Positions 1 through 64,000 of a stretch of 64,000 nt of DNA are shown here, in pieces (the first letter of the stretch is position 1; each line of letters starts with the position of its first letter). The translations under genes and the position numbers were made by a program. The notes under the pieces were generated by a model. That model made no database searches. It was not told the DNA's origin and worked only from the letters and a program-made list of their open reading frames with translations. This DNA comes from Phycisphaerae bacterium (GTDB lineage Bacteria > Planctomycetota > Phycisphaerae > Phycisphaerales > Phycisphaeraceae), in the NCBI GenBank assembly GCA_030432595.1, contig JAUIGU010000012.1, positions 1-64,000 on the forward strand. The letters run 5' to 3'.

Positions 1-1
1 T

Positions 2-727
2 GTCACCCCGCCGCCGATGATGCCCGCGACGCTCGAAGCCGGGAACATCCAGGGCTACTGCGTCGGTGAGCCGTGGAACCAGCAGGCCGTCGCCAAGGGC
101 ATCGGCGTGCCGGTCACGACCAACTACGACGTCTGGCAGAACAACCCCGAAAAGGTGTTCGGTGTCACCAAAGCCTGGGCCGACGAGAACCCGCAGACCA
201 TGCTCGCCGTCACCAAGGCCCTGATCCGCGCCGGCCGCTGGCTCGACGAGACCGACGACGCCGGCAAGCTCGTCAACCGCGAAGAGGCCGCCCGCATCCT
301 CTCGCGCTCCGACTACGTCGGCGCCGACTACGACGTCATCAAGAACTCGATGACCGGGTACTTCTACTTCCAACGCACCGACAAGCGCGAGATGCCGGAC
401 TTCAACGTGTTCTACAAGTACTTCTGCACGTACCCGTGGTACAGCGATGGCGTGTGGTTCCTCACGCAGATGCGCCGCTGGGGACAGATCACCGAAGCCA
501 AGCCCGCCGCGTGGTACGACGCGATGGCCAAGGAGGTCTACAAACCCGAGATCTACCTCGAGGCGGCGCGCATGCTCGTGGACGAGGGCTACATCCTCGA
601 AGAAGAAGTCCCCTGGGACACCGACGGCTACAAGCCCGCCACCGATGAATTCATCGACGGCAAGACCTACGACGGCAAGGACCCGCTGGGCTACCTCGCG
701 TCGTTCGAGATCGGCCACACCGAGTAA
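2..727 (+). CDS. nrtA: Nitrate ABC transporter substrate-binding protein NrtA, 3' part
   Basis: The window opens inside this gene; 241 residues and the stop are visible, and the N-terminus with its export signal lies upstream. The visible part has the NrtA/NasS hallmark GYCVGEPWN near its start, followed by an NPEKVFGVT segment and the C-terminal lobe of a two-lobed periplasmic binding fold. It is followed by nrtB after 144 bp and by two ATPase genes, which fits the nrtABCD order of high-affinity nitrate import. By family knowledge it binds nitrate or nitrite in the periplasm and passes it to NrtB. The paralogue at 8009 shares the same motif but looks cytoplasmic. Confidence 0.9.
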
Positions 728-807
728 TCCGGACACCGCCTAATCACTCCTTGGACCCGGCCCGGCTCAGCGGTCGCCCCGGGTCTTACCACCCACACCG
801 TCCGCCC

Positions 808-835
808 CTTAAGCCGAGCGCAGCGAAGCCCCGAG
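808..835 (+). repeat. Short dispersed repeat upstream of nrtB
   Basis: This segment contains TTAAGCCGAG followed by CGCAGCGAAGCCCCG. The same words recur on the minus strand at 41618-41651 inside an alcohol dehydrogenase gene, with a few extra bases between the two halves. It lies in the 144-bp nrtA-nrtB spacer. Confidence 0.6.
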
Positions 836-871
836 TCACCCAAGACCAGCTCCCAGTCACAGAGCCGCCCC

Positions 872-2491
872 ATGCTCAAGAACCTCAAACTCGCGTTGCT
901 CAAAGCGATCGACCTCACGGCTTTGGGGTTCCTTGAGCCCTATGTACGCCTGGCGTACGGCGAGGAGCCGGAGAAGCAGCTCCGCAAGATCGGGCAGTTC
1001 ACCCTGATCCCGTTGCTGGTGATCCTCGCAGGGCTTGCGGTGTGGGGCGTTCTGATCTCGCCCATGATCAAAACCAAATCGGGCGAGCTTCCATCCCCGG
1101 GTGTCGTCGCCAGTGCGGCGGGTTCATTGCACCAGTTCTCCGTGCGCGAAGGCAACAAAGAGAAGGCCTACGTCGCGACCGGCGAAGACCGCTCGGCGTG
1201 GCTCGCCGACGTTGAGGCCGAGCTCGAAGCCATCGGCCCGGAGGTCGAGGCCGCGGACAAGGCGGTCCAGTCCGCCCGCGCCGACGAAGCGGAATCCAAG
1301 AGCGAACGCATCGCACCACTGCAGGCCCGCGTGGACGAACTCAAAGACACGATGAAGGCCGAACGCGCCGCCAAGCAGACGGCGCTCAAGGAGCACGCCG
1401 CGGAACTCCCGGCGGGCGACAACCCACAGCGTGCGGCATACCTCGGCGAGTTGGCCGGGCTCGAGAAATGGGTCGAGCTCCAGGAAGCCGAGATCGACAA
1501 GATCGAAGACCGCATCAAGCTTATCCGCGACGAGAAGGACGCCGCGGTGATGGCGGCGTTGGCTCAGCAGACCGCAGCCGCCGAGCGTGAGCAGTACCTC
1601 AAGAAGATGGCCGAGCAGCTCGGGGAGGACAGCCGCGAGGCGCGGGTGGCGGACGGCCAGGCCAAACTCGACGACGCCAAGGCGAAGTTCTTCTCGGCCG
1701 AGGGGGCCGCGGCCTATAACGCGGCACGCAAGGTGATCTCCGCCGAGGAACGACTGGCCAAGACCGAAGAATCGACCTACGCCAAGCCCGCGACGCTCTA
1801 CTTCCAGATCCAGCGGAGCATCCTCTGTGTCTTCTCGGGCTTTTTCATCGGCTCGGCGATCGCGATCCCGATCGGCGTGCTGTGCGGGCTGTCGTCGACC
1901 TTCATGGGGGCGATGACGCCGTTCATCGCGCTGTTCAAACCCGTGTCGCCGATCGTCTGGCTGCCCATCGCGCTGATCGTCGCTTCGGCGTTGATCCCCG
2001 ACCCGGACAAGCACTGGCTCACGCAGTGGATGTGGGAGCTACCGCTGATCGGCCAGTACAAGATCAACCCTGCGTTTCTCGCCTCGGCGGTGACGGTCGC
2101 GCTGTGCTCGCTGTGGGCGACCATGGTCAACACCGCGCTGGGCGTCGCGTCGGTCGACAAAGACCACCTCAACGTCGCGAAGGTGCTCCGGCTGGGGTTC
2201 TGGTCGCGGCTGTTCAAGATCGTGCTGCCGTCGAGTCTGCCGCTGGTGTTTGCGGGCCTGCGGATCAGCTTGGGCGTCGGCTGGATGGTGCTGATCGCCG
2301 CGGAGTTGTTGAGTTCTTCCGAGGGCATCGGCAAGTTTGTGTGGGACCAGTTCAACAACGGCGCCAGCGACTCGTTCGCCAAGATGATGGTCGTCGTGTT
2401 CATCGTCGGCGCGATCGGCTTGTTGCTCGACCGCATCATGGTCGTGTTCCAACGCCTCGTGAGCTTCGAAGGCTCGATCGCTGCGGTGTGA
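872..2491 (+). CDS. nrtB: Nitrate ABC transporter permease NrtB with a coiled-coil insert
   Basis: 539 residues, about twice the usual 270-280 for NrtB/SsuC-type permeases. The first membrane segment is at about residues 42-62 and is followed by the family LPSP motif (73-76). Residues about 95-305 are then a charged Ala/Glu/Lys-rich stretch that reads as coiled coil. The permease core resumes at about 308 (QRSILCVFSGFF), with the cytoplasmic EAA-type loop near VAKVLRLGFWSRLFKIVLPS. The insert therefore lies between membrane segments 1 and 2, which should be periplasmic. The role is nitrate import with NrtA and the two ATPases. The insert's function is unknown; docking of NrtA or cell-wall spacing are guesses. 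Confidence 0.88.
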   Translation: MLKNLKLALLKAIDLTALGFLEPYVRLAYGEEPEKQLRKIGQFTLIPLLVILAGLAVWGVLISPMIKTKSGELPSPGVVASAAGSLHQFSVREGNKEKAYVATGEDRSAWLADVEAELEAIGPEVEAADKAVQSARADEAESKSERIAPLQARVDELKDTMKAERAAKQTALKEHAAELPAGDNPQRAAYLGELAGLEKWVELQEAEIDKIEDRIKLIRDEKDAAVMAALAQQTAAAEREQYLKKMAEQLGEDSREARVADGQAKLDDAKAKFFSAEGAAAYNAARKVISAEERLAKTEESTYAKPATLYFQIQRSILCVFSGFFIGSAIAIPIGVLCGLSSTFMGAMTPFIALFKPVSPIVWLPIALIVASALIPDPDKHWLTQWMWELPLIGQYKINPAFLASAVTVALCSLWATMVNTALGVASVDKDHLNVAKVLRLGFWSRLFKIVLPSSLPLVFAGLRISLGVGWMVLIAAELLSSSEGIGKFVWDQFNNGASDSFAKMMVVVFIVGAIGLLLDRIMVVFQRLVSFEGSIAAV

Positions 2492-2562
2492 CAAAAGTGA
2501 AAACACGGATAAACACAGATAAACGCTGATGTGAATCCGAGCTTTCCCTGAGCCCATCCCTT

Positions 2563-2588
2563 TCATCCGTGTTAATCGGTGGTTCCAA
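2563..2588 (+). repeat. Short dispersed repeat ending at the nrtC start codon
   Basis: The 26 bp beginning TCATCCGTGT and ending ATCGGTGGTTCCAA match the reverse complement of 43477-43502 at 24 of 26 positions. This copy ends directly before the start codon of the first ATPase gene and so supplies its leader. A related phrase (ACACGGATAAACACAG) sits just upstream at about 2503-2520. Confidence 0.6.
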
Positions 2589-2589
2589 C

Positions 2590-3438
2590 ATGGCCTTCCT
2601 CGAACTTCACAACGTGTCCAAAGGCTACGGCCCGCCGTCGCACCGGTACGAGGTTTTGCGCGACGTCAACCTGACCATCGAGGAAAACGAATTCGTCGCC
2701 GTCATCGGCTTCTCGGGTTCGGGCAAGAGCACGCTCGTGTCCCTGCTGGCCGGGCTCGAACAGCCCGACGCCGGCGAGGTCCGCATGAAGGGCAAGGTCG
2801 TCACCGAGCCCGGCCCGCAGCGCGGGATCATGTTCCAGAACTACTCGCTGCTGCCCTGGCTGAGCGTGTACCAGAACATCGAGATCGCGGTAAAGCAGGT
2901 CTTCCCCGAGATGAAGAAGCCGCAGAGGCGCGAGTACATCCAGCAGTACATCGACATGGTCACGTTGACCAACTCGGAGTGGAAGCTCCCCGCCGAGCTG
3001 TCGGGCGGGATGCGGCAGCGGCTCTCGCTCGCCCGGACGCTGGCGATGAAGCCCGAGGTGCTCATCCTCGACGAGCCGTTGTCCGCACTGGACGCGTTGA
3101 CGCGCGCCGTGCTGCAGGACGAGATCATCCGAATCTGGGAAGAGGACAAGCGCACAGTCGTGATGATCACCAACGACGTGGACGAGGCCGCGTTGATGGC
3201 CGACCGCATCGTGCCGCTCACGCCCGGCCCGTCGGCCACGCTCGAACGCGCCTTCCCCGTCACGCTCGACCGGCCGCGCGACCGCACGACGCTGAACTTC
3301 AACCCCGACTTCAAGAAGCTCCGCAACGCCGTCAGCACGTTCATGATGGACCTCAACGAGGAGGCCAAGTCGCTGCGGGTCGAGACGACTTACAAGCTGC
3401 CCGACCTGGAACCGGCCGACCTCTCGAAGATTGGATGA
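2590..3438 (+). CDS. nrtC: Nitrate ABC transporter ATP-binding protein (NrtC-type)
   Basis: 282 residues from the ATG at 2590; an upstream in-frame GTG at 2569 lies in a repeat and is less likely. It has Walker [10 protein letters not shown] (40-48), signature LSGGMRQRL and Walker [12 protein letters not shown]. The switch-loop position normally holding His carries Asn (N195, in MITNDVDEA). It is a short ATPase, without the NrtA-like C-terminal domain found in cyanobacterial NrtC. It powers NrtB, presumably as a heterodimer with the next gene, which begins 4 nt after this stop. Assignment as C rather than D rests on gene order only. Confidence 0.88.
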
Positions 3439-3442
3439 AGTG

Positions 3443-4375
<933 letters not shown>

Positions 4376-4378
4376 GTG

Positions 4379-5254
4379 ATGACGATGACCCAGACGCACG
4401 GGATGACCGCCGCCGCCGAGGTGTGGCGCGTCAGTGAAGATGAAACCCGGCTGGCCTTGGCCGAGGCGATCTACGGCGGCAACGAGTCGCTGCGCCTCGC
4501 GTCCTCGTCTTTGTCGTTGTCGACGGGCGAAGGCCTGGCGGGCGCGGTCCTCGCGCGGCGGGTGCCCGTGTTCCTGGAGGAGTTTGACGACGAAAGCTTC
4601 GAGCGTGCGGTACCGGCAAGGGCGGACGGCGTGGCCGCTGTGCTGGGGCTGCCGGTGTTCGATCAAGCGAAGCTGACCCATGTGGTGCTGTTCATGTTCC
4701 GCGGGGGCCCCGACGCGGTGGGGGCCGTGGAGCTATGGGCGGGCCGGCGTGGCCGATTCGAGCTGGGGCTGACCGAGGCGTACTATGCCGGCCTGGAGCG
4801 CTTCGGCAAGGTCAGCCGGCACGTCAACTTTCCGATGGGGTCGGGGCTGCCCGGCATGATCTGGCAGACCGCGATGCCGCGCGTGCTCACCGGGGTCGGC
4901 CGATCGCGTGAGTTCCTCCGAAGCAGCGGTGCCGAGAGCGCAGGGCTGACCAACGGTTTCGGTTACCCGGTGATCGAACGGAACGAACTCAAGGCGGTGA
5001 TGCTGTGGCTGTCTTCGTCGGAATCCCCGCTGGCCAGAGTCCAGGAGGTCTGGCGTCCCGGCGAGGATGGTTGGAAGCGGGTCCAATGCGCGAGTGAGCA
5101 GGGCATCGAGATCATCGAAGCAGATGAGGTGATTGAGCGCTGTGTGGCCGAGCGTGCGCCGATTCTGGCGGAAAAACCAGGCTGTTCGGGTGTCGCGGCT
5201 CTGCCGGTGATGATCCACGAAAACGTTCGCGCGGTGGGGGTGATCGCGTGGTGA
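4379..5254 (+). CDS. Protein with two GAF-like domains inside the nitrate operon
   Basis: 291 residues from the ATG at 4379, with a G-rich ribosome-binding stretch just upstream. Two similar halves are visible. Each has the pattern of a GAF domain: a GLAG or GLPGMIW turn, a VPVF or MPRVL strand, and a later hydrophobic strand (GLPVF, GFGYPVI). No kinase, HTH or other output domain is present and there are no membrane segments. It sits between the transporter and nitrate reductase genes and overlaps the latter by 4 nt, so it is probably produced in step with them. A sensing or modulating role in nitrate assimilation is inference. Confidence 0.7.
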   Translation: MTMTQTHGMTAAAEVWRVSEDETRLALAEAIYGGNESLRLASSSLSLSTGEGLAGAVLARRVPVFLEEFDDESFERAVPARADGVAAVLGLPVFDQAKLTHVVLFMFRGGPDAVGAVELWAGRRGRFELGLTEAYYAGLERFGKVSRHVNFPMGSGLPGMIWQTAMPRVLTGVGRSREFLRSSGAESAGLTNGFGYPVIERNELKAVMLWLSSSESPLARVQEVWRPGEDGWKRVQCASEQGIEIIEADEVIERCVAERAPILAEKPGCSGVAALPVMIHENVRAVGVIAW

Positions 5255-7416
5255 GCACGTTGCCAGTCCTTCCTTCGCCGAGCGCCGTCTCAAGCGGCAC
5301 CCATGTGGGCCGCGCGGTGTGCCCGTACTGCGGGGTCGGATGCGTGCTTGACGCGACAGTGTCGGAAAACCGCGTGAAGCGAATCGATGCCGTGGCCGAC
5401 GCCCCGAACCAGGGGATGATGTGCCCGAAGGGGGCGCTCCTAAGCCGTGTGTTCGACGACGAGAAGCGGCTGCTGACGCCGATGCTTCGTCAGAGCAAAG
5501 ACGCCCCTTTACGAGAAGCGTCTTGGTCTGAAGCCGTCGGGTTCATCGCCGAACGTTTTAGCGCAATCCTCGATCAACGCGGCCCCGGTGGTTTGGCGTG
5601 GTACGGCTCGGGGCAGCTCGACACGGAGGCGAGTTACGTCTTCACGAAGCTCTTCAAGGGGTGTCTGGGCAGCAACCACACGGACACGAACAGTCGGCTG
5701 TGCATGAGCAGCGCGGTCGCGGGGTACACGCTGGCCTTCGGCAGCGACGGGCCGCCGACGTGTTACGACGACATTGAGGTTGCCGACACGTTCCTGATCC
5801 TCGGCGCGAACATGGCGGTGAACCACCCGGTGCTGTTTAACCGCGTGCGCCGACGCCGGACCGACTCCGACACGGCGCGGATCGTCACCGTCGATCCACG
5901 ATTGACCAAGACGGCGGAACACAGCGACCTCCACGTGCCCGTCGCGCCCGGCGGCGACGTTGCGCTCTTGCAATGGGTGGTGCGGCGGCTGCTGGACACG
6001 GGACGGGTCGATGACAACTTCGTCTCCGCACACACGGAAGGCTGGACCGAGCAGCGTGCGTATCTTCAATCACTTGACCTCGACGACCTCGCACGCCGAA
6101 GCGGGGTAGCGGACCGGGTTCTCCTCGAGTTGGACGCGACGATCACGAAGAACCGTCGGCTGCTGACGTTTTATTGCATGGGGGCGAACCAGAGCTCAGC
6201 GGGGACCGACAAGAACACAGCGATCATCAACCTGCACCTGATGCTCGGCGAGGTGGGTAAGCCGGGGTGCGGGCCGTTCTCGCTGACCGGCCAGCCCAAC
6301 GCGATGGGTGGGCGCGAGGTGGGGTACCTCGGTCATCAGTTGCCGGGTTACCGCCGGGTGGATTGCGAGCAAGACCGCGCGGAAGTGGAGACCGCGTGGG
6401 GACGGCCGCACGGCTCGATCTGTGACACGCCCGGATTGACGGCGGTGCCGATGTTCGAGGCCGCGGCGCGGGGCGAATTCGAGGCGATGTGGATCGCGTG
6501 TACGAACCCGGCCGTGAGCATGCCCGACGCGAACACCACCAAGGCCGCGCTGCGGCGCACGCCGCTGGTCATCGTGCAAGACATCACTGCACGGAGCGAG
6601 ACCGCGGCGTACGCGGACGTGCTGCTGCCCGCGTGCCAGTGGGGCGAGAAGGCGGGCACGATGACCAACAGTGAGCGGCTCGTCGTCCGCAGCGAGCGCT
6701 TCCTCGACGCGCCGGGCGATTGCAAGCCCGACTGGTGGGTCCCGGCTCAGGTGGGGCGTGCGATGGGGTACACCGGCTTCGAGTTTGAAAGCCATGAAGA
6801 CGTCTGGGACGAGTTCGCGGCGCTGACCGCGGGCCGGCCTTGCGACATGGCGGGCATGACCAACGCCCGCTTGGTTGATGCGCCGCTGCGTTGGCCCTGC
6901 CCGCACCCCGCGCACCCGGGCGACGCGCGGCGGTACACCGACGGGGTCTTCGGTACGCCCAATGGCAAAGCCCGCTTCAATCTCAGCCAACCGCGTGTTC
7001 CTTTGGAGACGCCCGACGCGGAGTACCCGCTTTGGCTCACGACCGGGCGCGTTGCCGCGCATTGGCACACACGCACCAAGAGCGCGCTGTCGCCCGAGCT
7101 TGCCCGGCAGGAGCCGCGCCCATTCTTCGAGGTCCACCCCGACGACGCCGCGGCGTTAGGAATCGAAGCCGACGCGGAGTGCGTCATCACCAGCAGGCGT
7201 GGCTTGGCCAAAGCGTTTGCCCGGATCACCGAACGTATCCGGCCCGGCGTGGTGTTCGCCACCTTCCACTTCGGCGACAGCTTCGCGCCCGGCGTGAACC
7301 TCAACGACGTCACGCAGTCGGCCTGCTGCCCGAAGTCGAAGCAGCCCGAGCTCAAAGCCTGCGCGGTGCGGGTGGAGAAGTTCGTTTCGGTCAGCCAGGA
7401 AGGAGCCGCCGCGTGA
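5251..7416 (+). CDS. narB: Assimilatory nitrate reductase, catalytic subunit (NasA/NarB type)
   Basis: 721 residues from the GTG at 5251 (GTGA overlap with the previous stop). The N-terminus binds a 4Fe-4S cluster through CPYCGVGC and the later Cys in MMCPKG. Next comes the molybdopterin oxidoreductase body (LAWYGSGQLDTEA, GANMAVNHPVLFNR, TLAFGSDGPPTCYDD) and the C-terminal molydopterin-dinucleotide-binding domain (LTTGRVAAHWHTRT, DVTQSACCPKSKQPELKACAV). There is no Tat signal, so the enzyme is cytoplasmic and reduces nitrate to nitrite. No nitrite reductase is visible; it would have to lie outside the window. The next gene overlaps by 4 nt. Confidence 0.93.
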   Translation: MSTLPVLPSPSAVSSGTHVGRAVCPYCGVGCVLDATVSENRVKRIDAVADAPNQGMMCPKGALLSRVFDDEKRLLTPMLRQSKDAPLREASWSEAVGFIAERFSAILDQRGPGGLAWYGSGQLDTEASYVFTKLFKGCLGSNHTDTNSRLCMSSAVAGYTLAFGSDGPPTCYDDIEVADTFLILGANMAVNHPVLFNRVRRRRTDSDTARIVTVDPRLTKTAEHSDLHVPVAPGGDVALLQWVVRRLLDTGRVDDNFVSAHTEGWTEQRAYLQSLDLDDLARRSGVADRVLLELDATITKNRRLLTFYCMGANQSSAGTDKNTAIINLHLMLGEVGKPGCGPFSLTGQPNAMGGREVGYLGHQLPGYRRVDCEQDRAEVETAWGRPHGSICDTPGLTAVPMFEAAARGEFEAMWIACTNPAVSMPDANTTKAALRRTPLVIVQDITARSETAAYADVLLPACQWGEKAGTMTNSERLVVRSERFLDAPGDCKPDWWVPAQVGRAMGYTGFEFESHEDVWDEFAALTAGRPCDMAGMTNARLVDAPLRWPCPHPAHPGDARRYTDGVFGTPNGKARFNLSQPRVPLETPDAEYPLWLTTGRVAAHWHTRTKSALSPELARQEPRPFFEVHPDDAAALGIEADAECVITSRRGLAKAFARITERIRPGVVFATFHFGDSFAPGVNLNDVTQSACCPKSKQPELKACAVRVEKFVSVSQEGAAA

Positions 7417-8012
7417 GTTTTGTGGCGCTGCGCATCCTGGTCATCGACGAAGACCCGCGCCGCGGCGCGACGCTCGCCGAGGTGCTCCGCGTCACGGGAT
7501 ACGAGGCGATCGAGTGGTCCGACCCCAAGAACGATCTGGCCAAAGTGGTGACCGACGCCAAGCCCGACGTCGTGCTGATCAACCTGACTTCGCCCGACCG
7601 CGACACGCTCGAGCAGCTCGCGCTGATGAACGAGAAGTCACCGCGGCCGGTCGTCATGTTCGCGCAGGACGACGACGAGCAGACCATCGCGTCGGCGGTG
7701 CGGGCCGGCGTGTCGGCGTACCTCGTTGACGGTTTGTCTGGCAACCGGGTCAAGCCGGTCATCGACGTCGCGATCGCGCACTTCCGCCAGCACCAGGCGA
7801 TCCGGGAAGAATTGGAAAAGACCCGCACCTCGCTCGACGAACGCAAGCACGTCGATCTCGCCAAGTCGCTGCTGATGCGGCAGCGCGGCATCGGGGAGCC
7901 CGAGGCCTACGCCTTGCTCCGCAAGCTCGCGATGGACCGCAAGCAGCGCATCGGGCAGGTCGCTCAGCAACTCGCCGCCGCCGCGGAGATTCTGGAAGGA
8001 GTCAAGCCGTGA
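7413..8012 (+). CDS. nasT: NasT-like response regulator with ANTAR RNA-binding domain
   Basis: 199 residues from the GTG at 7413, which overlaps the narB stop and has AGGAG upstream. Residues 6-125 form a receiver-like domain (RILVIDEDPRRG). The phospho-acceptor position reads Asn (N57, in VVLINLTSP), so classical phosphorylation is unlikely. The C-terminal region (about 140-195, with KSLLMRQRGIGEPEAYALLR) is an ANTAR domain. In known systems NasT is held by NasS and, when nitrate binds NasS, is released to bind paired hairpins in the leader RNA and prevent termination. The nasS partner follows with a 4-nt overlap. Confidence 0.88.
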   Translation: MSFVALRILVIDEDPRRGATLAEVLRVTGYEAIEWSDPKNDLAKVVTDAKPDVVLINLTSPDRDTLEQLALMNEKSPRPVVMFAQDDDEQTIASAVRAGVSAYLVDGLSGNRVKPVIDVAIAHFRQHQAIREELEKTRTSLDERKHVDLAKSLLMRQRGIGEPEAYALLRKLAMDRKQRIGQVAQQLAAAAEILEGVKP

Positions 8013-9319
8013 ATCACGTTGTGGAACCTATTCACCCGTCCACTCCCGCGCCCGGTCCGCCGCTGGCAGGGAACCCGGAGAAGCGCAACGTCACGCTGGG
8101 GCTGGTCCCCTTGAACGACTGCGCCCCGATCGCGGTCGCATTGGAGAAGGGTTTGTTTGCTGAGGTCGGGGTCGATGTCACGACGACGCGCGAGCAGAGC
8201 TGGGCGGGCATCCGGGACAAGGTCGCGTTCGGGCTGCTCGACGGCGCGCAGATGCTCGCGACCATGCCGATCTGTGCGACACTGGGTGTCGGCGGGTTCC
8301 AGTGCGACATGACTGCTGCGATGAGCCTCGGGCTCAACGGCAACGCGATCACGCTCGCCGAATGGCTCTGCGAAGAGATCGAAGAGGCGCACGGCCCGCT
8401 CCGCCTCGACGCGAGCAACCCCGCCGACGGCCTTGCCGAAGTGATCCGCGGGCGGGCCCGCGCGGGCAAGCCGCGGCTGCGGCTGGGGTCGGTGTTTCCG
8501 GTTTCGACGCACGAGTTGGAGCTGCGGTATTGGCTCGCGGCCGCGGGGATCGATCCGGACGCCGACGTCGAACTTGTGGTCGTTCCGCCGCCGCGCATGG
8601 TCGAGGCGTTGCGTGCCGGCGAGCTCTCGGGCTACTGCGTCGGTGAGCCTTGGAACTCGCTCGCCATCGCCGAGGGGCTCGGGCGGATCGTGGTGAGCAA
8701 ACACGCGATCTGGAACCACAGCCCCGAGAAGGTGCTGGGCTTCTCGACCACGTGGGCGCAACGGCACCCAGACACCGTGACGGCGCTCATCACCGCCGTC
8801 ATCCAAGCGGGGCAATGGCTGGACGAACCGGCAAACCGTTTAGAGGCCGCCGAAATCCTCAGCCTTCCGCAGTACGTCGGCGTGTCCGCCGAGCACATCA
8901 CGCCGGCGCTCACGGGGCAATTGGTGACCAGGCGTGGTGCCGCGCCGCAGCCGTGCCCGGCGTTCCATGTGTTCCACCGCGGGCTCGCGAACTTCCCCTG
9001 GGTTTCGCACGGGTTGTGGTTCGTGGAACAGATGCACCGCTGGGGTTGGCTGGACACGCCGTACGAGGCGCAGCTTGCGGTGTCGCGGGTGTTCCGCGAT
9101 GACCTTTATCGTCAAGCTGCCGAGCGATTGGGGCTGGGCCTTCCCGACACGGCCGAGAAGTCCGAAGGCACGCACGCCGCGCCATGGACGCTCGCCGCCG
9201 CGACCGGCGACCTCACGATGGGTGCCGACCGGTTCCTCGACGGCGCAGCGTTCGAGCCGGCCGCGTTGGACCTTCGGCATGTGTCCGGACGACACACAAC
9301 AAAGGAACTCACCGGATAG
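8009..9319 (+). CDS. nasS: NasS-like cytoplasmic nitrate sensor
   Basis: 436 residues from the GTG at 8009, overlapping nasT. It is an NrtA-family binding protein (GLVPLNDCAPI near the start, GYCVGEPWN in the middle, NHSPEKVLGFS after it). Its N-terminus is polar and Pro-rich with no Sec, Tat or lipoprotein signal, which separates NasS from periplasmic NrtA. By family knowledge NasS sequesters NasT without nitrate and frees it when nitrate or nitrite binds. Tight coupling with nasT supports this. The last residues before the stop (HTTKELTG) are not distinctive. Confidence 0.85.
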   Translation: MNHVVEPIHPSTPAPGPPLAGNPEKRNVTLGLVPLNDCAPIAVALEKGLFAEVGVDVTTTREQSWAGIRDKVAFGLLDGAQMLATMPICATLGVGGFQCDMTAAMSLGLNGNAITLAEWLCEEIEEAHGPLRLDASNPADGLAEVIRGRARAGKPRLRLGSVFPVSTHELELRYWLAAAGIDPDADVELVVVPPPRMVEALRAGELSGYCVGEPWNSLAIAEGLGRIVVSKHAIWNHSPEKVLGFSTTWAQRHPDTVTALITAVIQAGQWLDEPANRLEAAEILSLPQYVGVSAEHITPALTGQLVTRRGAAPQPCPAFHVFHRGLANFPWVSHGLWFVEQMHRWGWLDTPYEAQLAVSRVFRDDLYRQAAERLGLGLPDTAEKSEGTHAAPWTLAAATGDLTMGADRFLDGAAFEPAALDLRHVSGRHTTKELTG

Positions 9320-9364
9320 ACAACAACTCGCTAACTCACGATGGGGATTACTCAAGCGATACGA

Positions 9365-9426
9365 ACAGACGGTGCTGTCGCATTGGCCTGCGGCGATGCC
9401 CACGGGATGGCCTGCCCACTCAGGCC
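9365..9426 (+). promoter_or_regulatory. Possible ANTAR-type twin hairpins and overlapping third hairpin before the porin gene
   Basis: Between nasS and the porin gene, ACAG-ACGGTG-CTGT (9365-9378) and GCCC-ACGGGA-TGGC (9398-9411, closing pair mismatched) each show a six-base loop with A at position 1 and G at 4, the pattern recognised by ANTAR proteins. GGCCTG-CCCACT-CAGGCC (9409-9426) overlaps the 3' arm of the second hairpin, as a terminator would. No U-run follows, stems are short and the spacing is long, so this is tentative. Confidence 0.3.
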
Positions 9427-9441
9427 GTGGAGACACGTGTG

Positions 9442-10725
9442 ATGCGAAGTGCGTTTTTCAGATCGACCGGATTCCGAGGATGTCTGACGGGAACCCTGCT
9501 GGCAACGCTCGCGTGTTCGACACCGAGTCATGCGCAGAGCGAACCCAACCCGTTGGACCTGTCCGATGGCGAAGCGCCCGCCGACTTCTGGGACTCCTTG
9601 GCGTCGGGCACGATCTCGCTGAACGCCCGGTTCCGCTCGGAATGGGCCGACGTCCGCGGGTTCGAACACTCCTGGGCGAACACGATCCGCACCCGCCTGG
9701 GTTACAAGACGCAGAAGTACGAGGGTTTCCAGGGCTACCTCGAGTTCGAAGACGTCACCGCGATCGAAGAGAACGCCTACAACTCCACGCTCAACGGCCA
9801 GGCGGGCAAGAGCGTCATCGCCGACCCCGAGACCACCGAACTCAACCAGGCCTGGCTCAGCTACGACATCCCGGTCGATGACATCGGCTTGTCCGTCAAA
9901 GGCGGCCGGCAGGTCATCGCGCTCGACGACCAGCGGTTCGTCGGACACGTCGGCTGGCGGCAAGACAACCAGACCTTCGACGCCGCGCGCATCGACACCG
10001 ATCTGGGGATCGAAGGCCTGAGCGCGACCTACGCCTACCTCTGGCAGATCAACCGGATCTTTTCGGACGAGGCAGACTTTGATAGCGAAAGCCACCTCAT
10101 CAATGTCGCCTACGACATCGAAAACGTCGGCAAGCTCACGGGCTTCGCGTACCTACTCGACTTCGACGACTCGGCCGCCAACTCCAGCCAGACCTTCGGT
10201 GTACGCTTGGCCGGCAGCAAGAAGCTCGACGACACGCTGTCGCTTCCGTACCAGGCCAGCGTCGCCTTCCAGGAAGATTACGCCGACAACCCTATCGACT
10301 ACGACACGCTCTACTACATGCTCGACCTGGGCTTAGCCGTCAAGGACGTCGGCACCTTCGGCTCAGGCTACGAGGTGCTCGGGTCGGACGACGGCAACTT
10401 CGCGTTCCGCACGCCGCTTGCCACCGGGCACAAGTTCAACGGCTTCGCCGACGTGTTCCTCGTGACGCCTGCTGACGGCCTCGAAGACTTCTATCTCTAC
10501 TTTAAACCCGCCAACCTCCCGCTCGAACTCAAGGGCATGGTCGCCTACCACTGGTTCTCCGGAAACGACAGCATCTCGTCGTACGGCCAGGAAATCGACG
10601 CGGTCCTTACCCGAAAGATCAACGAGAACATGAGCATCGGCGCCAAGTACGCCTACTTCATCTCCGACGAGCCCGGCTTCGCGGAACGCACGCGTTTGAC
10701 GTTCGACCTCACGATCTCATTCTGA
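9442..10725 (+). CDS. Alginate-export-family-like outer membrane porin
   Basis: 427 residues from the ATG at 9442, with GGAG about 9 nt upstream. The N-terminal signal peptide ends near SHAQSEP. The rest alternates short amphipathic strands with acidic turns (NARFRSEWADVRG, GGRQVIALDDQRFVG, TYAYLWQIN) and ends in LTISF; a terminal Phe is typical of outer-membrane barrels. The pattern resembles the alginate export/porin family, in which the substrate is often unknown. Its position 122 bp behind nasS suggests a nitrate or nitrite porin of the same regulon. That is inference from context; an unrelated sugar porin cannot be excluded. Confidence 0.7.
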   Translation: MRSAFFRSTGFRGCLTGTLLATLACSTPSHAQSEPNPLDLSDGEAPADFWDSLASGTISLNARFRSEWADVRGFEHSWANTIRTRLGYKTQKYEGFQGYLEFEDVTAIEENAYNSTLNGQAGKSVIADPETTELNQAWLSYDIPVDDIGLSVKGGRQVIALDDQRFVGHVGWRQDNQTFDAARIDTDLGIEGLSATYAYLWQINRIFSDEADFDSESHLINVAYDIENVGKLTGFAYLLDFDDSAANSSQTFGVRLAGSKKLDDTLSLPYQASVAFQEDYADNPIDYDTLYYMLDLGLAVKDVGTFGSGYEVLGSDDGNFAFRTPLATGHKFNGFADVFLVTPADGLEDFYLYFKPANLPLELKGMVAYHWFSGNDSISSYGQEIDAVLTRKINENMSIGAKYAYFISDEPGFAERTRLTFDLTISF

Positions 10726-10805
10726 TCAGACGAGCTTTCACGTCCATGAAAACGAACCATCCGCGGCTAGGCGCTCAACCCGAGAGGCATTGCGCTCTGG
10801 TCGGC

Positions 10806-10890
10806 CTACACAGTGCACGGCAGTTCGAGGAGGTGGGCGAGATCGCCGAGGCCTTCCAAACCAGTGATGTCGGCCGGGTGGAACGGGTGA
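10806..10890 (-). pseudogene. Possible 3' remnant of a coding sequence
   Basis: In the 287-bp gap between the porin gene and the ABC permease, the minus strand reads a protein-like tail, FHPADITGLEGLGDLAHLLE, then a stop at 10806-10808. No start or upstream domain remains. It may be the end of a gene lost when the neighbouring sugar transporter locus decayed. Family not recognised. Confidence 0.25.
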
Positions 10891-11012
10891 CTGACTGAGC
10901 CGGCACCCGCGTGCGAATCAATTCCGAAATGATCAAGCCAAAACCCGGGCTACGTCAGGCGGGGTGCGCCGTAGATGCGCAGTCGATGGATTTCACCGTG
11001 CGCCAGTTCGAT

Positions 11013-11936
11013 TCAACCTTTGACCGCCCCGAGTTGGATGCCCTTGACCAACTGTTTCTGCAGCACGACGAACAGCAGGATCATCGGCAAGACCGACAGC
11101 GTGATCGCGGCCATCAGTACGTTGGTTTGCTGGCCTTGCGACGAGTCGAAGAACAAGAGCCCGACCGGCAGGGTGTATTTGTGCGTGCTCTTGAGCATGA
11201 CCAACGGCCAGAAGAAGCTCTGGTAGTTGCCGATGAACGTAAAGATCGTCAGGGTGATCAGGCCCGGGCGGGACAGCGGCAGGATGACGTCCCAGAAAAG
11301 ACGCCACTTGCTGGCGCCGTCGATCTCTGCCGCCTCGTCGAGCGATCGCGGGATCGAGAGCATGAACTGTCTGAGCAGGAACGTCCCGAACGCGCTGAAC
11401 GCCGCGGGGAGCACCAGGCCGGCGTAGGTATCGACCAGCCCGAGCGAGATCATGATCTGGTAGTTGGGGATCATCATCACCAGGCCGGGCAGCATCATCG
11501 TGCTCAGGTACATCAGGAAGACTTTGTCCCGGCCCGCCCATTCGAGCCTCGCGAAGCTGAACGCCGCCAGCGAACTCGTGAGGACCTGCAACAGCGTGAC
11601 CGCGAACGCCACGAGCAAGCTGTTCCAATACCACCGGCCGTACTGCAGCCCGCGGTATTGGATGTCGCCCTCGACGCCGACGCCGAACAGCACCTGATAG
11701 TTCTCCCACAGCCAGCGTGTCGGGAGCCAGCTCTCGGCGTCCACCTCGACCAGCGGCATGAAGCTGGTCAGGACCATCCACACAAAGGGCAGCACGAGCG
11801 TCAGCGCCGCGAGGGTCAGCACCAGATGCAAGGCCGACGCGCCCAGGAGCTTGTCGAGACGCGAAGGTTCCCTGTACTCGGCGAGGCGACGCGTTCCCCC
11901 GCCGTTGGGATTTGGCGGGGTTTCAGTCGTTGACAT
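11013..11936 (-). CDS. Carbohydrate ABC transporter permease, MalG type
   Basis: 307 residues. Six membrane segments are visible, the first at about 36-58. The cytoplasmic EAA motif reads EAAEIDGASKWRLFWDVILP, as in the MalG/LacG family. It would form the channel with a MalF-type partner; the partner gene overlaps its start by 14 nt but is truncated. No solute-binding protein or ATPase gene is nearby. It may still work with another partner, but the context suggests a decaying transporter. The sugar is unknown; the divergent LacI gene and downstream glycosidase suggest an oligosaccharide. Confidence 0.85.
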   Translation of the reverse strand: MSTTETPPNPNGGGTRRLAEYREPSRLDKLLGASALHLVLTLAALTLVLPFVWMVLTSFMPLVEVDAESWLPTRWLWENYQVLFGVGVEGDIQYRGLQYGRWYWNSLLVAFAVTLLQVLTSSLAAFSFARLEWAGRDKVFLMYLSTMMLPGLVMMIPNYQIMISLGLVDTYAGLVLPAAFSAFGTFLLRQFMLSIPRSLDEAAEIDGASKWRLFWDVILPLSRPGLITLTIFTFIGNYQSFFWPLVMLKSTHKYTLPVGLLFFDSSQGQQTNVLMAAITLSVLPMILLFVVLQKQLVKGIQLGAVKG

Positions 11937-12483
11937 ACCGGTTCCCGAACTTCCAGTTGAACAGCGTGACGGCCAGGACCAGCGCGAAGAGGGTCCACGT
12001 CACCGCGGACGCGTAGCCGAGACGTCCGAGCTCGAAGGCTTGCTGGTAGATGTAGAACGACAGCACGGACGTGGACTCGCGCGGCCCGCCGTTGGTCATG
12101 GTCTTGACCATCTCGAACCCGCCCTGCAGTCCTCCGATGACGCTCATGACGACGATGAAGAACGTGACGGGGGCGAGCTGCGGCCAGGTGATGTTCCAGA
12201 ACTTGCCGAACCGGCCGGCGCCGTCGATGTCCGCGGCTTCGTACAGCTCGCCGGGCACGTTGCTCAGGCCCGCCAGGTAAAGCAGCATGTTGTTGGAGCC
12301 GACCGCCGCCCAGAAGCCCATGAGCATGAGCGACGGCTTGGCCCAGTTGGCGTCGGTGATCCACTCGGGGGGTTGCAGCCCGCCGTCCGCAGCCGCCATC
12401 GCCGGCAGCGCGTTGATGACTCGGCTGAACCCCAGCAAGACGAAGAGGCCGACCATCGCGACGGCCGAGCCAAGCTCGGGCAC
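11923..12483 (-). pseudogene. 5'-truncated carbohydrate ABC permease, MalF type
   Basis: An open frame of 186 residues covers only the C-terminal part of a MalF-type permease: ANWAKPSLMLMGFWAAVGSN, the EAA-like YEAADIDGAGRFGKFWNITW, and the closing NWKFGNRYVND. Such permeases usually have about 290 residues, so the first membrane segments are missing. An in-frame TGA lies four codons before the GTG at 12483, and no other frame further upstream encodes membrane segments. Without the N-terminal part it is probably non-functional. It overlaps the MalG-type gene as in an intact operon, so the loss looks recent. Confidence 0.7.
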
Positions 12484-12825
12484 CTGGAAGATTCAACGCG
12501 GCTAACTGATCGGGCTCGTCAAAGTCGAAGCGCCTGAGACGCTTGTTAACGCGGGTATCGGAAGCATCCGAAACGACCACCATCCACCGGAAACCGGACC
12601 TCGACGCACGCATTTACCCGAAACATCATCGTTGTTTCACTTGTTTCATAGTCAGCGAGGGCGAACCTTATATGCCACTAAATCCACATTATCGAACATT
12701 ATTCCGCCGTTTTCGAAAACGCCTCCGATGAAAAGGGTTGACATTGTTCCGAAGATATGTAAACTTGTTTCTGAAATAGTACTCTCTTGGTTCACGTTTC
12801 CTTTGACCCCCTGATCCGAATCGAT
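12484..12825. promoter_or_regulatory. Divergent intergenic region of the LacI locus with operator candidate
   Basis: This 342-bp gap is clearly AT-richer than its surroundings. It contains a perfect 14-bp palindrome with central CG, CGTTTTCGAAAACG (12708-12721), the form of LacI-family operators, about 105 bp before the lacI-type start. A TTGACA hexamer lies at 12738-12743, but I see no convincing -10 box at normal spacing. Transfer or deletion may have brought this promoter next to the truncated permease. Confidence 0.45.
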
Positions 12826-13917
12826 ATGGCCACCGTCCGTGACATCGCGCGATCTGTCGGCGTCTCGCCCGCCACGGTGTCCCGATCCCTGAACCAGACC
12901 GGTGTCGTGAGCAAAGACATCCGGGACCAAGTCCTGGCTGAGGCCAAGCGCATGGGCTATCCGACCAAACGCAAACGCTCTCGCCCGGCCGACACGGTCG
13001 CCCCGCCGGGCATGATCGGAGCATTGTTCTTCAATGCCTCGTCGGGAATGCCGTACAGCGGCTACGACGCCAGCGTCTGGGGCGGGGTCACTCGGGCGGC
13101 GATCTCGCTCAAGTACGGCGTGTCGGTGGTGGACCCGCAGGCGCGGGAGTCGGGCGAATCGTTCCGAGACTTTGCCCGACGCATCGGCGTGGCGGGGCTC
13201 ATCCTGCGAGTCGATGAAGGCAGCCGGCATCGTTGCGAGCAGATTGCCGAGGAGGGCGTGCCGCACGTGGTCATCGCCGACCGGTTTGATGGCGACTCGA
13301 TTAACTACGTCTACTGCAACAGCTACGACGCCAGCTACGCGGCGATCGAACACCTGATCGGCCTGGGACACACACGCATCGGGGTCGGTCACAACCACGT
13401 TCTTGACACCGACCACCACGATCGGCTGCGCGCGTACCGCCAAGCGTTGCAGGACCACGGCCTCGAGTTCGATCCGCAACTCGTGCTGCCCGCGGCGGTC
13501 GACCTGCGCGGCGGGGCGTCGGCGTTCAACCGGCTCATGTCGATGCCCGAGCCGCCGACCGCGATGTTCTTCACCGATCCGCAGATGACGGTGACCGCGC
13601 TGCGGCGCAGTCTCGAGGTCGGCATCCGCGTGCCCGAGGAACTCTCGATCGTGGGCGTCGACGACGACCAACTCCGCGAGATGACGTTCCCGGTGTACAC
13701 GGCCGTGTGCCAACGGGCGGAGCAGCTCGGATACGAGGCGTCGCTGTGGCTGTGCCGTCAGGTCGCGGGACTCAGCGGCGGGCAAGGATCGCACGGCCCG
13801 GCCGCGAAGCTGCAGCGTCAGGTCGACGCGGTGCTCGAGGTCAACCAGACCACGGCCCCGCCGCCCAAAGCGCCCGGTCGGATCTCGCCCGCCGGCAACC
13901 GTCTGGACACCGTTTGA
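12826..13917 (+). CDS. LacI-family transcriptional regulator
   Basis: 363 residues from the ATG at 12826. The first 20 or so residues are the LacI helix-turn-helix ([20 protein letters not shown]) followed by a hinge ending near GYPTKRKR. Residues about 65-340 form the sugar-binding PBP-like domain ([40 protein letters not shown]). The tail is Pro-rich and disordered-looking. It probably represses the adjacent divergent transporter remnant and the downstream pseudopilin, PEP-CTERM and GH30 genes in response to a sugar. The 14-bp palindrome upstream is the likely operator. Confidence 0.9.
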
Positions 13918-13954
13918 TTCAAGGTTTCGAATTCCCTCTGGCGAATCCCTGCGG

Positions 13955-14713
13955 ATGTGTACGAAGTCCCGTCCAACCCGCCGAGCCGAGTCTGCCGGCT
14001 TTACGCTGATCGAACTGCTCGTGGTGATCAGCATCATCGCGCTGCTGATCGGCATTTTGCTGCCGGCGCTGGGCGCGGCGCGAGAGACCGGCCGCAAGAT
14101 CGCCTGCGCGTCGAACGTGCGGCAAGAAACCCTGGCCGTGCTGGCATACGCCTCGGACAACCGGGACCACTTCCCGCTCGCGGCGTCGTACGCGCCGGAA
14201 CTCGGCCTGGTCGCCGGCCGGGACATGCCGGATGACCCGTTCATCCACCACATCCTTATCCCGTATATCGGCGGCGACAAAGGGACCGGCGAGTACACGC
14301 GCACCTTTCGCTGCCCGTCGCGCGAGGCGTTGGGCGGCGTGCCGACGTTCCCCGAATTGACCGACGAGATCCATACCCACTACCGGTACAACTGGGGTGC
14401 CGCGTATTACCGCCTGACCGTCCGCGAGAAGATGTTGCCGGCACCACAAATCGAAAGCCTCAAGACCGGCGACGTCACCAACGCCACCGAAGCGTTGCTG
14501 CTTTACGACACGGCCTTTCGCGATTGGGCCGAAGACGACTTTCCGCATGTCGGCGGCGGGGGCCGGGCCATCAACAACAGCTACGTCGATGGCCACGGCG
14601 GCACGGTTGGCTACGACGACTACGCCGAGCAGACCGCGCGGTTTACCTCGTTTAACGCCGCGTGGGCAAACCCGTTTTTCCAAACCGGTTGGCCTTACCC
14701 GCCGTTACCCTAA
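13955..14713 (+). CDS. Type II secretion pseudopilin-like protein (prepilin N-terminus)
   Basis: 252 residues. The N-terminus has a short basic leader and the prepilin peptidase site with hydrophobic helix ([20 protein letters not shown]). The soluble part follows and ends with [12 protein letters not shown], the VDGH variant of the H-x-DG motif common in planctomycete pseudopilins. By family knowledge it would be cleaved after Gly, methylated at Phe and anchored in the inner membrane, in a type II secretion-like pseudopilus or similar. It follows the LacI gene by 37 bp and precedes secreted glycan-related proteins, a common arrangement in this group. Its exact role is unknown. Confidence 0.82.
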
Positions 14714-14774
14714 AGGTTGAATGACTTTTCCGTGCTTATCCGTCTTTGTTGACCCACACTGGAGGACTTAAGAC

Positions 14775-15383
14775 ATGTCTCGCTTTCTAGTTTTTTCTTT
14801 GATGTTCGGAATGGCGGTCGCGCTGCCGATGCACACCTCGGCGGAGCTATTGACCAACCCTGAGTTCGAGGACACCGGCGGCGGTGTCGGCGAGGGCTGG
14901 GGCAGCTTCGGCGCAGCCGGGTTTAACGATTTCTTCGGCGGCAACGGCCACGCGAGCCTGTTCATGGACAACCCCGGGAACTTCGGCGGCGTGTTCCAGA
15001 CCGGCATCGCCGCCACGCCCGGCACCGAGTACGCGTTCAAGCTGGTTGACGTCCGCATCGAAGAGAACGCCGCGGCCAACCTGCGCTTCGGGCTTGAGTA
15101 CTACCAGGGCGACGACACCACCGCCGCCGGGCCGTTCGACATCGTGCCCATCTCGCTGAGCCCGACCGGTGACGGACTGATGTTCACAATGTCCGGCGTC
15201 GCGCCGGCGGGGACGGCGTTCGTCCGGCCGATCGTACAGTTCGACGACGTAACCTCGACCGCCAGCGGCCAGGAGAACGCATTCATATTTGCGGCCTCGC
15301 TGACCGTTGTGCCCGAGCCGGTGTCCGCGATACTCGCCGGGCTGGGCGGCGTGATGTTGCTCCGTCGGCGAGCGTACGACTGA
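14775..15383 (+). CDS. PEP-CTERM protein with one beta-sandwich-like domain
   Basis: 202 residues: signal peptide (to about HTSA), one extracellular domain of about 150 residues, and a C-terminal PEP-CTERM tail (VPEPVSAILAGLGGVMLLRR). GGAGG lies 10 nt before the ATG. The domain starts LLTNPEFED, contains GNGHASLF and a TPGTEY turn, and resembles carbohydrate-binding jelly-roll modules. It is clearly homologous to both domains of the next protein. The tail marks it for an exosortase-type system that places proteins at the cell surface or matrix. A glycan-binding role is inferred. Confidence 0.78.
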   Translation: MSRFLVFSLMFGMAVALPMHTSAELLTNPEFEDTGGGVGEGWGSFGAAGFNDFFGGNGHASLFMDNPGNFGGVFQTGIAATPGTEYAFKLVDVRIEENAAANLRFGLEYYQGDDTTAAGPFDIVPISLSPTGDGLMFTMSGVAPAGTAFVRPIVQFDDVTSTASGQENAFIFAASLTVVPEPVSAILAGLGGVMLLRRRAYD

Positions 15384-15492
15384 CCTTGCGACCTCCGCGG
15401 CGTGCCGGGCCAACGCCCCGCCGCCGCTTTTTGTTCGCCCTGTTCACGATGTGTCGGCCGCCAAGCTCGCGGCGACCCGAAGGAGAATTGAC

Positions 15493-16881
15493 ATGCTTGC
15501 TTGCCTGCGGACCCCCGGTTTCCGTTCGTCGCGTTGGCTCGTCCCGCTGGTCGTTTGTGCGTCGGCCACACCGGCGTCGGCCGTGGACAACCTGCTGACC
15601 AACCGCGGTTTCGAAGACACGACCGAACCCGCCGACGGTATCTTCGGCGACGGGTGGGGCGCGTTCGGCGCGGCCGACTTCAACGCGTTCTTCGGCGCCA
15701 ACGGCCACGCCAGCCTCTTCCCCGATCAGCCCGAGAACACCGGCGGGATTTTCCAAGCCGGCATCACCGCCACGCCGGGCGCAACCTACCAGTTCGACCT
15801 GCTCAATACGCGCATCGAAGCGAACTTCGACGCCGACTTGCGTTTCGGCCTGGAGTTCTATCTCTCTGATGACACCACGAAGATCGCCGAGACGCTTGCC
15901 CCTATCGACGCAGACACCCGGCTCGCGCTGCCCAACGTCGACGGCGACGGCGGGGTCAACGCCGCCGTGTTCAGCATGAAGGGCACGGCACCCAGCGGCG
16001 CTGCGTTCGTCCGGCCCATCGTGCTGTACGACAACGTCCAGTCCACCGCGAGCAGCCAGGAGAACGTGTTTGTCTTTGACTCGTTCCTCTCCGAAGTCCC
16101 GACGCCGGGCGGCAACCTGCTCAAGAATCCGGGTTTCGAAGACATCGACGGTGACGGCAACCTGGGGAACACCTGGGGAAGCTTCGGCACCACCGGGTTC
16201 AATGATTTTTTCACCGGCAACGGCCACGCGAGCCTCTTCGCCGACACCGTCGGCAACGCGGGCGGGCTCTTCCAGCAGGCGATCCTCGCCACGCCGGGGA
16301 CCGAGTACACGTTCGAGCTCACCGATGTCCGCATCGAAGACAACTGGGACGCCGATCTGACTTTCGGCCTGGAGTTCTACGGCGGCGACGACTTCAACAA
16401 GCTCGGCGAATCGCTCGTCGTCGCCGACACCAGCACACCCGGCGACGGGCTGTCCTTCGACGTGAGCGGCACCGCACCGGCGGGCACCGTGTACGTCCGG
16501 CCGGTCGTCTTGTTCGACAACGTCAACGGCGCGTACCTCGAACAGCCCCTGGCGAACCTGTTCATCTTCGACGCGTCGTTGAGCGAAGCCGTGACCGGGA
16601 TCGTTGGCGACTACGACGCCTCCGGGCAGGTCGAACAGGCCGACCTGGACTTTGTGCTACAAAACTGGGGCGACACTGATGTGTCGGACGTGACCGGTTG
16701 GGTCAACTTCCCGAACGGCGACCCGTTCGACGGTTTGGTCGATCAGAACGAACTCGACGGCGTGCTGCTGAACTGGGGCGACACGACGGTGCCCGAATTC
16801 AGCGGCGCCACTGTGCCCGAGCCATCGGCATGGGTGGCGCTGAGTGCGGGGTTGTTCTGCCGACGGTGGCGACGGGGGTGA
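15493..16881 (+). CDS. PEP-CTERM protein with duplicated beta-sandwich domain and dockerin-like module
   Basis: 462 residues from the ATG at 15493, with AGGAG upstream. Order: signal peptide; domain 1 (from LLTNRGFEDT); domain 2 (from LLKNPGFEDI); a dockerin-like segment with EF-hand-type loop DYDASGQVEQAD and a second partial repeat (DGLVDQNELDGVLLNWGD); then VPEPSAWVALSAGLFCRRWR as PEP-CTERM tail. The two domains are alike and both match the preceding protein, so a tandem duplication occurred. It is probably a surface protein binding glycans. Enzymatic motifs are not evident. Confidence 0.78.
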   Translation: MLACLRTPGFRSSRWLVPLVVCASATPASAVDNLLTNRGFEDTTEPADGIFGDGWGAFGAADFNAFFGANGHASLFPDQPENTGGIFQAGITATPGATYQFDLLNTRIEANFDADLRFGLEFYLSDDTTKIAETLAPIDADTRLALPNVDGDGGVNAAVFSMKGTAPSGAAFVRPIVLYDNVQSTASSQENVFVFDSFLSEVPTPGGNLLKNPGFEDIDGDGNLGNTWGSFGTTGFNDFFTGNGHASLFADTVGNAGGLFQQAILATPGTEYTFELTDVRIEDNWDADLTFGLEFYGGDDFNKLGESLVVADTSTPGDGLSFDVSGTAPAGTVYVRPVVLFDNVNGAYLEQPLANLFIFDASLSEAVTGIVGDYDASGQVEQADLDFVLQNWGDTDVSDVTGWVNFPNGDPFDGLVDQNELDGVLLNWGDTTVPEFSGATVPEPSAWVALSAGLFCRRWRRG

Positions 16882-16914
16882 GGTCTGTTTTCGGAACGGA
16901 CGCCGCGTGCCACG

Positions 16915-18723
16915 GTGTTGTCTGGTGGAGTTCGTCGTTTGATTCTGTTCAGTGGGTCATTTCGAAGAGTCTCGAAGCCACTTCGCCGGCGCGCGGCCGT
17001 CGTGGTCCTGCTGGGGATGGTTGCCGTCGTCCCGAGACCGGTCTACGCGGTCGAGGTTTGGTTGACGCGCGGTGATGGCGTAAGCCTGCTGGAACCGCGG
17101 ACTTCACCCTCCTTCGAGCCGGGCTCGGGCACGCACAACACGAAGATCAACATCGACCCGGGCGCGACGTACCAAACCATTGACGGATTCGGCGCCGCCG
17201 TGACCGATTCGTCCGCGTGGCTGATCCAGAACGAGCTATCGACCGCGCAGCGCGACACGCTGATGGCCGACCTGTTCAGCCGCGACACCGGCATCGGGCT
17301 CAGCTACGTCCGCGTGCCGATGGGCGCATCCGACTTCGCGTTGTCACCCTACACCTACAACGACCTGCCGGCCGGGCAGACCGACCCGACGCTGTCGCAA
17401 TTCTCGATCGACCACGACCGCGCCGACATCATTCCGACGCTGCAACAGGCGCGGACACTCAACCCGCAGCTGAAGCTCATGGCGTCGCCGTGGTCGCCGC
17501 CGGCGTGGATGAAGACCAACGGATCACTCAACGGGGGCGCGCTCAAGACCGAGTTCTACGACGCCTACGCCGACTACTTCGTCAAGTTTGTTCAAGCATA
17601 TGGTGCCGAGAACCTGCCGATCAGTTCTGTCACGCCGCAGAACGAACCGCTGAACCCCACACCGAACTACCCGTCGATGTCGATGTCGACGTTCGAGCAG
17701 AGCACGTTCGTCGGCGACCACCTCGGTCCGGCCCTGGCCGAGGCAGGGCTGGACACCAAGATCTTTGCCTTCGATCACAACTGGGCGGATTGGTCCTACC
17801 CCGTGGTGGTCAACAACGACCCCGAAGCGGCGCAATACGTAGACGGCGCCGCGTTCCACGGATACGAAGGCACCGTCGATCAGCAGAGCAACTACCACGA
17901 CTTCTTCCCGCAGCAAGAGGTGCACTACACCGAGATCACCGGCGGCAGCTTCGCCACCGACTTCGCGAGCAACCTCGTCTACAGCGTCCGCACCTCGCTG
18001 ATCGGCGCGACGCGCAACTGGGCGCAATCGTCGATCTACTGGAACGTCGCGCTCGACCCCGACGGCGACCCGCACCTGCCCGGCGGCTGCGACGTCTGCC
18101 GCGGTATGGTCACCATCGACACCTCCACCGGAGACGTCACCCGTGAGGTCGAGTACTACGCCTACGGCCAGATCAGTAAGTTCGTTGAACCCGGCGCAAC
18201 CCGTATCGACTCCGACACGATCGAGGGCGTCATCGAAACCGTCGCCTTCCGTAACCCCGACGGCGAGGAAGTCCTGGTGGCGCTCAACCCCAGCGCTTCG
18301 TCCCGCTGGTTCAACGTCGTGCGGAACGACGAATCGTTTGCCTACCGTCTGACCGGGCGCTCAGTCGTCACTTTTGTTTGGGAGACGCTCGCCGCCGTTG
18401 CCGGGGACTACAACGGCAACGGGCAGGTCGAACAGGCGGACCTCGACTTGGTCCTCCAGAACTGGGGGGCCCCCGCCGAATCGATCCCGGTCGGCTGGGC
18501 CGAGCAGCGCCCATCGGACGGCATCGTGGACCAGACCGAACTGGACGCGGTGCTACAGAATTGGGGCATGGTTGCAGCCCCGGTTAATCGACCCGCCTCT
18601 GTGCCCGAACCATTGGCGTTCAATATTCTTGCGGTGGGGCTGTGGCTGCAACGGCATCGAGCCTCATCGACGACCCGCCGGAATGTCGTTCTCGGTCGAT
18701 TCCATGCACCGCCCAACCCGTGA
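16915..18723 (+). CDS. Secreted GH30-family glycoside hydrolase with dockerin-like module and PEP-CTERM tail
   Basis: 602 residues from a GTG 33 nt after the previous stop; the start is not certain. After a signal peptide (to about VYA) comes a GH30 catalytic domain: TIDGFGAAVTDSSAW, SPWSPPAWMK, acid/base candidate E244 in TPQNEPLNP and nucleophile candidate E340 in HYTEITGG. A beta-domain follows, then a dockerin-like loop (DYNGNGQVEQAD) and a PEP-CTERM-like helix (VPEPLAFNILAVGLWLQRHR) with about 20 unusual extra residues. GH30 enzymes include glucosylceramidases, beta-1,6-glucanases and xylanases; the substrate cannot be told here. Confidence 0.85.
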   Translation: MLSGGVRRLILFSGSFRRVSKPLRRRAAVVVLLGMVAVVPRPVYAVEVWLTRGDGVSLLEPRTSPSFEPGSGTHNTKINIDPGATYQTIDGFGAAVTDSSAWLIQNELSTAQRDTLMADLFSRDTGIGLSYVRVPMGASDFALSPYTYNDLPAGQTDPTLSQFSIDHDRADIIPTLQQARTLNPQLKLMASPWSPPAWMKTNGSLNGGALKTEFYDAYADYFVKFVQAYGAENLPISSVTPQNEPLNPTPNYPSMSMSTFEQSTFVGDHLGPALAEAGLDTKIFAFDHNWADWSYPVVVNNDPEAAQYVDGAAFHGYEGTVDQQSNYHDFFPQQEVHYTEITGGSFATDFASNLVYSVRTSLIGATRNWAQSSIYWNVALDPDGDPHLPGGCDVCRGMVTIDTSTGDVTREVEYYAYGQISKFVEPGATRIDSDTIEGVIETVAFRNPDGEEVLVALNPSASSRWFNVVRNDESFAYRLTGRSVVTFVWETLAAVAGDYNGNGQVEQADLDLVLQNWGAPAESIPVGWAEQRPSDGIVDQTELDAVLQNWGMVAAPVNRPASVPEPLAFNILAVGLWLQRHRASSTTRRNVVLGRFHAPPNP

Positions 18724-19192
18724 CGCGAAAGACCCTGCGGGCAGAATGAGAAACCAGCAACGACACAACAACCTCGGCGTTCCACACATGACCATGCGAC
18801 TCCATGCCGACTGATGCCGGACGAGTCTTGGCACTTGGGCAGCACCCTTTGCCCACACGTATCTTTGTGTTCTCCTAAAACCGGTAGCCAACAGCGCTGA
18901 CCCATAGAAAAACGGGCCCATGACCTTCGGGCACGACGGCATACTTCACGAACACATGTCCGTGCAGATGATGACGACGAAAAGCCTTTACGGCTACGGG
19001 TCTACATCAAACACGCTTGACGACATCAACTCGGTGGCAGCCCCAAGGTCGCCGTTCTGGACCGGCCTGATAAAGCCCATTCAAACCGCGAAGTTGCGGC
19101 GGCGGGGTCTCTGTACACACGCCGTCCGAAGCGCCATATCGGGTTCTGAGTGGCCTAATTATGCCGTCATTGACAGCGCATCTTCGCCATCG
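18724..19192. other. Intergenic gap with degenerate repeat segment
   Basis: This 469-bp gap lies between converging genes. No supported gene is present. The segment 18921-18980 is about 77% identical to 24627-24686 (shared GGCATACTTCAC core). Read on the minus strand both give a similar peptide around VKYA..PEGH or VKYAGAAEGH, so they look like remnants of related coding DNA. Confidence 0.45.
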
Positions 19193-22100
19193 CTAGTCCT
19201 CGGATTCCACGAGTTCTTCGAGCCACACTTCAAGGCTGGCTTGCTGTGTTTGCCGCTGAGTCCAGACAGATTGTGGGGGATGATGTCGAGCAGTCCGAGC
19301 AGACTGGATCGTGATGGGGGCAACGGTCGTCGCAGCGTTACGAGGCAGCGCATTGCGTTCACCTCGACTCCGGACGTTTTTTGGCTGGGCCGTTTGTTGA
19401 CGTTGCGTCTGTGCCCGGGCTTGCCGCCTGTCCTGCTGTGATTTCGCGGGCACTTGCTGGTTCAATGCATGCGAAGAAAGTGTGGCGAACGGTTGTGCGA
19501 CGGCGTCGACCGAAGCCGTGGCGGCCAGCGGCGCGGTAGTGCCGACGGGTGACGTCAGCGCTGCGGGCGTGTTGGTGCTGCCCCAGTTCTGCAGAACCTT
19601 GTCCAGTTCGCTCTGCTCGATCTGGCCGACGGCCAGGTCGTTGATCCAGCCAACGGGGATGCCGGCGGCCTCGGTGTCCGTGCCCCAGTTCTGGAGCACC
19701 AGGTCCAGGTCGCCCTGTTCCACTTGGCCGCTGTGGTTGAAGTCGCCGATCACGGCTTCGTCGGTGGTTCCGGGAGTTCCGCCGTTCACGAAACTCGGTC
19801 GCCAGTTCGCGGCGATCCCCAGGTCGGCGACATCGGCGGTCGGGTCGATCAACGTCAACGACGGGCCTTCGCCGTCGGGTGTGGTCGGCCAGCCGTCCTC
19901 GTCGTCGTAGTCGAATGAAAGCAGCACCACGCCGTTCGGATCGGTCACTTCAAGGGTCTCGCCGCCGTTGCTCAGCGCTCCGGTGAACTCGCCGGCCACC
20001 GCGACGTGGGGGTACACCGCGCTGAAGCCGGCCGTGTTGCTGACCACCACCAGGCTTTGGCCCGGGAACAGCGTGACGCCGGCCCCGAACACGAACGGCG
20101 AAGACGGCCCGTCGGCGATGGTCACGCCTTCGAGATCGAGCGTGTGCGTGTCGCTCACATTGGTGAACTCGATGAACTCGGTGGGGTCGCCCGAACCTGG
20201 CGGGTTGTAGTTCAGCTCGGTGACCCGCAACTGGTCGAGGTGTAGATCGCCCTGGTTGTCGGGCATGGTGAGGCTATCGACCAGCGCACCGTCTGCTCCG
20301 CGCAGTTCGACGACTTCGCCGTTGGCCGTGAGCTGACCGGTGAAGTTGCCTTGGACGAAGCGTTGCTGGCCGCCGGTCGGCCCGGTGGCGCGTTGAAGGA
20401 ATGCCTGGACGTCGGCGGTGATGTAGATCGTCTGGCCCGCGGCCAGCACCGTGCCCGGGCTGAGCGTGTGATCGATCCCGCCGCCGAGCGTCCAGCCCGA
20501 CATATCGACCGGGGTGGACGTCGGGTTCGTGATGGTGAGGTATTGCTCCGCCAAGTCGCCCGAGATCGGCTCGACATCAAACCCCTCCGCGCCGACCCCG
20601 AACTCGACGGGCGGGTTGCCGGCCTGCGCGCTGTAGCCGGCGAGCTGACCGTTCAGCAGGTTGTTGCGGCGTTGCAGGATGAAGGTGTCGATGAGTTGAT
20701 CGATGGCCTGATCGGGCGACTGGCTGTAGTTGGAATGCAGGCCCCAGAGGGCCTGATCGGCCGCGGCCTCGTCGGCGATCTGTAGGCGGAACGCGTTGGC
20801 GAGCGTGCCCAGGGCCGAATCCGCTGCCGGCGTGCCCGAAGCGCCGAGCAGTTGCTCGGTGAGGTTGACCACGCGCTGGCGGTAGGCCTGGCCGAGGACG
20901 GGATCGTTGACCAGCCGGCTGAGGATGCCGTTGAGCGCGTGCGTGACGCTGTTGTTGGTGTAGACGGCGGGGTCGAAGTAGGCGTTGCCGCCGAGGCTGC
21001 CGGTCCAGTTGTGACCGAAGGACAGGTCGAGGTCCCACGGGAACGCGGACCACTGCCCGGTGCCGGTCGAATCCCGATACATGAACTGGTTCTTGTGCCC
21101 GTAGTCGGCGTTGCCGATCACGGTGTTGACCGCGATGTAGTTGATCCAGGCGGCGATGTCGAGGTTGTCGAAATCGTAAATGCGGGCGGCGGTCCCGTTC
21201 AGGTCTTCGCCGGCCACCAATCCGGCGAAGTCGGAGAAGTCTTCGAACTTCCTCGACTCTTTGCTGACGTTGTTGAACACGCTGTTGAGCGGGTTGTTGA
21301 CTTTGTAGAGCGCGTTGTTGGGGTCGAGGCCGAGGCGTTCGAGTTGCTCGCTGTCGCCTTCTTCCACGAGATCAAACAGGCCGTAGAACACGCCGTTGCG
21401 GTAGACGGTGACGGGCTCGGCGAGCAGGTGGGCGTGGCCGGCAAGCTCGAATGCTTTGTTGGCCAAGGTGTGGCGCAGCTTGGTCTGGTCGGCGTAGTTG
21501 GTGAGCAGGTTGAAGTCGCTGACCGCCGGCACGCCGTCGCCCAGGTCAAACTTCTCGCCGGAGTTGGCGTCGAAGTCGAAGGACTTCTTGATGAACACGC
21601 TCTGGCGGGTGGACTGCCCGTGCGCGTTGACATCGACGTTGTCGTAGAACACGCCGCGCACAACGATGGACGCCCGCGCGCCGGCATCGGTGAACGAGCC
21701 GGGGATGTCTTCGATGAACCACTGGATCAGGGTCAGGTCGGTGTCGATCGACGGGTCGTCGCCCACAACGCCGAAGTATTCGGGCGAGTTGAGCGGGTCG
21801 AGGAAGCGTGGGCCGCGTCCGGTGATGCCCTGCGTGTCCTGGGCGGTGACGTACCACCGCGTCATCTCGCCGGGCTGGATCGCCGAGGCGGGGACCTGTG
21901 CCGAGAATCGGCCGTCGGGCAGTTCGATCATGCCGACCGCGACTTCCGCGCCGAAACCCGTCCGGTAGTGAAGGGTGACGGTCGATGCGTCTACGGGGTT
22001 GGCGAACGCGGACACGGTGGCGTGGATCGTGAGCGGCGCGTCGGTGGGCACGACGGCGGTGGGGGCCGGGTCTTCGACGCTGATCTGAGGGCCGACCTGC

Positions 22101-23161
22101 GTCGCCGGGGCGTTGCTCGCGCCGGGCGTGGGGTACTGCAGGTAGGCCGCGGTATTGCCGACCACGCTCGCGTTGAGCGTTGCGATGCTGAGCATGTCGC
22201 TGCTGGACGACCCGCGGTTGAGCGTGTGGATCGCCAACACGTTGTTGCCCGTGTTCAGCAGGCCGAGGTCACCGTCGAGCGAGAACGCCAGCGGGGTCGC
22301 GCCGTCCTGGTCGCTGCGTTGATCGCTGGCGTTGCTGTTGTACTGCGGCACCGCGGGCGCAAATAGTTCCGCGACACGGACGCCGTTGAGATAAGCAATG
22401 AACCCATCGTCGCTTTGCATCAACAGTTGCAGGCCGGTGATCTGGCTGACGTCGTCGATGTTGAAGTCGATCCGCTGGTAAGCGCCCACCGTGCCGACGG
22501 GCAACGTCGTGCCGATCAGCCCGCCGAACCCCCCGTTGCTGCCGGGGTCGGCTTCGTACCCGATGGACGACGTTGCGGCGGTGAAGCCGCTGGCGGCGGC
22601 GTCAAACCCCGGCAAGGTCCACGACGTCCCGAGCGCACCGTTGCCGGGCACCAACACCTCGGCGGGCGAATCCGCGTCGATCAACACGACACCGGGCAGG
22701 CCGTACGCGACATCCCCGACCTGCTCGGGGTAGTCCGCGCCGTTGTCGCCGAAGCTGCTGACCACCTCGCCGTCCGGATTGACCAGCGCGACGTGCTCGC
22801 CCCCGGCACTGAGGGAAAAGCTGGTGTGCACAAAGCCGGCAGGGTCTACCGTGTCCAGCCCCGACGCGAACACGATGCCGTACGCGCCCGGATCGAGCAC
22901 AAACGACTGCGTAAAGGTCCATTTGGTCAGGTCGTCCGCCGAGTCGGTGAGGTGGTAGTCGGCCAGGTCCACGGCGACATCGCCCGCGTTGTAGACCTCG
23001 ATCCAGTCGCTGCTGTTGCCGAACCCGTCGTCGAGCGTGGTCTGGTTGGACGCCACGATCTCGGTGATGATCGGGTCGGCGGCCAGCAGCATCCGTGATT
23101 CAAGGGGCTGCAAACCAGAAGGTCTGGGCCGCAAAGTCGAGCATCCGTGGGCGCGAGACAT
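19193..23161 (-). CDS. Giant secreted CotH-kinase and lamin-tail protein with LEPR-XLL-like N-terminus
   Basis: 1322 residues. The N-terminus reads LQPLESRMLLAADP, like the LEPR-XLL motif of large planctomycete surface proteins. It is followed by a lamin-tail (LTD) domain (ITEIVASNQTTL, SSDWIEVYNAGD), a PA14-like or jelly-roll stretch, and a CotH-kinase-like domain from about 500 to 830 (FIKKSFDFD, YGLFDLVEEGDSEQL, FPWDLDLSFGHNW). Two further LTD-like domains follow, then two dockerin-like repeats (DFNHSGQVEQGD). The end is a basic Gln/Arg-rich tail instead of PEP-CTERM. CotH-type kinases phosphorylate proteins; activity here is unproven. Confidence 0.8.
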   Translation of the reverse strand: MSRAHGCSTLRPRPSGLQPLESRMLLAADPIITEIVASNQTTLDDGFGNSSDWIEVYNAGDVAVDLADYHLTDSADDLTKWTFTQSFVLDPGAYGIVFASGLDTVDPAGFVHTSFSLSAGGEHVALVNPDGEVVSSFGDNGADYPEQVGDVAYGLPGVVLIDADSPAEVLVPGNGALGTSWTLPGFDAAASGFTAATSSIGYEADPGSNGGFGGLIGTTLPVGTVGAYQRIDFNIDDVSQITGLQLLMQSDDGFIAYLNGVRVAELFAPAVPQYNSNASDQRSDQDGATPLAFSLDGDLGLLNTGNNVLAIHTLNRGSSSSDMLSIATLNASVVGNTAAYLQYPTPGASNAPATQVGPQISVEDPAPTAVVPTDAPLTIHATVSAFANPVDASTVTLHYRTGFGAEVAVGMIELPDGRFSAQVPASAIQPGEMTRWYVTAQDTQGITGRGPRFLDPLNSPEYFGVVGDDPSIDTDLTLIQWFIEDIPGSFTDAGARASIVVRGVFYDNVDVNAHGQSTRQSVFIKKSFDFDANSGEKFDLGDGVPAVSDFNLLTNYADQTKLRHTLANKAFELAGHAHLLAEPVTVYRNGVFYGLFDLVEEGDSEQLERLGLDPNNALYKVNNPLNSVFNNVSKESRKFEDFSDFAGLVAGEDLNGTAARIYDFDNLDIAAWINYIAVNTVIGNADYGHKNQFMYRDSTGTGQWSAFPWDLDLSFGHNWTGSLGGNAYFDPAVYTNNSVTHALNGILSRLVNDPVLGQAYRQRVVNLTEQLLGASGTPAADSALGTLANAFRLQIADEAAADQALWGLHSNYSQSPDQAIDQLIDTFILQRRNNLLNGQLAGYSAQAGNPPVEFGVGAEGFDVEPISGDLAEQYLTITNPTSTPVDMSGWTLGGGIDHTLSPGTVLAAGQTIYITADVQAFLQRATGPTGGQQRFVQGNFTGQLTANGEVVELRGADGALVDSLTMPDNQGDLHLDQLRVTELNYNPPGSGDPTEFIEFTNVSDTHTLDLEGVTIADGPSSPFVFGAGVTLFPGQSLVVVSNTAGFSAVYPHVAVAGEFTGALSNGGETLEVTDPNGVVLLSFDYDDEDGWPTTPDGEGPSLTLIDPTADVADLGIAANWRPSFVNGGTPGTTDEAVIGDFNHSGQVEQGDLDLVLQNWGTDTEAAGIPVGWINDLAVGQIEQSELDKVLQNWGSTNTPAALTSPVGTTAPLAATASVDAVAQPFATLSSHALNQQVPAKSQQDRRQARAQTQRQQTAQPKNVRSRGERNALPRNAATTVAPITIQSARTARHHPPQSVWTQRQTQQASLEVWLEELVESED

Positions 23162-23653
23162 GTTTTCTCCGAATCAACAGGACTGACGGGATGAACGAAC
23201 CTCGAAAAGAAGCGTGAAACAGCAACTCTCTATCGAAATTCTTGTGCGGGCTGCTCTCCCTCCTCTTGGCAAAATAGAGATACAGGGGGGTTCAGCCAAC
23301 TCGAATCGCAAGGTTGGTGGAACGACCAATATCCATGGTAGCCGAGCGTACGGCGAAAGACCAGATGTTTCTCCGGACGCTTGCCTTACTTCACGCGCTT
23401 GATGCTTCAAGTGCCAACGGTGGAGGGCATATTTGATCAAGTCGCGGCCCAGTCCGTGCAAGCCCAGGGGCGAAATGAACCAGGCAGACCAATACGTCAG
23501 AAGCATCTTCACGAATCAACCCCCGTCACCTACAATGCGCTGCCTTCATCCACAGCAGGTGGCAGATCGTCGGCAGCCGACACCGCTCCGTGCACGTGTT
23601 TGCAAGAAGGTTGTTACCCGTCTGCAATTTAAGTAACGGAATGAGGAGAAACC
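23162..23653. other. Divergent intergenic region, no gene seen
   Basis: This 492-bp region separates the CotH gene from the PEP-CTERM gene at 23654 and should hold both promoters. I see no conserved promoter boxes, RNA gene or strong hairpin. The only clear signal is TGAGGAGAAACC directly before the ATG at 23654, a good ribosome-binding site. Confidence 0.5.
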
Positions 23654-24328
23654 ATGACGACTAACCAATTGACCAACGCCTCCCTCTTTACGCTGGCGGC
23701 CTTCGCCGGTTCCGCCCACGCCGCCTTCGACCTGCAGATCACCGAGATCTGGCCCGGTCAGGCCGGCTCGGACATCACCGAAGACTGGATCGAGGTCACC
23801 AACTTCGGTGACATGGCCTGGACCGCCGCGACCGACGGCGACCTTTTCGTTGAGGATGCCAGCGGCGACGACGGCATCACCGACGCCGTCATGGTCCAGG
23901 GCCTGCTCAGCATCGCCCCCTGGGAGTCGGCCATCATCCTGCATGAAGACGACGGCACCGGCGCGGCCACGTTCAACGCCGACTGGGGCAACCCCGGCGT
24001 CGCCGTGGGCTACGCCGACGGCGGCGGCATCGGCCTGGGCGGCAGCGACGACAGCTACCTGTTCCTCGCCGACGGCACGTTGCTCGACACTGCCGGCTAC
24101 CCCGACACCGACGGCTCGCCGACCGAGACCGAGTCCTGGGACGTCCTGCTCGGCGACTGGAGCACGATCAGCAATGCGTCCGCCGCCTACGCCTCGACCG
24201 CGCTGGGCGGCGACAACGACGACACCCCTGCCATCGGCTCGCCCGGCACCGCCGTCCCCGAACCGGCGACGGCCGCACTCTTTGGCCTGAGCGCTGCGGC
24301 ATGTTTTGGAATGCGCCGCCGGGCATAG
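23654..24328 (+). CDS. PEP-CTERM protein with lamin-tail domain
   Basis: 224 residues. Signal peptide to about SAHA, then a single lamin-tail-like domain (LQITEIWPGQAG, EDWIEVTNFGD, SAIILHEDDG, SYLFLADGTLLD) and a PEP-CTERM tail (VPEPATAALFGLSAAACFG, then MRRRA). GAGGAG precedes the ATG. The domain type matches the LTD domains of the divergent CotH protein, so the two may act together at the surface. Function otherwise unknown. Confidence 0.8.
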   Translation: MTTNQLTNASLFTLAAFAGSAHAAFDLQITEIWPGQAGSDITEDWIEVTNFGDMAWTAATDGDLFVEDASGDDGITDAVMVQGLLSIAPWESAIILHEDDGTGAATFNADWGNPGVAVGYADGGGIGLGGSDDSYLFLADGTLLDTAGYPDTDGSPTETESWDVLLGDWSTISNASAAYASTALGGDNDDTPAIGSPGTAVPEPATAALFGLSAAACFGMRRRA

Positions 24329-24352
24329 CGTTGAGATCACGCAAGTCGCGAT

Positions 24353-24490
24353 CTACCCGCGGAGTACGGACGCGGAGATCAACATCGCTTCGGCAGCGTC
24401 ACGCCCGGTGATGCGGACGGCACCATCACCGGCGAGGTACTCGTGTTCGAAGTAGCGCTGCGCCTGCACTTCGATCGTGCGTGGCACTCG
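24353..24490 (-). pseudogene. 3' remnant of an oxidoreductase-like gene
   Basis: The minus strand reads a protein-like stretch RTIEVQAQRYFEHEYLAG continuing to GRDAAEAMLISASVLRG, then stops at 24353-24355. An in-frame stop also lies just upstream, so only about 45 codons remain. The sequence looks like the end of a real enzyme, perhaps a Gfo/Idh-type sugar oxidoreductase, but I am not sure of the family. The gene lies in the 556-bp gap before the tRNA. Confidence 0.35.
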
Positions 24491-24605
24491 ACATTATTTA
24501 TGCGAATGACCCGGTCGCAAAACGGTCGCGGACCGCGGCAATCGACCGCCGAGTGGGTGATTTCGCTGGCCGGAGCGAAGTCGATCGAATAACCGGCGGC
24601 ACTGA

Positions 24606-24720
24606 TCACGCTGAAAACTCGAACGAGTGACCCTCGGCCGCGCCGGCATACTTCACCAACACGCGCAAGTGCTGATGAACACGATGCCTACGCATCAGAA
24701 GGCGTGACTGATACCGGCAG
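24606..24720 (-). pseudogene. Degenerate coding remnant, related to 18921-18980
   Basis: On the minus strand this segment reads HQHLRVLVKYAGAAEGHSFE and ends at a stop after EFSA. The part over 24627-24686 resembles 18921-18980 at about 77% of bases. No start or complete domain is visible. It may come from the same decayed gene family on both sides of the CotH gene. Confidence 0.35.
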
Positions 24721-24884
24721 TACCACCGGGTATCGGCTTGAAGCCCCATCACGCCAAAAGCGATGAAACGTCTTTGCGGCACGATGGTTACGTCAACCTG
24801 TGCTTCGACATCCACCCTGCGGCGACCCGACCGTCGCTGGTGAGCGTTGCGACCGTAATCCCGGAAGCCTCAAAGAAGTGCAAA

Positions 24885-24958
<74 letters not shown>

Positions 24959-25062
24959 ATCGTGTAGAGCCCCACATTATGCAGATCGCGTGCGGGTGTG
25001 TCAAACGCGACGCGGAGAGGGTCGGCGCAAGCAGATGCGAGTCAGTGTCCCGGGCTGGCGGA

Positions 25063-25785
25063 TCATCGGTGCCGACGCATTCGACGATTCCACCACAAGC
25101 CGGCCAAGCCCAGGGGCAAGCCACCGGGCTCGGGGATATCCGAAACTACACCGTCGAACCGGATGTTTTGTCCGACATCCGGCAGGCCTTCGCCCGCACC
25201 GCCGGGCAAGTGATTGGCGAATCCCATGTCGATGTTGGGGGTCTCGGTGGTGGCATAAAAACGAAACTCGACCGTTCCGGTCACGACACCAAGTCCAGAG
25301 AGGTCAGTGATGCGGTCAACGACCAATCCTTCATCATTGTCCAAGGCAAAGCGGTCAAGGTCGGCGGTGAAACTGTCCAGGCTTGATCGGACGTGGAAGG
25401 TGGAGTTGGCAATTAGCGTCGGGCCGGTGTCCTCCACGGAATAGGTTAAGTCACCGAACTGCAGTTGTTTCCCGGGTGCGACCGTGATGGACGTCGTGTA
25501 GAACTTGGTCGGGTCGATCGCGACACCCCATTGCGAGGCATAGAAATGATTCGAAAGCGTGACGGGGAACAGGGTGTCTGTGGTCAAGGCCAAAGGGGTG
25601 GCCATCACGTAGGGCGAGCCGCCAAAGATTGGGTCGATCTGCGTGTAGCTGCCGAACTCGGCCTGAGAAGGGATGTCGAACCCTGCGACGAAAGCCTTCG
25701 CCACCGGAGCGCAGCAACCGGCCGCAACCAAAAGAGCGGCGAGCGGCGCCCTGGCATACCCGCAGACGGCGTCTCTGAAACTCAT
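25063..25785 (-). CDS. PEP-CTERM protein, function unknown
   Basis: 240 residues from the ATG at 25785, with GGAG 8 nt upstream; a TTG four codons earlier is less likely. Signal peptide to about VAKA, a beta-rich domain (FDIPSQAEFGSYTQIDP, FYTTSITVAPGKQLQFGD, VEFRFYATTE) and a tail IPEPGGLPLGLAGLWWNRRM as PEP-CTERM. I do not recognise the central domain. It lies between the tRNA and lpd genes on the same strand as lpd but is probably its own unit. Confidence 0.72.
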   Translation of the reverse strand: MSFRDAVCGYARAPLAALLVAAGCCAPVAKAFVAGFDIPSQAEFGSYTQIDPIFGGSPYVMATPLALTTDTLFPVTLSNHFYASQWGVAIDPTKFYTTSITVAPGKQLQFGDLTYSVEDTGPTLIANSTFHVRSSLDSFTADLDRFALDNDEGLVVDRITDLSGLGVVTGTVEFRFYATTETPNIDMGFANHLPGGAGEGLPDVGQNIRFDGVVSDIPEPGGLPLGLAGLWWNRRMRRHR

Positions 25786-25930
25786 ATCTTTCTCCAAGCA
25801 TGAAAACAGCGGCCGTGGTTTAGCGCCACATACTCTTCAAGTTACCGAGAGATCATGCCTGTCGTCAATGTTCTTCGCAAGCCCGTCGGGGACCAAAAGC
25901 GGTCCTTCTCAGGGGTCGGGTTGGTTTCAG

Positions 25931-27424
25931 TTAGAAATGAATCATCCGCCCGTCCGCGCCCAGGGCCGCTTCGTGGACGGCTTCGCTCATGGTCGGGTGG
26001 GCGTGGATGGTGGCGATGACTTCGTCGATCGTCGCTTCGAGGGTTTTGGCCAGCGACATCTCGGCGATCATCTCGGTGACGCCTTCGCCGATCATGTGGG
26101 CCCCGAGGATCTCGCCGTGTTTTTTGCCGGCGATGAGTTTGACGAAGCCGGTGGTATCGCCGAGGGCCTGTGCTTTGCCCGAGGCCTGGAAGGGGAAAGA
26201 CGCGGCGTCGTACTCGATGCCTTCGTCCTTGCAGCGCTGCTCGGTGTAGCCGATGGAGGCGACCTGGGGGACGCAGTAGGTGCAGCCGGGGATGGACTCG
26301 TAGTCGAGGTCGGGGGCGGTGTGGCCGAACATGCGTTCGACGGCGACGATGGCTTCTTCGCTGGCGACGTGAGCGAGCCAGGGCGGGCCGATGACATCGC
26401 CGACGGCGTAAATGCCTTTGACCGAGGTTTCGTACGTCGCGCCCGGATTGCGGTAAGCCGTCTTGATGTGACCCTTGAACAGCTCGATGCCGAGCGAATC
26501 GTCGAACAGGCCGTCGAAGCGCCCGCGCACGCCGATGGCAACCAGGGCGCAGTCGGCCTCGATGGTTTCGCCTTGCGAAGATTCGTCGTTTGCCTTGGCG
26601 ACCACCGCCTTGATGCCTTGGTCGGTCGTCTCGATCGACTTGGTGATGTGTCCGGTCTTGACGGTGATGCCCTGCTTCTTGAAGGCCTTCTCGGCGGCGG
26701 CGCTGACGTCGCGGTCTTCGACGGGCAGCACGCGGTCGAGCATCTCGATGACGGTGACCTCGGTGCCGAAGGCGTTGTAGAAGTATGCGAACTCCATGCC
26801 GATCGCGCCGCTGCCGACGATGAGCATCTTGTCGGGGCGCTGGGGCAGGATCATTGCTTCCTTGGAGCTGATGATTTTCTCGCCGTCGAACGGTGCCCCC
26901 GGAAGCGGCCGTGGAGAAGCACCCGTACAAACGAGAACCTTGTCCGCGGTGAGCGTTTGCTTCGGCTTGCTCTTGAAACGGACCTCGGCGGGCAGGTCCT
27001 GGTCCACGGCGGCGAGCTTGGCGTCGACGTCTTTGTGTTCGTAGACCTCGACGGTGCCCGCCTTGGGGATGAAGGCGTGCCCGTCGACGTGCGTGACCTT
27101 GTTCTTCTTGAAAAGGAAGCCAACGCCTTTGTTGAGGTTGCCCGCGACCTTGCGCGAGCGCCCGATGATCTTGTCCCAGTCGTAGCCGACGTTGTCGGCG
27201 GTGATGCCGAAGTCGTCGCGTTCGTGCTGGAGCTTGTGGTACAGCTCCGCGCCGGCGAGCAGGGCCTTGGTGGGGATGCAGCCCCAGTTGAGGCAGACGC
27301 CGCCGAGCTTGTCGCGTTCAACGCAGGCGACGTTCTTGCCCAGCTGCGCGGCGCGGATGGCGGCGACGTAGCCGGCCGGGCCGCCGCCGATGACGATCAG
27401 GTCGAAGTGGGTTTTGTCGGACAT
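25931..27424 (-). CDS. lpdA: Dihydrolipoyl dehydrogenase
   Basis: 497 residues. FAD-binding GIGGGPAGYVAA-type start (VIGGGPAGYVAAIRAAQLG), redox-active disulfide C44/C49 in GGVCLNWGCIPTKA, NAD-binding GSGAIGMEFAYFYNAFG, and the C-terminal dimer-interface active site AHPTMSEAVHEAAL with its His-Glu pair. It reoxidises dihydrolipoamide in pyruvate/2-oxoglutarate dehydrogenase or glycine cleavage complexes in the cytoplasm, making NADH. No E1 or E2 gene is nearby, so it is a stand-alone gene probably serving several complexes. It is 20-30 residues longer than the common form. Confidence 0.95.
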   Translation of the reverse strand: MSDKTHFDLIVIGGGPAGYVAAIRAAQLGKNVACVERDKLGGVCLNWGCIPTKALLAGAELYHKLQHERDDFGITADNVGYDWDKIIGRSRKVAGNLNKGVGFLFKKNKVTHVDGHAFIPKAGTVEVYEHKDVDAKLAAVDQDLPAEVRFKSKPKQTLTADKVLVCTGASPRPLPGAPFDGEKIISSKEAMILPQRPDKMLIVGSGAIGMEFAYFYNAFGTEVTVIEMLDRVLPVEDRDVSAAAEKAFKKQGITVKTGHITKSIETTDQGIKAVVAKANDESSQGETIEADCALVAIGVRGRFDGLFDDSLGIELFKGHIKTAYRNPGATYETSVKGIYAVGDVIGPPWLAHVASEEAIVAVERMFGHTAPDLDYESIPGCTYCVPQVASIGYTEQRCKDEGIEYDAASFPFQASGKAQALGDTTGFVKLIAGKKHGEILGAHMIGEGVTEMIAEMSLAKTLEATIDEVIATIHAHPTMSEAVHEAALGADGRMIHF

Positions 27425-27476
27425 ATCGAGAGTGTAGAGCTTTCTCCACGGGCGTCACGGCGCCCTGGAGGTCTGC

Positions 27477-28784
27477 TCAAAACTCCACGTGCAGCCCGAA
27501 CGAAAGGCTCTGCGTGTCCACCCGCTCGGCCAGGTCGGCCTCGTAACCGACGCGCAGCGTCGCGCCGCCCAGCACCGCGCTCGCCCCCGCCGACGGGCTG
27601 CCCCAGTAGCTGACGCCGGCCGGCTCGCGGTAGTCGTGGTACGCGTAGCCCGCGTCGAGCATCAACCACTCGACCGGCCGCCAACCCACCGACCCGCCGG
27701 CGCTGAGCACGTGCTGATCGAGTTCGGTGTCGAAGCTGTACCCTTGGCCGTCGTACTCGGCGTCGAAGCCCAGGCCCTCGTACCACAGGCTCTGCACGCC
27801 GGCGCTGAACGTCAGCGTCTCGGTCATCAGCCGCGCGGTGATCGCGCCGCCGTAGCCCCACAGCGACCCGCCCGAACCGGTATCAACCGAACCCGCGGCG
27901 CCGAGTTGCACCATCGGTACCGCGCGGACTTCGAGCAGCACGCCCTCAATCACCTCGTGGTCGCGCAGCAGACGAATGGGTACGCCCAGTTCGAGCCCGC
28001 CCTGAAACATCTCGCTGCCTTCGAGTTCCTGATACGCCGCGAAGCCGGCAAACGTGAAGCCCACCGTCGATCCGAGCATCTCGCCGAACGTATCGACCGC
28101 GTAACGCTGCCCGTCGAAGGACTCGCCGTCGATCTCCGTGCCGGTGACGTTGATCCAGCCGCGCGCGTTGGGCCCTTTAAACATCGGGCCAGGCGACTCC
28201 TCGACCGTACTGCCGTCCTCGTCAACCCGCGCAACGTACGCCGACTCGAAGCTGCGCCAAGGCCCAAGCGTGTGGTGGCGCATCGCGCCGTGCGCCAGCC
28301 GGCCGGTCACCGACGTGGGGTTGCCGTCCAGCGCGTCGACCACGGTCTGCTGCCGGACCAGCTCGAGGAAGTCGGCGTAGACCTGCTCGCCGTCCTCGAA
28401 GAGGAACGCCTCGATGTCGTCTTCGAGTTCGGCGCGGTTGGACCCGCTGAAGCCGCGCGAAAAACCGAGCCCTGGGATCTGCAGCGTCGCGCTCGTGCCC
28501 GCGGCGTTGACGTCCACCACGATCGCGTTGCTCAGGCCGGCGTAGTCCAGCGTCGCCTGCGTGTCCCGCCCGACAAACCCGACGAACGCGCCCTGGCTGC
28601 GCACCGCGTCTTCCAGCAAGTCCGGCAGGTCCGAGCCGCCGGCGCTGACGTTGAGCGCCGGGCCCGACGTCGCGCTCGCGTCGATGCGGAACAGGTCCTC
28701 CGCCGACGCGCCCGCACCAGCCAAGCAACCCCCGAACACCACCGCCGCCCCCGGCCAACTCGCCAAACATCGCCAACGCGCCAT
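27477..28784 (-). CDS. Putative outer-membrane beta-barrel protein, unknown
   Basis: 435 residues from the ATG at 28784, with AAAGGA upstream. Signal peptide to about GASA. Residues about 30-200 are a globular, mixed part (LPDLLEDAVRSQGAFVGFVG). The second half alternates strands and turns (WGYGGAITARLM, LTFSAGVQSLWYEGLG, LMLDAGYAYHDYREP) and ends SLSFGLHVEF. A terminal aromatic residue and that pattern suggest a barrel inserted by the BAM machinery. No family recognised. It lies 52 bp upstream of lpdA on the same strand. Confidence 0.6.
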   Translation of the reverse strand: MARWRCLASWPGAAVVFGGCLAGAGASAEDLFRIDASATSGPALNVSAGGSDLPDLLEDAVRSQGAFVGFVGRDTQATLDYAGLSNAIVVDVNAAGTSATLQIPGLGFSRGFSGSNRAELEDDIEAFLFEDGEQVYADFLELVRQQTVVDALDGNPTSVTGRLAHGAMRHHTLGPWRSFESAYVARVDEDGSTVEESPGPMFKGPNARGWINVTGTEIDGESFDGQRYAVDTFGEMLGSTVGFTFAGFAAYQELEGSEMFQGGLELGVPIRLLRDHEVIEGVLLEVRAVPMVQLGAAGSVDTGSGGSLWGYGGAITARLMTETLTFSAGVQSLWYEGLGFDAEYDGQGYSFDTELDQHVLSAGGSVGWRPVEWLMLDAGYAYHDYREPAGVSYWGSPSAGASAVLGGATLRVGYEADLAERVDTQSLSFGLHVEF

Positions 28785-29062
28785 CTCGGGTCCTTTCGGT
28801 GTAACCGGCTTCAACGGCTGCACCATCGACCGGTTCCGACCTCACGGCCCATTGAAACGCATGCCCCGCGCCACGCCCGATAATCAAAACTATCGCAGCC
28901 CGTGATCTCGTCGCGCGTCACCACCACCGGATGTGGCTCGCCTTGCGGGTTGCACGCCCCGCCGAACCCTGCTTCGAACTTGTGCCATCCCGGACACTCA
29001 AATGTGTCTGGCGCGTCCACTCGCCCGCCGTTCTGAATACGCCGCGCCCCCGACAATCAGAA

Positions 29063-31153
29063 TCAGGAAACAATCTGATCCCGCACCCGCCGCGAACGAG
29101 CCAACAGGACCGCCGCCGTCGGCACCGCGCCCGCCGGCTCGGGGATGACGCGCAACGCCACCGCGACGCCGACCCAGTCGTTCGGGTTGCCCGCGCCGTC
29201 GGGCGTCGCGCCGATCGACGCCCAATCGCCGCCGGCCAGCGTCAGGCCGGCGTCCACGAGTTCCCCGGACCGCGGGTTGAACCAGTGCAGGCGGAAGCTC
29301 GTGTCCAGCGCGTCGCGCAGGTCGAGCTCCGGATAGCCCTGGGCGTGCAGGTTGTTGTCGTCGTTCGACCCGTTGGGGAGATAGAACGCGTAGACCTCGC
29401 CCGCGTTGGCCAGCACCTCGGCACCGCCGTAGTCGTCGTCGGCGCCGCGCAACAAATCGTCGTTGGGTGTCATCTCCGTCACCGGCAGCCAGACCTCCAT
29501 GAACTCGCGCGCCAGCCGGGCCTCGCGGTAGATCTGCTCGTAAGGCCGGAAGTCGTCCAGCGACGTGTCCTCGGGCCGGACGAACCACCCGATGCCCCCG
29601 CCGGAGAACAGCACGTCGTAGGTCAGCCGCCGGCGGACCACGTCTTCCGTGGAGTTGTTGTGCTCTTCGGGCCCCAGGCCGAGCGTCTCGAACGTCGCCG
29701 GCTCGTCGATCATGATCGGGATCGGACGCCCGCGCTGCACGCTGCGCGCCCGCAGCGCCTCGACCTCGTCGCTCAGGCCGTCTTCGTTGTAGATCTGGTA
29801 CGACAACAGGTCGAAGTCTTCGTGGCCGAAGAACGGCTCCCACTCGTTGCGCTGGCCGACCTCCGAGAAGTTGAAGTGCTGCTCGGGGTACGCCGTGCCG
29901 ATCGGCCAGTCTGCGTAGTTCCCGTTGTGCACGGTCAACGGGTGGTCGTAGGCGTCGAGCGCCGAGAGGTACGCCGCGAACTCCTTGACCTTGTCCGGGC
30001 TCATCTCCCCGATCGTGCCGCGGTTGCGGTTGTACTCCTCGGAGATGTTCCAGTTCAGCCCGTTGAGGTGCCCGAACCGCGCGACCAGCTCGCGGTAGTA
30101 GAGCTTCCGTTCGACGCCGAGTTCCCCGTCGTCCAGCTCCATGACGTTGCCGCCCTCGGCTTCGTTGAGCATGAGCTGCACCAGCACGCCGTTGCGCTGC
30201 GCGTGCTCGAACACCGTGTTCCACTGGTCCAGCTTCGAGACGTCGAAGTGCAGGTTGTCGTTGCCCGCGCTGCCGTTGTTCACCACGTCGGGGTCGGCGT
30301 AGGGGTGCGTGTCCCGGCCGTCGCCGCCGATGTTGTTGACCATCACGTACACCGCGTTGACGCCCTGTTCGCCCAGGTAGTTCATCGCGCCGATCAGGCC
30401 CTTGCCGTCCCGGGCGCCGGGGATGTTGCCTTCGGGGTTGGTCGTCGTGAACGTCGGGTCGCCGGGGTTCCAGTCCTGCGCGTGCGCCGCAAAGTCCAGC
30501 AGCTCGCCTCCCGTGTACGTGTTGTCGAACCCCGCGTAACCCAGCAGGTTCTCCGGGCTGTTCAGTCCGGTCTTGATGAACGCCTTGCCGTCGCCCAGCG
30601 TCTCCAGGTAGTGCCCGCCCGTGTACGCCAGCCGACCCGCCGACAGAAACCCCGGCGCCGACGCGTCCCGCGGCGCGATCCGACGCACCCCGCGCTGGCC
30701 GTCGAACGCCACCTCCGGGTGCAGCGCATCGTCCAGCTCGTCGTCCAGCAACACCGCCACCCCCGGCGCCGACCGGAAGTCCACCTCATACTGCCACACG
30801 CCCGCCGCGTCCGGCGTGAAGTGCGCCCGCCACACGCTGTCCCCCGACGCGTCGTTCCCCGCGTAAAACCCCGGCACCGTGTACGACGCGCCGGTCACGC
30901 TGTTCGAAAACGTCACGCTCAGCCGGTAGTCCAGAAACGGGTTCACCGCCCCGCCCAACTCCTCCAACCCCGCCGGCCCCGACCACTCCACCGTCAACGG
31001 CTGCCACTGCGCCGTCTGCTGCGCCCAACCCGGCGCAACGAATAAACCCGCCATGAACAAATACGCCGCGACACGCCACGCCCGCAGCGCCCCGCGGCGC
31101 ACGCCGTCCCCACGGGAACGCGCCCGTGTCGTTTCTTTATGATTGGCCTGCAC
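29063..31153 (-). CDS. Secreted DUF5060/collagenase-like glycosidase with PEP-CTERM tail
   Basis: 696 residues from a GTG; a second GTG at 31102 would give a more normal signal peptide (ending GWAQQ). The N-terminal Ig-like DUF5060 domain (LTVEWSGPA, YTVPGFYAGND, WRAHFTPDAAGVWQYEV) is followed by a TIM-barrel-like domain (DQWNTVFEHAQRNGVLVQLM, GLNWNISEEYNRN, DLLSYQIYNEDG, PIMIDEPATFET). A putative collagen-binding C-terminal domain (FYLPNGSND, LHWFNPRSGEL) comes next, then VIPEPAGAVPTAAVLLARSR. The family has glycosidase-like folds; Glu in NISEEYN and IDEPA are the candidate acids. Substrate unknown. Confidence 0.75.
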   Translation of the reverse strand: MQANHKETTRARSRGDGVRRGALRAWRVAAYLFMAGLFVAPGWAQQTAQWQPLTVEWSGPAGLEELGGAVNPFLDYRLSVTFSNSVTGASYTVPGFYAGNDASGDSVWRAHFTPDAAGVWQYEVDFRSAPGVAVLLDDELDDALHPEVAFDGQRGVRRIAPRDASAPGFLSAGRLAYTGGHYLETLGDGKAFIKTGLNSPENLLGYAGFDNTYTGGELLDFAAHAQDWNPGDPTFTTTNPEGNIPGARDGKGLIGAMNYLGEQGVNAVYVMVNNIGGDGRDTHPYADPDVVNNGSAGNDNLHFDVSKLDQWNTVFEHAQRNGVLVQLMLNEAEGGNVMELDDGELGVERKLYYRELVARFGHLNGLNWNISEEYNRNRGTIGEMSPDKVKEFAAYLSALDAYDHPLTVHNGNYADWPIGTAYPEQHFNFSEVGQRNEWEPFFGHEDFDLLSYQIYNEDGLSDEVEALRARSVQRGRPIPIMIDEPATFETLGLGPEEHNNSTEDVVRRRLTYDVLFSGGGIGWFVRPEDTSLDDFRPYEQIYREARLAREFMEVWLPVTEMTPNDDLLRGADDDYGGAEVLANAGEVYAFYLPNGSNDDNNLHAQGYPELDLRDALDTSFRLHWFNPRSGELVDAGLTLAGGDWASIGATPDGAGNPNDWVGVAVALRVIPEPAGAVPTAAVLLARSRRVRDQIVS

Positions 31154-31492
31154 TTCTTAAGCCTCGGGTTCGGGGTCTCCGCCGACGCGCGCCGCACCGA
31201 CAAGCGGAGCAACACGCCAACGACGCGTGGGGCGCAAAACAACGGGCATCCGGCCGCGTTGCGCGACCAACCCTTGCGCCGGCATCTGAGTGCCTCTGGC
31301 GAGGCAACACGCAAGGCCAACGCAGCAAGCAAGCGCTCCGATGATGACCTCGCCCCCGAACCATCTTAGCCCCCCGACGCCGCGTGTCCAGAACTTTAAA
31401 ATAGGCAAACCACGTCTCACCCCGCGCGCCCGCAAACCGTATTGCCGTATCGTCACCCCGCGTTCATCCACCCAACCCGGAACGACTCAAAC
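31154..31492. other. Divergent intergenic region, no gene seen
   Basis: The 339-bp gap between the DUF5060 gene and purU holds no supported gene. An AT-rich patch, CTTTAAAATAG (about 31393-31404), is the only promoter-like signal and could be a -10 box for purU. Confidence 0.4.
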
Positions 31493-32368
31493 ATGCCCAC
31501 CGTCAAAGCCGTCGTCTCCGTCATCGGCCAGGACCAGAAAGGCGTCGTCGCCCGCTTCGCCACCTACCTCGCCGAGCACGGCGTCAACATCCTCGACCTC
31601 GAGCAACAGGTCGCCTCCGGCCGATTCCTCATGGACATGCTCATCGACCTCGCCGAGATGAACCTCGGCCTCGACGAGCTCATCCCCGGCCTCCTGCGCG
31701 AAGGCGAAGCCATCGGCATGGCGGTCAAAGTCTCGCTCCAGAACGAAGCCCAACCCAAACGCGTCGCCGTCCTCGTCACCAAAGAACGCCACTGCCTCGA
31801 CGAACTCATCGAGCGCTGGAAAGCCAAGGAGCTGCGCGGCGACCTCGTCTGCGTCCTGGGCAATCACCCCGACCTCGAACCCGTCGCCAACGAAGCGGGC
31901 CTGCCCTTTGAGTCGTACCCGTCCACCAACAAGGACGAACACTTCGCCTGGATCCTCGAACAGCTCGCCGAGCACAACGCCGACTGCGTCGCCCTCGCCC
32001 GCTACATGCAGATCGTCCCGCCCAAGATGGTCAAAGCGTTTCCCCACCAGATCATCAACATCCACCCCTCGCTGCTCCCGCACTTCCCCGGCGCCAAGCC
32101 GTACCACAAGGCCTGGGAAGCCGGCGTCCGCGTGGCCGGCTGCACCGCGCACTACGTCACGGATGACCTCGACGAAGGACCGATCATTTTGCAGGACGTC
32201 TTCCACATCGACGTCGGCCGCGACACCGCCGAGGACGTGCGCAGCAAAGGCCAACAACTCGAAGGCCGCATCCTCGCCGACGCACTCCAGATGCACCTCG
32301 ACGAAAAACTCGTCGTGGTCGAGGACAAGGTGGTGTTCCGGCCGGGGTTGTCGGCGATGTTGGGGTGA
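31493..32368 (+). CDS. purU: Formyltetrahydrofolate deformylase
   Basis: 291 residues from the ATG at 31493. The N-terminal ACT domain (VVSVIGQDQKGVVARFATYL, VNILDLEQQV) is followed by the formyltransferase-like catalytic domain with INIHPSLLPHFPGAKPYHKA and TDDLDEGPIILQD, which hold the conserved Asn-His-Asp of the family. It hydrolyses 10-formyl-THF to formate and THF, balancing one-carbon pools and supplying formate for purine synthesis. The gene is alone on its strand; no pur gene is adjacent. Confidence 0.94.
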   Translation: MPTVKAVVSVIGQDQKGVVARFATYLAEHGVNILDLEQQVASGRFLMDMLIDLAEMNLGLDELIPGLLREGEAIGMAVKVSLQNEAQPKRVAVLVTKERHCLDELIERWKAKELRGDLVCVLGNHPDLEPVANEAGLPFESYPSTNKDEHFAWILEQLAEHNADCVALARYMQIVPPKMVKAFPHQIINIHPSLLPHFPGAKPYHKAWEAGVRVAGCTAHYVTDDLDEGPIILQDVFHIDVGRDTAEDVRSKGQQLEGRILADALQMHLDEKLVVVEDKVVFRPGLSAMLG

Positions 32369-32469
32369 GGGGCTCTTCGAATGCGACAATTCAAACCTCT
32401 TGCTTCTCCATGACCAAGCCGCCTAAACTATGTTGCGAAAAGATAGCTAAGGTTTGGAGAAATCGAAGC

Positions 32470-33441
32470 ATGAAGTCTATACCCAAGATCATCATTGCCT
32501 TGATCTGTATCGCCGGTAGTATGACCTCTGCCAATGCAGGCTTTTCCACCATCATCGAAGTGCCGCCCGCCGTCATCTCCGATGATGCGTCAATCATCGG
32601 TCCCGATACTCAAATCAATGTGCGTGAAGGGGGCGTGGTCGGAGAGTACGTTACGGTGGGCCGGTACGGCCAAACCGACCATATTGAAATCAATGTTTAC
32701 GGCGGATTCATCGGAGTCGGATTAAACCTTCGCGGCGACACAACCTTGAACATATCCGGTGGATACATCGACTTCGCATTGGATGCGGTCGATATGAGTA
32801 CAGTCAACATGTCTGGCGGAGAATTGGGCAGCTTGGCGATCGCCCAAAGTGCCAAACCTTTCAACATATCTGGCGGGACCGTTGGTAGCGGCTTTTATGC
32901 CAGCAACGGAAGCTTGGTCAACATTTCCGGAGGTGTTGTGAACGACATCATTGCTTTACCAGACAGCACTGTCAGGATCACCGGTGGCGAGATCAGAGAT
33001 CAGTATGATGCACAGAATGGCAGCCAGACTTTTATTTCTGGGGGAAGTATTGGCGATCATTTTCGGGCACAAGTTGACAGCCTCGTTTCCATCTCCGGCG
33101 GCCTGATCGGAGAGGCGTTCAGAGCGGACGCCGGAAGTACGATCGAACTTTATGGCACTGAATTCTCCCTTGATGGCCAATCCTTGTCGCTCCCTCTTCG
33201 TCAAGCGGTAGAGATTACCGAACGAAACCAACGTTTGAACGGCACGCTTGCCGACGGTACGGCTTTCGAATTTGATTTGAATACCCAATTCAGCTTCAAT
33301 TCAGATACATTTGACCAAAACGCAACGCTCAAGGTCACTTTGGTGCCAGAGCCATCGAGCGCAGCGGCTCTCGTTTCGCTCGGACTGTGGCGAATGCGAC
33401 GCGAATTACACACGGATGCCCAACATTTACACGCAGCGTGA
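32470..33441 (+). CDS. Low-GC PEP-CTERM protein with beta-solenoid repeats
   Basis: 323 residues from the ATG at 32470 (GGAG about 12 nt upstream). Signal peptide to about SANA. About seven repeats of 18-20 residues carry an ISGG core (LNISGGYID, VNMSGGELG, FNISGGTVG, VNISGGVVN, VRITGGEIR, FISGGSIG, VSISGGLIG), which should stack into a beta-solenoid. A tail VPEPSSAAALVSLGLWRMRR is PEP-CTERM-like, followed by 10 extra residues. Base composition is near 50% G+C, clearly below its neighbours, so recent transfer is likely. Function may be adhesion or matrix. Confidence 0.75.
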   Translation: MKSIPKIIIALICIAGSMTSANAGFSTIIEVPPAVISDDASIIGPDTQINVREGGVVGEYVTVGRYGQTDHIEINVYGGFIGVGLNLRGDTTLNISGGYIDFALDAVDMSTVNMSGGELGSLAIAQSAKPFNISGGTVGSGFYASNGSLVNISGGVVNDIIALPDSTVRITGGEIRDQYDAQNGSQTFISGGSIGDHFRAQVDSLVSISGGLIGEAFRADAGSTIELYGTEFSLDGQSLSLPLRQAVEITERNQRLNGTLADGTAFEFDLNTQFSFNSDTFDQNATLKVTLVPEPSSAAALVSLGLWRMRRELHTDAQHLHAA

Positions 33442-33531
33442 CATATGCGAGTGATAGCGATCGTCACGCTCTGGTGTGATTGAAAATCACACACTCCCTA
33501 ACCGTTTCCACTGATCAACTGCCATCGGCCG

Positions 33532-34128
33532 TCACGGCTTCTTCACCGCCACCACGATCCCCGTGTCCCACGCAAGCTCCCAGCGCCACAGGTCGGGGCG
33601 GGCGGCGAGGGCGGCCTTGAGTTTGGGGACCATGGGCGCGTGGTCGGGGGCCCACGACGGTTGCGGGCTCAGGTCGTCGATCACGTAGAGGCCGCCGGGC
33701 TTGAGCAGGCGCAGCGCCTCGTCCAGGTGCGTGAACTTGCCGGGCCAGGTGTCGGCGAAAATGAAGTCGAACGTCTGCTCTAATTGTTCGGTGAGGAACG
33801 CGCCGCCGTCGCCCACATGGAACCGAACGCGCGGGTCGTGGCCGTGGTGGCGTCGGGCCACCGCGACCAGTTGCTCGTCGTTGTCGACGGACACCAGCGT
33901 GGCGTCGGGCGTCATGCCACTCAAGAGCCACGCGGTCCCCGCGCCGGTGCCGGTGCCGAGTTCGAGCAGCCGGCCGCCGGGCTTCGAGGCGGCCAGCGCC
34001 CGCAGCATCCGCCCGGTGGCTCGGGTGCAGCACATCTCAAAGCCCAGCGCCCGGCTCGCTTCCGCGATCTCAACGAGCGTTGCGGGCGCGTCGGGTTTAC
34101 CACGGGTTTCGTCGTCTGTTGACGTCAT
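33532..34128 (-). CDS. Class I SAM-dependent methyltransferase (O-methyltransferase-like)
   Basis: 198 residues. Motif I LLELGTGTGAGTAWLLSG binds SAM, followed by the acidic strand LVSVDNDEQLVAVARRHH, FHVGDGGAFL, and the post-motif DFIFADTWPGKFTHLDEALR and GGLYVIDDL. These match the caffeoyl-CoA/catechol O-methyltransferase-like group, though substrate is unknown. It is a stand-alone cytoplasmic protein; the neighbour at 34291 lies on the same strand but 162 bp away, so a shared function is not evident. Confidence 0.8.
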   Translation of the reverse strand: MTSTDDETRGKPDAPATLVEIAEASRALGFEMCCTRATGRMLRALAASKPGGRLLELGTGTGAGTAWLLSGMTPDATLVSVDNDEQLVAVARRHHGHDPRVRFHVGDGGAFLTEQLEQTFDFIFADTWPGKFTHLDEALRLLKPGGLYVIDDLSPQPSWAPDHAPMVPKLKAALAARPDLWRWELAWDTGIVVAVKKP

Positions 34129-34290
34129 CGTTACTCGCAGAAAAGGGTTGGCCGAAGACGTGTCGTGAGGACTGCATCATCGACGCGGCGGCGTCGGGGT
34201 CTAGGCCGATCTGGGCATTAGAGACTTTGCTCCTGATGGCACGAACCCAATCGAACGCGAGACTCAGCCAGGTCAGCGTGTTCTGCATCT

Positions 34291-34620
34291 TTAGGGCGTC
34301 GCGTCCGTCCGCTCGACCACCACCTCGCCGGCGTTGGTCAGCCGCACGCGGTCGCCCGGCCCAACGGTCGCGATCACCTCGTTGCCGCGCGTGATCCGGC
34401 CGTCCGACGACACGAACGTCGCGTGCTGGCCGGTCAGGCGGACGCTTTCATCCCCGACCACGGCGCGGTAATACCCCGTCTCAAACGTGTAGGTCACGCC
34501 GGCGTTGCGCACGTCGGTCATCCGCCGTTCGTGAGACCGGCACCCCGTGAGCGCGCACAGGTGCGTGATCGACACGGCCGCGACCGCGGCCACGATGCAA
34601 CGTCGAACCCAACGACCCAT
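34291..34620 (-). CDS. Small putative lipoprotein
   Basis: 109 residues from the ATG at 34620, with GGGAGG 9 nt upstream. A hydrophobic signal (IVAAVAAVSITHLCALTGC) ends in the lipobox LTGC, so a lipid-modified Cys is likely. The mature part is short, polar and beta-rich (GVTYTFETGYYRAVVGDES, ATVGPGDRVRLTNAGEVVVE). No family recognised. It probably sits in the periplasm or at a membrane. Confidence 0.6.
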   Translation of the reverse strand: MGRWVRRCIVAAVAAVSITHLCALTGCRSHERRMTDVRNAGVTYTFETGYYRAVVGDESVRLTGQHATFVSSDGRITRGNEVIATVGPGDRVRLTNAGEVVVERTDATP

Positions 34621-34735
34621 GACCAAACCTCCCGTCTCGAGGAACCGGCCACAAAAGTGTAATCGACCCGCCGCGGTTCCCGGATTCTGCGCTGGGTTGG
34701 CCCGCCAATCCGCCGATCCCGCCCGGCGTCGCGGC

Positions 34736-35113
34736 GTAAAATGGGGGTGCAGATTGACGGGCGTGGCCTCCGCGTGGGTGCCAGGTGGGTGAGGGCTTGA
34801 GTTCCTTAATCACGAAACGACGTGTGGCCTGGAAGTGGAGCAAGCCGAGACGGACCTCGGCCGACACCGCGACCCGCCGGAACCCCCCGAGTGAGTCCCA
34901 TCCGAAGCGCGGTGACGGCGGGTTGCAAAACCGACGCCGGCCGGGGGTCTGAATGGATCGTGACGACGGTCCCGCCCCGGGTTGTTTCGAAGCGAGTTCA
35001 TAGCGAGCCGGGCCGTGTCGGCCCGGATGCCGGACACCGGGGTGACACACCCCGGCTCGCTCAGAAGCGCACACGGTGTTCTTTCAAAAGTGAAGCAGGG
35101 GCGTTGTCGTCCC
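34736..35113 (+). repeat. Dispersed 380-bp element, copy A
   Basis: This intergenic segment matches 61034-61413 in the same orientation over its whole length, with long identical runs (for example around 34763-34812 and 34891-34943) and a few indels. It contains a long imperfect hairpin at 35002-35061. The rest of the 541-bp gap between the lipoprotein and methyltransferase genes shows no gene. Open frames across the two copies shift relative to each other, so the element is not protein-coding. Confidence 0.88.
35002..35061 (+). repeat. Long imperfect hairpin within dispersed element A
   Basis: The outer 11 bp (AGCGAGCCGGG against CCCGGCTCGCT) pair perfectly; the inner part has a few mismatches compared with the perfect 24-bp stem of copy B at 61302-61359. 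This suggests the stem is under weaker constraint here or is decaying. Confidence 0.75.
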
Positions 35114-35167
35114 ACCACGCAGACGGAAGAAGCCGCGCGAAAACCCTTGCGGAACCGGTGCGCGCGT

Positions 35168-36010
35168 TCACGCCTGACGTGCGAGCAGCGTGAACTCCAC
35201 CGGCAGCTTGCCGCGCCACGGCTCGGGGAACCGCCAAGTCCGTCCGTCGTCCTCCGTGGTCATCACGTTCAGCGCCGGCCAGACGCAGCGCGACGACTCG
35301 GTCAGCCGTTCGACGCGCAGCCCCGCGTCGACGACCGCCGTCACCACGTCGCCCAGCGGGTGCGTCCAGTCCACGACCCGGCGCTTCTCAAACGTGCGGT
35401 CCAGGTCGGCGTAAGTCGAGGTCTCCTCGCAGACCACCGGCTCGCCGCCCAAGTATGGGTAGCGCAACGCAAAGCCCGGCGGGTCGTCCGCGTCGTCGAG
35501 GATGTTCATCAGCGGGTGCACATCGTTGAGCACCAACCGCCCGCCGGGGTTGAGCAGGCCCGCCACCACCGACGCCCAGGCGCGGACGTCGGGCAGCCAG
35601 CACAGCGAGCCGATCGAAACGAACACATAGTCAAAGGTCTCGGTGATCTGCTCGGGCACGTCGTAGACGTTGGCGCAGACGAAGCGCGTGTCGAGTTGGA
35701 GTTCGTCGCAGAGTTGCTCGGCCTTGGCGATGGCGGGGGCCGAGAAGTCGACCCCGACCGCGCGGGCGCCAAGCAGCGACCAGCCCATCGTCTCCATGCC
35801 CATGTGACACTGGAGCTGGATCAGCGACCGGCCGGTTACGTCCCCCGCGGCGGCGACGAGGTCCTTGGCCAGGTCGGGCCGACCCTGGCGCAACGCGTCG
35901 GCGTGCCGACGGTACATCCTGGATGCCCAGTGCGCCTCGACCCGCTCGTCCCAGGACGCGCGGTTGGTGTCGAACGACTCGGCGTGCTCGGCGGTGAGCG
36001 GGTGAGGCAT
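35168..36010 (-). CDS. Class I SAM-dependent methyltransferase
   Basis: 280 residues. Motif I is the variant LIQLQCHMGMETMGWSLLGA followed by GVDFSAPAIAKAEQLCDE, DVPEQITETFDYVFVSIGSL and a GGRLVLNDVHP strand, typical of a group of small-molecule methyltransferases. The C-terminal part (VVDWTHPLGDVVTAVVDAGL) is the usual cap. Substrate unknown; no linked pathway genes. Confidence 0.82.
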   Translation of the reverse strand: MPHPLTAEHAESFDTNRASWDERVEAHWASRMYRRHADALRQGRPDLAKDLVAAAGDVTGRSLIQLQCHMGMETMGWSLLGARAVGVDFSAPAIAKAEQLCDELQLDTRFVCANVYDVPEQITETFDYVFVSIGSLCWLPDVRAWASVVAGLLNPGGRLVLNDVHPLMNILDDADDPPGFALRYPYLGGEPVVCEETSTYADLDRTFEKRRVVDWTHPLGDVVTAVVDAGLRVERLTESSRCVWPALNVMTTEDDGRTWRFPEPWRGKLPVEFTLLARQA

Positions 36011-36075
36011 GGGGGCGTGACTCTAACCCGACACGAACCGTCGGAATCTCCAGAACCTCCAACGCCTGAAGCCCT

Positions 36076-36105
36076 AAAGCCCGGGGATGGCCATCCCCGG
36101 GCTTT
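36076..36105. terminator. Perfect 30-bp palindrome, bidirectional terminator candidate
   Basis: AAAGCCCGGGGATGG and its exact reverse complement abut, giving a 15-bp stem ending in TTT on both strands. It lies between the sugar isomerase stop (36140) and the methyltransferase start (36010) on the minus strand, so it would end isomerase transcription. Related palindromes occur at 50892 and 57868. Confidence 0.65.
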
Positions 36106-36139
36106 ATACCGGAAGGGTTCCGTCCGTCGCGGCGTTTCG

Positions 36140-37189
36140 TCAATTGTCGAACTGTGCATCAAACGCGAGGTCGCTGCCGGGGAAGTCGACGTCGCGCACA
36201 AACGCCGCGGCCTCGGTCGCGCCGTGTTCGCGGTCCATCCTTGAGTCTTCCCACTCGACACTCAAGGGCCCGGCGTAGCCGATGTCGTTGAGGGCGACAA
36301 TGATCTCCTCGAAGTTGATGTCGCCGTGCCCGAGGCTGCGGAAGTCCCAGTAGCGTCGGGGGTCGGCGAAGGTGGTGTGCCCGCCGAAGACGCCAACGTC
36401 GCCGTTGCCGTGGCCCCACCACACGTCCTTCATGTGGCAGTGGAAGATGCGGTCGGGGAAGTCGCGGAGGAACTTGACGTAGTCCACGCCCTGGTAGCCC
36501 AGGTGCGACGGGTCGTAGTTGAACCCGAAGCGTTTGTGCTCACCCACCGCCTGAACAGCGCGTTGGGCCGACGCGGTATCAAAGGCGATCTCGGTGGGGT
36601 GGACCTCGAGCGCGAAGTTGATGTCCTGCTTGTCGAACTCGTTGAGGATCGGCGTGAAACGCTTGGCGAAGTCTTTGAAACCCTTGTCCCAGTATTTCTG
36701 GTCGGTGGGCGGGAAGGCGTAGATGGTGTGCCAGATCGACGAGCCGGTGAAGCCGTTGACGACCCCCGGAAAATCATCGCCCTTGGCCCCGGCTTTCTTA
36801 CCGCGTCCGGGTTTGCAATTGAGAAAACGCCGACAGGCTTTGGCGCTGACCTTCATCTTGGCGGCGGCGCGTTTGCGGACGCCTTCGGGTTCGCCGTCGC
36901 CCCAGACGTCTCCGGGGAGGATGGACTTGTGGCGTTCGTCGATGAGGTCGCAGACGGCCTGGCCGACCAGGTGCATGGAGATGGCGTAGGCGGTGAGGCC
37001 GTGGTCGCTGAGGACTTCCCAACGCTGCTTGCAGTACTTGTCGGACTTGGCCGCTTGATCGACGTCGAAGTGGTCGCCCCAGCAGGCGAGTTCGAGACCG
37101 TCGTAGCCGAAGGCCTTGGCTTTTTCGCAGATGGTGTCGAAGGGCAGGTCGGCCCACTGGCCGGTGAAGAGGGTGACGGGGCGGGGCAT
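36140..37189 (-). CDS. Sugar phosphate isomerase/epimerase family protein
   Basis: 349 residues from the ATG at 37189, with GGAG 7 nt upstream. It is a xylose-isomerase-like TIM barrel: [64 protein letters not shown] and [11 protein letters not shown] supply the Glu-Asp-His-Glu metal ligands expected for the family. An insert at about 130-160 is basic ([12 protein letters not shown]). Such proteins in planctomycetes commonly act on inositol or sugar derivatives. Real substrate unknown. An upstream frame extension is encoded by heptamer repeats and is rejected. Confidence 0.88.
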
Positions 37190-37219
37190 GGGGAACTCCG
37201 TTTCAGGCGAAAGGCAAAA

Positions 37220-37247
37220 GTGGAAAGTGGAAAGTGGAAAGTGGAAA
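37220..37247 (+). repeat. Heptamer array, four copies of GTGGAAA
   Basis: Four perfect direct copies of GTGGAAA lie between the sugar isomerase start and the four-helix-bundle gene stop. The array at 37632-37673 on the other side of that gene is its near inverted counterpart (GTCGAAA on the opposite strand). Confidence 0.85.
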
Positions 37248-37260
37248 AACCCGAGCAGCA

Positions 37261-37614
37261 TCAGTCCATTGAGCGGTGAAGGCCCATGATCATCCGGGAC
37301 ACTTCATGGGCCAGCGTCTGGTGAGAACGCATCACATCGTTTGAAACATACCCGGCGTCGAATGCAACGTACAACTGCGACCGGACCTCGCCACAGGATC
37401 CTTTGGCGATCATGAGGAACCGGCGGAACTCATTGTCGCTGTTACGCTCGAACCCCTCGGCGATGTTGGACATCACGGACACCGATGCCTTGCGTATCTG
37501 ATCACGCAGGCCAAAATCTCGGGCGAATACTCCGTCAGACGTCAGTCGGTAGATATGGGATGTCAACAGCCTCGCCTTCTGCCAAACCAACAAGTCTTCG
37601 AAACGCTCGGCCAT
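37261..37614 (-). CDS. Four-helix-bundle protein (23S rRNA intervening-sequence protein family)
   Basis: 117 residues, with GGGAG upstream of the ATG at 37614. The sequence has the family pattern: [20 protein letters not shown], then [40 protein letters not shown] and [18 protein letters not shown]. These small helical proteins form pentameric barrels; they were first seen within rRNA intervening sequences and also occur as accessory proteins of diversity-generating retroelements. Here neither an rRNA nor a reverse transcriptase is present. It is flanked by inverted heptamer arrays, suggesting insertion as a small unit. Confidence 0.88.
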
Positions 37615-37631
37615 CCCGGTGTCTCCCGCTC

Positions 37632-37673
37632 AACTTTCAACTTTCGACTTTCGACTTTCGACTTTCGACTTCG
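37632..37673 (+). repeat. Heptamer array of AACTTTC/GACTTTC
   Basis: About six direct heptamers: two AACTTTC then GACTTTC copies. They are inverted relative to 37220-37247. The array overlaps the 3' end of the MFS-PlsC gene and encodes its last residues (EVESRKSKVES). Confidence 0.85.
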
Positions 37674-39553
37674 CTTGATAACGCCAGCATCGCTTCCCGC
37701 AACTCCGCCGTGACCGCTTCCGGGTCGGCCTTGCGTTCGACGGTGATCGGCGGGCCGAAGGTGACCCGGCAGCGCGTCGGTTTGAAAACGTGGACCCACA
37801 TTTTTTTTGAGAGCGGTGTGCCCTCGATCCAGCACGGGACGATCACCGCGCCGCTGAGCCGGGCGCACACCGCGGCGCCGGGCTCGAAGGGTTTGAGCAC
37901 GCGGTCGTCGTACTGCAGGTGGCCCTCGGGGAAGATGCCGGCGACGTCGCCTTTTTTCAGTTCGCCGACGATCTGTCGGACCTCGCGGGCGCCGGGTTCG
38001 GTGGGTGCGTCGCCGCCGCGGTGCGGGAGGCAGATCGGGTCGATCGCGTTCCACAGGGGGTTCATGAGTTTGAACCGGTAGCTGGTGAGCATGAGCCAGC
38101 GGATCATGCGGGGGCACGCCGCTTGCAACAGGAACGGGTCGAGCGCGGTGGTGTGGTTGGACGCGAGGATGACCGGCCCGGTGCGCGGGATGTGGTGCCG
38201 GCCGCGCCACTCGAGCCGGTGCCAGACGAGGCAGAACCAGCGTTCGAAGTGCCGGAAGAAGTTGGCGGCGGGGTTGGGCATGGGGCCCTGCCGCATGTAG
38301 CGCAGGAACTGGACGGTGCCGACCATGACGAGCACGGCGCCGAGGACGTAGAGCACGGGGAAGATGATCTGGTCGGCGTCCCACCCGAGGCGCGGCGACT
38401 GCCAGACGGCGAGCTGGGTGAGCACGGAGACGAGCGTGTTGACGATGGCGTCGACGCCCATGACCCGGCCGCGGATGTAGTTGGGCGTGATCGACTGGAT
38501 GAGCGTGACGGTCATGATGATCGTGACGTTGCCCGAGAGCCCGACGAGGAAGGCGCTGGCGAGCATGACCGGGTAGACGGGAACGAGCACGGTGGCCAGC
38601 ACGGCAAAGCCCGCGACGAAGAGCGCGAACATCATGGGCAGCGGCGCGTGGCGGCGCGTGCCGATGAAGGCGGCGAGGCCCGCGCCGCCGAGCATGCCGA
38701 CGCCCAGGACGGCGGCGGTGAGGGCGAAGTGGTCCTGGAGGGCCTGGTCTTCGAGGCCGAAGTTGTTCTTGCCGATGGCCAGGACGGACGCGTAGACAAC
38801 CATGGCCGAGCCCCAGACCAGGGCGTGGAGCAGGATGAGCGCAACGATGCGGCGGTGGTGGGCGACGTAGGTGAAGGCCTGGGCGAGCGTGCGTTTCTTG
38901 CCGGTGACTTTCTCGCTGACCGGGTCGTGGACCTTGAGGAAGGCGAAGAACGTGCCGGAGATGGCAAAGAGCCCGACCGCGAGGAACAGCCCGAGGCGGA
39001 CGGTGCCGGCGTGGTTGGGGTCGATGATCTCGTTGCCGACGAGCAGCCCGATCATCGAGGCGATGACGCCGATGGCAAGGATGATGGAGTTGCCCGCCTG
39101 GAGCTGTTTGGGCGGGAGGATCTGCGGCACGATGGCCATGCGGTTGGGGTAGAACGTCGCCGCAAAGACGCCGATGGCGAACAACACCGCGTAGACCTGC
39201 CAGTGCTTTTCGACGGGAATGTTGGGCGCGACCATCCCCGCGGGGACCATGAGCACGGCGCACAGCAGGATGAGCGCCCGGCTCTCGTCGCAGACGAGCA
39301 TGACCCACTTGCGCGGCAGGTGGTCGGCGATCCAGCCCGCGGGCAGACCCAGCAGGAGGTAGGGCAGGAAGAACCAGAACTGGGTGGCGGCGTTGACGGC
39401 GGTGGAGTCGGACGCCTGGTTCATCGCGCCCAGCAGCGCGAGCGCCGCGAGCATCATCATGCGGTCGCCGAACCCGCTGGCGGCGGTGCTGGTCCACATC
39501 AGCGTGAAGCTGACGTTCCGCCACAGGGGGGTGCGCTCGGTGTGGTGCCACAT
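37637..39553 (-). CDS. MFS transporter fused to 1-acylglycerol-3-phosphate acyltransferase (LplT-Aas-like)
   Basis: 638 residues. Residues 1-420 hold about 12 membrane segments of an MFS carrier (SGFGDRMMMLAALALLG, LLLGLPAGWIADHLPRKWV). Residues about 430-620 are a PlsC-type acyltransferase with NHTTALDPF (HX4D catalytic pair) and FPEGHLQYDDR. The order resembles LplT-Aas, which flips lysophospholipids and re-acylates them, but the acyl-ACP synthetase part of Aas is absent. The last 11 residues are encoded by the heptamer array and look like a replaced tail. Confidence 0.85.
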   Translation of the reverse strand: MWHHTERTPLWRNVSFTLMWTSTAASGFGDRMMMLAALALLGAMNQASDSTAVNAATQFWFFLPYLLLGLPAGWIADHLPRKWVMLVCDESRALILLCAVLMVPAGMVAPNIPVEKHWQVYAVLFAIGVFAATFYPNRMAIVPQILPPKQLQAGNSIILAIGVIASMIGLLVGNEIIDPNHAGTVRLGLFLAVGLFAISGTFFAFLKVHDPVSEKVTGKKRTLAQAFTYVAHHRRIVALILLHALVWGSAMVVYASVLAIGKNNFGLEDQALQDHFALTAAVLGVGMLGGAGLAAFIGTRRHAPLPMMFALFVAGFAVLATVLVPVYPVMLASAFLVGLSGNVTIIMTVTLIQSITPNYIRGRVMGVDAIVNTLVSVLTQLAVWQSPRLGWDADQIIFPVLYVLGAVLVMVGTVQFLRYMRQGPMPNPAANFFRHFERWFCLVWHRLEWRGRHHIPRTGPVILASNHTTALDPFLLQAACPRMIRWLMLTSYRFKLMNPLWNAIDPICLPHRGGDAPTEPGAREVRQIVGELKKGDVAGIFPEGHLQYDDRVLKPFEPGAAVCARLSGAVIVPCWIEGTPLSKKMWVHVFKPTRCRVTFGPPITVERKADPEAVTAELREAMLALSSEVESRKSKVES

Positions 39554-39582
39554 GGGGTGTGGAGTTTAGTTGTTTGGCGGGC

Positions 39583-39611
39583 GAAGCCCACGCCGTCACG
39601 GCGTGGGCTTC
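39583..39611. terminator. Strong hairpin, 13-bp stem
   Basis: GAAGCCCACGCCG and its reverse complement flank a 3-base loop (TCA). It lies between the start of the MFS-PlsC gene and the stop of the SPFH gene, both on the minus strand, so it could end SPFH transcription. No T-run follows. Confidence 0.5.
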
Positions 39612-39622
39612 ACGGAGCAAGG

Positions 39623-40549
39623 TCACCGCCGGATCGGATCGGTCTCGCCCAGGTTCATCAGCGGCAGCGGCGCCGGGCTGTCGCCGTCGAGGAAGTAGAC
39701 CTTGCTGGCCGGGTCTTTGCTGATGGCCTTGAGGGCTTCGAGGCTCTGGAGCTGGATGTACGCGGGGTTCTCGGAGATGGCCTGGTTGATCTGTTCGATC
39801 TCGTACGCCTGCGCGTCGGCGATCAAACGGCGCTTCTGCGCTTCGGCCTCGGCGAGGACGATCTCGCGGGCGGCGCGGAATTCGGCGGCCTCCTTGTCGG
39901 CCTTGTCTTTGACCACCTGCTGCTGCTGCTCGGTTTCGTAGCGGATCAGCTCGGCCTTCTGGCGCTCGGCCTGCTGCTCGGTCTCCTTCTTCTGCTGGAT
40001 CTGCGCGATCAGCCGTTCGGGGAGCTGGATGTCCCGGATCAACACGTCATTGACCTCGATGCCCTTGGGCTGAAGGAAGCGTTCGAGCTCGGCCTGGAGC
40101 GAGGTCTGCAGGGTCTGCTGGGTTTCTTCTCGGAAGAAGTCTTCCGCGCGTTCGATGCTCTTGCCCTGCTCGCGCAGGACGCTGCGGACCTTGGGGATGA
40201 GGTGGACCTCGACCGCCTGGGCGGCGGTGCCGGTGTCTTTGAGGATGGTCGGCGCCATGTCGGCGATCACGCGGTACTGCACGGAGACATCGACCTCGGT
40301 GGTGAGCTGGTCCTGGCTGGGCACGCCGGCGGTTTCCATGTGCGTCTTCTGCCGGGCGTCGTAGACGGTCCAGCCCAGGAGCGGGTTGACGACGTGGAAG
40401 CCCGCGTTGTACGGCTGCTCCTTGACCTTGCCGAAGAAGGTGGCGACGCCGACGTGGCCGGCGGGGATGACCTTGACGCAGCGGGTGGCGGCGAAGCCGA
40501 GCAGCAGGAGGATGATGAGGACGGGGACGAACTTGGCGGCGTTGGGCAT
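39623..40549 (-). CDS. SPFH/band 7 (prohibitin/HflC-like) membrane protein
   Basis: 308 residues from the ATG at 40549, chosen because GGAG lies 7 nt upstream; an ATG at 40585 has no such site. One N-terminal membrane segment (VPVLIILLLLGFAATRCV) is followed by the SPFH domain (VIPAGHVGVATFFGKV, QLTTEVDVSVQYRV, LQPKGIEVNDVLIRDIQLPE) and a long charged helix (about 205-270). Such proteins form ring-like microdomains at the inner membrane. The divergent NfeD-type gene at 40690 is a known partner class for stomatin-like SPFH proteins. Confidence 0.85.
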   Translation of the reverse strand: MPNAAKFVPVLIILLLLGFAATRCVKVIPAGHVGVATFFGKVKEQPYNAGFHVVNPLLGWTVYDARQKTHMETAGVPSQDQLTTEVDVSVQYRVIADMAPTILKDTGTAAQAVEVHLIPKVRSVLREQGKSIERAEDFFREETQQTLQTSLQAELERFLQPKGIEVNDVLIRDIQLPERLIAQIQQKKETEQQAERQKAELIRYETEQQQQVVKDKADKEAAEFRAAREIVLAEAEAQKRRLIADAQAYEIEQINQAISENPAYIQLQSLEALKAISKDPASKVYFLDGDSPAPLPLMNLGETDPIRR

Positions 40550-40689
40550 GGCGGGCTCCGAAGCGATGTGGACGTTCCTGGCCATGGTGGGAGTGTAAAT
40601 CGTGGCGGCGTCGCGGGCTCGGGGCGGGGGCGCGGCGGTGTCGCGGGGGTGCACATGACACGGCGGCCGGGGCGTGCGATCATGGGGTC

Positions 40690-41274
40690 ATGCACGCGTG
40701 GTGGAACCTATTCGCTCAAGCGGCCCCGGCCCCCAACGCGCCGCCGGCGACCGACACGCCGTCGCTGGTCGTGTGGGGCGTGGTGCTGCTGACAACGGCG
40801 GCGGTGCTGCTGGTGGTCGAGGTCGGGCTGCCGTCCGGCGGGTTGATCTCGCTGGGCGCAGCGGCGTGCGCGGTGGCGGGGTTGGTGTGCCTGACGTTCG
40901 AGGACACGGCCCTGGGGCTGTGGGCCACGCTGGCGGTGTTGATCGCCACGCCGTTCATCCTGGGGTTCATGGTGAAGGTCTGGCCGAACACGCCGATCGG
41001 GCGGTTGTTGATTCTGAACGGCGATGGCGCGGACGAATCAGACGAAGGCACATCAGAAAAACCGACCCGCGTGGCGGCCACCGAAGAAAGGCCCCTGCCG
41101 CACGTCGGGCAGCGCGGCAGCGCGAAGACGCCGTTGCGTCCGGTGGGCACGTGCGTGATCGGCGGGGCGCGGCTGGAGTGTTTGGCCGAGGCGGGCGCGA
41201 TCGACGCCGGCGCGGACGTCGAGGTTGTGGACGTGGACGGCAACGAGGTGCGCGTGCGCGAAGTGACACGCTGA
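40690..41274 (+). CDS. NfeD-like membrane protein
   Basis: 194 residues. Three or so membrane segments (VVWGVVLLTTAAVLLVV, ISLGAAACAVAGLVCL, TLAVLIATPFILGFMVKV) are followed by a linker and the C-terminal OB fold (GQRGSAKTPLRPVGTCVIG, DAGADVEVVDVDGNEVRV) that defines NfeD. It is divergent from the SPFH gene with 140 bp between starts. NfeD proteins work with stomatin-like partners in membrane quality control or microdomain assembly; this gene is the short form without a protease domain. Confidence 0.82.
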   Translation: MHAWWNLFAQAAPAPNAPPATDTPSLVVWGVVLLTTAAVLLVVEVGLPSGGLISLGAAACAVAGLVCLTFEDTALGLWATLAVLIATPFILGFMVKVWPNTPIGRLLILNGDGADESDEGTSEKPTRVAATEERPLPHVGQRGSAKTPLRPVGTCVIGGARLECLAEAGAIDAGADVEVVDVDGNEVRVREVTR

Positions 41275-41302
41275 CCCGTTGACGGTGGCGGTTTGATGCT
41301 TC

Positions 41303-41386
41303 ACGTTTAGCGGGCGACGCGCAGCGTCCCGCGTCGGCGGTGCATACACGGCGGACGCGGGCGGCTTCGCCGCACCCGCTAAACGT
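41303..41386. repeat. Composite inverted repeat at the nfeD-ADH convergent junction
   Basis: ACGTTTAGCGGG (41303-41314) is the exact reverse complement of 41375-41386. The left arm continues as CGACGCGCAGCGTCCCGCG, a word that recurs at 44912-45004. It lies between two converging genes and would act as a two-way terminator if transcribed. Confidence 0.7.
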
Positions 41387-41402
41387 ATGAGGGCGGGCCG
41401 GT

Positions 41403-42464
41403 TTACGGTTCGAGCAGGACCTTAAGTGCGCCGGGTTGGTTGGCGGCGCGCAGGACGTCCACGCCGTCGGCGAGTTTCATGCGTCGCGTGACCAGCGACA
41501 CCACGTCCACATGCCCGGCCGAGAGGGTCTGCAGCGCATCGCGGAAGGGGCCGCAGCGGGAGCCGATGACGTGGATTTCGTCGATGACCAGGGGGGAAAG
41601 GTCGATGGAAGTTTGATCCGGGGCTTCGCTGCGCTCAGCCCTCGGCTTAACGCCGTCGCTTGCGGGGGTGTGTGGAGGCGTGCTTCCGGGGGCGACGGTG
41701 GTTTTGAGGACGAGGGTGCCGCGGGGGCGGACCATCTGCATGGCGGTGGTGAGCCCGGTCGCCGAGCCGGTGGCATCGACGACGATGTCCTGGTCTTTGC
41801 GGAGGCCGACGTCGCCGAGCAGCCGAGCGGGGATGCCCCACTTCTCGCAGAGGCGCAGCTTGGGTTCGTGTTTGCCGACGACGCGCACGGTGGCGTTGAG
41901 CCGCGACAACACCTGGGCGCACAGCAATCCGAGACGCCCATCGCCGAGCACCGTGATGTAAGGCCGGCCCTCGATCTTCAACTGCCGCACCACCTGCAGC
42001 GCCGCGGCCAAGGGTTCGGTGAACACCGCGTGGTCGTCATCGACGTTGTTGGGCACTTCGTGCAGGTTCACGGCCGGCAGCACGAAGCGTTCGGCGAAAC
42101 ACCCGTCGCGCCCCGCGATGCCCAGCACCGTGCGGTCCCGGCAGTGCGAGCGCAGGCCCGCCTTGCACATGTCGCAGGTTCCGCAGACGCAGTTGATCTC
42201 GCCGACGACGCGCTTTCCGACCCAGTCCTTGCCGGTTTTTTTGCTTTGGCCGTCGCCGGCCGCTTCGACGACGCCGACGAACTCGTGCCCGAGCACGCCG
42301 CGGAACCCCATGTAGCCCTTGCACAGCTCGAGGTCGGTGGCGCAGACGCCCATGCGGGTAGGGCGGATGAGCACCTCGCCGGGCCCGGGTTTGGGCGCGG
42401 TCCGGTCCGTTTGGAGGGTCGGCTGGACGGGGTGGCCGGCGTCGTTGAAGACCAGGGCACGCAT
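41403..42464 (-). CDS. Zinc-type alcohol dehydrogenase (MDR family) with in-frame repeat insertion
   Basis: 353 residues from the ATG at 42464. Catalytic zinc site GVCATDLELC and GHEFVGVVEA, structural zinc Cys cluster CVCGTCDMCKAGLRSHC, and NAD-binding VLGDGRLGLLCAQVLSR are visible. It oxidises or reduces an alcohol or polyol; substrate unknown. Near residue 260 the sequence GVKPRAERSEAPD is encoded by a 34-bp repeat related to 808-835. It is absent from the family fold and is probably a tolerated surface loop. It is divergent from NAD kinase with 35 bp between starts. Confidence 0.85.
   Translation of the reverse strand: MRALVFNDAGHPVQPTLQTDRTAPKPGPGEVLIRPTRMGVCATDLELCKGYMGFRGVLGHEFVGVVEAAGDGQSKKTGKDWVGKRVVGEINCVCGTCDMCKAGLRSHCRDRTVLGIAGRDGCFAERFVLPAVNLHEVPNNVDDDHAVFTEPLAAALQVVRQLKIEGRPYITVLGDGRLGLLCAQVLSRLNATVRVVGKHEPKLRLCEKWGIPARLLGDVGLRKDQDIVVDATGSATGLTTAMQMVRPRGTLVLKTTVAPGSTPPHTPASDGVKPRAERSEAPDQTSIDLSPLVIDEIHVIGSRCGPFRDALQTLSAGHVDVVSLVTRRMKLADGVDVLRAANQPGALKVLLEP
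41618..41651 (-). repeat. Intragenic copy of a short dispersed repeat
   Basis: On the minus strand this reads GTTAAGCCGAGGGCTGAGCG followed by CAGCGAAGCCCCGG, matching 808-835 except for an internal 5-6 bp difference. It lies in frame in the alcohol dehydrogenase gene. Confidence 0.65.
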
Positions 42465-42499
42465 GGGGGAGATATCGGCCGTTTGCCCGGGCGGCGACA

Positions 42500-43474
42500 A
42501 TGCAGCGTTACACTGCGGGCCGCATGGCCGGACCCGACGCGAAAAACCCGAGCCAACCCGGAGGCCAACCGGGCGGAAAGGCCGACCCGCCGCGCGTGCT
42601 GCTGCTGGCCAACACCGGCAAGCCGCCGGTCGTCGAGGCGCTCAAGACCTTCGTGCCCTGGCTCAAGGACCGGGCCGACGTCGTCGGCGTCGAAGAGACC
42701 CGGCACACCAAGGAAACCAACGGCGCCGGGCTGCCCGACGCAGACCTGGCCATGGTGCTCGGCGGGGACGGCACGTTCCTCTCGCAGGCCCGCATCCTTG
42801 TTGACCGCGAGGTGCCCGTGCTGGGCGTGAACTTCGGCAAGGTCGGGTTCCTCGCCGAGTGGGACATCGAGCACGTCAAGGCCCACTGGGAGCGCCTCGC
42901 CGGCGGCGTCTGTCGGCACACCCGGCGCATCATGATTGACGTCGACGTGCTTGCCGAGGACACGCCCGTCTACCACCCCAACGGTCAGCAGCGGCTGCAC
43001 ACGTTCCTGGCGATGAATGACGCGGTGATCACGGCCGGGCCGCCCTTCCGCATGGTCGAGTTCGAGGTCGCCATCGAGCCGGCCGTGGTGCAGCGGCCGG
43101 CGGTGACGGTGGCGGGCGACGGCCTGGTGGTCGCGACGCCGTCGGGGTCCACGGCGTACAACCTCTCGTCGGGCGGGCCGATCGTCTCGCCGGGCGTCGA
43201 GGCGCTGATGATTTCGGCGATCAGCCCGTACACGCTGGCGTTCCGCCCAATCGTCTTCGGCGCCGACTGCGACGTGTGGATCACCGTCACCCGCGCCAAC
43301 GAGGGCACGACGCTGGTCATCGACGGCCAACCCGCCGCGCCGCTCAAAGAAGGCCAGCACGTCCGCATCACCCAGCACCCGCGCATGCTCACGCTGATCC
43401 AGAACCCCGAGCTGACGTACTGGTCGATGCTGGCGCACAAGATGCGCTGGGCGGTGCGGCCGCGGCGGGATTGA
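42500..43474 (+). CDS. nadK: NAD kinase
   Basis: 324 residues from 42500; an in-frame ATG at 42524 is an alternative start. Signature MVLGGDGTFLSQARI (GGDG), VNFGKVGFLAEW, MNDAVI, and the GSTAYNLSSGGPIVSPGVEA motif of ATP-NAD kinases are all present, with VIDGQ in the C-terminal half. It makes NADP from NAD in the cytoplasm. The 25 or so N-terminal residues are Gly/Pro-rich and outside the fold. Confidence 0.93.
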   Translation: MQRYTAGRMAGPDAKNPSQPGGQPGGKADPPRVLLLANTGKPPVVEALKTFVPWLKDRADVVGVEETRHTKETNGAGLPDADLAMVLGGDGTFLSQARILVDREVPVLGVNFGKVGFLAEWDIEHVKAHWERLAGGVCRHTRRIMIDVDVLAEDTPVYHPNGQQRLHTFLAMNDAVITAGPPFRMVEFEVAIEPAVVQRPAVTVAGDGLVVATPSGSTAYNLSSGGPIVSPGVEALMISAISPYTLAFRPIVFGADCDVWITVTRANEGTTLVIDGQPAAPLKEGQHVRITQHPRMLTLIQNPELTYWSMLAHKMRWAVRPRRD

Positions 43475-43476
43475 GT

Positions 43477-43502
43477 TTGGAACCACCGATGGACACGGAT
43501 GA
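43477..43502 (-). repeat. Short dispersed repeat after nadK
   Basis: The reverse complement of this 26-bp segment matches 2563-2588 at 24 positions. It directly follows the nadK stop. Confidence 0.6.
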
Positions 43503-43515
43503 GAATCGCGTTCCG

Positions 43516-44079
43516 TCAGAGGTCGTTTTCACCCAGCAGATAGCTGACCAACTCGCGGCGGTGCGCGTGCGCGTCGAGCCAGGCCCGGACTTCCCGTAAT
43601 CGGCGGAAGGTGTCTTCGCCGAACTGCTCGACCAGGCGGGCTTCGTGGCTCTGCCTGGCGTGTTGCCGGCGGACCTCGGCCTGCCACGCCGACGTGAAGA
43701 TCAGGTGCAAGTCTTTCGACAGGCCGTGACGCGTCAACGCGTCCCACTCGTGGCGGTCGAACCACATGCCGCCGCAGCGGGCGCAGCGGTCGAGGTGGAA
43801 GTCCAAGCCGTGACCGACGCGGTGACGGATCAGGAAGTGGCCGTCTTCGGGGCAGCGTTTGCCGGCGGGCGAGTCTTGGGGGGCGGGGAGGTCTGTGCCC
43901 GAATCTGCGGACGGTGCCTCATCCTGCATGACGGGTTCGGCGTCACGGGACTCGCGCCACTTCCAAAACGCCGAAGGACGCAGCCACATCCCGCCACTCG
44001 CCGGGCAGCGCATCGCGGACAGGCGGGGCTCGACCTCCACGGTTTCGAGGCCGGTCTTGTGGTCAATCGGGCTGAGCAT
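43516..44079 (-). CDS. Zinc-ribbon protein of the zf-TFIIB type
   Basis: 187 residues, with AAGGAG upstream of the ATG at 44079. Two copies of a zf-TFIIB-like motif: a degenerate first copy around MRCPASGGMWLRPSAFWKW, with only one Cys, and a complete one with CPEDGH and DRCARCGGMWFDRHEWDAL. The C-terminus is helical and charged (VRRQHARQSHEARLVEQFGE). Members are small metal-binding proteins of unknown role. It overlaps no neighbour. Confidence 0.75.
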   Translation of the reverse strand: MLSPIDHKTGLETVEVEPRLSAMRCPASGGMWLRPSAFWKWRESRDAEPVMQDEAPSADSGTDLPAPQDSPAGKRCPEDGHFLIRHRVGHGLDFHLDRCARCGGMWFDRHEWDALTRHGLSKDLHLIFTSAWQAEVRRQHARQSHEARLVEQFGEDTFRRLREVRAWLDAHAHRRELVSYLLGENDL

Positions 44080-44210
44080 CGAGAACTCCTTGTGAACTCA
44101 ACATACCTGTTCACCCCGTGCAAAAACGCACCGTTGCGTTTCGACCCTCGCGTTCGTGGGGTACGATCCGCTTGAATCTGTGGACATCTGCGAGATCTGC
44201 GGTTAAAAGC

Positions 44211-44906
44211 ATGCACCTGCTCCTCTTCGACATCGACGGCACGTTGCTCGACACCCGCGGCGCGGGCCGGCGGGCGATGGAACGCGTCGCGCGGCGGATG
44301 TTCGGAGAGGCGTTTTCGTTTGATCGCGTGAACTTCGGCGGGAACCTCGACCCGCTCATTTTTCGCGAGGCGGCGGCACACAACGGGCTCGACGACATCG
44401 ACGACGCCCACGACGCGTTTCATGCCGGGTATCTCGGGGAACTCGACGAAGAACTGAAAAACAGCAACGGCGAGATCACCGCCCTGCCCGGCGTGCTCGA
44501 TGCGCTCGCGCACTGCCGCGACCTCGCGGGGCAGGGCGCGGTGACGTTGGGGTGTTTGACCGGCAACTACACCGGGGCCGCGCCGCTCAAGCTTCGGCAC
44601 GTCGGCATCGACCCCGACCAGTTCACCGTCACCGCGTTCGGCGACGAAGCGCCCAGCCGGCCCGACCTCGTGCCCGTCGCCATGACCAAGCACGCCAAGC
44701 ACCACAGCCGACCCGCCGACCCGCGGCGCGTCATCGTCATCGGCGACACCCCGCGCGACGTGGACTGCGCCAAACAGCACGGCTGCGTGTCCTACGCGGT
44801 ATGCACCGGCGCGGCGAACCGCGAAGCGCTTACGGCGTGCGCCCCGGACGTGCTGGTGGACGATCTGACGGATTTGTCGCCCCTGCTGGCGTTGCTGAAC
44901 GCGTAA
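44211..44906 (+). CDS. HAD-family phosphatase (phosphoglycolate phosphatase-like)
   Basis: 231 residues from the ATG at 44211. The HAD motifs are clear: motif I LLLFDIDGTLLDT, motif II LGCLTGN, and motif IV VIVIGDTPRDVDCA, with Lys likely in AMTKHAKH. An alpha-helical cap lies between I and II (RRAMERVARRMFGEAFS). Such enzymes dephosphorylate small metabolites such as 2-phosphoglycolate; the substrate is not certain. Glycerate kinase at 55059 could belong to the same glycolate route but is not linked. Confidence 0.87.
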   Translation: MHLLLFDIDGTLLDTRGAGRRAMERVARRMFGEAFSFDRVNFGGNLDPLIFREAAAHNGLDDIDDAHDAFHAGYLGELDEELKNSNGEITALPGVLDALAHCRDLAGQGAVTLGCLTGNYTGAAPLKLRHVGIDPDQFTVTAFGDEAPSRPDLVPVAMTKHAKHHSRPADPRRVIVIGDTPRDVDCAKQHGCVSYAVCTGAANREALTACAPDVLVDDLTDLSPLLALLNA

Positions 44907-44911
44907 CCGCC

Positions 44912-45004
44912 ACCGTTTAGCGGGCGGCCCGCAGGGCCCCGCGTTGCGACGTGGATTGATGTTTTTACCGCCCCCGCGGGACGCTGCGCGTCGCCCGCGA
45001 AACC
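44912..45004. repeat. Composite inverted repeat at the HAD-nuoN convergent junction
   Basis: The left arm begins ACCGTTTAGCGGGC and the right arm, read on the minus strand, is GGTTTCGCGGGCGACGCGCA. Over 29 bases the two arms differ at 5 positions, and the right arm is almost identical to the left arm of 41303-41386. As at that site, the repeat fills the gap between converging genes. Confidence 0.7.
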
Positions 45005-45009
45005 GACGG

Positions 45010-46650
45010 TCACGGTGCCGCGTCGGCGACCGCGGTGTCGGGTTCGGGCAACTCGGACGGCGGGGCCTTGACGACCCCGTGCCGCGTCGCCTCGTGGGCG
45101 GATTGCGCGACGGGCGTGGCGAGGTGGCCGCCCAGGGCGAAGGCGATGACCGCGGCGACCGCGGCGGCGGCGAAGCGCAGCGGCGTGGGCCGGACGTGCG
45201 TCGCCTCGGCGTCGCGGCCGAAGAAGGCGACGATGATGATCCGCAGGTAGTACGCCGCGGAGATCGCCGAGTTGATCACCAGCGCGATCAGCAGGACGTA
45301 CGACAACGTCTGCAACGGCGCGCTGACGATCGACGAGCCGAGCAGGACCTTGCCCATAAACCCCGCGAGCGGCGGGATGCCCACCAGCGAGAGCATGCTC
45401 ACCAGCAGCACGCCCGCCAGGAACGGGTGCCGGTGCCACAGGCCCGAGATCGAATCGAAGGTCTGCGCCTCGTCGTCGAGGGGGTCGGGGTTCTCGCCGC
45501 GGTCGACCCACAGCACGCCGAGCACGCCGAAGCCGGCGATCGTCGCCAGCCCGTACGCCGGCAGGTAGAACAGCACCGCCGCCAGCCCGTTGCCGATCGG
45601 CTGCGAGACGTCGCGCGACCCGCCGAACAGCGTGAGTACCGCCTCGACGTCCGCGCCCAGCGCCGGCCCGGCGATCAGCCCGAGCATCAGGTACCCCGAC
45701 TGCGCGATCGAGCTGTACGCCAGCACGCGCTTGAGGTTGCCCTGCACGCACGCCAGCAGGTTGCCCAGCGTCATCGTCAGCACCGCGACCACCGCCAGCA
45801 GCGCCAGCACCGGCGTCGGCAGCGGCCAACCCACCAGGCTCAGCACGAGCATCAGCGCGACGAACCCCGCGACCTTCGGCACGTACGCCAAAAACGCCGT
45901 CACCGGCGTCGCCGCGCCCTGGTACACATCCGCCGCGTACACGTGCATCGGCACCGCCGCGACCTTGAAACACAGCCCCAGCACCGACATCATCACGCCG
46001 ACGATCAGCAGCGGGTTGACGCCGTCCGCCTCGACGGCGGCGCGGATGTTTTCGAAGTCGGTGAACCCGGTCGCGCCGTAGATCAACGCGAAGCCGTACA
46101 GGAACACCGCCGCCGACATCGCCCCCAGGAAGAAGTACTTGATCGCCGACTCCTGCGCGATCGCGGTGTCGCGCGTGGTCGCGATCATCACATACGTCGG
46201 CAGCGACACCAATTCCAACGCGAGGAACAGCCAGACCAGGTCCGTCGCCCCGGCCGTGAGCATCGCGCCCGTGGCCGACAGCAGGAAGAACGCGTAGAAC
46301 TCGCCCTTGATCGACGTGCCGGCGTCAAACGTGACCGCCGCGTCCGTCCGCCGTTGCTGCATCAACGCGTCCGGCACGCCCGCCGCCAACGCCAGCAACA
46401 ACAGCCCCACGCCCAGCACCGCCAGCTTCACGAACCACCCCATGCCGTCCAGCCCCAGCGGGTGCACGGTGTCGTCGGGGATGATCAGCACGAGCAGCGC
46501 CGCCACCAGCATCGACGCCGCCGCGACCGCGGGGGTGAGCCGGCGTGCAAACGGGCTGTGGTTCAGCCCGGTGGCCAGGCACGACACCGCGCCCATGAGC
46601 AGGACGATCTCGGGCCAGAGCGTGCCGAGTTTGGCGAGGAGCGTTTCCAT
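45010..46650 (-). CDS. nuoN: NADH-quinone oxidoreductase subunit N
   Basis: 546 residues. About 14 membrane helices with the Nuo antiporter-like core: ELVSLPTYVMIATTRDTAIA holds the essential Glu, and SAIKYFFLGAMSAAVFLYGF the following Lys helix. It pumps protons in the membrane arm of complex I. The ATG directly follows the nuoM stop. The C-terminal 30 residues after the last helix are Pro/Ala-rich. Confidence 0.93.
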   Translation of the reverse strand: METLLAKLGTLWPEIVLLMGAVSCLATGLNHSPFARRLTPAVAAASMLVAALLVLIIPDDTVHPLGLDGMGWFVKLAVLGVGLLLLALAAGVPDALMQQRRTDAAVTFDAGTSIKGEFYAFFLLSATGAMLTAGATDLVWLFLALELVSLPTYVMIATTRDTAIAQESAIKYFFLGAMSAAVFLYGFALIYGATGFTDFENIRAAVEADGVNPLLIVGVMMSVLGLCFKVAAVPMHVYAADVYQGAATPVTAFLAYVPKVAGFVALMLVLSLVGWPLPTPVLALLAVVAVLTMTLGNLLACVQGNLKRVLAYSSIAQSGYLMLGLIAGPALGADVEAVLTLFGGSRDVSQPIGNGLAAVLFYLPAYGLATIAGFGVLGVLWVDRGENPDPLDDEAQTFDSISGLWHRHPFLAGVLLVSMLSLVGIPPLAGFMGKVLLGSSIVSAPLQTLSYVLLIALVINSAISAAYYLRIIIVAFFGRDAEATHVRPTPLRFAAAAVAAVIAFALGGHLATPVAQSAHEATRHGVVKAPPSELPEPDTAVADAAP

Positions 46651-48459
46651 TTACCGGCCCCCCGCTTTCGTGAGCGCGACCGAGTGGGCACTTCCTACCC
46701 CGTCGGGGGAGGTGGCCGGCGTAGCCGGTCGGAGGGGGTGCTCGGCGTTCAACTCCAAGATTTCGGCGTCAAGGCCGTAGTCAACCGAAGAAGCACCCTC
46801 CCCCAGCCCCTCCTGGTGGGAGGGGCGTTCGGCGATCACATCTTCTTGCGATGCGTCATCATCTTCGTCGTACTCGATCAGCGCCTTTGCCGGCCCCAGC
46901 AGCGTCGCCACCGGGCCGTCGTCGCCTTCCAACGACTGCAGCACGAGTTGCGGAAACACGCCCAGCACCACGCACATCACCGCCAACGGCGCGAGCGTGG
47001 CGATCTCGCGGCGGGACAGGCCGTGCAGGTGCGACGGGTCCACGCCGTGCTCGGCGATGATGTTGTACTTCCGGCTGTACCCCGGGTGCTTCTCCTGGCC
47101 CCAGATGAGTTTGCCGGTGAGGAACAGCAGATAAATCGCCGAGAGCACCACGCCGGTGGCGGCGACGATCGCGAACGCCGGGCCCAGCACCCCATCGGGC
47201 GAGTTGAACGTGCCGAGCATCGTGAGGAACTCGCCGACGAAGCCGTTGAGCCCCGGCAGCCCCACCGACGCGAGGATAAACAGCACGAAGAAGAACGAGA
47301 ACAGCGGCATCTCCGTCGCCAGCCCGCCGAGCTTGCGCAGGTCGCGGGTCTCGAAGCGGTCGTAGAGCATGCCGATGCACAGGAACAGCCCGCCGGTCGC
47401 CAGCCCGTGGCTGAGCATGTAGAGCATCGCGCCCGACGCGCCGATGTTCTCGGAGTCGAACGCGAACAGCCCGATGATGCAGAAGCCCATGTGCGACACG
47501 GAGCTGTAGGCGACGAGCTTCTTCGCGTCGGACTGGACCCAGCAGATCAGCGCCGCGTAGACGATGCCGACGCACGCGAAGGCCCCCAGGTAGGGCGCAA
47601 AGGCGACGGCGGCGTCGGGCGCCATCGGGATCGCGAGGCGCAGCAGGCCGTAGGGCCCGAGCTTGAGCACCAGGCCCGCGAGGTCGACGCTGCCGGCCGT
47701 GGGCGCCTCGGTGTGCGCCAGCGGCAGCCAGGTGTGGAACGGGAACATCGGCGTCTTGACCGCGAAGCCCGCCAGCATCGCGCCCATGATCCAGCACTGC
47801 TCGGTGAAGCTGAGGTGCTCCGCGACGCTGTAGAGCTTGACGATGTTGAACGTCCACTCCCCGTCGTGGATCTGCGAGTACCGCCAGGCGACGTAGATCA
47901 CGCCGGCCATGGTCAGCACCGAGCCGGTGAACGTGTAGTAAAAGAACGTCATCGCCGCCTTGAGCTTGTTGGCGTGGCCGAACAGCCCGATCAGGAAGAA
48001 CAGCGGGATGAGCGTGAACTCGAAGCAGGCGTAGAACATCATCACGTCGGTGGCGATGAACGTGCCGATCAGCGCCGCCTCGAGGATGTGCAGCCAGAAG
48101 TGGAACGTCCGCATGTCGTGGTCGACCTCGATCAGCGACCCGAGCACGACGACGGGCATGAGGAACGTGGTCAGCAGCACCAGCCAGATCGAGATGCCGT
48201 CCAGGCCGTAGGAAAATTCCAACCCCATCGCCGGCATCCACACGAACTCGGCCTGGAGCTGCAGCCCCGGGTTGGACCAGTCGAACTGGCTCGCCACGAA
48301 CAGCGACATGCCGAACGACAGCGAGCTGGTCACCGCCGAATATCCCCACGCGACCCGGCGGCGCTTCAACGCCGGGATCGGCAGCAGCAGCCCGAACGCG
48401 AACAGCACGGGCAGAAAGAGCTGCAGGGGGATGATGAGTTGGGCGATGTTGTCGGGCAT
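46651..48459 (-). CDS. nuoM: NADH-quinone oxidoreductase subunit M, with repeat-derived C-terminal tail
   Basis: 602 residues versus about 510 in E. coli NuoM. The helical core is intact (YGLDGISIWLVLLTTFLMPV, FYACFEFTLIPLFFLIGLFG with the key Glu, HTWLPLAHTEAPTAGSVDLA). After about residue 525 comes an acidic stretch (EYDEDDDASQED) and a tail with PSHQEGLGEGAS and ATPATSPDGVGSAH. The DNA under the tail (46695-46830) consists of palindromic repeats, so the tail was extended by repeat insertion. Confidence 0.92.
   Translation of the reverse strand: MPDNIAQLIIPLQLFLPVLFAFGLLLPIPALKRRRVAWGYSAVTSSLSFGMSLFVASQFDWSNPGLQLQAEFVWMPAMGLEFSYGLDGISIWLVLLTTFLMPVVVLGSLIEVDHDMRTFHFWLHILEAALIGTFIATDVMMFYACFEFTLIPLFFLIGLFGHANKLKAAMTFFYYTFTGSVLTMAGVIYVAWRYSQIHDGEWTFNIVKLYSVAEHLSFTEQCWIMGAMLAGFAVKTPMFPFHTWLPLAHTEAPTAGSVDLAGLVLKLGPYGLLRLAIPMAPDAAVAFAPYLGAFACVGIVYAALICWVQSDAKKLVAYSSVSHMGFCIIGLFAFDSENIGASGAMLYMLSHGLATGGLFLCIGMLYDRFETRDLRKLGGLATEMPLFSFFFVLFILASVGLPGLNGFVGEFLTMLGTFNSPDGVLGPAFAIVAATGVVLSAIYLLFLTGKLIWGQEKHPGYSRKYNIIAEHGVDPSHLHGLSRREIATLAPLAVMCVVLGVFPQLVLQSLEGDDGPVATLLGPAKALIEYDEDDDASQEDVIAERPSHQEGLGEGASSVDYGLDAEILELNAEHPLRPATPATSPDGVGSAHSVALTKAGGR
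46695..46742. repeat. Palindromic repeat in the nuoM 3' end, unit 1
   Basis: A segment with CCTACCCCGTCGGGGGAGG and GGAGGGGGTGCTCG. Related words occur in nuoL (49001-49130). It encodes ATPATSPDGVGSA in nuoM. Confidence 0.65.
46793..46830. repeat. Palindromic repeat in the nuoM 3' end, unit 2
   Basis: CACCCTCCCCCAGCCCCTCC followed by TGGTGGGAGGGG. It encodes PSHQEGLGEGAS on the minus strand, parallel to PSFREGPGEGA in NuoL. Confidence 0.7.
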
Positions 48460-48523
48460 GGGGGTGGGTCGGGTTCCCGTTGTTCTTTCTTAGCTTCAGT
48501 CTTATTTCGAGTTTGACGGTGCT

Positions 48524-50839
48524 TTAGCCGGTGCCTTTGACGAACGCGACGAGCACGATCAGCGCCAGCAGCGCGACGCCCAGCGCCATGCCCAGCCCGT
48601 AGCCCTGCATCTTGCCGGACTGCGCGGGCTTGACGCCGGTGCCCAGGATGCGCGGCATCGACCCGGTGAGCTTGACCAGGCCATCGATCAGCAGCGCATC
48701 AAAGATGTAGAACACCTGGCCGAACAGCTTTAGCGGCTGGACGATGATCGCGTCGTAGATCTCGTCGACGTACCACTTGTTCCGCAGCAGCGTGACGACC
48801 GGGGCGAAGGCTTTGGCGACGGCGTCGCGGGCCGGGCGGTGGACCCAGTGGAAGTACGCGGCGGCGGCGATGCCCGCCAGCGCGATCAGGCCGGACATCC
48901 ACATCATGACGACGTGGACGTCGCCGCCGAGGAACGTCGCGTGGTGCAGGCCGTGGTGCCCGGCGTGTGCATCGGCCGCGGCGTGCGGATCGGTCTGGAT
49001 TCCCCTCCCCTCGGGAGGGGTCAGGGGAGGGTGCTCGTTTTCTGCGTGAGGCGCCGCGACGTGAGAATCGGACGCCACCGGGGCACCCTCCCCCGGCCCC
49101 TCCCGGAAGGAGGGGAGTGGGGCGTGCTCGTCCCCGTGACCCGTATCGCCGTGGTGCTCGACCAGCGCGACCGCGTCCAGCGTCATTTTCTCGAACCCGG
49201 CCTTCTCATTGCCGCCCAGTAACCCGAACAGCCACACGCCCACGACCGTGCTGCCGATCGCGAGCAACACCAGCGGCGCGTTCATCGGCCACCACGGCAT
49301 CTCGTGCGGCGCGTCGTGCATGTGGTCGTGGTGGGCCGGAACTTCCCGCTGCTCCGAGTTGTGCGCCTCCGCCTCAACCTCGCCCGCCGAGTGAGTGTCG
49401 TGCGACTCTTCGTCGTGGTGCTCGTCACCCATGACGAAGCGTTCCTCGCCCATGAACACCGTGAACCACAGCCGGAAGGTGTAGAACGCGGTGAGCAGCG
49501 CGGTAACGATGCCGACCCAGGCGATGACCTGGTACAGCACGCCGTAGCCTCTCCAGTCGTACAGCCCGACCGCCATCGTGTCCGCGAGGATCATGTCCTT
49601 CGACCAGAACCCCGCCGACAGCACCGGCAGACCCGCCAGCGCCAGGCAGCCCACGAACATCAGCGCCGCCGTCACGGGCATGCGGTGGCGCAGGCCGGAC
49701 ATCGTGCGGATGTCGAGCTGGCCCGCGAGTGCGTGCATGACCGAGCCGGCCGTGAGGAACAGCAGCGCCTTGAAGAAGGCGTGCGTGTAAAGGTGCATGA
49801 TCGCCCCGCCGGCCGACACCGCGCCGATGCCCATGAACATGTAGCCCAGCTGCGACACCGTCGAGTACGCGAAGACGCCCTTGAGGTCGTTGCTACACAG
49901 CGCGATCGTCGCCGCGAACAACGCCGTGAACCCGCCCACACACGCCACCGTCACCAACGCGCACGGCGAGAGCTGGAACACCGGCAGCATCCGCACGATC
50001 AAATACACGCCGGACGTCACCATGGTGGCGGCGTGCACCAGCGCCGACACCGGCGTCGGGCCGGCCATCGCGTCGGGCAGCCAGACGAACAGCGGGAACT
50101 GCGCGCTCTTGCCGAACGCGCCCATCATCAGCAGCATGGGGATCCACGTGTCGATGGCCGCGGACGAGCCCTCGCCGTTTGTGCCCTTGAGCGCGAGCGT
50201 GGCCTGTTCGAGGATGCCGGTCACCACCGCGCCGCCCTCGGCGGTGTACCCGTGCAGGCTCAGCGTGCCGTACTCCTGGAACAGCAGGAACAGCCCGATC
50301 AGCAGGCAGAAGTCGCCGACGCGGTTAACGATGAAGGCCTTCTTCGCCGCCTGCACCGCGAAGTCTTTCTGGAAGTAGTGCCCGATCAAGAGGTACGAGC
50401 AAAGGCCCACGCCCTCCCAGCCCAGGAACAGCAGCACCAGGCTGTCCGCCATGACCAGCGTGGTCATCGCGAAGATGAACAGCGCCACCGCCGCGAAAAA
50501 CCGCGGGTACCCCGGGTCGCCTTTCATGTACCCGCCGGCATAGACGACGATCAGCGAACCCACGCCCGTCACCACGAACAGCATCAGCAGCGTCAGCGGA
50601 TCAAAAAAGTACCGCACGCCCACCGAGAAATCGCCCACGGCCATCCACTCGTAGACCGACAACGAGCCCGCCGCACCGCCGAACAACATCAGCATCGACA
50701 CGACAAAGCTGAGGACGACGCCGCCCATGGCGACCACCCAGCTCGCCTTGCTCCACGCGTGCTTCCAGCAGCACACCAGACACAACGCCGCGGCGATCAG
50801 CGGGAGCAGGGGGATCAGGATGCCGACGATCAGGTTCAT
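48524..50839 (-). CDS. nuoL: NADH-quinone oxidoreductase subunit L with His-rich, repeat-expanded loop
   Basis: 771 residues versus about 610 in E. coli. The helical core has LMLFVVTGVGSLIVVYAGGY, FLGWEGVGLCSYLLIGHYF with the essential Glu, FPLFVWLPDAMAGPTPVSAL and VHAATMVTSGVYL. Residues about 475-650 include a His/Glu-rich loop (HHDEESHDTHSAGEVEAE; HHDHMHDAPHEM) and a segment with PLPSFREGPGEGAP and HPPLTPPEGRGI. The latter is encoded by palindromic repeats at 49001-49130. The last part forms the lateral helix and final membrane segment. Proton pumping should be intact. Confidence 0.92.
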   Translation of the reverse strand: MNLIVGILIPLLPLIAAALCLVCCWKHAWSKASWVVAMGGVVLSFVVSMLMLFGGAAGSLSVYEWMAVGDFSVGVRYFFDPLTLLMLFVVTGVGSLIVVYAGGYMKGDPGYPRFFAAVALFIFAMTTLVMADSLVLLFLGWEGVGLCSYLLIGHYFQKDFAVQAAKKAFIVNRVGDFCLLIGLFLLFQEYGTLSLHGYTAEGGAVVTGILEQATLALKGTNGEGSSAAIDTWIPMLLMMGAFGKSAQFPLFVWLPDAMAGPTPVSALVHAATMVTSGVYLIVRMLPVFQLSPCALVTVACVGGFTALFAATIALCSNDLKGVFAYSTVSQLGYMFMGIGAVSAGGAIMHLYTHAFFKALLFLTAGSVMHALAGQLDIRTMSGLRHRMPVTAALMFVGCLALAGLPVLSAGFWSKDMILADTMAVGLYDWRGYGVLYQVIAWVGIVTALLTAFYTFRLWFTVFMGEERFVMGDEHHDEESHDTHSAGEVEAEAHNSEQREVPAHHDHMHDAPHEMPWWPMNAPLVLLAIGSTVVGVWLFGLLGGNEKAGFEKMTLDAVALVEHHGDTGHGDEHAPLPSFREGPGEGAPVASDSHVAAPHAENEHPPLTPPEGRGIQTDPHAAADAHAGHHGLHHATFLGGDVHVVMMWMSGLIALAGIAAAAYFHWVHRPARDAVAKAFAPVVTLLRNKWYVDEIYDAIIVQPLKLFGQVFYIFDALLIDGLVKLTGSMPRILGTGVKPAQSGKMQGYGLGMALGVALLALIVLVAFVKGTG
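49001..49036. repeat. Palindromic repeat in nuoL, unit 1
   Basis: TCCCCTCCCCTCGGGAGGGG followed by TCAGGGGAGGGTGCTCG. It encodes HPPLTPPEGRGI in NuoL. Confidence 0.75.
49084..49130. repeat. Palindromic repeat in nuoL, unit 2
   Basis: ACCCTCCCCCGGCCCCTCCC followed by GGAAGGAGGGGAGTGG and GGCGTGCTCG. It encodes PLPSFREGPGEGA. The same GTGGGGCGTGC end occurs in the intergenic copy at 61507-61555. Confidence 0.75.
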
Positions 50840-50891
50840 GCGGTCGCAGGGGTCGGGGTACGGGGTTCAGGGTTCGGGATGAAACACAAAG

Positions 50892-50915
50892 CCGCGGACG
50901 GCGTCCGCGGTTTTT
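50892..50915. terminator. Hairpin between nuoK and nuoL
   Basis: CCGCGGACG-G-CGTCCGCGG (9-bp stem) followed on the + strand by TTTTT. On the minus strand, where the nuo genes run, it is followed by CTTTGTGTTT. It may lower expression of downstream nuo genes or mark an mRNA end. Same family as 57868-57886. Confidence 0.5.
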
Positions 50916-50929
50916 CGGGGTGGGCGGGG

Positions 50930-51253
50930 TCAGCCCTTCAGGTCACTCCACGCCAGCGCGTCCAGGGTGTCGCGCCTTCGGAACAGCAGCACGACCAGGC
51001 CCAGCGCCAGCGCCGCCTCGGCCGCGGCGATGGTCAAGACGAAGATCACGAACGTCTGCCCCGAATAGTTCAGGTGGTACCGGCTGAACGCCACCAGCGT
51101 CACGCACACGCCCTGGAACATCAACTCGGTGCACAAGAACATCACGATCAGGTTCCGCCGGCTGATAAACCCGATCAACCCCAGCACGAACAGCACCGCC
51201 CCGGTGAAGAGGAAGTGGGCGAGCGTGAGGTTGGTGAGGGTGGGGAGGTCCAT
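50930..51253 (-). CDS. nuoK: NADH-quinone oxidoreductase subunit K
   Basis: 107 residues with three membrane helices. It has the conserved RRNLIVMFLCTELMFQGV and the Glu in AAAEAALALGLVVLLFRRRD. It is the small proton-path subunit of complex I, at the usual length. It lies 64 bp after nuoJ and 90 bp before nuoL. Confidence 0.94.
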   Translation of the reverse strand: MDLPTLTNLTLAHFLFTGAVLFVLGLIGFISRRNLIVMFLCTELMFQGVCVTLVAFSRYHLNYSGQTFVIFVLTIAAAEAALALGLVVLLFRRRDTLDALAWSDLKG

Positions 51254-51255
51254 GG

Positions 51256-51345
51256 TTCAAGTAGTCAGGAGCCAGTAGTCAGGAGTCAGTAGAAGAGCCG
51301 GGAATGCACGCTCCTGGCTACTGACTACTGGCTACTGACTCCTCC
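51256..51345. repeat. Inverted TACTGACT repeats between nuoK and nuoJ
   Basis: The left part has repeated AGTAGTCAGGAGCCAGTAGT and the right part CTACTGACTACTGGCTACTG, an imperfect inverted repeat. The right part encodes the last residues of NuoJ (SVASSQ). Similar repeats lie at 56262-56302. Confidence 0.7.
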
Positions 51346-52217
51346 TCGGGGAATTGCGTCTTGGCGATCACGACCGCGCCGACCAGCGAGAGCAGCAGGA
51401 TCACGCCGGCCAGCTCGATGGCGAGCGGGTTGGCCATGAACAGTTCGAGGCCGATGCGTTCGCCGTTGCTGACGGGCGCGGGTTGGCGGGTGACTTGCCC
51501 CGTTTCTTCGTTCAACGTGCCGACGGTGGCGCGTTCGGTGAGCAGGCCGATGGCGGGGACGCGGGGGTCGTATTCCTCACCCACAATCGCGGCGTCGGTC
51601 GGGGCCTTCGCGGCATCGTTGCGGCTGATCGCCGGGTCGAACACAAACGTCAGCAGCACGGCCAGCAGCAGAAACCCCGCCACCGTCGCCCACAGCGGCT
51701 CGCGCGCGAAGCGCTCGAAGTCCGGGCTGTCTTTCGGGTCGTCGGACGCCTGCGGCTGGGTCGCGAGCATGATGACGAACATGTAGGTCACCAGGATCGC
51801 CCCGCCGTAGATGATCACCAGCGCCAGGGCCATGAACTCGGCCGCGAGCACCAGGAACAGCCCCGCCGAGGCGAGGATCACCATGACGAACCACAGCGCC
51901 GCGTAGACCGGCCGGTGGTGCGTGATCACCCGCACCGCCGCGGCGATGCCGATGAAGGAGAAGACGTAATAAAAAGGAAGGCCCGCCGTATCCAGCCCGG
52001 TGTCGGCGACATCCCCGCCGGTCCGCCACAGCGGGCAGAGCACAAACCACAGCCCGCCGAGCGTCGCGGCGCCCAGGAGCGCCCCGATGGGCTTGAGGTT
52101 CGGGCCCGGTTTGGGCATGAGCAACACCATCGCCGCAGCGCCCAGCACGGTGGCCACGTAGAGCGCAAGTTGAAGCGGCAGCCCTGGCATCGACCGTCGC
52201 AGAATAGGGTCGGGCAT
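51318..52217 (-). CDS. nuoJ: NADH-quinone oxidoreductase subunit J
   Basis: 299 residues from the ATG at 52217; an ATG at 52190 is an alternative. It has about seven membrane segments, including two N-terminal segments before the usual NuoJ core, which begins near FSFIGIAAAVRVITHHRPVY. VIIYGGAILVTYMFVIML is the conserved helix of NuoJ. A loop of about 60 residues lies between the last two helices. The C-terminus (EEESVASSQ) comes from repeat DNA. NuoJ is part of the complex I membrane arm. No nuoA-I genes precede it; the next gene is divergent. Confidence 0.88.
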   Translation of the reverse strand: MPDPILRRSMPGLPLQLALYVATVLGAAAMVLLMPKPGPNLKPIGALLGAATLGGLWFVLCPLWRTGGDVADTGLDTAGLPFYYVFSFIGIAAAVRVITHHRPVYAALWFVMVILASAGLFLVLAAEFMALALVIIYGGAILVTYMFVIMLATQPQASDDPKDSPDFERFAREPLWATVAGFLLLAVLLTFVFDPAISRNDAAKAPTDAAIVGEEYDPRVPAIGLLTERATVGTLNEETGQVTRQPAPVSNGERIGLELFMANPLAIELAGVILLLSLVGAVVIAKTQFPEEESVASSQ

Positions 52218-52282
52218 GGGGGTTTGCAAAGACCGCAACCGCGCCCCGCCCGACTCAGACCGCCCGTGATAGATTGCCGACG

Positions 52283-55045
52283 ATGCGCGAATCGGCCGGC
52301 CACGGCGACACCGATCCCCCGTTCCGCAACCCCGCCGACGCCCCGCGCCGACGCGCTGCCGCGCTCGCGGTGGCGGTCCTCTTCCTGGGCAGCGGCGGCG
52401 CGGCCCTGATCTACGAGCTCGTCTGGTACCAGTTGCTTCGGTACACGGTCGGGGCGTCGTCGGTGTCGCTGTCGCTGACGCTGGGCAGTTTCATGGCCGG
52501 GCTGGGCCTGGGGGCGTGGCTGGGGCCGCGGTGGGTCCCGACGCGTTTCCACCCGCTGCGGGTGTACGCGGCCTTGGAACTGGCGATCGCGGGGTTCGGG
52601 CTCGCGATGCCGGCGCTGATCGACGGGCTGGCCCGGGGGTACGCGGCGCTGCCCGGGGCGGGCGCCGGCGGCGTGCTGGGACGCGGCGCGGTGTGCGCGC
52701 TGGCGCTCGTGCCGCCGGCGGCGCTCATGGGTGCGACGCTGCCGGCCGTGGCCCGCTGGGTGCGCGGCAACGCCGACGGCGCGGCCTGGCTGGGTATCTA
52801 CTACGCCATCAACACCCTGGGCGCGACGCTGGGCGTGCTCGTCGGCGGGTTCGTCCTGCTGCCCAACCTCCTGCTGGACCAGGTCTCGTGGATCGCCGCC
52901 GCGCTCAACGCGGCCGTCGCGCTGTGGGCGCTGGGCATGGCCGGGCGAGCGCGGTGGTCGGACACACCCAACCCTGCGGATGTTGACCCCCCCGAAACAT
53001 CCGAAACATCCGAGACATCCGAGACATCCGAAAGAAGAAAAACAACCCCGTCACACCCCGCGCAACCCGCGCTGTACCGCGCCGCCCTGCTCGGCGTCGC
53101 CTTGTCCGGGTTGACCGCGATGGGGGCACAGGTCGTGTGGACGCGCCTGCTGGCGACCATGCTGAACGTCACCGTCTACACGTTCGCGATCATCCTGGCG
53201 GTGTTCCTGCTCGGGCTGGCCGGCGGCGGCACGCTGGGCAGCGCGATCCTCCAGCGCACGCGCCGGCCGGGGGTTTGGCTGGCGGTGATGCAGCTCTTGC
53301 TGGTGCCGGCGATGATGTGGGCGCTGTGGTTCTGTGCCAAGGTGATGCCCAACTGGAAGGGGCACTGGGTCGGCACGGAGGCGGCCTGGCCGCTGTTCGC
53401 GTCGGACCTGGTCCGGGTCGGGTACGCGCTGCTGCCCGCGACGCTGTGCTGGGGCGCGACCGTGCCGCTGGCCGTCGTCGCCGCGGGGTGGAACGACGAC
53501 GACGGCGGGCGTTCCGAGCGCGGCCGGCTGGTCGGGCGCGTCTACGCGGCGAACACGGTCGGCGCCATCCTCGGCGCGCTCGGGGCCGGGCTGCTGGCGA
53601 TCCCCGCGCTCGGATCGAACCTGACCGCGCACGGGATGCTCGCCGTCGCCGGGCTCAACGGCGTCTTGCTCTTCGTGATCGCCGCGCGGCACGAGCCGGC
53701 CGGGCCGCGCCGACTCCGGCCCTGGCCCGAGGCAAAGGGCGGGCTGCTCGCGCGCTCGGAGATCGTGCGCGGCGCCTTGTGGCTGATCCGCAATTCGCCC
53801 GCCGGGCCCGACGCGCTGCAGCGGCTCGCGCGCCGCCGGCCATGGGTCTGCGTCGCCGCGCTGCTCGCGGCTTTGGGGGCCGGCACCTGGTTCGCCGCCG
53901 ACCTGGACGACCTGCTCCTTGTGGCGGGCCGACGCAAACACCTTTATTACAACACGCTCGAGGTCCGCGAAGGCATGCACGCGGTCGCCGCGGCGATGTC
54001 ACACGACCCCGAGAAGGAAGGCCAGGCCGACACCCGCGTGCTTTGGGTCAGCGGCAAGGTCGTCGCGTCCAGCCTCGAAGTCGACATGCGCCTGCAACGC
54101 ATGCTCGGCCACGTCGCCGCCCTCGAACACGGCGCGCCTCGCTCCGCGCTCATCGTCGGGCTGGGCACCGGCACCACCGCCGGCAGCTTCGTCGACCACC
54201 CCACCATCGAGCGCATCGTCATCTGCGAGATCGAGCCCGCCGTCGTCGACCTCGCCCGCGAACACTTCGCTTCCGAAAACCGCGGCGTCCTCGACGACCC
54301 GCGCACCGAAATCGTCTTCGATGACGCCCGCCATTTCCTCGCCACCACCGACGAACGCTTCGACGTCATCACCTCGGACCCGATCCACCCGTGGGTCAAG
54401 GGCGCTTCCGCGCTCTACTCGCTCGAGTATTACGACCTGGTCAAAGAGCGCCTCAACCCCGGCGGCGTGGTGACGCACTGGGTCCCGTTCTACGAAACGA
54501 GCGACGCCGCCGTCCGCAGCATGCTCGCCACGTTCAACGCGGCCTTCCCCCACGCGACCGTCTGGCACGCCGGCCCGCTCGACGAGGGCAGCGACGTCGT
54601 CATGCTCGGCCGCGCCGACGACGCGCCGCTCGACCTGAACACCTGGGAACAGCGTTGGCACGAGGAAACCTCCGCCAAGATGCGCGCCGCGCTCGCCGAG
54701 GTCAGCATCGACACGCCGACCGACCTGTTCCGCCGGCTCTCCGGCGACGCCGACGGCCTGCGCGACTGGCTCGCGGACGCGCAGGTCAACCGCGACCAGG
54801 CGCTGCGCCTCGAGTACCTCGCCGGCCTGGGCCGACGCCGCGGCGACGACGCCAAAGACGTCTACCACCAACTCGCCGACCTGCGCCGCATCCCGCCCGA
54901 CGCGATCATCGCGCCCGGCACGCGCGACGCGGTCCTGGCCATGTGGAATGAAGACCGACAACGCGAAGAAGAACCCGCCACGAGCGCCGCCCCGCCGCCC
55001 GTTCCCGAGACGCCCCCCCCCCTCGCCGAACCTGTCAGCCCGTAA
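52283..55045 (+). CDS. Membrane spermidine-synthase-like protein (MFS-like N-terminus, methyltransferase-fold C-terminus)
   Basis: 920 residues from the ATG at 52283. The N-terminal half has about 12 membrane segments (LFLGSGGAALIYELVWYQLL, VSLSLTLGSFMAGLGLGAWL). The C-terminal half from about 560 is a spermidine-synthase-type fold (ALIVGLGTGTTAGSFVDHP, ICEIEPAVVDLAREHF, DDARHFLATTDERFDVITSD, LNPGGVVTHWVPFYE). Such fused proteins are common in planctomycetes; polyamine activity is unproven. A cytoplasmic loop has four ETS repeats from a 9-bp array. A run of ten C's lies near the 3' end. Confidence 0.8.
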   Translation: MRESAGHGDTDPPFRNPADAPRRRAAALAVAVLFLGSGGAALIYELVWYQLLRYTVGASSVSLSLTLGSFMAGLGLGAWLGPRWVPTRFHPLRVYAALELAIAGFGLAMPALIDGLARGYAALPGAGAGGVLGRGAVCALALVPPAALMGATLPAVARWVRGNADGAAWLGIYYAINTLGATLGVLVGGFVLLPNLLLDQVSWIAAALNAAVALWALGMAGRARWSDTPNPADVDPPETSETSETSETSERRKTTPSHPAQPALYRAALLGVALSGLTAMGAQVVWTRLLATMLNVTVYTFAIILAVFLLGLAGGGTLGSAILQRTRRPGVWLAVMQLLLVPAMMWALWFCAKVMPNWKGHWVGTEAAWPLFASDLVRVGYALLPATLCWGATVPLAVVAAGWNDDDGGRSERGRLVGRVYAANTVGAILGALGAGLLAIPALGSNLTAHGMLAVAGLNGVLLFVIAARHEPAGPRRLRPWPEAKGGLLARSEIVRGALWLIRNSPAGPDALQRLARRRPWVCVAALLAALGAGTWFAADLDDLLLVAGRRKHLYYNTLEVREGMHAVAAAMSHDPEKEGQADTRVLWVSGKVVASSLEVDMRLQRMLGHVAALEHGAPRSALIVGLGTGTTAGSFVDHPTIERIVICEIEPAVVDLAREHFASENRGVLDDPRTEIVFDDARHFLATTDERFDVITSDPIHPWVKGASALYSLEYYDLVKERLNPGGVVTHWVPFYETSDAAVRSMLATFNAAFPHATVWHAGPLDEGSDVVMLGRADDAPLDLNTWEQRWHEETSAKMRAALAEVSIDTPTDLFRRLSGDADGLRDWLADAQVNRDQALRLEYLAGLGRRRGDDAKDVYHQLADLRRIPPDAIIAPGTRDAVLAMWNEDRQREEEPATSAAPPPVPETPPPLAEPVSP
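52994..53029 (+). repeat. Four 9-bp tandem repeats (GAAACATCC/GAGACATCC)
   Basis: Four in-frame copies encode ETSETSETSETS in a loop of the spermidine-synthase-like protein. Copies differ at one position. Confidence 0.85.
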
Positions 55046-55058
55046 CCACAGCGCCGCC

Positions 55059-56198
55059 ATGCACATCGTGCTCGCCCCGGACAGTTTCAAGGACGCGGCC
55101 TCGGCGGTTCAGGCCTGCCGGGCGATGGCCGAAGGGGTGCGGCGGGGCGACCCGCAAGCCGCGATCACCGCCTGCCCGATCGCCGACGGCGGCGAGGGCT
55201 TCGTCGACGCGCTGCTGGCCACACCCGGCGCATCACCCCAACTTGCAAGGGTCACCGGACCGCGCGGCGACGATATCGAGGCCACCTGGGCGCTGCTCGA
55301 CCGCGGCCGGGTCGGCGTCGTCGAACTCGCGCAGGCCGCGGGACTCGAACGCCTGCCCGCCGCGCAACGCAACCCGTGGCACACCACAACCTTCGGCGTC
55401 GGCCAGATGATCACCGCGGCGCTCGACGCCGGCGCGACGCGCATCCTGCTCGGCGTCGGCGGCAGCATGACCAACGACGCGGGCTGCGGCATGGCTCAGG
55501 CGCTGGGCGCACGCTTCTTCGACGACCACGACGCGCTGATCACCTCGCCGATCACCGGCGGCGACCTGCAACGCGTCCGCCGCGTCGACCTCACCGGCGT
55601 GGACCCACGCCTGACTCCCGGCAGCCTCGAAGTCGCCTGCGACGTCACCAACCCGCTGTACGGCCCCCACGGCGCCGCCCACGTCTACGCCCGGCAGAAA
55701 GGCGCGGACGACGAAATGATCAACGCCCTCGACGCGGGCCTGCGAAACATCGAATCCGTCTGGCGTGACGCAGGGTTGCTGCCCGGCACAAAAGCGCACG
55801 ACGCCGAAGGCTTCGGTGCCGCGGGCGGCACCGCGGGCGGCGCGGTGTGCATGCTCAACGCGACGTTGCGAAGCGGCGCAGCACTCGTGCTCGACGCGGT
55901 GGGCTTCGACGAGCTCGTCCGCGACGCCGACCTCGTGCTCACCGGCGAGGGCCGGCTCGACGGGCAGTCCCTTTCGGGCAAGGCCGTGCTCACCGTCGCC
56001 CGCCGCGCGGCGAAATGCAACGTCCCGACGATCGCGCTGGTCGGCAGCGCCGCAAACGACGCCGACCGCTGCGTCGAAGCCGGGCTGCACGCGTACGAGG
56101 TGCTCGCCCCGGGCTTGCCGGCCGACGAATCCATCGCCCGCACCGCCGAGCTGCTCGCCAACGCCGCGGAACGCGTGGTGCGGAAGTTCGTGGGGTAG
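55059..56198 (+). CDS. Glycerate kinase (GlxK/GarK family)
   Basis: 379 residues from the ATG at 55059, 13 bp after the previous stop. Family signatures: HIVLAPDSFKDAASAVQACR at the start, CPIADGGEGFVDALL, TRILLGVGGSMTNDAGCGMA and the C-terminal GEGRLDGQSLSGKA. It phosphorylates glycerate to 2-phosphoglycerate in the cytoplasm. Transcribed with the membrane protein upstream, probably by read-through. Confidence 0.93.
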   Translation: MHIVLAPDSFKDAASAVQACRAMAEGVRRGDPQAAITACPIADGGEGFVDALLATPGASPQLARVTGPRGDDIEATWALLDRGRVGVVELAQAAGLERLPAAQRNPWHTTTFGVGQMITAALDAGATRILLGVGGSMTNDAGCGMAQALGARFFDDHDALITSPITGGDLQRVRRVDLTGVDPRLTPGSLEVACDVTNPLYGPHGAAHVYARQKGADDEMINALDAGLRNIESVWRDAGLLPGTKAHDAEGFGAAGGTAGGAVCMLNATLRSGAALVLDAVGFDELVRDADLVLTGEGRLDGQSLSGKAVLTVARRAAKCNVPTIALVGSAANDADRCVEAGLHAYEVLAPGLPADESIARTAELLANAAERVVRKFVG

Positions 56199-56261
56199 GA
56201 TGTCTCGTGGTGTGTGGCGTGCTCCCGCTGGCCGAAGCCGGCTCGCCGATATTTTTTCGTG

Positions 56262-56302
56262 ACTCCTCGCTACTGACTTCTGACTACTGGCTCCTGACTA
56301 CT
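56262..56302 (+). repeat. TACTGACT-type repeats
   Basis: GACTCCTCGCTACTGACTTC followed by TGACTACTGGCTCCTGACTA, the same words as 51256-51345. It directly precedes the solute-binding protein gene. Confidence 0.7.
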
Positions 56303-56310
56303 TCCCAAGC

Positions 56311-57855
56311 ATGCGCGAGCATCTCCCCAAGATCGTCATCGTCGCCCTGCTGCTGCTCGTGATCGGGCTGCCGTTCGCGCTGCGGGCGTTCGGCTTCGCG
56401 TCGGAAAAACAAACAATCGACGCCGCGCCGCAGGACCGCCTCGTCATCTACTCGCCGCACAACGAGCAGATCCGCGACGAACTCACCCGCGGGTTCAACG
56501 CCCACCGCGCGGCGCTCGGCCAAACCCCCGTCGAGTTGGAGTGGCGCACCTCCGGCGGCACGACCGACCTGCGCCGCGGCATCCTCTCGCAGTTCGAGGC
56601 CGTCGCCGAGCGCGGCGAACTCGACGACGGCATCGGCGCCGACCTGTTCTTCGGCGGCGGCGAGTACGACCACAACAAGCTCGCGTCCGGCGTCACGATC
56701 GGCGAGAAAAACCAGCCCGTCGCCGCGGTGCCGAACCTGCCCGACGGGTTGCTCGACGAGGCCTTCCCCCAGCGCACCATCGGCGGCGAAAACCTCGTCC
56801 ACCCCGACGTGCTCTGGGTCGGCACCGCCCTGTCCTCCTTCGGCATCGTCTACAACCGCGACCTGCTGTCCATGCTCGGGCTCGACGCGCCCACCACCTG
56901 GTCCGACCTGACCGACCCGCGCTTCGCGAACTGGCTCGCCATGGCCGACCCCGGGCACTCCGGCTCGACCTCGGCCGCGCTCGAGACCGTGCTGCGCCGC
57001 CGCGGCTGGACGCAGGGCTGGCACACGCTCCGCCGGGTCTACGCGAACAGCCGCTACTTCTCCGCGTCGGCGACCAAGGTGCCGCTGGACGTGTCGTCGG
57101 GCGACGCCGCCGCGGGCATGGCCATCGATTTCTACGGCCGGTTCCAGGCGGGCGCGACCCAAAACCCCGACGGCACCGCCCGCGTCGGCTACATCGACCC
57201 TGCCGTCGACGGCGTCAGCCAGACCGCCACCACCGCCGACCCGATCACGCTGCTCCGCGGCGCGCCGCACCGCGCCATCGCCGAGCAGTTCATCGCGTGG
57301 AACCTGTCCAAGGATGCGCAACGCCTGTGGCAACGCAAGCGCGGCGTCGAGGGCGGCCCGGCCGTGTACGAGCTCCGCCGCCAACCGGTGCGCCGCGACC
57401 TGTTCACCGACGAAGAGCGCCAGACCTGGGCGGACCCCGAGCTCGACCCGTTCGCGCAGGCGTTGCCGTTCCCCGGGCCGATGCCCAGCTTCTTCTCGAT
57501 GGTCGCGCCGGTGAGCCACGCGATGGCAATGGACATCCACGACGACCTCAAGGCCGCCTGGAAAGCGATCCGCGACACGCCCGACGACCACCCGAACAAG
57601 GTCGAGATGCTCGCACTGTTCGATGCGATGCCCGAAGAGCTCACGCTCGTGTGGCCGGACGAAGAACTCGAGAAAAACTGGGCCACGATCATCGCCGACC
57701 CGGAACACGCCCGCTACCACGACGCCGCGCAAGTGCTCGAAGCGTTTGCCGATCAGCTCGGCAGCGCCGGCCGGGACGAGTCGCTGCAGAACCGCCTGCG
57801 CTGGACCGCGTTCTTCCGCGGCAACTACCGGAAGATCGTTGGACTGGCGGAATGA
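56311..57855 (+). CDS. Membrane-anchored solute-binding protein (iron(III)-type ABC binding-protein fold)
   Basis: 514 residues. An N-terminal membrane segment (IVIVALLLLVIGLPFALRAF) without clear cleavage site or lipobox suggests it stays anchored. The binding fold is visible: LVIYSPHNEQIRDELTRGFN, ADLFFGGGEYDHNKLASG, LSSFGIVYNRDLLSMLGL, TTWSDLTDPRFANWLAMADP, SGDAAAGMAIDFYGR. After about 380 comes an extra 130-residue helical part not found in the usual 340-residue members. No permease or ATPase gene follows, so it may be a receptor or orphan. Ligand unknown. Confidence 0.72.
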   Translation: MREHLPKIVIVALLLLVIGLPFALRAFGFASEKQTIDAAPQDRLVIYSPHNEQIRDELTRGFNAHRAALGQTPVELEWRTSGGTTDLRRGILSQFEAVAERGELDDGIGADLFFGGGEYDHNKLASGVTIGEKNQPVAAVPNLPDGLLDEAFPQRTIGGENLVHPDVLWVGTALSSFGIVYNRDLLSMLGLDAPTTWSDLTDPRFANWLAMADPGHSGSTSAALETVLRRRGWTQGWHTLRRVYANSRYFSASATKVPLDVSSGDAAAGMAIDFYGRFQAGATQNPDGTARVGYIDPAVDGVSQTATTADPITLLRGAPHRAIAEQFIAWNLSKDAQRLWQRKRGVEGGPAVYELRRQPVRRDLFTDEERQTWADPELDPFAQALPFPGPMPSFFSMVAPVSHAMAMDIHDDLKAAWKAIRDTPDDHPNKVEMLALFDAMPEELTLVWPDEELEKNWATIIADPEHARYHDAAQVLEAFADQLGSAGRDESLQNRLRWTAFFRGNYRKIVGLAE

Positions 57856-57867
57856 TTCTTTATAAAG

Positions 57868-57927
57868 CCGCGGATGTCATCCGCGGTCGGGTGACCAAGG
57901 CTGAAGAACCGCCGACACCGTCGGCGG
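57868..57927. terminator. Two hairpins between converging genes
   Basis: CCGCGGATG-T-CATCCGCGG (57868-57886) and CCGCCGAC-ACC-GTCGGCGG (57909-57927), the second followed by CTTTGT. They lie between the solute-binding protein (ends 57855) and the minus-strand TrkA-N gene (ends 57935), and can serve both. Confidence 0.65.
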
Positions 57928-57934
57928 CTTTGTA

Positions 57935-58417
57935 TCAGCATCCATCTTTCGTCAGGTGCCCCACCACCGCCTTCTCCATCGCCTCGGCGGTGACGATCTC
58001 TTCGATCACGACGTGGTCCGCGCCGTGCTGGAGCGCGGCCAGGCCTTTGCTGACGAAGTTGGTCCGCGCGACGATGAACACCTCGGGACGGATGCCGTGC
58101 GCGACCTTGCACGCCTCGAGCGCGTCGTTCTCGTCGGGCATCGTCAGCACCAGCGTCTCGGCGTGTTCGATGCCCGCCTTGATCAAGTCTTCCGCCTTCC
58201 GCGCGTCGCCGTGGATCGCCTTTCGCCCCAGCGCGGTCTGCTTGTCGATGGTCTCTTCGTTGACCTCGAGGATGGTGACGTCAAACCCGGCGCGGGCCAA
58301 CCCCTCGGCGGTGGTCCGGCCGACCAGTCCGTAGCCGGCGACGATGGCGGGGCGGGGCGTTTCGATAAAGGATGATAAAGACGACGGGATGAACCGCCAA
58401 GACGCCAAGTGCGCCAA
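57935..58417 (-). CDS. Orphan TrkA-N (RCK-type) NAD-binding domain protein
   Basis: 160 residues. From about residue 24 it is a Rossmann fold of the TrkA-N type (AIVAGYGLVGRTTAEGLARA, VTILEVNEETIDKQ, HGDARKAEDLIKAGIEHAET, LVLTMPDENDALEACKVAHG). The first 20 residues are partly encoded by a dispersed inverted repeat, so the real start is uncertain; no membrane or antiporter domain precedes. Such domains normally regulate K+ channels or Kef antiporters by binding NAD(H). It may be a 3' fragment that lost its transporter. Confidence 0.65.
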   Translation of the reverse strand: MAHLASWRFIPSSLSSFIETPRPAIVAGYGLVGRTTAEGLARAGFDVTILEVNEETIDKQTALGRKAIHGDARKAEDLIKAGIEHAETLVLTMPDENDALEACKVAHGIRPEVFIVARTNFVSKGLAALQHGADHVVIEEIVTAEAMEKAVVGHLTKDGC

Positions 58418-58478
58418 GGAAGCATAGAGAAACGTTTTTCTTCCCTGAAACCTTGGCGGGCTTGGCGTCTTGGCGGTT
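58392..58478. repeat. Inverted repeat of CCGCCAAGACGCCAAG
   Basis: The 28-bp arms at 58392-58419 and 58451-58478 pair at all but 2 positions around a 31-bp AT-richer loop with TTTTT. The left arm overlaps the 5' end of the TrkA-N gene. The GCCAAG words repeat within each arm. Confidence 0.85.
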
Positions 58479-58539
58479 TGCCTTCCGAGTCGTTAATCGA
58501 AGTCACCTACATCGGAGCGACTTCACGCAGTCCACGGCG

Positions 58540-60480
58540 TCACGCCGGCGTGAACTGGGCGTACTGCTCGGCGGTTGCGCCGTCGAGGCAGGCCTCGATG
58601 ATCTGCGTGCCCAGCTTGTCCAGGCCGGTGTCGTCGCTGAACTTTCGGATCTGTTCGTGGAAGAACCGGGTGAGGATCTCCGCGCCCTTGTCGTAGCCCT
58701 CGGGGCCGACCTCTTTCTGCGACGCGACGTTGAAGAACCACGTGCCGACGATCTGGCCCTCGACCTGGATGGTGTCGGGGTGGTGGCCCAGCAGCGGGCA
58801 GCGGGCCTTGGAGAGCTTCGCCGGGTCGAACGTTGCCGAACCGCGGCGGGCGAGGTACTCGCGCGCGATCCACTGCGGCGCGAAGCCGACCTTCCAGCAG
58901 CCGATGTGCTGGTTGGGGATGAGCACGAACAGCGTGTCGGCGGTCTCCATGACCTGGTCGAGCAAAATGTTCGCCTGGTCCACGCGTCGGCCGGTCGCGA
59001 AGGGCCAGTACGACCCGACGCCTTCCGAACTCATGCCGCCGGTGTCGACGATGGACGGGTTGCCGTGTCCGCGCGGCGCGACCAAGCGCCACAGCCACGC
59101 CAGCGCCGGCGGGAGGATGTGGAACAGGCCCATGATGCCGTAGGTCGGGTGGTCCTTCGTGCACGGGGGGCAACGCACGCCGAAGCTGCGGATGTCCACG
59201 GTGACCGGCTCGGAAACGATGCCGGGGTACTGCGTGCGCGGCAGCACGACGCGTGGGTTCGGGCAGGGCTTACCGGGCTCGTCTTCGGTGTGGTCCCAGA
59301 TCAGCGCCGTCGAGCCGGGCACCGCGTCGATGTTGAGGAACAGCAGCGGCGACTTGGGCTCGACGGTGATGCGTTCGAGGTGCGGGTCGATGCCGTAGTG
59401 GTCGATGTGGTTGACGCGTAGGAACCACGCGGCCTCGGCGTCGATCACGCTGAGCTTCTTGAACTTGCTGTCCGCATGCTGCAGCGACGGGTGGCAGAGC
59501 GCCATGTCGTCGGTGACCGGGCGCAGCTCGCAGCCGCGCGGGAGCGTCATGTAGCGCTTCTCGCCGTCGATCAGGTTCTCGCCCTTGAGCAGCCGGCCGT
59601 CGGCCTCGCGGTGCATCTGCTCGAGCATCTCGCTCTTGCCACCGCCACTGGCGCCCTCGTGCATGATGGTTGTGACGTTGTCGTAGGGCGTGACGACCTG
59701 CACGGTCGAGCAGTGCGCGGTGGTCCACTGCTCGGCGTCGCGCTCACCGGCGGTGAGGAGCATGCCGTACACGCCCTTCTTCGCCGACGGACCCGGGTAG
59801 AGGTTGTAGCTGTAGAGCTCGTGCAGGTTGAAGCCGTCGTCGAACCGGCGGTTGTGCACGACGACCTGCTTGCCGCCGAAGTGGCTGTGGCGGAACGGCG
59901 GGGCGACGTACACGATCGCGCCGTGGTGGTAGTCCTTGCCGGCCTTCTTGATGTCTTCGAGCGGCTTGATGCCCTGCAGCATCGCCAAGCCCAGCGCGAA
60001 GAAGCCCGCGTTGGCCGGACAGATCGCCACGGCGTTGAGCCCCTCGCCGGGCATGCCCGACTCGAAGAAGAAGCACGCCAGCTCCTGGGTCTTGAGCCAG
60101 GCGAAGGTCTCCTGACGCAGCTTCTCGAAGTCGCCGAGCTTCTCGCCCCACTTGGCCTGGAACGTCGGCTTGTCGGTCGCGCGGTCGTCGGCGATCACCA
60201 TGCAGTCGGGGTCGCGCCGGCGCATGTAGGCCTCGAGGTAGTTCGCGCTGATGCCGTTGCGGACGCGGCAGACTTTGACTTCTTCTTTGAAGTCCGGGCT
60301 GTCGGTGCCGGGCACGTCGTAACCCACGGTGTAGTACCCGCGCGGATCGACCTGATCCTCGGGCACGGCGAGCGCGAGCAGTTCGTCGACGCTGCCGACC
60401 AGGTGGACCTTGGGCGCGGCCTTGAGCACCTCCATCGCGGAGTTCGAGAGCGTCAGGTCGGGAAGTTCGGACAGGGGCAT
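58540..60480 (-). CDS. DUF4914 family protein, PEP carboxykinase-like
   Basis: 646 residues from the ATG at 60480, with GGAG about 12 nt upstream. A P-loop-like HEGASGGGKSEMLEQMHRE lies at about residue 285, followed by LTLPRG-type strands and a nucleotide site resembling PEP carboxykinase (FLNIDAVPGSTALIWDHTED, VLPRTQYPGI). DUF4914 proteins share the PEPCK fold but their reaction is not established, so a kinase or carboxykinase activity is inference. It is a single-gene unit, with the repeat-rich gap upstream. Confidence 0.75.
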   Translation of the reverse strand: MPLSELPDLTLSNSAMEVLKAAPKVHLVGSVDELLALAVPEDQVDPRGYYTVGYDVPGTDSPDFKEEVKVCRVRNGISANYLEAYMRRRDPDCMVIADDRATDKPTFQAKWGEKLGDFEKLRQETFAWLKTQELACFFFESGMPGEGLNAVAICPANAGFFALGLAMLQGIKPLEDIKKAGKDYHHGAIVYVAPPFRHSHFGGKQVVVHNRRFDDGFNLHELYSYNLYPGPSAKKGVYGMLLTAGERDAEQWTTAHCSTVQVVTPYDNVTTIMHEGASGGGKSEMLEQMHREADGRLLKGENLIDGEKRYMTLPRGCELRPVTDDMALCHPSLQHADSKFKKLSVIDAEAAWFLRVNHIDHYGIDPHLERITVEPKSPLLFLNIDAVPGSTALIWDHTEDEPGKPCPNPRVVLPRTQYPGIVSEPVTVDIRSFGVRCPPCTKDHPTYGIMGLFHILPPALAWLWRLVAPRGHGNPSIVDTGGMSSEGVGSYWPFATGRRVDQANILLDQVMETADTLFVLIPNQHIGCWKVGFAPQWIAREYLARRGSATFDPAKLSKARCPLLGHHPDTIQVEGQIVGTWFFNVASQKEVGPEGYDKGAEILTRFFHEQIRKFSDDTGLDKLGTQIIEACLDGATAEQYAQFTPA

Positions 60481-61033
60481 CGCGGCGGCTCCAAAACGGG
60501 GTCGGGCGGGGTCGTCGGCTTGACGGTTCGGTTCGCGAGAGAGCGGGTCTCGGCAGGCAGGCCGATGGGCGGCGGTTTCACGCCGACCGGCCTTTATACC
60601 CACCGGCGGAGACGGCGGCAAAACCGACGGCTTTGGTTCACTCTCGGCGGGGGAGGCTTCCAGCCTGTCTCGGCCGCAGGGCGAATTGGGTCACGGGATC
60701 ATTCCGGCCGGTCCTTCCGCCCGGGACAGGCAGCATGCCTGCCCTGCCCCAGCAAAGCGAACCACGACCAAACCGACCATCCCCGGCCGTGGTTCGCTTC
60801 CGATCAATATCGAGCCGCGGCCGCGAGGGTGCGGGTATCCGGCGGCATGTGCCCACTCCCTCACGGTCGTGGCTCGTCAGAATAAACCTCCGACCCCGTC
60901 CCAAACCACATCTTTATGAAATCTCCAAAGCAAGGGCACGCCCAACCGGCCGGCAAGGCGAGCCCTTAGGCATGGGCGCGGTTTCCTGCGCACGGTCTGC
61001 CCAAGACTTCAGAAAGCTCATGCTGACCCGCGG

Positions 61034-61413
61034 GTAAAATGTAAGTGCAGGTGAGGGGCGTGGCCTCCGCGTGGGTGCCAGGTGGGTGAGGGCTTGAGTT
61101 CCTTAATCACGAATCGCCGTGTGGCCTTGGACGCGGGTGGATCGGGACGGAACCTGATCGCACGCCGTCTCCCGCCGGAACCCCCCGAGTGAGTCCCATC
61201 CGAAGCGCGGTGACGGCGGGCTGGAAAGCCGACGCCGGCCGGGGGTCTGCATGGATCGTGACGACGGTCCCGCCCCGGGTTTGTTTCGCAGCGAGTCCAA
61301 AGCGAGCCGGGCCGTGTCGGCCCGGGTTCCGGACACCGGGCCGACACGGCCCGGCTCGCGAGAGGCGCACACGGCGTTCTTTCACAAGTGAATCCGAGGG
61401 GCGTTGTCGTCCC
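61034..61413 (+). repeat. Dispersed 380-bp element, copy B
   Basis: Same orientation and extent as 34736-35113, with long identical runs and several small indels. It includes a perfect 24-bp hairpin at 61302-61359. The element begins GTAAAATG and ends GCGTTGTCGTCCC in both copies, suggesting defined ends. Confidence 0.88.
61302..61359 (+). repeat. Perfect 24-bp hairpin in dispersed element B
   Basis: The arms 61302-61325 (starting GCGAGCCGGG) and 61336-61359 are exact reverse complements around a 10-base loop. This would be a very stable stem in RNA or DNA. Confidence 0.9.
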
Positions 61414-61445
61414 CAAAACCGTCCGTGTCATGTGCACGGATAGCC

Positions 61446-61486
61446 GGAACCCGCCGGGTTCCGGACCGGGAGCCGCCGGCTCCCGG
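61446..61486. repeat. Two adjacent hairpins with GCC triloops
   Basis: GGAACCC-GCC-GGGTTCC (61446-61462) and CCGGGAGCC-GCC-GGCTCCCGG (61466-61486). No T-run follows. Confidence 0.75.
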
Positions 61487-61506
61487 CTGAAGCGCGCGGG
61501 TTCCGT

Positions 61507-61637
61507 CTTCCTTCCCTCTCTTTCAGGGAGGGATCGAGGGAGGGTGGGGCGTGCGCGGAAACACGGCGTAAAGAATTGAAGTGACGGTGAGGTTCGACCC
61601 TCACCCCGGCCCTCTCCCTGGCAGGGAGAGGGAGGAA
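61507..61637. repeat. G-rich palindromic repeats, intergenic relatives of the nuoL/nuoM insertions
   Basis: At 61510-61555 CTTCCCTCTCTTTCAGGGAG and GAGGGAGGGTGGGGCGTGC; at 61593-61637 TCACCCCGGCCCTCTCCCTG and GCAGGGAGAGGGAGG. Their words match the nuoL unit at 49084-49130. Confidence 0.65.
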
Positions 61638-61668
61638 GCAATAACGACGGTGTCTGGGCGGTCAAAGA

Positions 61669-63573
61669 TCACACACCGCGGCGGCGCATCAACGCCACGA
61701 ATGCCACAACACCCAGCCCCACCGCCGGCTCGGGCACGTCGCCCGGGTCGGTCGCGAACTCGGGCGGGGTGTCGCCCCAGTGGCTCAGCACCAGATCGAG
61801 ATCGCCCTGTTCGACCTGGCCGGACTTGTTGAGGTCGCCGTCGGCGTAACCGGCGGTCGTGCTGCCCCAGTTCTGGAGCACGGCGTCGAGGTCGCCTTGC
61901 TCGACCTGCCCGGAAAAGTTCGCGTCGCCCAGGAGCGCGCCGGTCAACGAACGCCAGACGGTGTAGTCCGCCGCGTCCACCACGCCGTCGCTGTTGCCGG
62001 TGTCGTCGAGGTTGAAGATTTCGGTGTTGGGGGTGACGTCCCCGAACGCCGCGAACAGCGCGTCGATGTCGTCGGCGTCGCTGAAGCCGGAGAAGTCGAA
62101 GTCGGTGGATTCGCGCGGGGCGGGCAGGAGCTTGCGGACCCAGCCGTCGTGCTTGTTGAGCAGGTAGATCGCGCCGTCGGCGTCGTTACCGAAGCGCAGG
62201 TCCGAGCGGTTGAGGTTGAAGTTGCCGGTGGTCTGCTCGACCAGCGCCTCGAACGACGCGAGCGGGTTGCCGTTGCGCGTGAGGCGGAGCTTCTCGAACG
62301 GCGCGAGCAGGCCGTCGTTGAGCGAATTGACGTTCGAGAAGTCGTCGCGCTCGATGAGGTCGACGGTGTCGATGATGTAGATCGGGCCGTCTTCCTGGTT
62401 CGCGAAGTCGGCGAAGAAGTATTTGTCCTGGAGTTGGGGCAGGGCGTCGTCGTGGTAGACGAAGCCGCCGACGACCGAGACGCCGGCCTCCTTGATGTTG
62501 TTGTTGTTGAAGTCGTGGTCGTACTGGGCGACGGGGTAGGTGAAGTCGTCGGTGGCGTGGTTGGCGGGCAGGACGAAGATGTTGCCGCTGTTGTCGTTGA
62601 CGAACGTGCCCTCGCGGATGTCCCAGCCGTAGTTCGCGCCGGCGCGGCCGACGTTGATTTCCTCGACGCTGTCCTGGCCGATGTCGCTGATGAACATCCG
62701 GCCATCGCCGCCCTGGTCGGTGGGGTCCCACGCGAAGCGGTGCGGGTTCCGCAGGCCGATCGCCCACAGCTCGGGCGCGGCGTTGTTGACGGACACGAAC
62801 GGGTTGTCGGCGGGGACCGCGTACGCGTTTCCGCCGTCCGGCGTCGGGTCGATCCGCAGGATGCCGCCCAGCGGGGTGTCGAGGCGTTGGCCGGCGTTGA
62901 CCGGGTCGCCGCCGGCGCCGCCGTCGCCCAGCGCGATGTACAGCTTGCCGTAGTCCGGGTCGGTGTCGGCGACGGGGTTGAACGCGAGTTGCCCGATGTT
63001 GTGGTTGCTGAACGGCTGGGCGATGCGGATCACCTCGCGGCGCGAGTTGGGCACGACGGCGAGCGTGCCCGGGTCGAGGGTGAACTCGGCGACGACGGAG
63101 TGGTGGTCGGTGCCGAAGCCCGCGGGCGTGGCGTAGTCGGGCGTGCCCAAGCCGTTGTTGGCGCTGTAGGCGACGTAGACCTTGTGCTCACCGGCGGCAC
63201 CGGGCGTGGTGAAATCGGGGTGGAACGCGAAGCCGCGCACCCCCATCTCGAAGTTGTCGGCGAACCCGGGCATCGCGGACTCGTTGAGCACCAGCGACGC
63301 CTGGGTGTCGCCGGGCGAAAAGCCCCACAGCCGGCCGCGCTGGTCCGACACCACGAGCCGGCCGCTGCCGTCGGGCACATACGTCAAATAATCCAGCCGC
63401 GGGTGGGCGCCGATGCCGCTCACGGGGATGCGGATCACGTCGACGACCTCGGCGGAGAGCGTCGAGGTCGGGATCGTCGCGTTGATCGGGTTCTCGCGGT
63501 CGAGCTGCTGAGCCCGCACCGAGAAGGGAACCGACACCGCAACACAAAACAGGCCGACGCAACGCGCACGCAT
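61669..63573 (-). CDS. Secreted PQQ-type glucose/sorbosone dehydrogenase with dockerin-like modules and PEP-CTERM tail
   Basis: 634 residues from the ATG at 63573, with GGAGAAAG upstream. Signal peptide to about VRAQ; then a six-bladed propeller of the sugar dehydrogenase family (DYLTYVPDGSGRLVVSDQRG, FAFHPDFTTPG, LYIALGDGGAGGDPVNAGQR, WAIGLRNPHRFAWDP, ISDIGQDSVEEINVG). Three dockerin-like segments follow (FDFSGFSDADDIDALFAAFG, DANFSGQVEQGD, DLNKSGQVEQGD) and a tail VPEPAVGLGVVAFVALMRRR. It probably oxidises a sugar outside the cell with PQQ; PQQ binding is not proven by visible residues alone. Confidence 0.82.
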   Translation of the reverse strand: MRARCVGLFCVAVSVPFSVRAQQLDRENPINATIPTSTLSAEVVDVIRIPVSGIGAHPRLDYLTYVPDGSGRLVVSDQRGRLWGFSPGDTQASLVLNESAMPGFADNFEMGVRGFAFHPDFTTPGAAGEHKVYVAYSANNGLGTPDYATPAGFGTDHHSVVAEFTLDPGTLAVVPNSRREVIRIAQPFSNHNIGQLAFNPVADTDPDYGKLYIALGDGGAGGDPVNAGQRLDTPLGGILRIDPTPDGGNAYAVPADNPFVSVNNAAPELWAIGLRNPHRFAWDPTDQGGDGRMFISDIGQDSVEEINVGRAGANYGWDIREGTFVNDNSGNIFVLPANHATDDFTYPVAQYDHDFNNNNIKEAGVSVVGGFVYHDDALPQLQDKYFFADFANQEDGPIYIIDTVDLIERDDFSNVNSLNDGLLAPFEKLRLTRNGNPLASFEALVEQTTGNFNLNRSDLRFGNDADGAIYLLNKHDGWVRKLLPAPRESTDFDFSGFSDADDIDALFAAFGDVTPNTEIFNLDDTGNSDGVVDAADYTVWRSLTGALLGDANFSGQVEQGDLDAVLQNWGSTTAGYADGDLNKSGQVEQGDLDLVLSHWGDTPPEFATDPGDVPEPAVGLGVVAFVALMRRRGV

Positions 63574-63735
63574 GACACTTTCTCCAATCAACACCGACAA
63601 CGAATCACGACCGGTGAATCACCGCGAACCGGGCATTGTACCCCGGAACGCCGAATCTCCATGAAACACAAAAACGCGGGAAGTCAAGTGATTTTTGCAT
63701 CGGCCCGCAGGTTTCGACCCGGCCGGAGCGCCCGG

Positions 63736-64000
63736 TCAGGTCAAGCCCGGCCACGCCTCGCCCGACGCCTGCCGCGCCTGCTTGAACGCGTCGCGCAGCG
63801 TCGCGACGACCTGCTCGCGCAGCGGGTTTTTCGCGACGGCCTGCAGGTTCATCTCGGTGTGGTCCGGGCTGGTCGTGCCACAGATCGCGGTATGCACGCC
63901 TGCCTGAGCCAGCGTGAACTTCAGCGCGATCTCGGGCCACTCGACCTCGACGTGCCCGGAGTAACCGAGCTGGCCCGGCGTGACCCCCATTGCCTTGAGC
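63736..64000 (-). CDS. Aldo/keto reductase, 3' end
   Basis: 88 residues and the stop are visible; the gene enters from beyond the window end. The segment has FTLAQAGVHTAICGTTSPDH, the C-terminal barrel motif binding NADP in the aldo/keto reductase family, followed by the usual final helix (LREQVVATLRDAFKQARQ). Substrate unknown. Confidence 0.8.
   Translation of the reverse strand, partial: LKAMGVTPGQLGYSGHVEVEWPEIALKFTLAQAGVHTAICGTTSPDHTEMNLQAVAKNPLREQVVATLRDAFKQARQASGEAWPGLT

Follow-up and report, generated by a model that had tools for sequence, protein, structure and literature searches.

Two similar intergenic segments lie on one strand of the window, by which the whole analyzed stretch of 64,000 nucleotides from a Phycisphaerae bacterium is meant, at positions 34736-35113 (copy A) and 61034-61413 (copy B). 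The question raised by this locus is what kind of element is present twice, with a non-autonomous mobile element, a family of structured RNAs and a simple segment duplication as the candidates first put forward. Positions, strand and intergenic location of the pair are as given in the original prediction, and so is the hairpin, which is long and near-uninterrupted in copy B and less perfect in copy A; identity between the two copies is 87% over 378 columns, and, as stated in the original prediction, open frames are not maintained from one copy to the other. The element belongs to a family of dispersed repeats built around a predicted RNA core. With a probability of about 0.42, it would represent a genus-restricted family of large structured RNA genes of ~350-530 nt, each copy of which serves its own stretch of chromosome in a chromosome-organizing capacity.

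Copy number and build of the repeat family

In a search of the genome of origin (G000; 4.39 Mb) with a 35-base core pattern, allowing at most three mismatches, 44 copies of the subfamily of the window pair, subfamily A, were found and not two, 23 in forward and 21 in reverse orientation, the control giving 0. Of these matches, 43 have no mismatch and the remaining one differs at a single base; a narrower, earlier pattern had given 38 places. Other copies match copy A with E-values as low as 1.6e-143, which is not chance. Simple segment duplication is ruled out by this copy number, and covariation is also present. The second species included, G001, is a Phycisphaera MAG of the same genus. A pattern for the 3' end was found at 45 places in G000, at 40 places in G001 and at none in the other 99 genomes searched, and reading of these places revealed two further subfamilies, the diverged B in G000 and C in G001, the latter at 40 places. 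With contig-edge pieces of B added by a separate B query, the total for G000 comes to 80 pieces, distributed over 48 contigs; 24 of the pieces lie at most 500 bp from a contig end. This total is equivalent to ~68 copies of A and B. One match (G000 C53:38386) is coding sequence and was excluded from the spacing counts, but the counts of 67 and 107 places and the 20 B rows still contain it.

Both proposed ends of the pair turned out to be internal to a larger unit. Conservation starts ~48 bp further upstream, at TGCGCT/A (34688 and 60987), and on the 3' side it continues beyond GTTGTCGTCCC into small palindromes in 30 of the 40 A copies examined, copy B included, while copy A is among the 10 of 40 without this palindrome tail. 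In order, the unit has TGCGCA, ~25-50 variable bases, a motif like GGGTAAAATG and the RNA core; the exchangeable palindrome comes next, and a small stem and the terminal hairpin GGGGCG..CGTCCC make up the 3' end of the unit. The features of the two window copies are as follows.

34688..35113, + strand: copy A, predicted RNA unit of subfamily A without 3' palindrome tail (match to model R1 at 34758-34919, 102.7 bits)
60987..61486, + strand: copy B, predicted RNA unit of subfamily A with 3' palindrome tail (match to model R1 at 61055-61217, 102.3 bits)
34688..34693 (copy B 60987-60992), + strand: conserved 5' end motif TGCGCA, in copy A TGCGCT
34761..34795 (copy B 61058-61092), + strand: near-invariant core block, at 44 places with at most one mismatch
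34784..34789 and 34772-34774, + strand: predicted long-range helix of copy A, 5' side, GGTGGG and GCG
34897-34902 and 34908-34910, + strand: partners of this helix in copy A, CCCATC and CGC
61081-61086, 61069-61071, 61195-61200 and 61206-61208, + strand: predicted long-range helix of copy B
34811..34824, + strand: covarying hairpin CACG/CGTG (CGTG/CACG in 6 of 38 copies)
34844..34861 (copy B 61141-61158), + strand: covarying hairpin GCCGAG/CTCGGC, in copy B ATCGGG/CCTGAT, with both-side changes in 6 of 6 pairs
35002..35061 (copy B 61301-61359), + strand: exchangeable palindrome; similar palindromes are free-standing in related genomes
35098..35113 (copy B 61398-61414), + strand: 3' terminal hairpin GGGGCG..CGTCCC, its pairing kept despite sequence changes as judged by eye
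61423..61486 (copy B), + strand: 3' tail of three palindromes, as in 30 of 40 A copies examined

As predicted from sequence, all subfamilies are built alike: each has TGCGCA on the 5' side, a multi-branched core that a long-range helix closes off, a single palindromic arm of the exchangeable kind and a terminal hairpin on the 3' side. The unit is thus modular with an exchangeable internal module, as in BOX elements: the palindrome is of the GAGCCGGG type in 35 of 40 A copies and of another type in 5, and among 19 B copies (20 rows less the false one) it is GCGGCCGA in 11, of the GGTGCC type in 6 and neither in 2. The hairpin featured in the original prediction is the least fixed part of the unit.

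Several observations concern the modules themselves. The palindrome of the B unit is also free-standing in G000 (C38:282514-283360, C69:62088, C17:130636 and C17:158894), and the GAGCCGGG palindrome gives short matches in several relatives. An extra conserved stretch upstream of TGCGCA, CTCCGCGCCTCCGCGGTT and similar, is common to B copies (e.g., L143 and L122), which makes the B unit the longer of the two. In three A copies, at the ends of G000 contigs C8, C37 and C19 (L369, L259 and L273), the 3' CCGGAACC palindrome is interrupted at an identical position by one and the same insertion. It starts with CTTTTTGCGCC and has an ORF beginning MERKIF, and the contigs end within it; it is probably an insertion sequence targeting the CCGGAACC palindrome.

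Constraint and covariation in the RNA core

Diversity per 20-base block among 40 aligned A copies is 0.007-0.05 in the core (columns 81-120 and 201-240), compared with 0.18-0.44 in the 80 columns before the core blocks. RNAalifold, applied to 32 core sequences of A, B and C, found unaided a long-range helix that joins the 5' block to the motif GAGTCCxxTCCGAA. The helix reads GGTGGG/CCCATC in A, GGTCGG/CCGATC in B and GGCGGG/CCCGTC in C. Across the three subfamilies 99.7% of cells are paired versus 94.0 after shuffling, and changes on both sides occur in 18 cells versus 4.8. The helix scores 0.177 versus 0.077 for shuffles (0 of 500 as high) and 0.055 for the best slid version, a control with a bias towards the helix structure, itself derived from the same data. 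Two of the five measures are no better than shuffles, namely the pairs changed on both sides (3 versus 1.9, reached by 50 of 500) and the pair types (6 versus 5.9), and the changes in this helix are mostly fixed between subfamilies and hence represent few independent events.

Within subfamily A (38 copies), 8 pairs are changed on both sides versus 4.7 in shuffles (reached by 9 of 500), as are 46 cells versus 11.5; the pair types do not exceed those of shuffles. Compensatory changes at paired positions are found, and they exist already between copies A and B, where GCCGAG/CTCGGC (34844-34861) is matched by ATCGGG/CCTGAT (61141-61158). RNAalifold on A alone and folds of single copies prefer other pairings for the region of the long-range helix and for the conserved arms, which in the A-only folds have almost no variation to guide the choice of pairing. 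The suggestion of a structured-RNA family was supported by copy number, by compensatory changes within and between subfamilies, including hairpins that covary within A, and by a core that is near-invariant in 40 copies.

In both window copies the sense strand folds better than dinucleotide shuffles (z -2.7 for copy A and -6.2 for copy B). The antisense strand of copy B does so as well (z -3.8 versus -6.2 sense), because of the palindrome. By consensus energy, the sense strand has a clear advantage in B, some advantage in A and hardly any in C. Ratios of G-U to A-C are 454:33 in A, 345:19 in B and 140:17 in C on the sense fold, and the G-U excess is smaller on the antisense fold, with 154:99, 114:58 and 125:40, respectively. 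The RNA would be made from the strand as drawn. A pattern scan for sigma-70 promoters and intrinsic terminators gave none near copy A; TTGAC/TAAAAT, considered as a promoter, has too short a spacing and was rejected.

A covariance model was built from 21 sequences of A, B and C and run over contig C38, most of C17 and the window, in all 849,801 bases or a fifth of the genome. The scan returned 15 full copies of at least 101 bits and one contig-edge piece of 30 bits. Since nothing else scored above 17 bits, no copy was missed and no half-decayed copy exists in the scanned fifth. Strong constraint and copies that are alike within each species, as in multi-copy RNA genes, would also suit a trans-acting regulatory RNA needed in bulk, whose many copies were dispersed by chance rearrangement and whose spacing is a by-product. 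This explanation is improbable; it gives no reason for regular spacing or for the mutual avoidance of A and B described below, and a canonical promoter was not seen at copy A.

Spacing and chromosomal sites

The units keep their distance from each other. Of 32 gaps between neighbouring pieces on the same contig, one is below 25 kb. With gaps handled as survival data, G000 has 1 neighbour within 25 kb versus 22.4 expected (P of one or fewer, 4e-9), for a pattern noticed and tested on one and the same genome. By bin, 1 neighbour was seen versus 12.3 expected at 0-12.5 kb, 0 versus 10.1 at 12.5-25 kb and 11 versus 4.8 at 50-75 kb; by subfamily, the numbers within 25 kb are 1 versus 8.0 for A-A, 0 versus 3.6 for B-B and 0 versus 10.6 for A-B. 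The 56 copies away from contig ends have 1 neighbour within 25 kb versus 15.2 expected. The sole close pair, on contig C65, is 9.5 kb apart and inverted. For 70 positions compiled earlier, the coefficient of variation of the gaps was 0.40 versus 0.94 simulated (0 of 5000 as low), and the gaps are more regular than plain 25-kb exclusion would make them (0.355 versus 0.497, P 0.017; the distance of 25 kb was picked with the data in view). G001, which is too fragmented, has 0 neighbours versus 2.9 expected (P 0.056). Even spacing hints at either a chromosome-wide job or an element avoiding insertion near itself.

A link of orientation to replication was rejected, as there is no relation to local GC skew (positive in 16/41 A, 11/25 B and 23/40 C). 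B copies have the same orientation in 19 of 20 same-contig pairs; on the two big contigs the skew sign is alike and the B orientation opposite.

On the preferred reading, each copy would act on its own ~30-75 kb of chromosome, copies too close together being redundant or harmful and over-long gaps disfavoured. The folded RNA, or its transcription, would bind a nucleoid protein or palindromic DNA, and the bound units would mark or bridge domains, for which the nearest precedent reported is naRNA4 of E. coli. New sites would be reached by some duplication route, with selection keeping the spacing. Such a chromosome-organizing role appears to be the likeliest mechanism. Its fuller version, in which the chromosome is partitioned by about seventy near-regularly spaced RNA genes whose locally made RNA marks or bridges ~60 kb domains, with A and B interchangeable, is somewhat less probable. 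Counted against the organizing reading is that unit positions are mostly not common to G000 and G001.

The comparison of sites was based on ten locus pairs with shared genes, and in none of them does a unit lie in a demonstrably identical gap in both species. For four G000 copies, each a member of B, G001 has a unit with matching orientation no more than a few kilobases away, so that some positions may be ancestral. At G000 C42:39783 the site is occupied, and the same two genes are ~110 bp apart in G001, without a unit. At the recognizable neighbours of the window copies in G001 (C22 and C228), no 3' end is listed nearby.

Differing positions, this clean empty site and the neighbouring genes without an element in G001 would suit a structured RNA carried by a non-autonomous mobile element, the movement of which is effected in trans and limited by target immunity over ~25 kb. 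So would the ends common to A, B and C (TGCGCA and the 3' hairpin), the palindromic modules and the exclusion zone shared by A and B, which would follow because both carry ends recognized by the same machinery. This possibility has to be taken seriously, albeit tentatively, and it accounts for the exclusion nearly as well as an organizing RNA does. The difference in positions and the one empty site would thus favour the mobile element originally envisaged, and the signs sought at its borders were not found. Target-site duplications were sought in the flanks of 39 A, 17 B and 15 C copies, the 3' boundary of A and B being uncertain, and no excess of alike flanks emerged (own versus shuffled, 3.87/3.97 for A, 2.82/3.05 for B and 3.67/3.56 for C). 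No terminal inverted repeats were seen by eye at the unit ends, PF07282 (TnpB-type) is absent from both genomes, and no decayed copy was found in the 849,801 bases scanned. Constraint and covariation inside the unit and a spacing somewhat more regular than plain exclusion likewise stand against it.

A further explanation is a repeat of the BOX or MITE type that is parasitic and serves no host function, its spacing arising where recombination removes the sequence between close copies. It would agree with the modular build and the intergenic sites, with the inverted orientation of the sole close pair and with the downstream gene, which is convergent in 69 of the 102 places having one (P 0.0005; simple ORF caller, one place false), as described for pneumococcal repeats (PMC3049150). 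However, A and B are too unlike for ready recombination, yet avoidance is strongest between them (0 versus 10.6), which recombination purging does not explain; this explanation is disfavoured. The core is, moreover, near-invariant in old, diverged copies, and remnants were not found in the scanned sequence, which makes a purely parasitic origin unlikely.

The reading of RNA genes that each serve their neighbourhood is preferred because the regular spacing shared by A and B, the constrained RNA core and the lack of decay fit it best; the mobile element is mildly disfavoured because the spacing is more regular than exclusion requires, because the copies are old and because neither ends nor remnants were found.

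Distribution, comparable systems and genomic neighbours

The family appears to be confined to one genus. A strict 3' pattern, run on a collection of 84,980 species that may omit the genome of origin, was found on 33 contigs, all of Phycisphaera sp. IP29b_bin.17. Covariance-model scans gave G000, G001 and one 32-bit match in G129 among 400 genomes of the order, and G000 only among 392 genomes of the phylum; the G129 match, considered as a distant homologue, was taken as chance (E 0.006 for one genome). Both scans used five candidates per genome and strict filters, by which distant relatives were possibly missed, and these loose scans gave no clear homologue outside the genus. No literature on this repeat family was found among licensed PMC papers.

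At the gathering cut-off, the sole match of Rfam 15 in the whole window is a tRNA at 24885-24958. A permissive search gave RNaseP-T at 15.9 bits (cut-off 60) and, on one C copy, microRNA hairpin models only, with mir-B6 at 32.2 bits (cut-off 89) on the palindrome. A group II intron or other Rfam RNA was accordingly rejected, no intron domain being found even at E up to 5. Phage or plasmid origin was dismissed, as copy A matches nothing in phages or plasmids and the 3' pattern nothing in viral contigs. The same holds for a TnpB guide RNA of the IS605-like type: PF07282 occurs in 0 of the 2 genomes (control, 6 of 14), and conservation extends into the 3' flanks of many A and B copies.

BOX elements of Streptococcus pneumoniae are described as modular repeats that are scattered over intergenic regions and predicted to fold as RNA, with an optional internal module whose presence has little effect on the rest; they are over-represented between convergent genes, and the authors favour parasitic elements (PMC3049150). 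The present family resembles them in being a dispersed intergenic modular repeat predicted to fold as RNA, in its optional or exchangeable module and in its excess at convergent genes. It differs from BOX as described there in its larger core, which covaries across diverged subfamilies, in its even spacing and in the lack of decayed copies in the scanned part.

To our knowledge, the sequence of naRNA4 is unrelated to the present unit. According to a review, naRNA4 is a noncoding RNA from palindromic extragenic repeats (REP325) of E. coli that acts in nucleoid condensation via cruciform DNA with HU (PMC6907758). Palindromic extragenic repeats as RNA source would be the common trait; contact of the present RNA with the nucleoid would be a guess. 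Repeated, evenly spaced sites are shared with matS, given as about one per 35 kb in the Ter domain (PMC6907758), and with DNA uptake sequences, for which even spacing is cited in a paper that doubts whether evenness suffices for chromosome compaction (PMC1939737). Unlike the present RNA units, both are short DNA words and not RNA genes.

GOLLD, ROOL and OLE are few-copy RNAs. They are presented as large, ornate, structured bacterial noncoding RNAs (PMC12286853). The present unit is likewise a large structured noncoding RNA with no known protein product, as predicted, but has no Rfam match at the gathering score and ~68 copies per genome.

Bacterial dispersed repeats are usually taken for parasites, and the present family combines a clearly constrained RNA core with intact copies and a spacing rule common to two diverged subfamilies. 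Should the spacing be functional, it would amount to an RNA-based organization of a bacterial chromosome; should it be immunity, the family would be a mobile RNA-bearing element with exclusion over tens of kilobases and without visible transposon ends. We know of no earlier example of either.

A link to PEP-CTERM genes was considered and is not claimed, as the enrichment is not significant (22/177 neighbours versus 61/767, P 0.08; control beside empty gaps, 7/112); on the upstream side alone, a post hoc count, the figure is 14/75. PEP-CTERM-like tails are seen on genes adjoining several copies, including the gene at 61669-63600 of the window, which has a GSDH domain. The upstream neighbour of copy B, at 58540-60621 on the opposite strand, encodes a long protein matching DUF4914 (980 bits).
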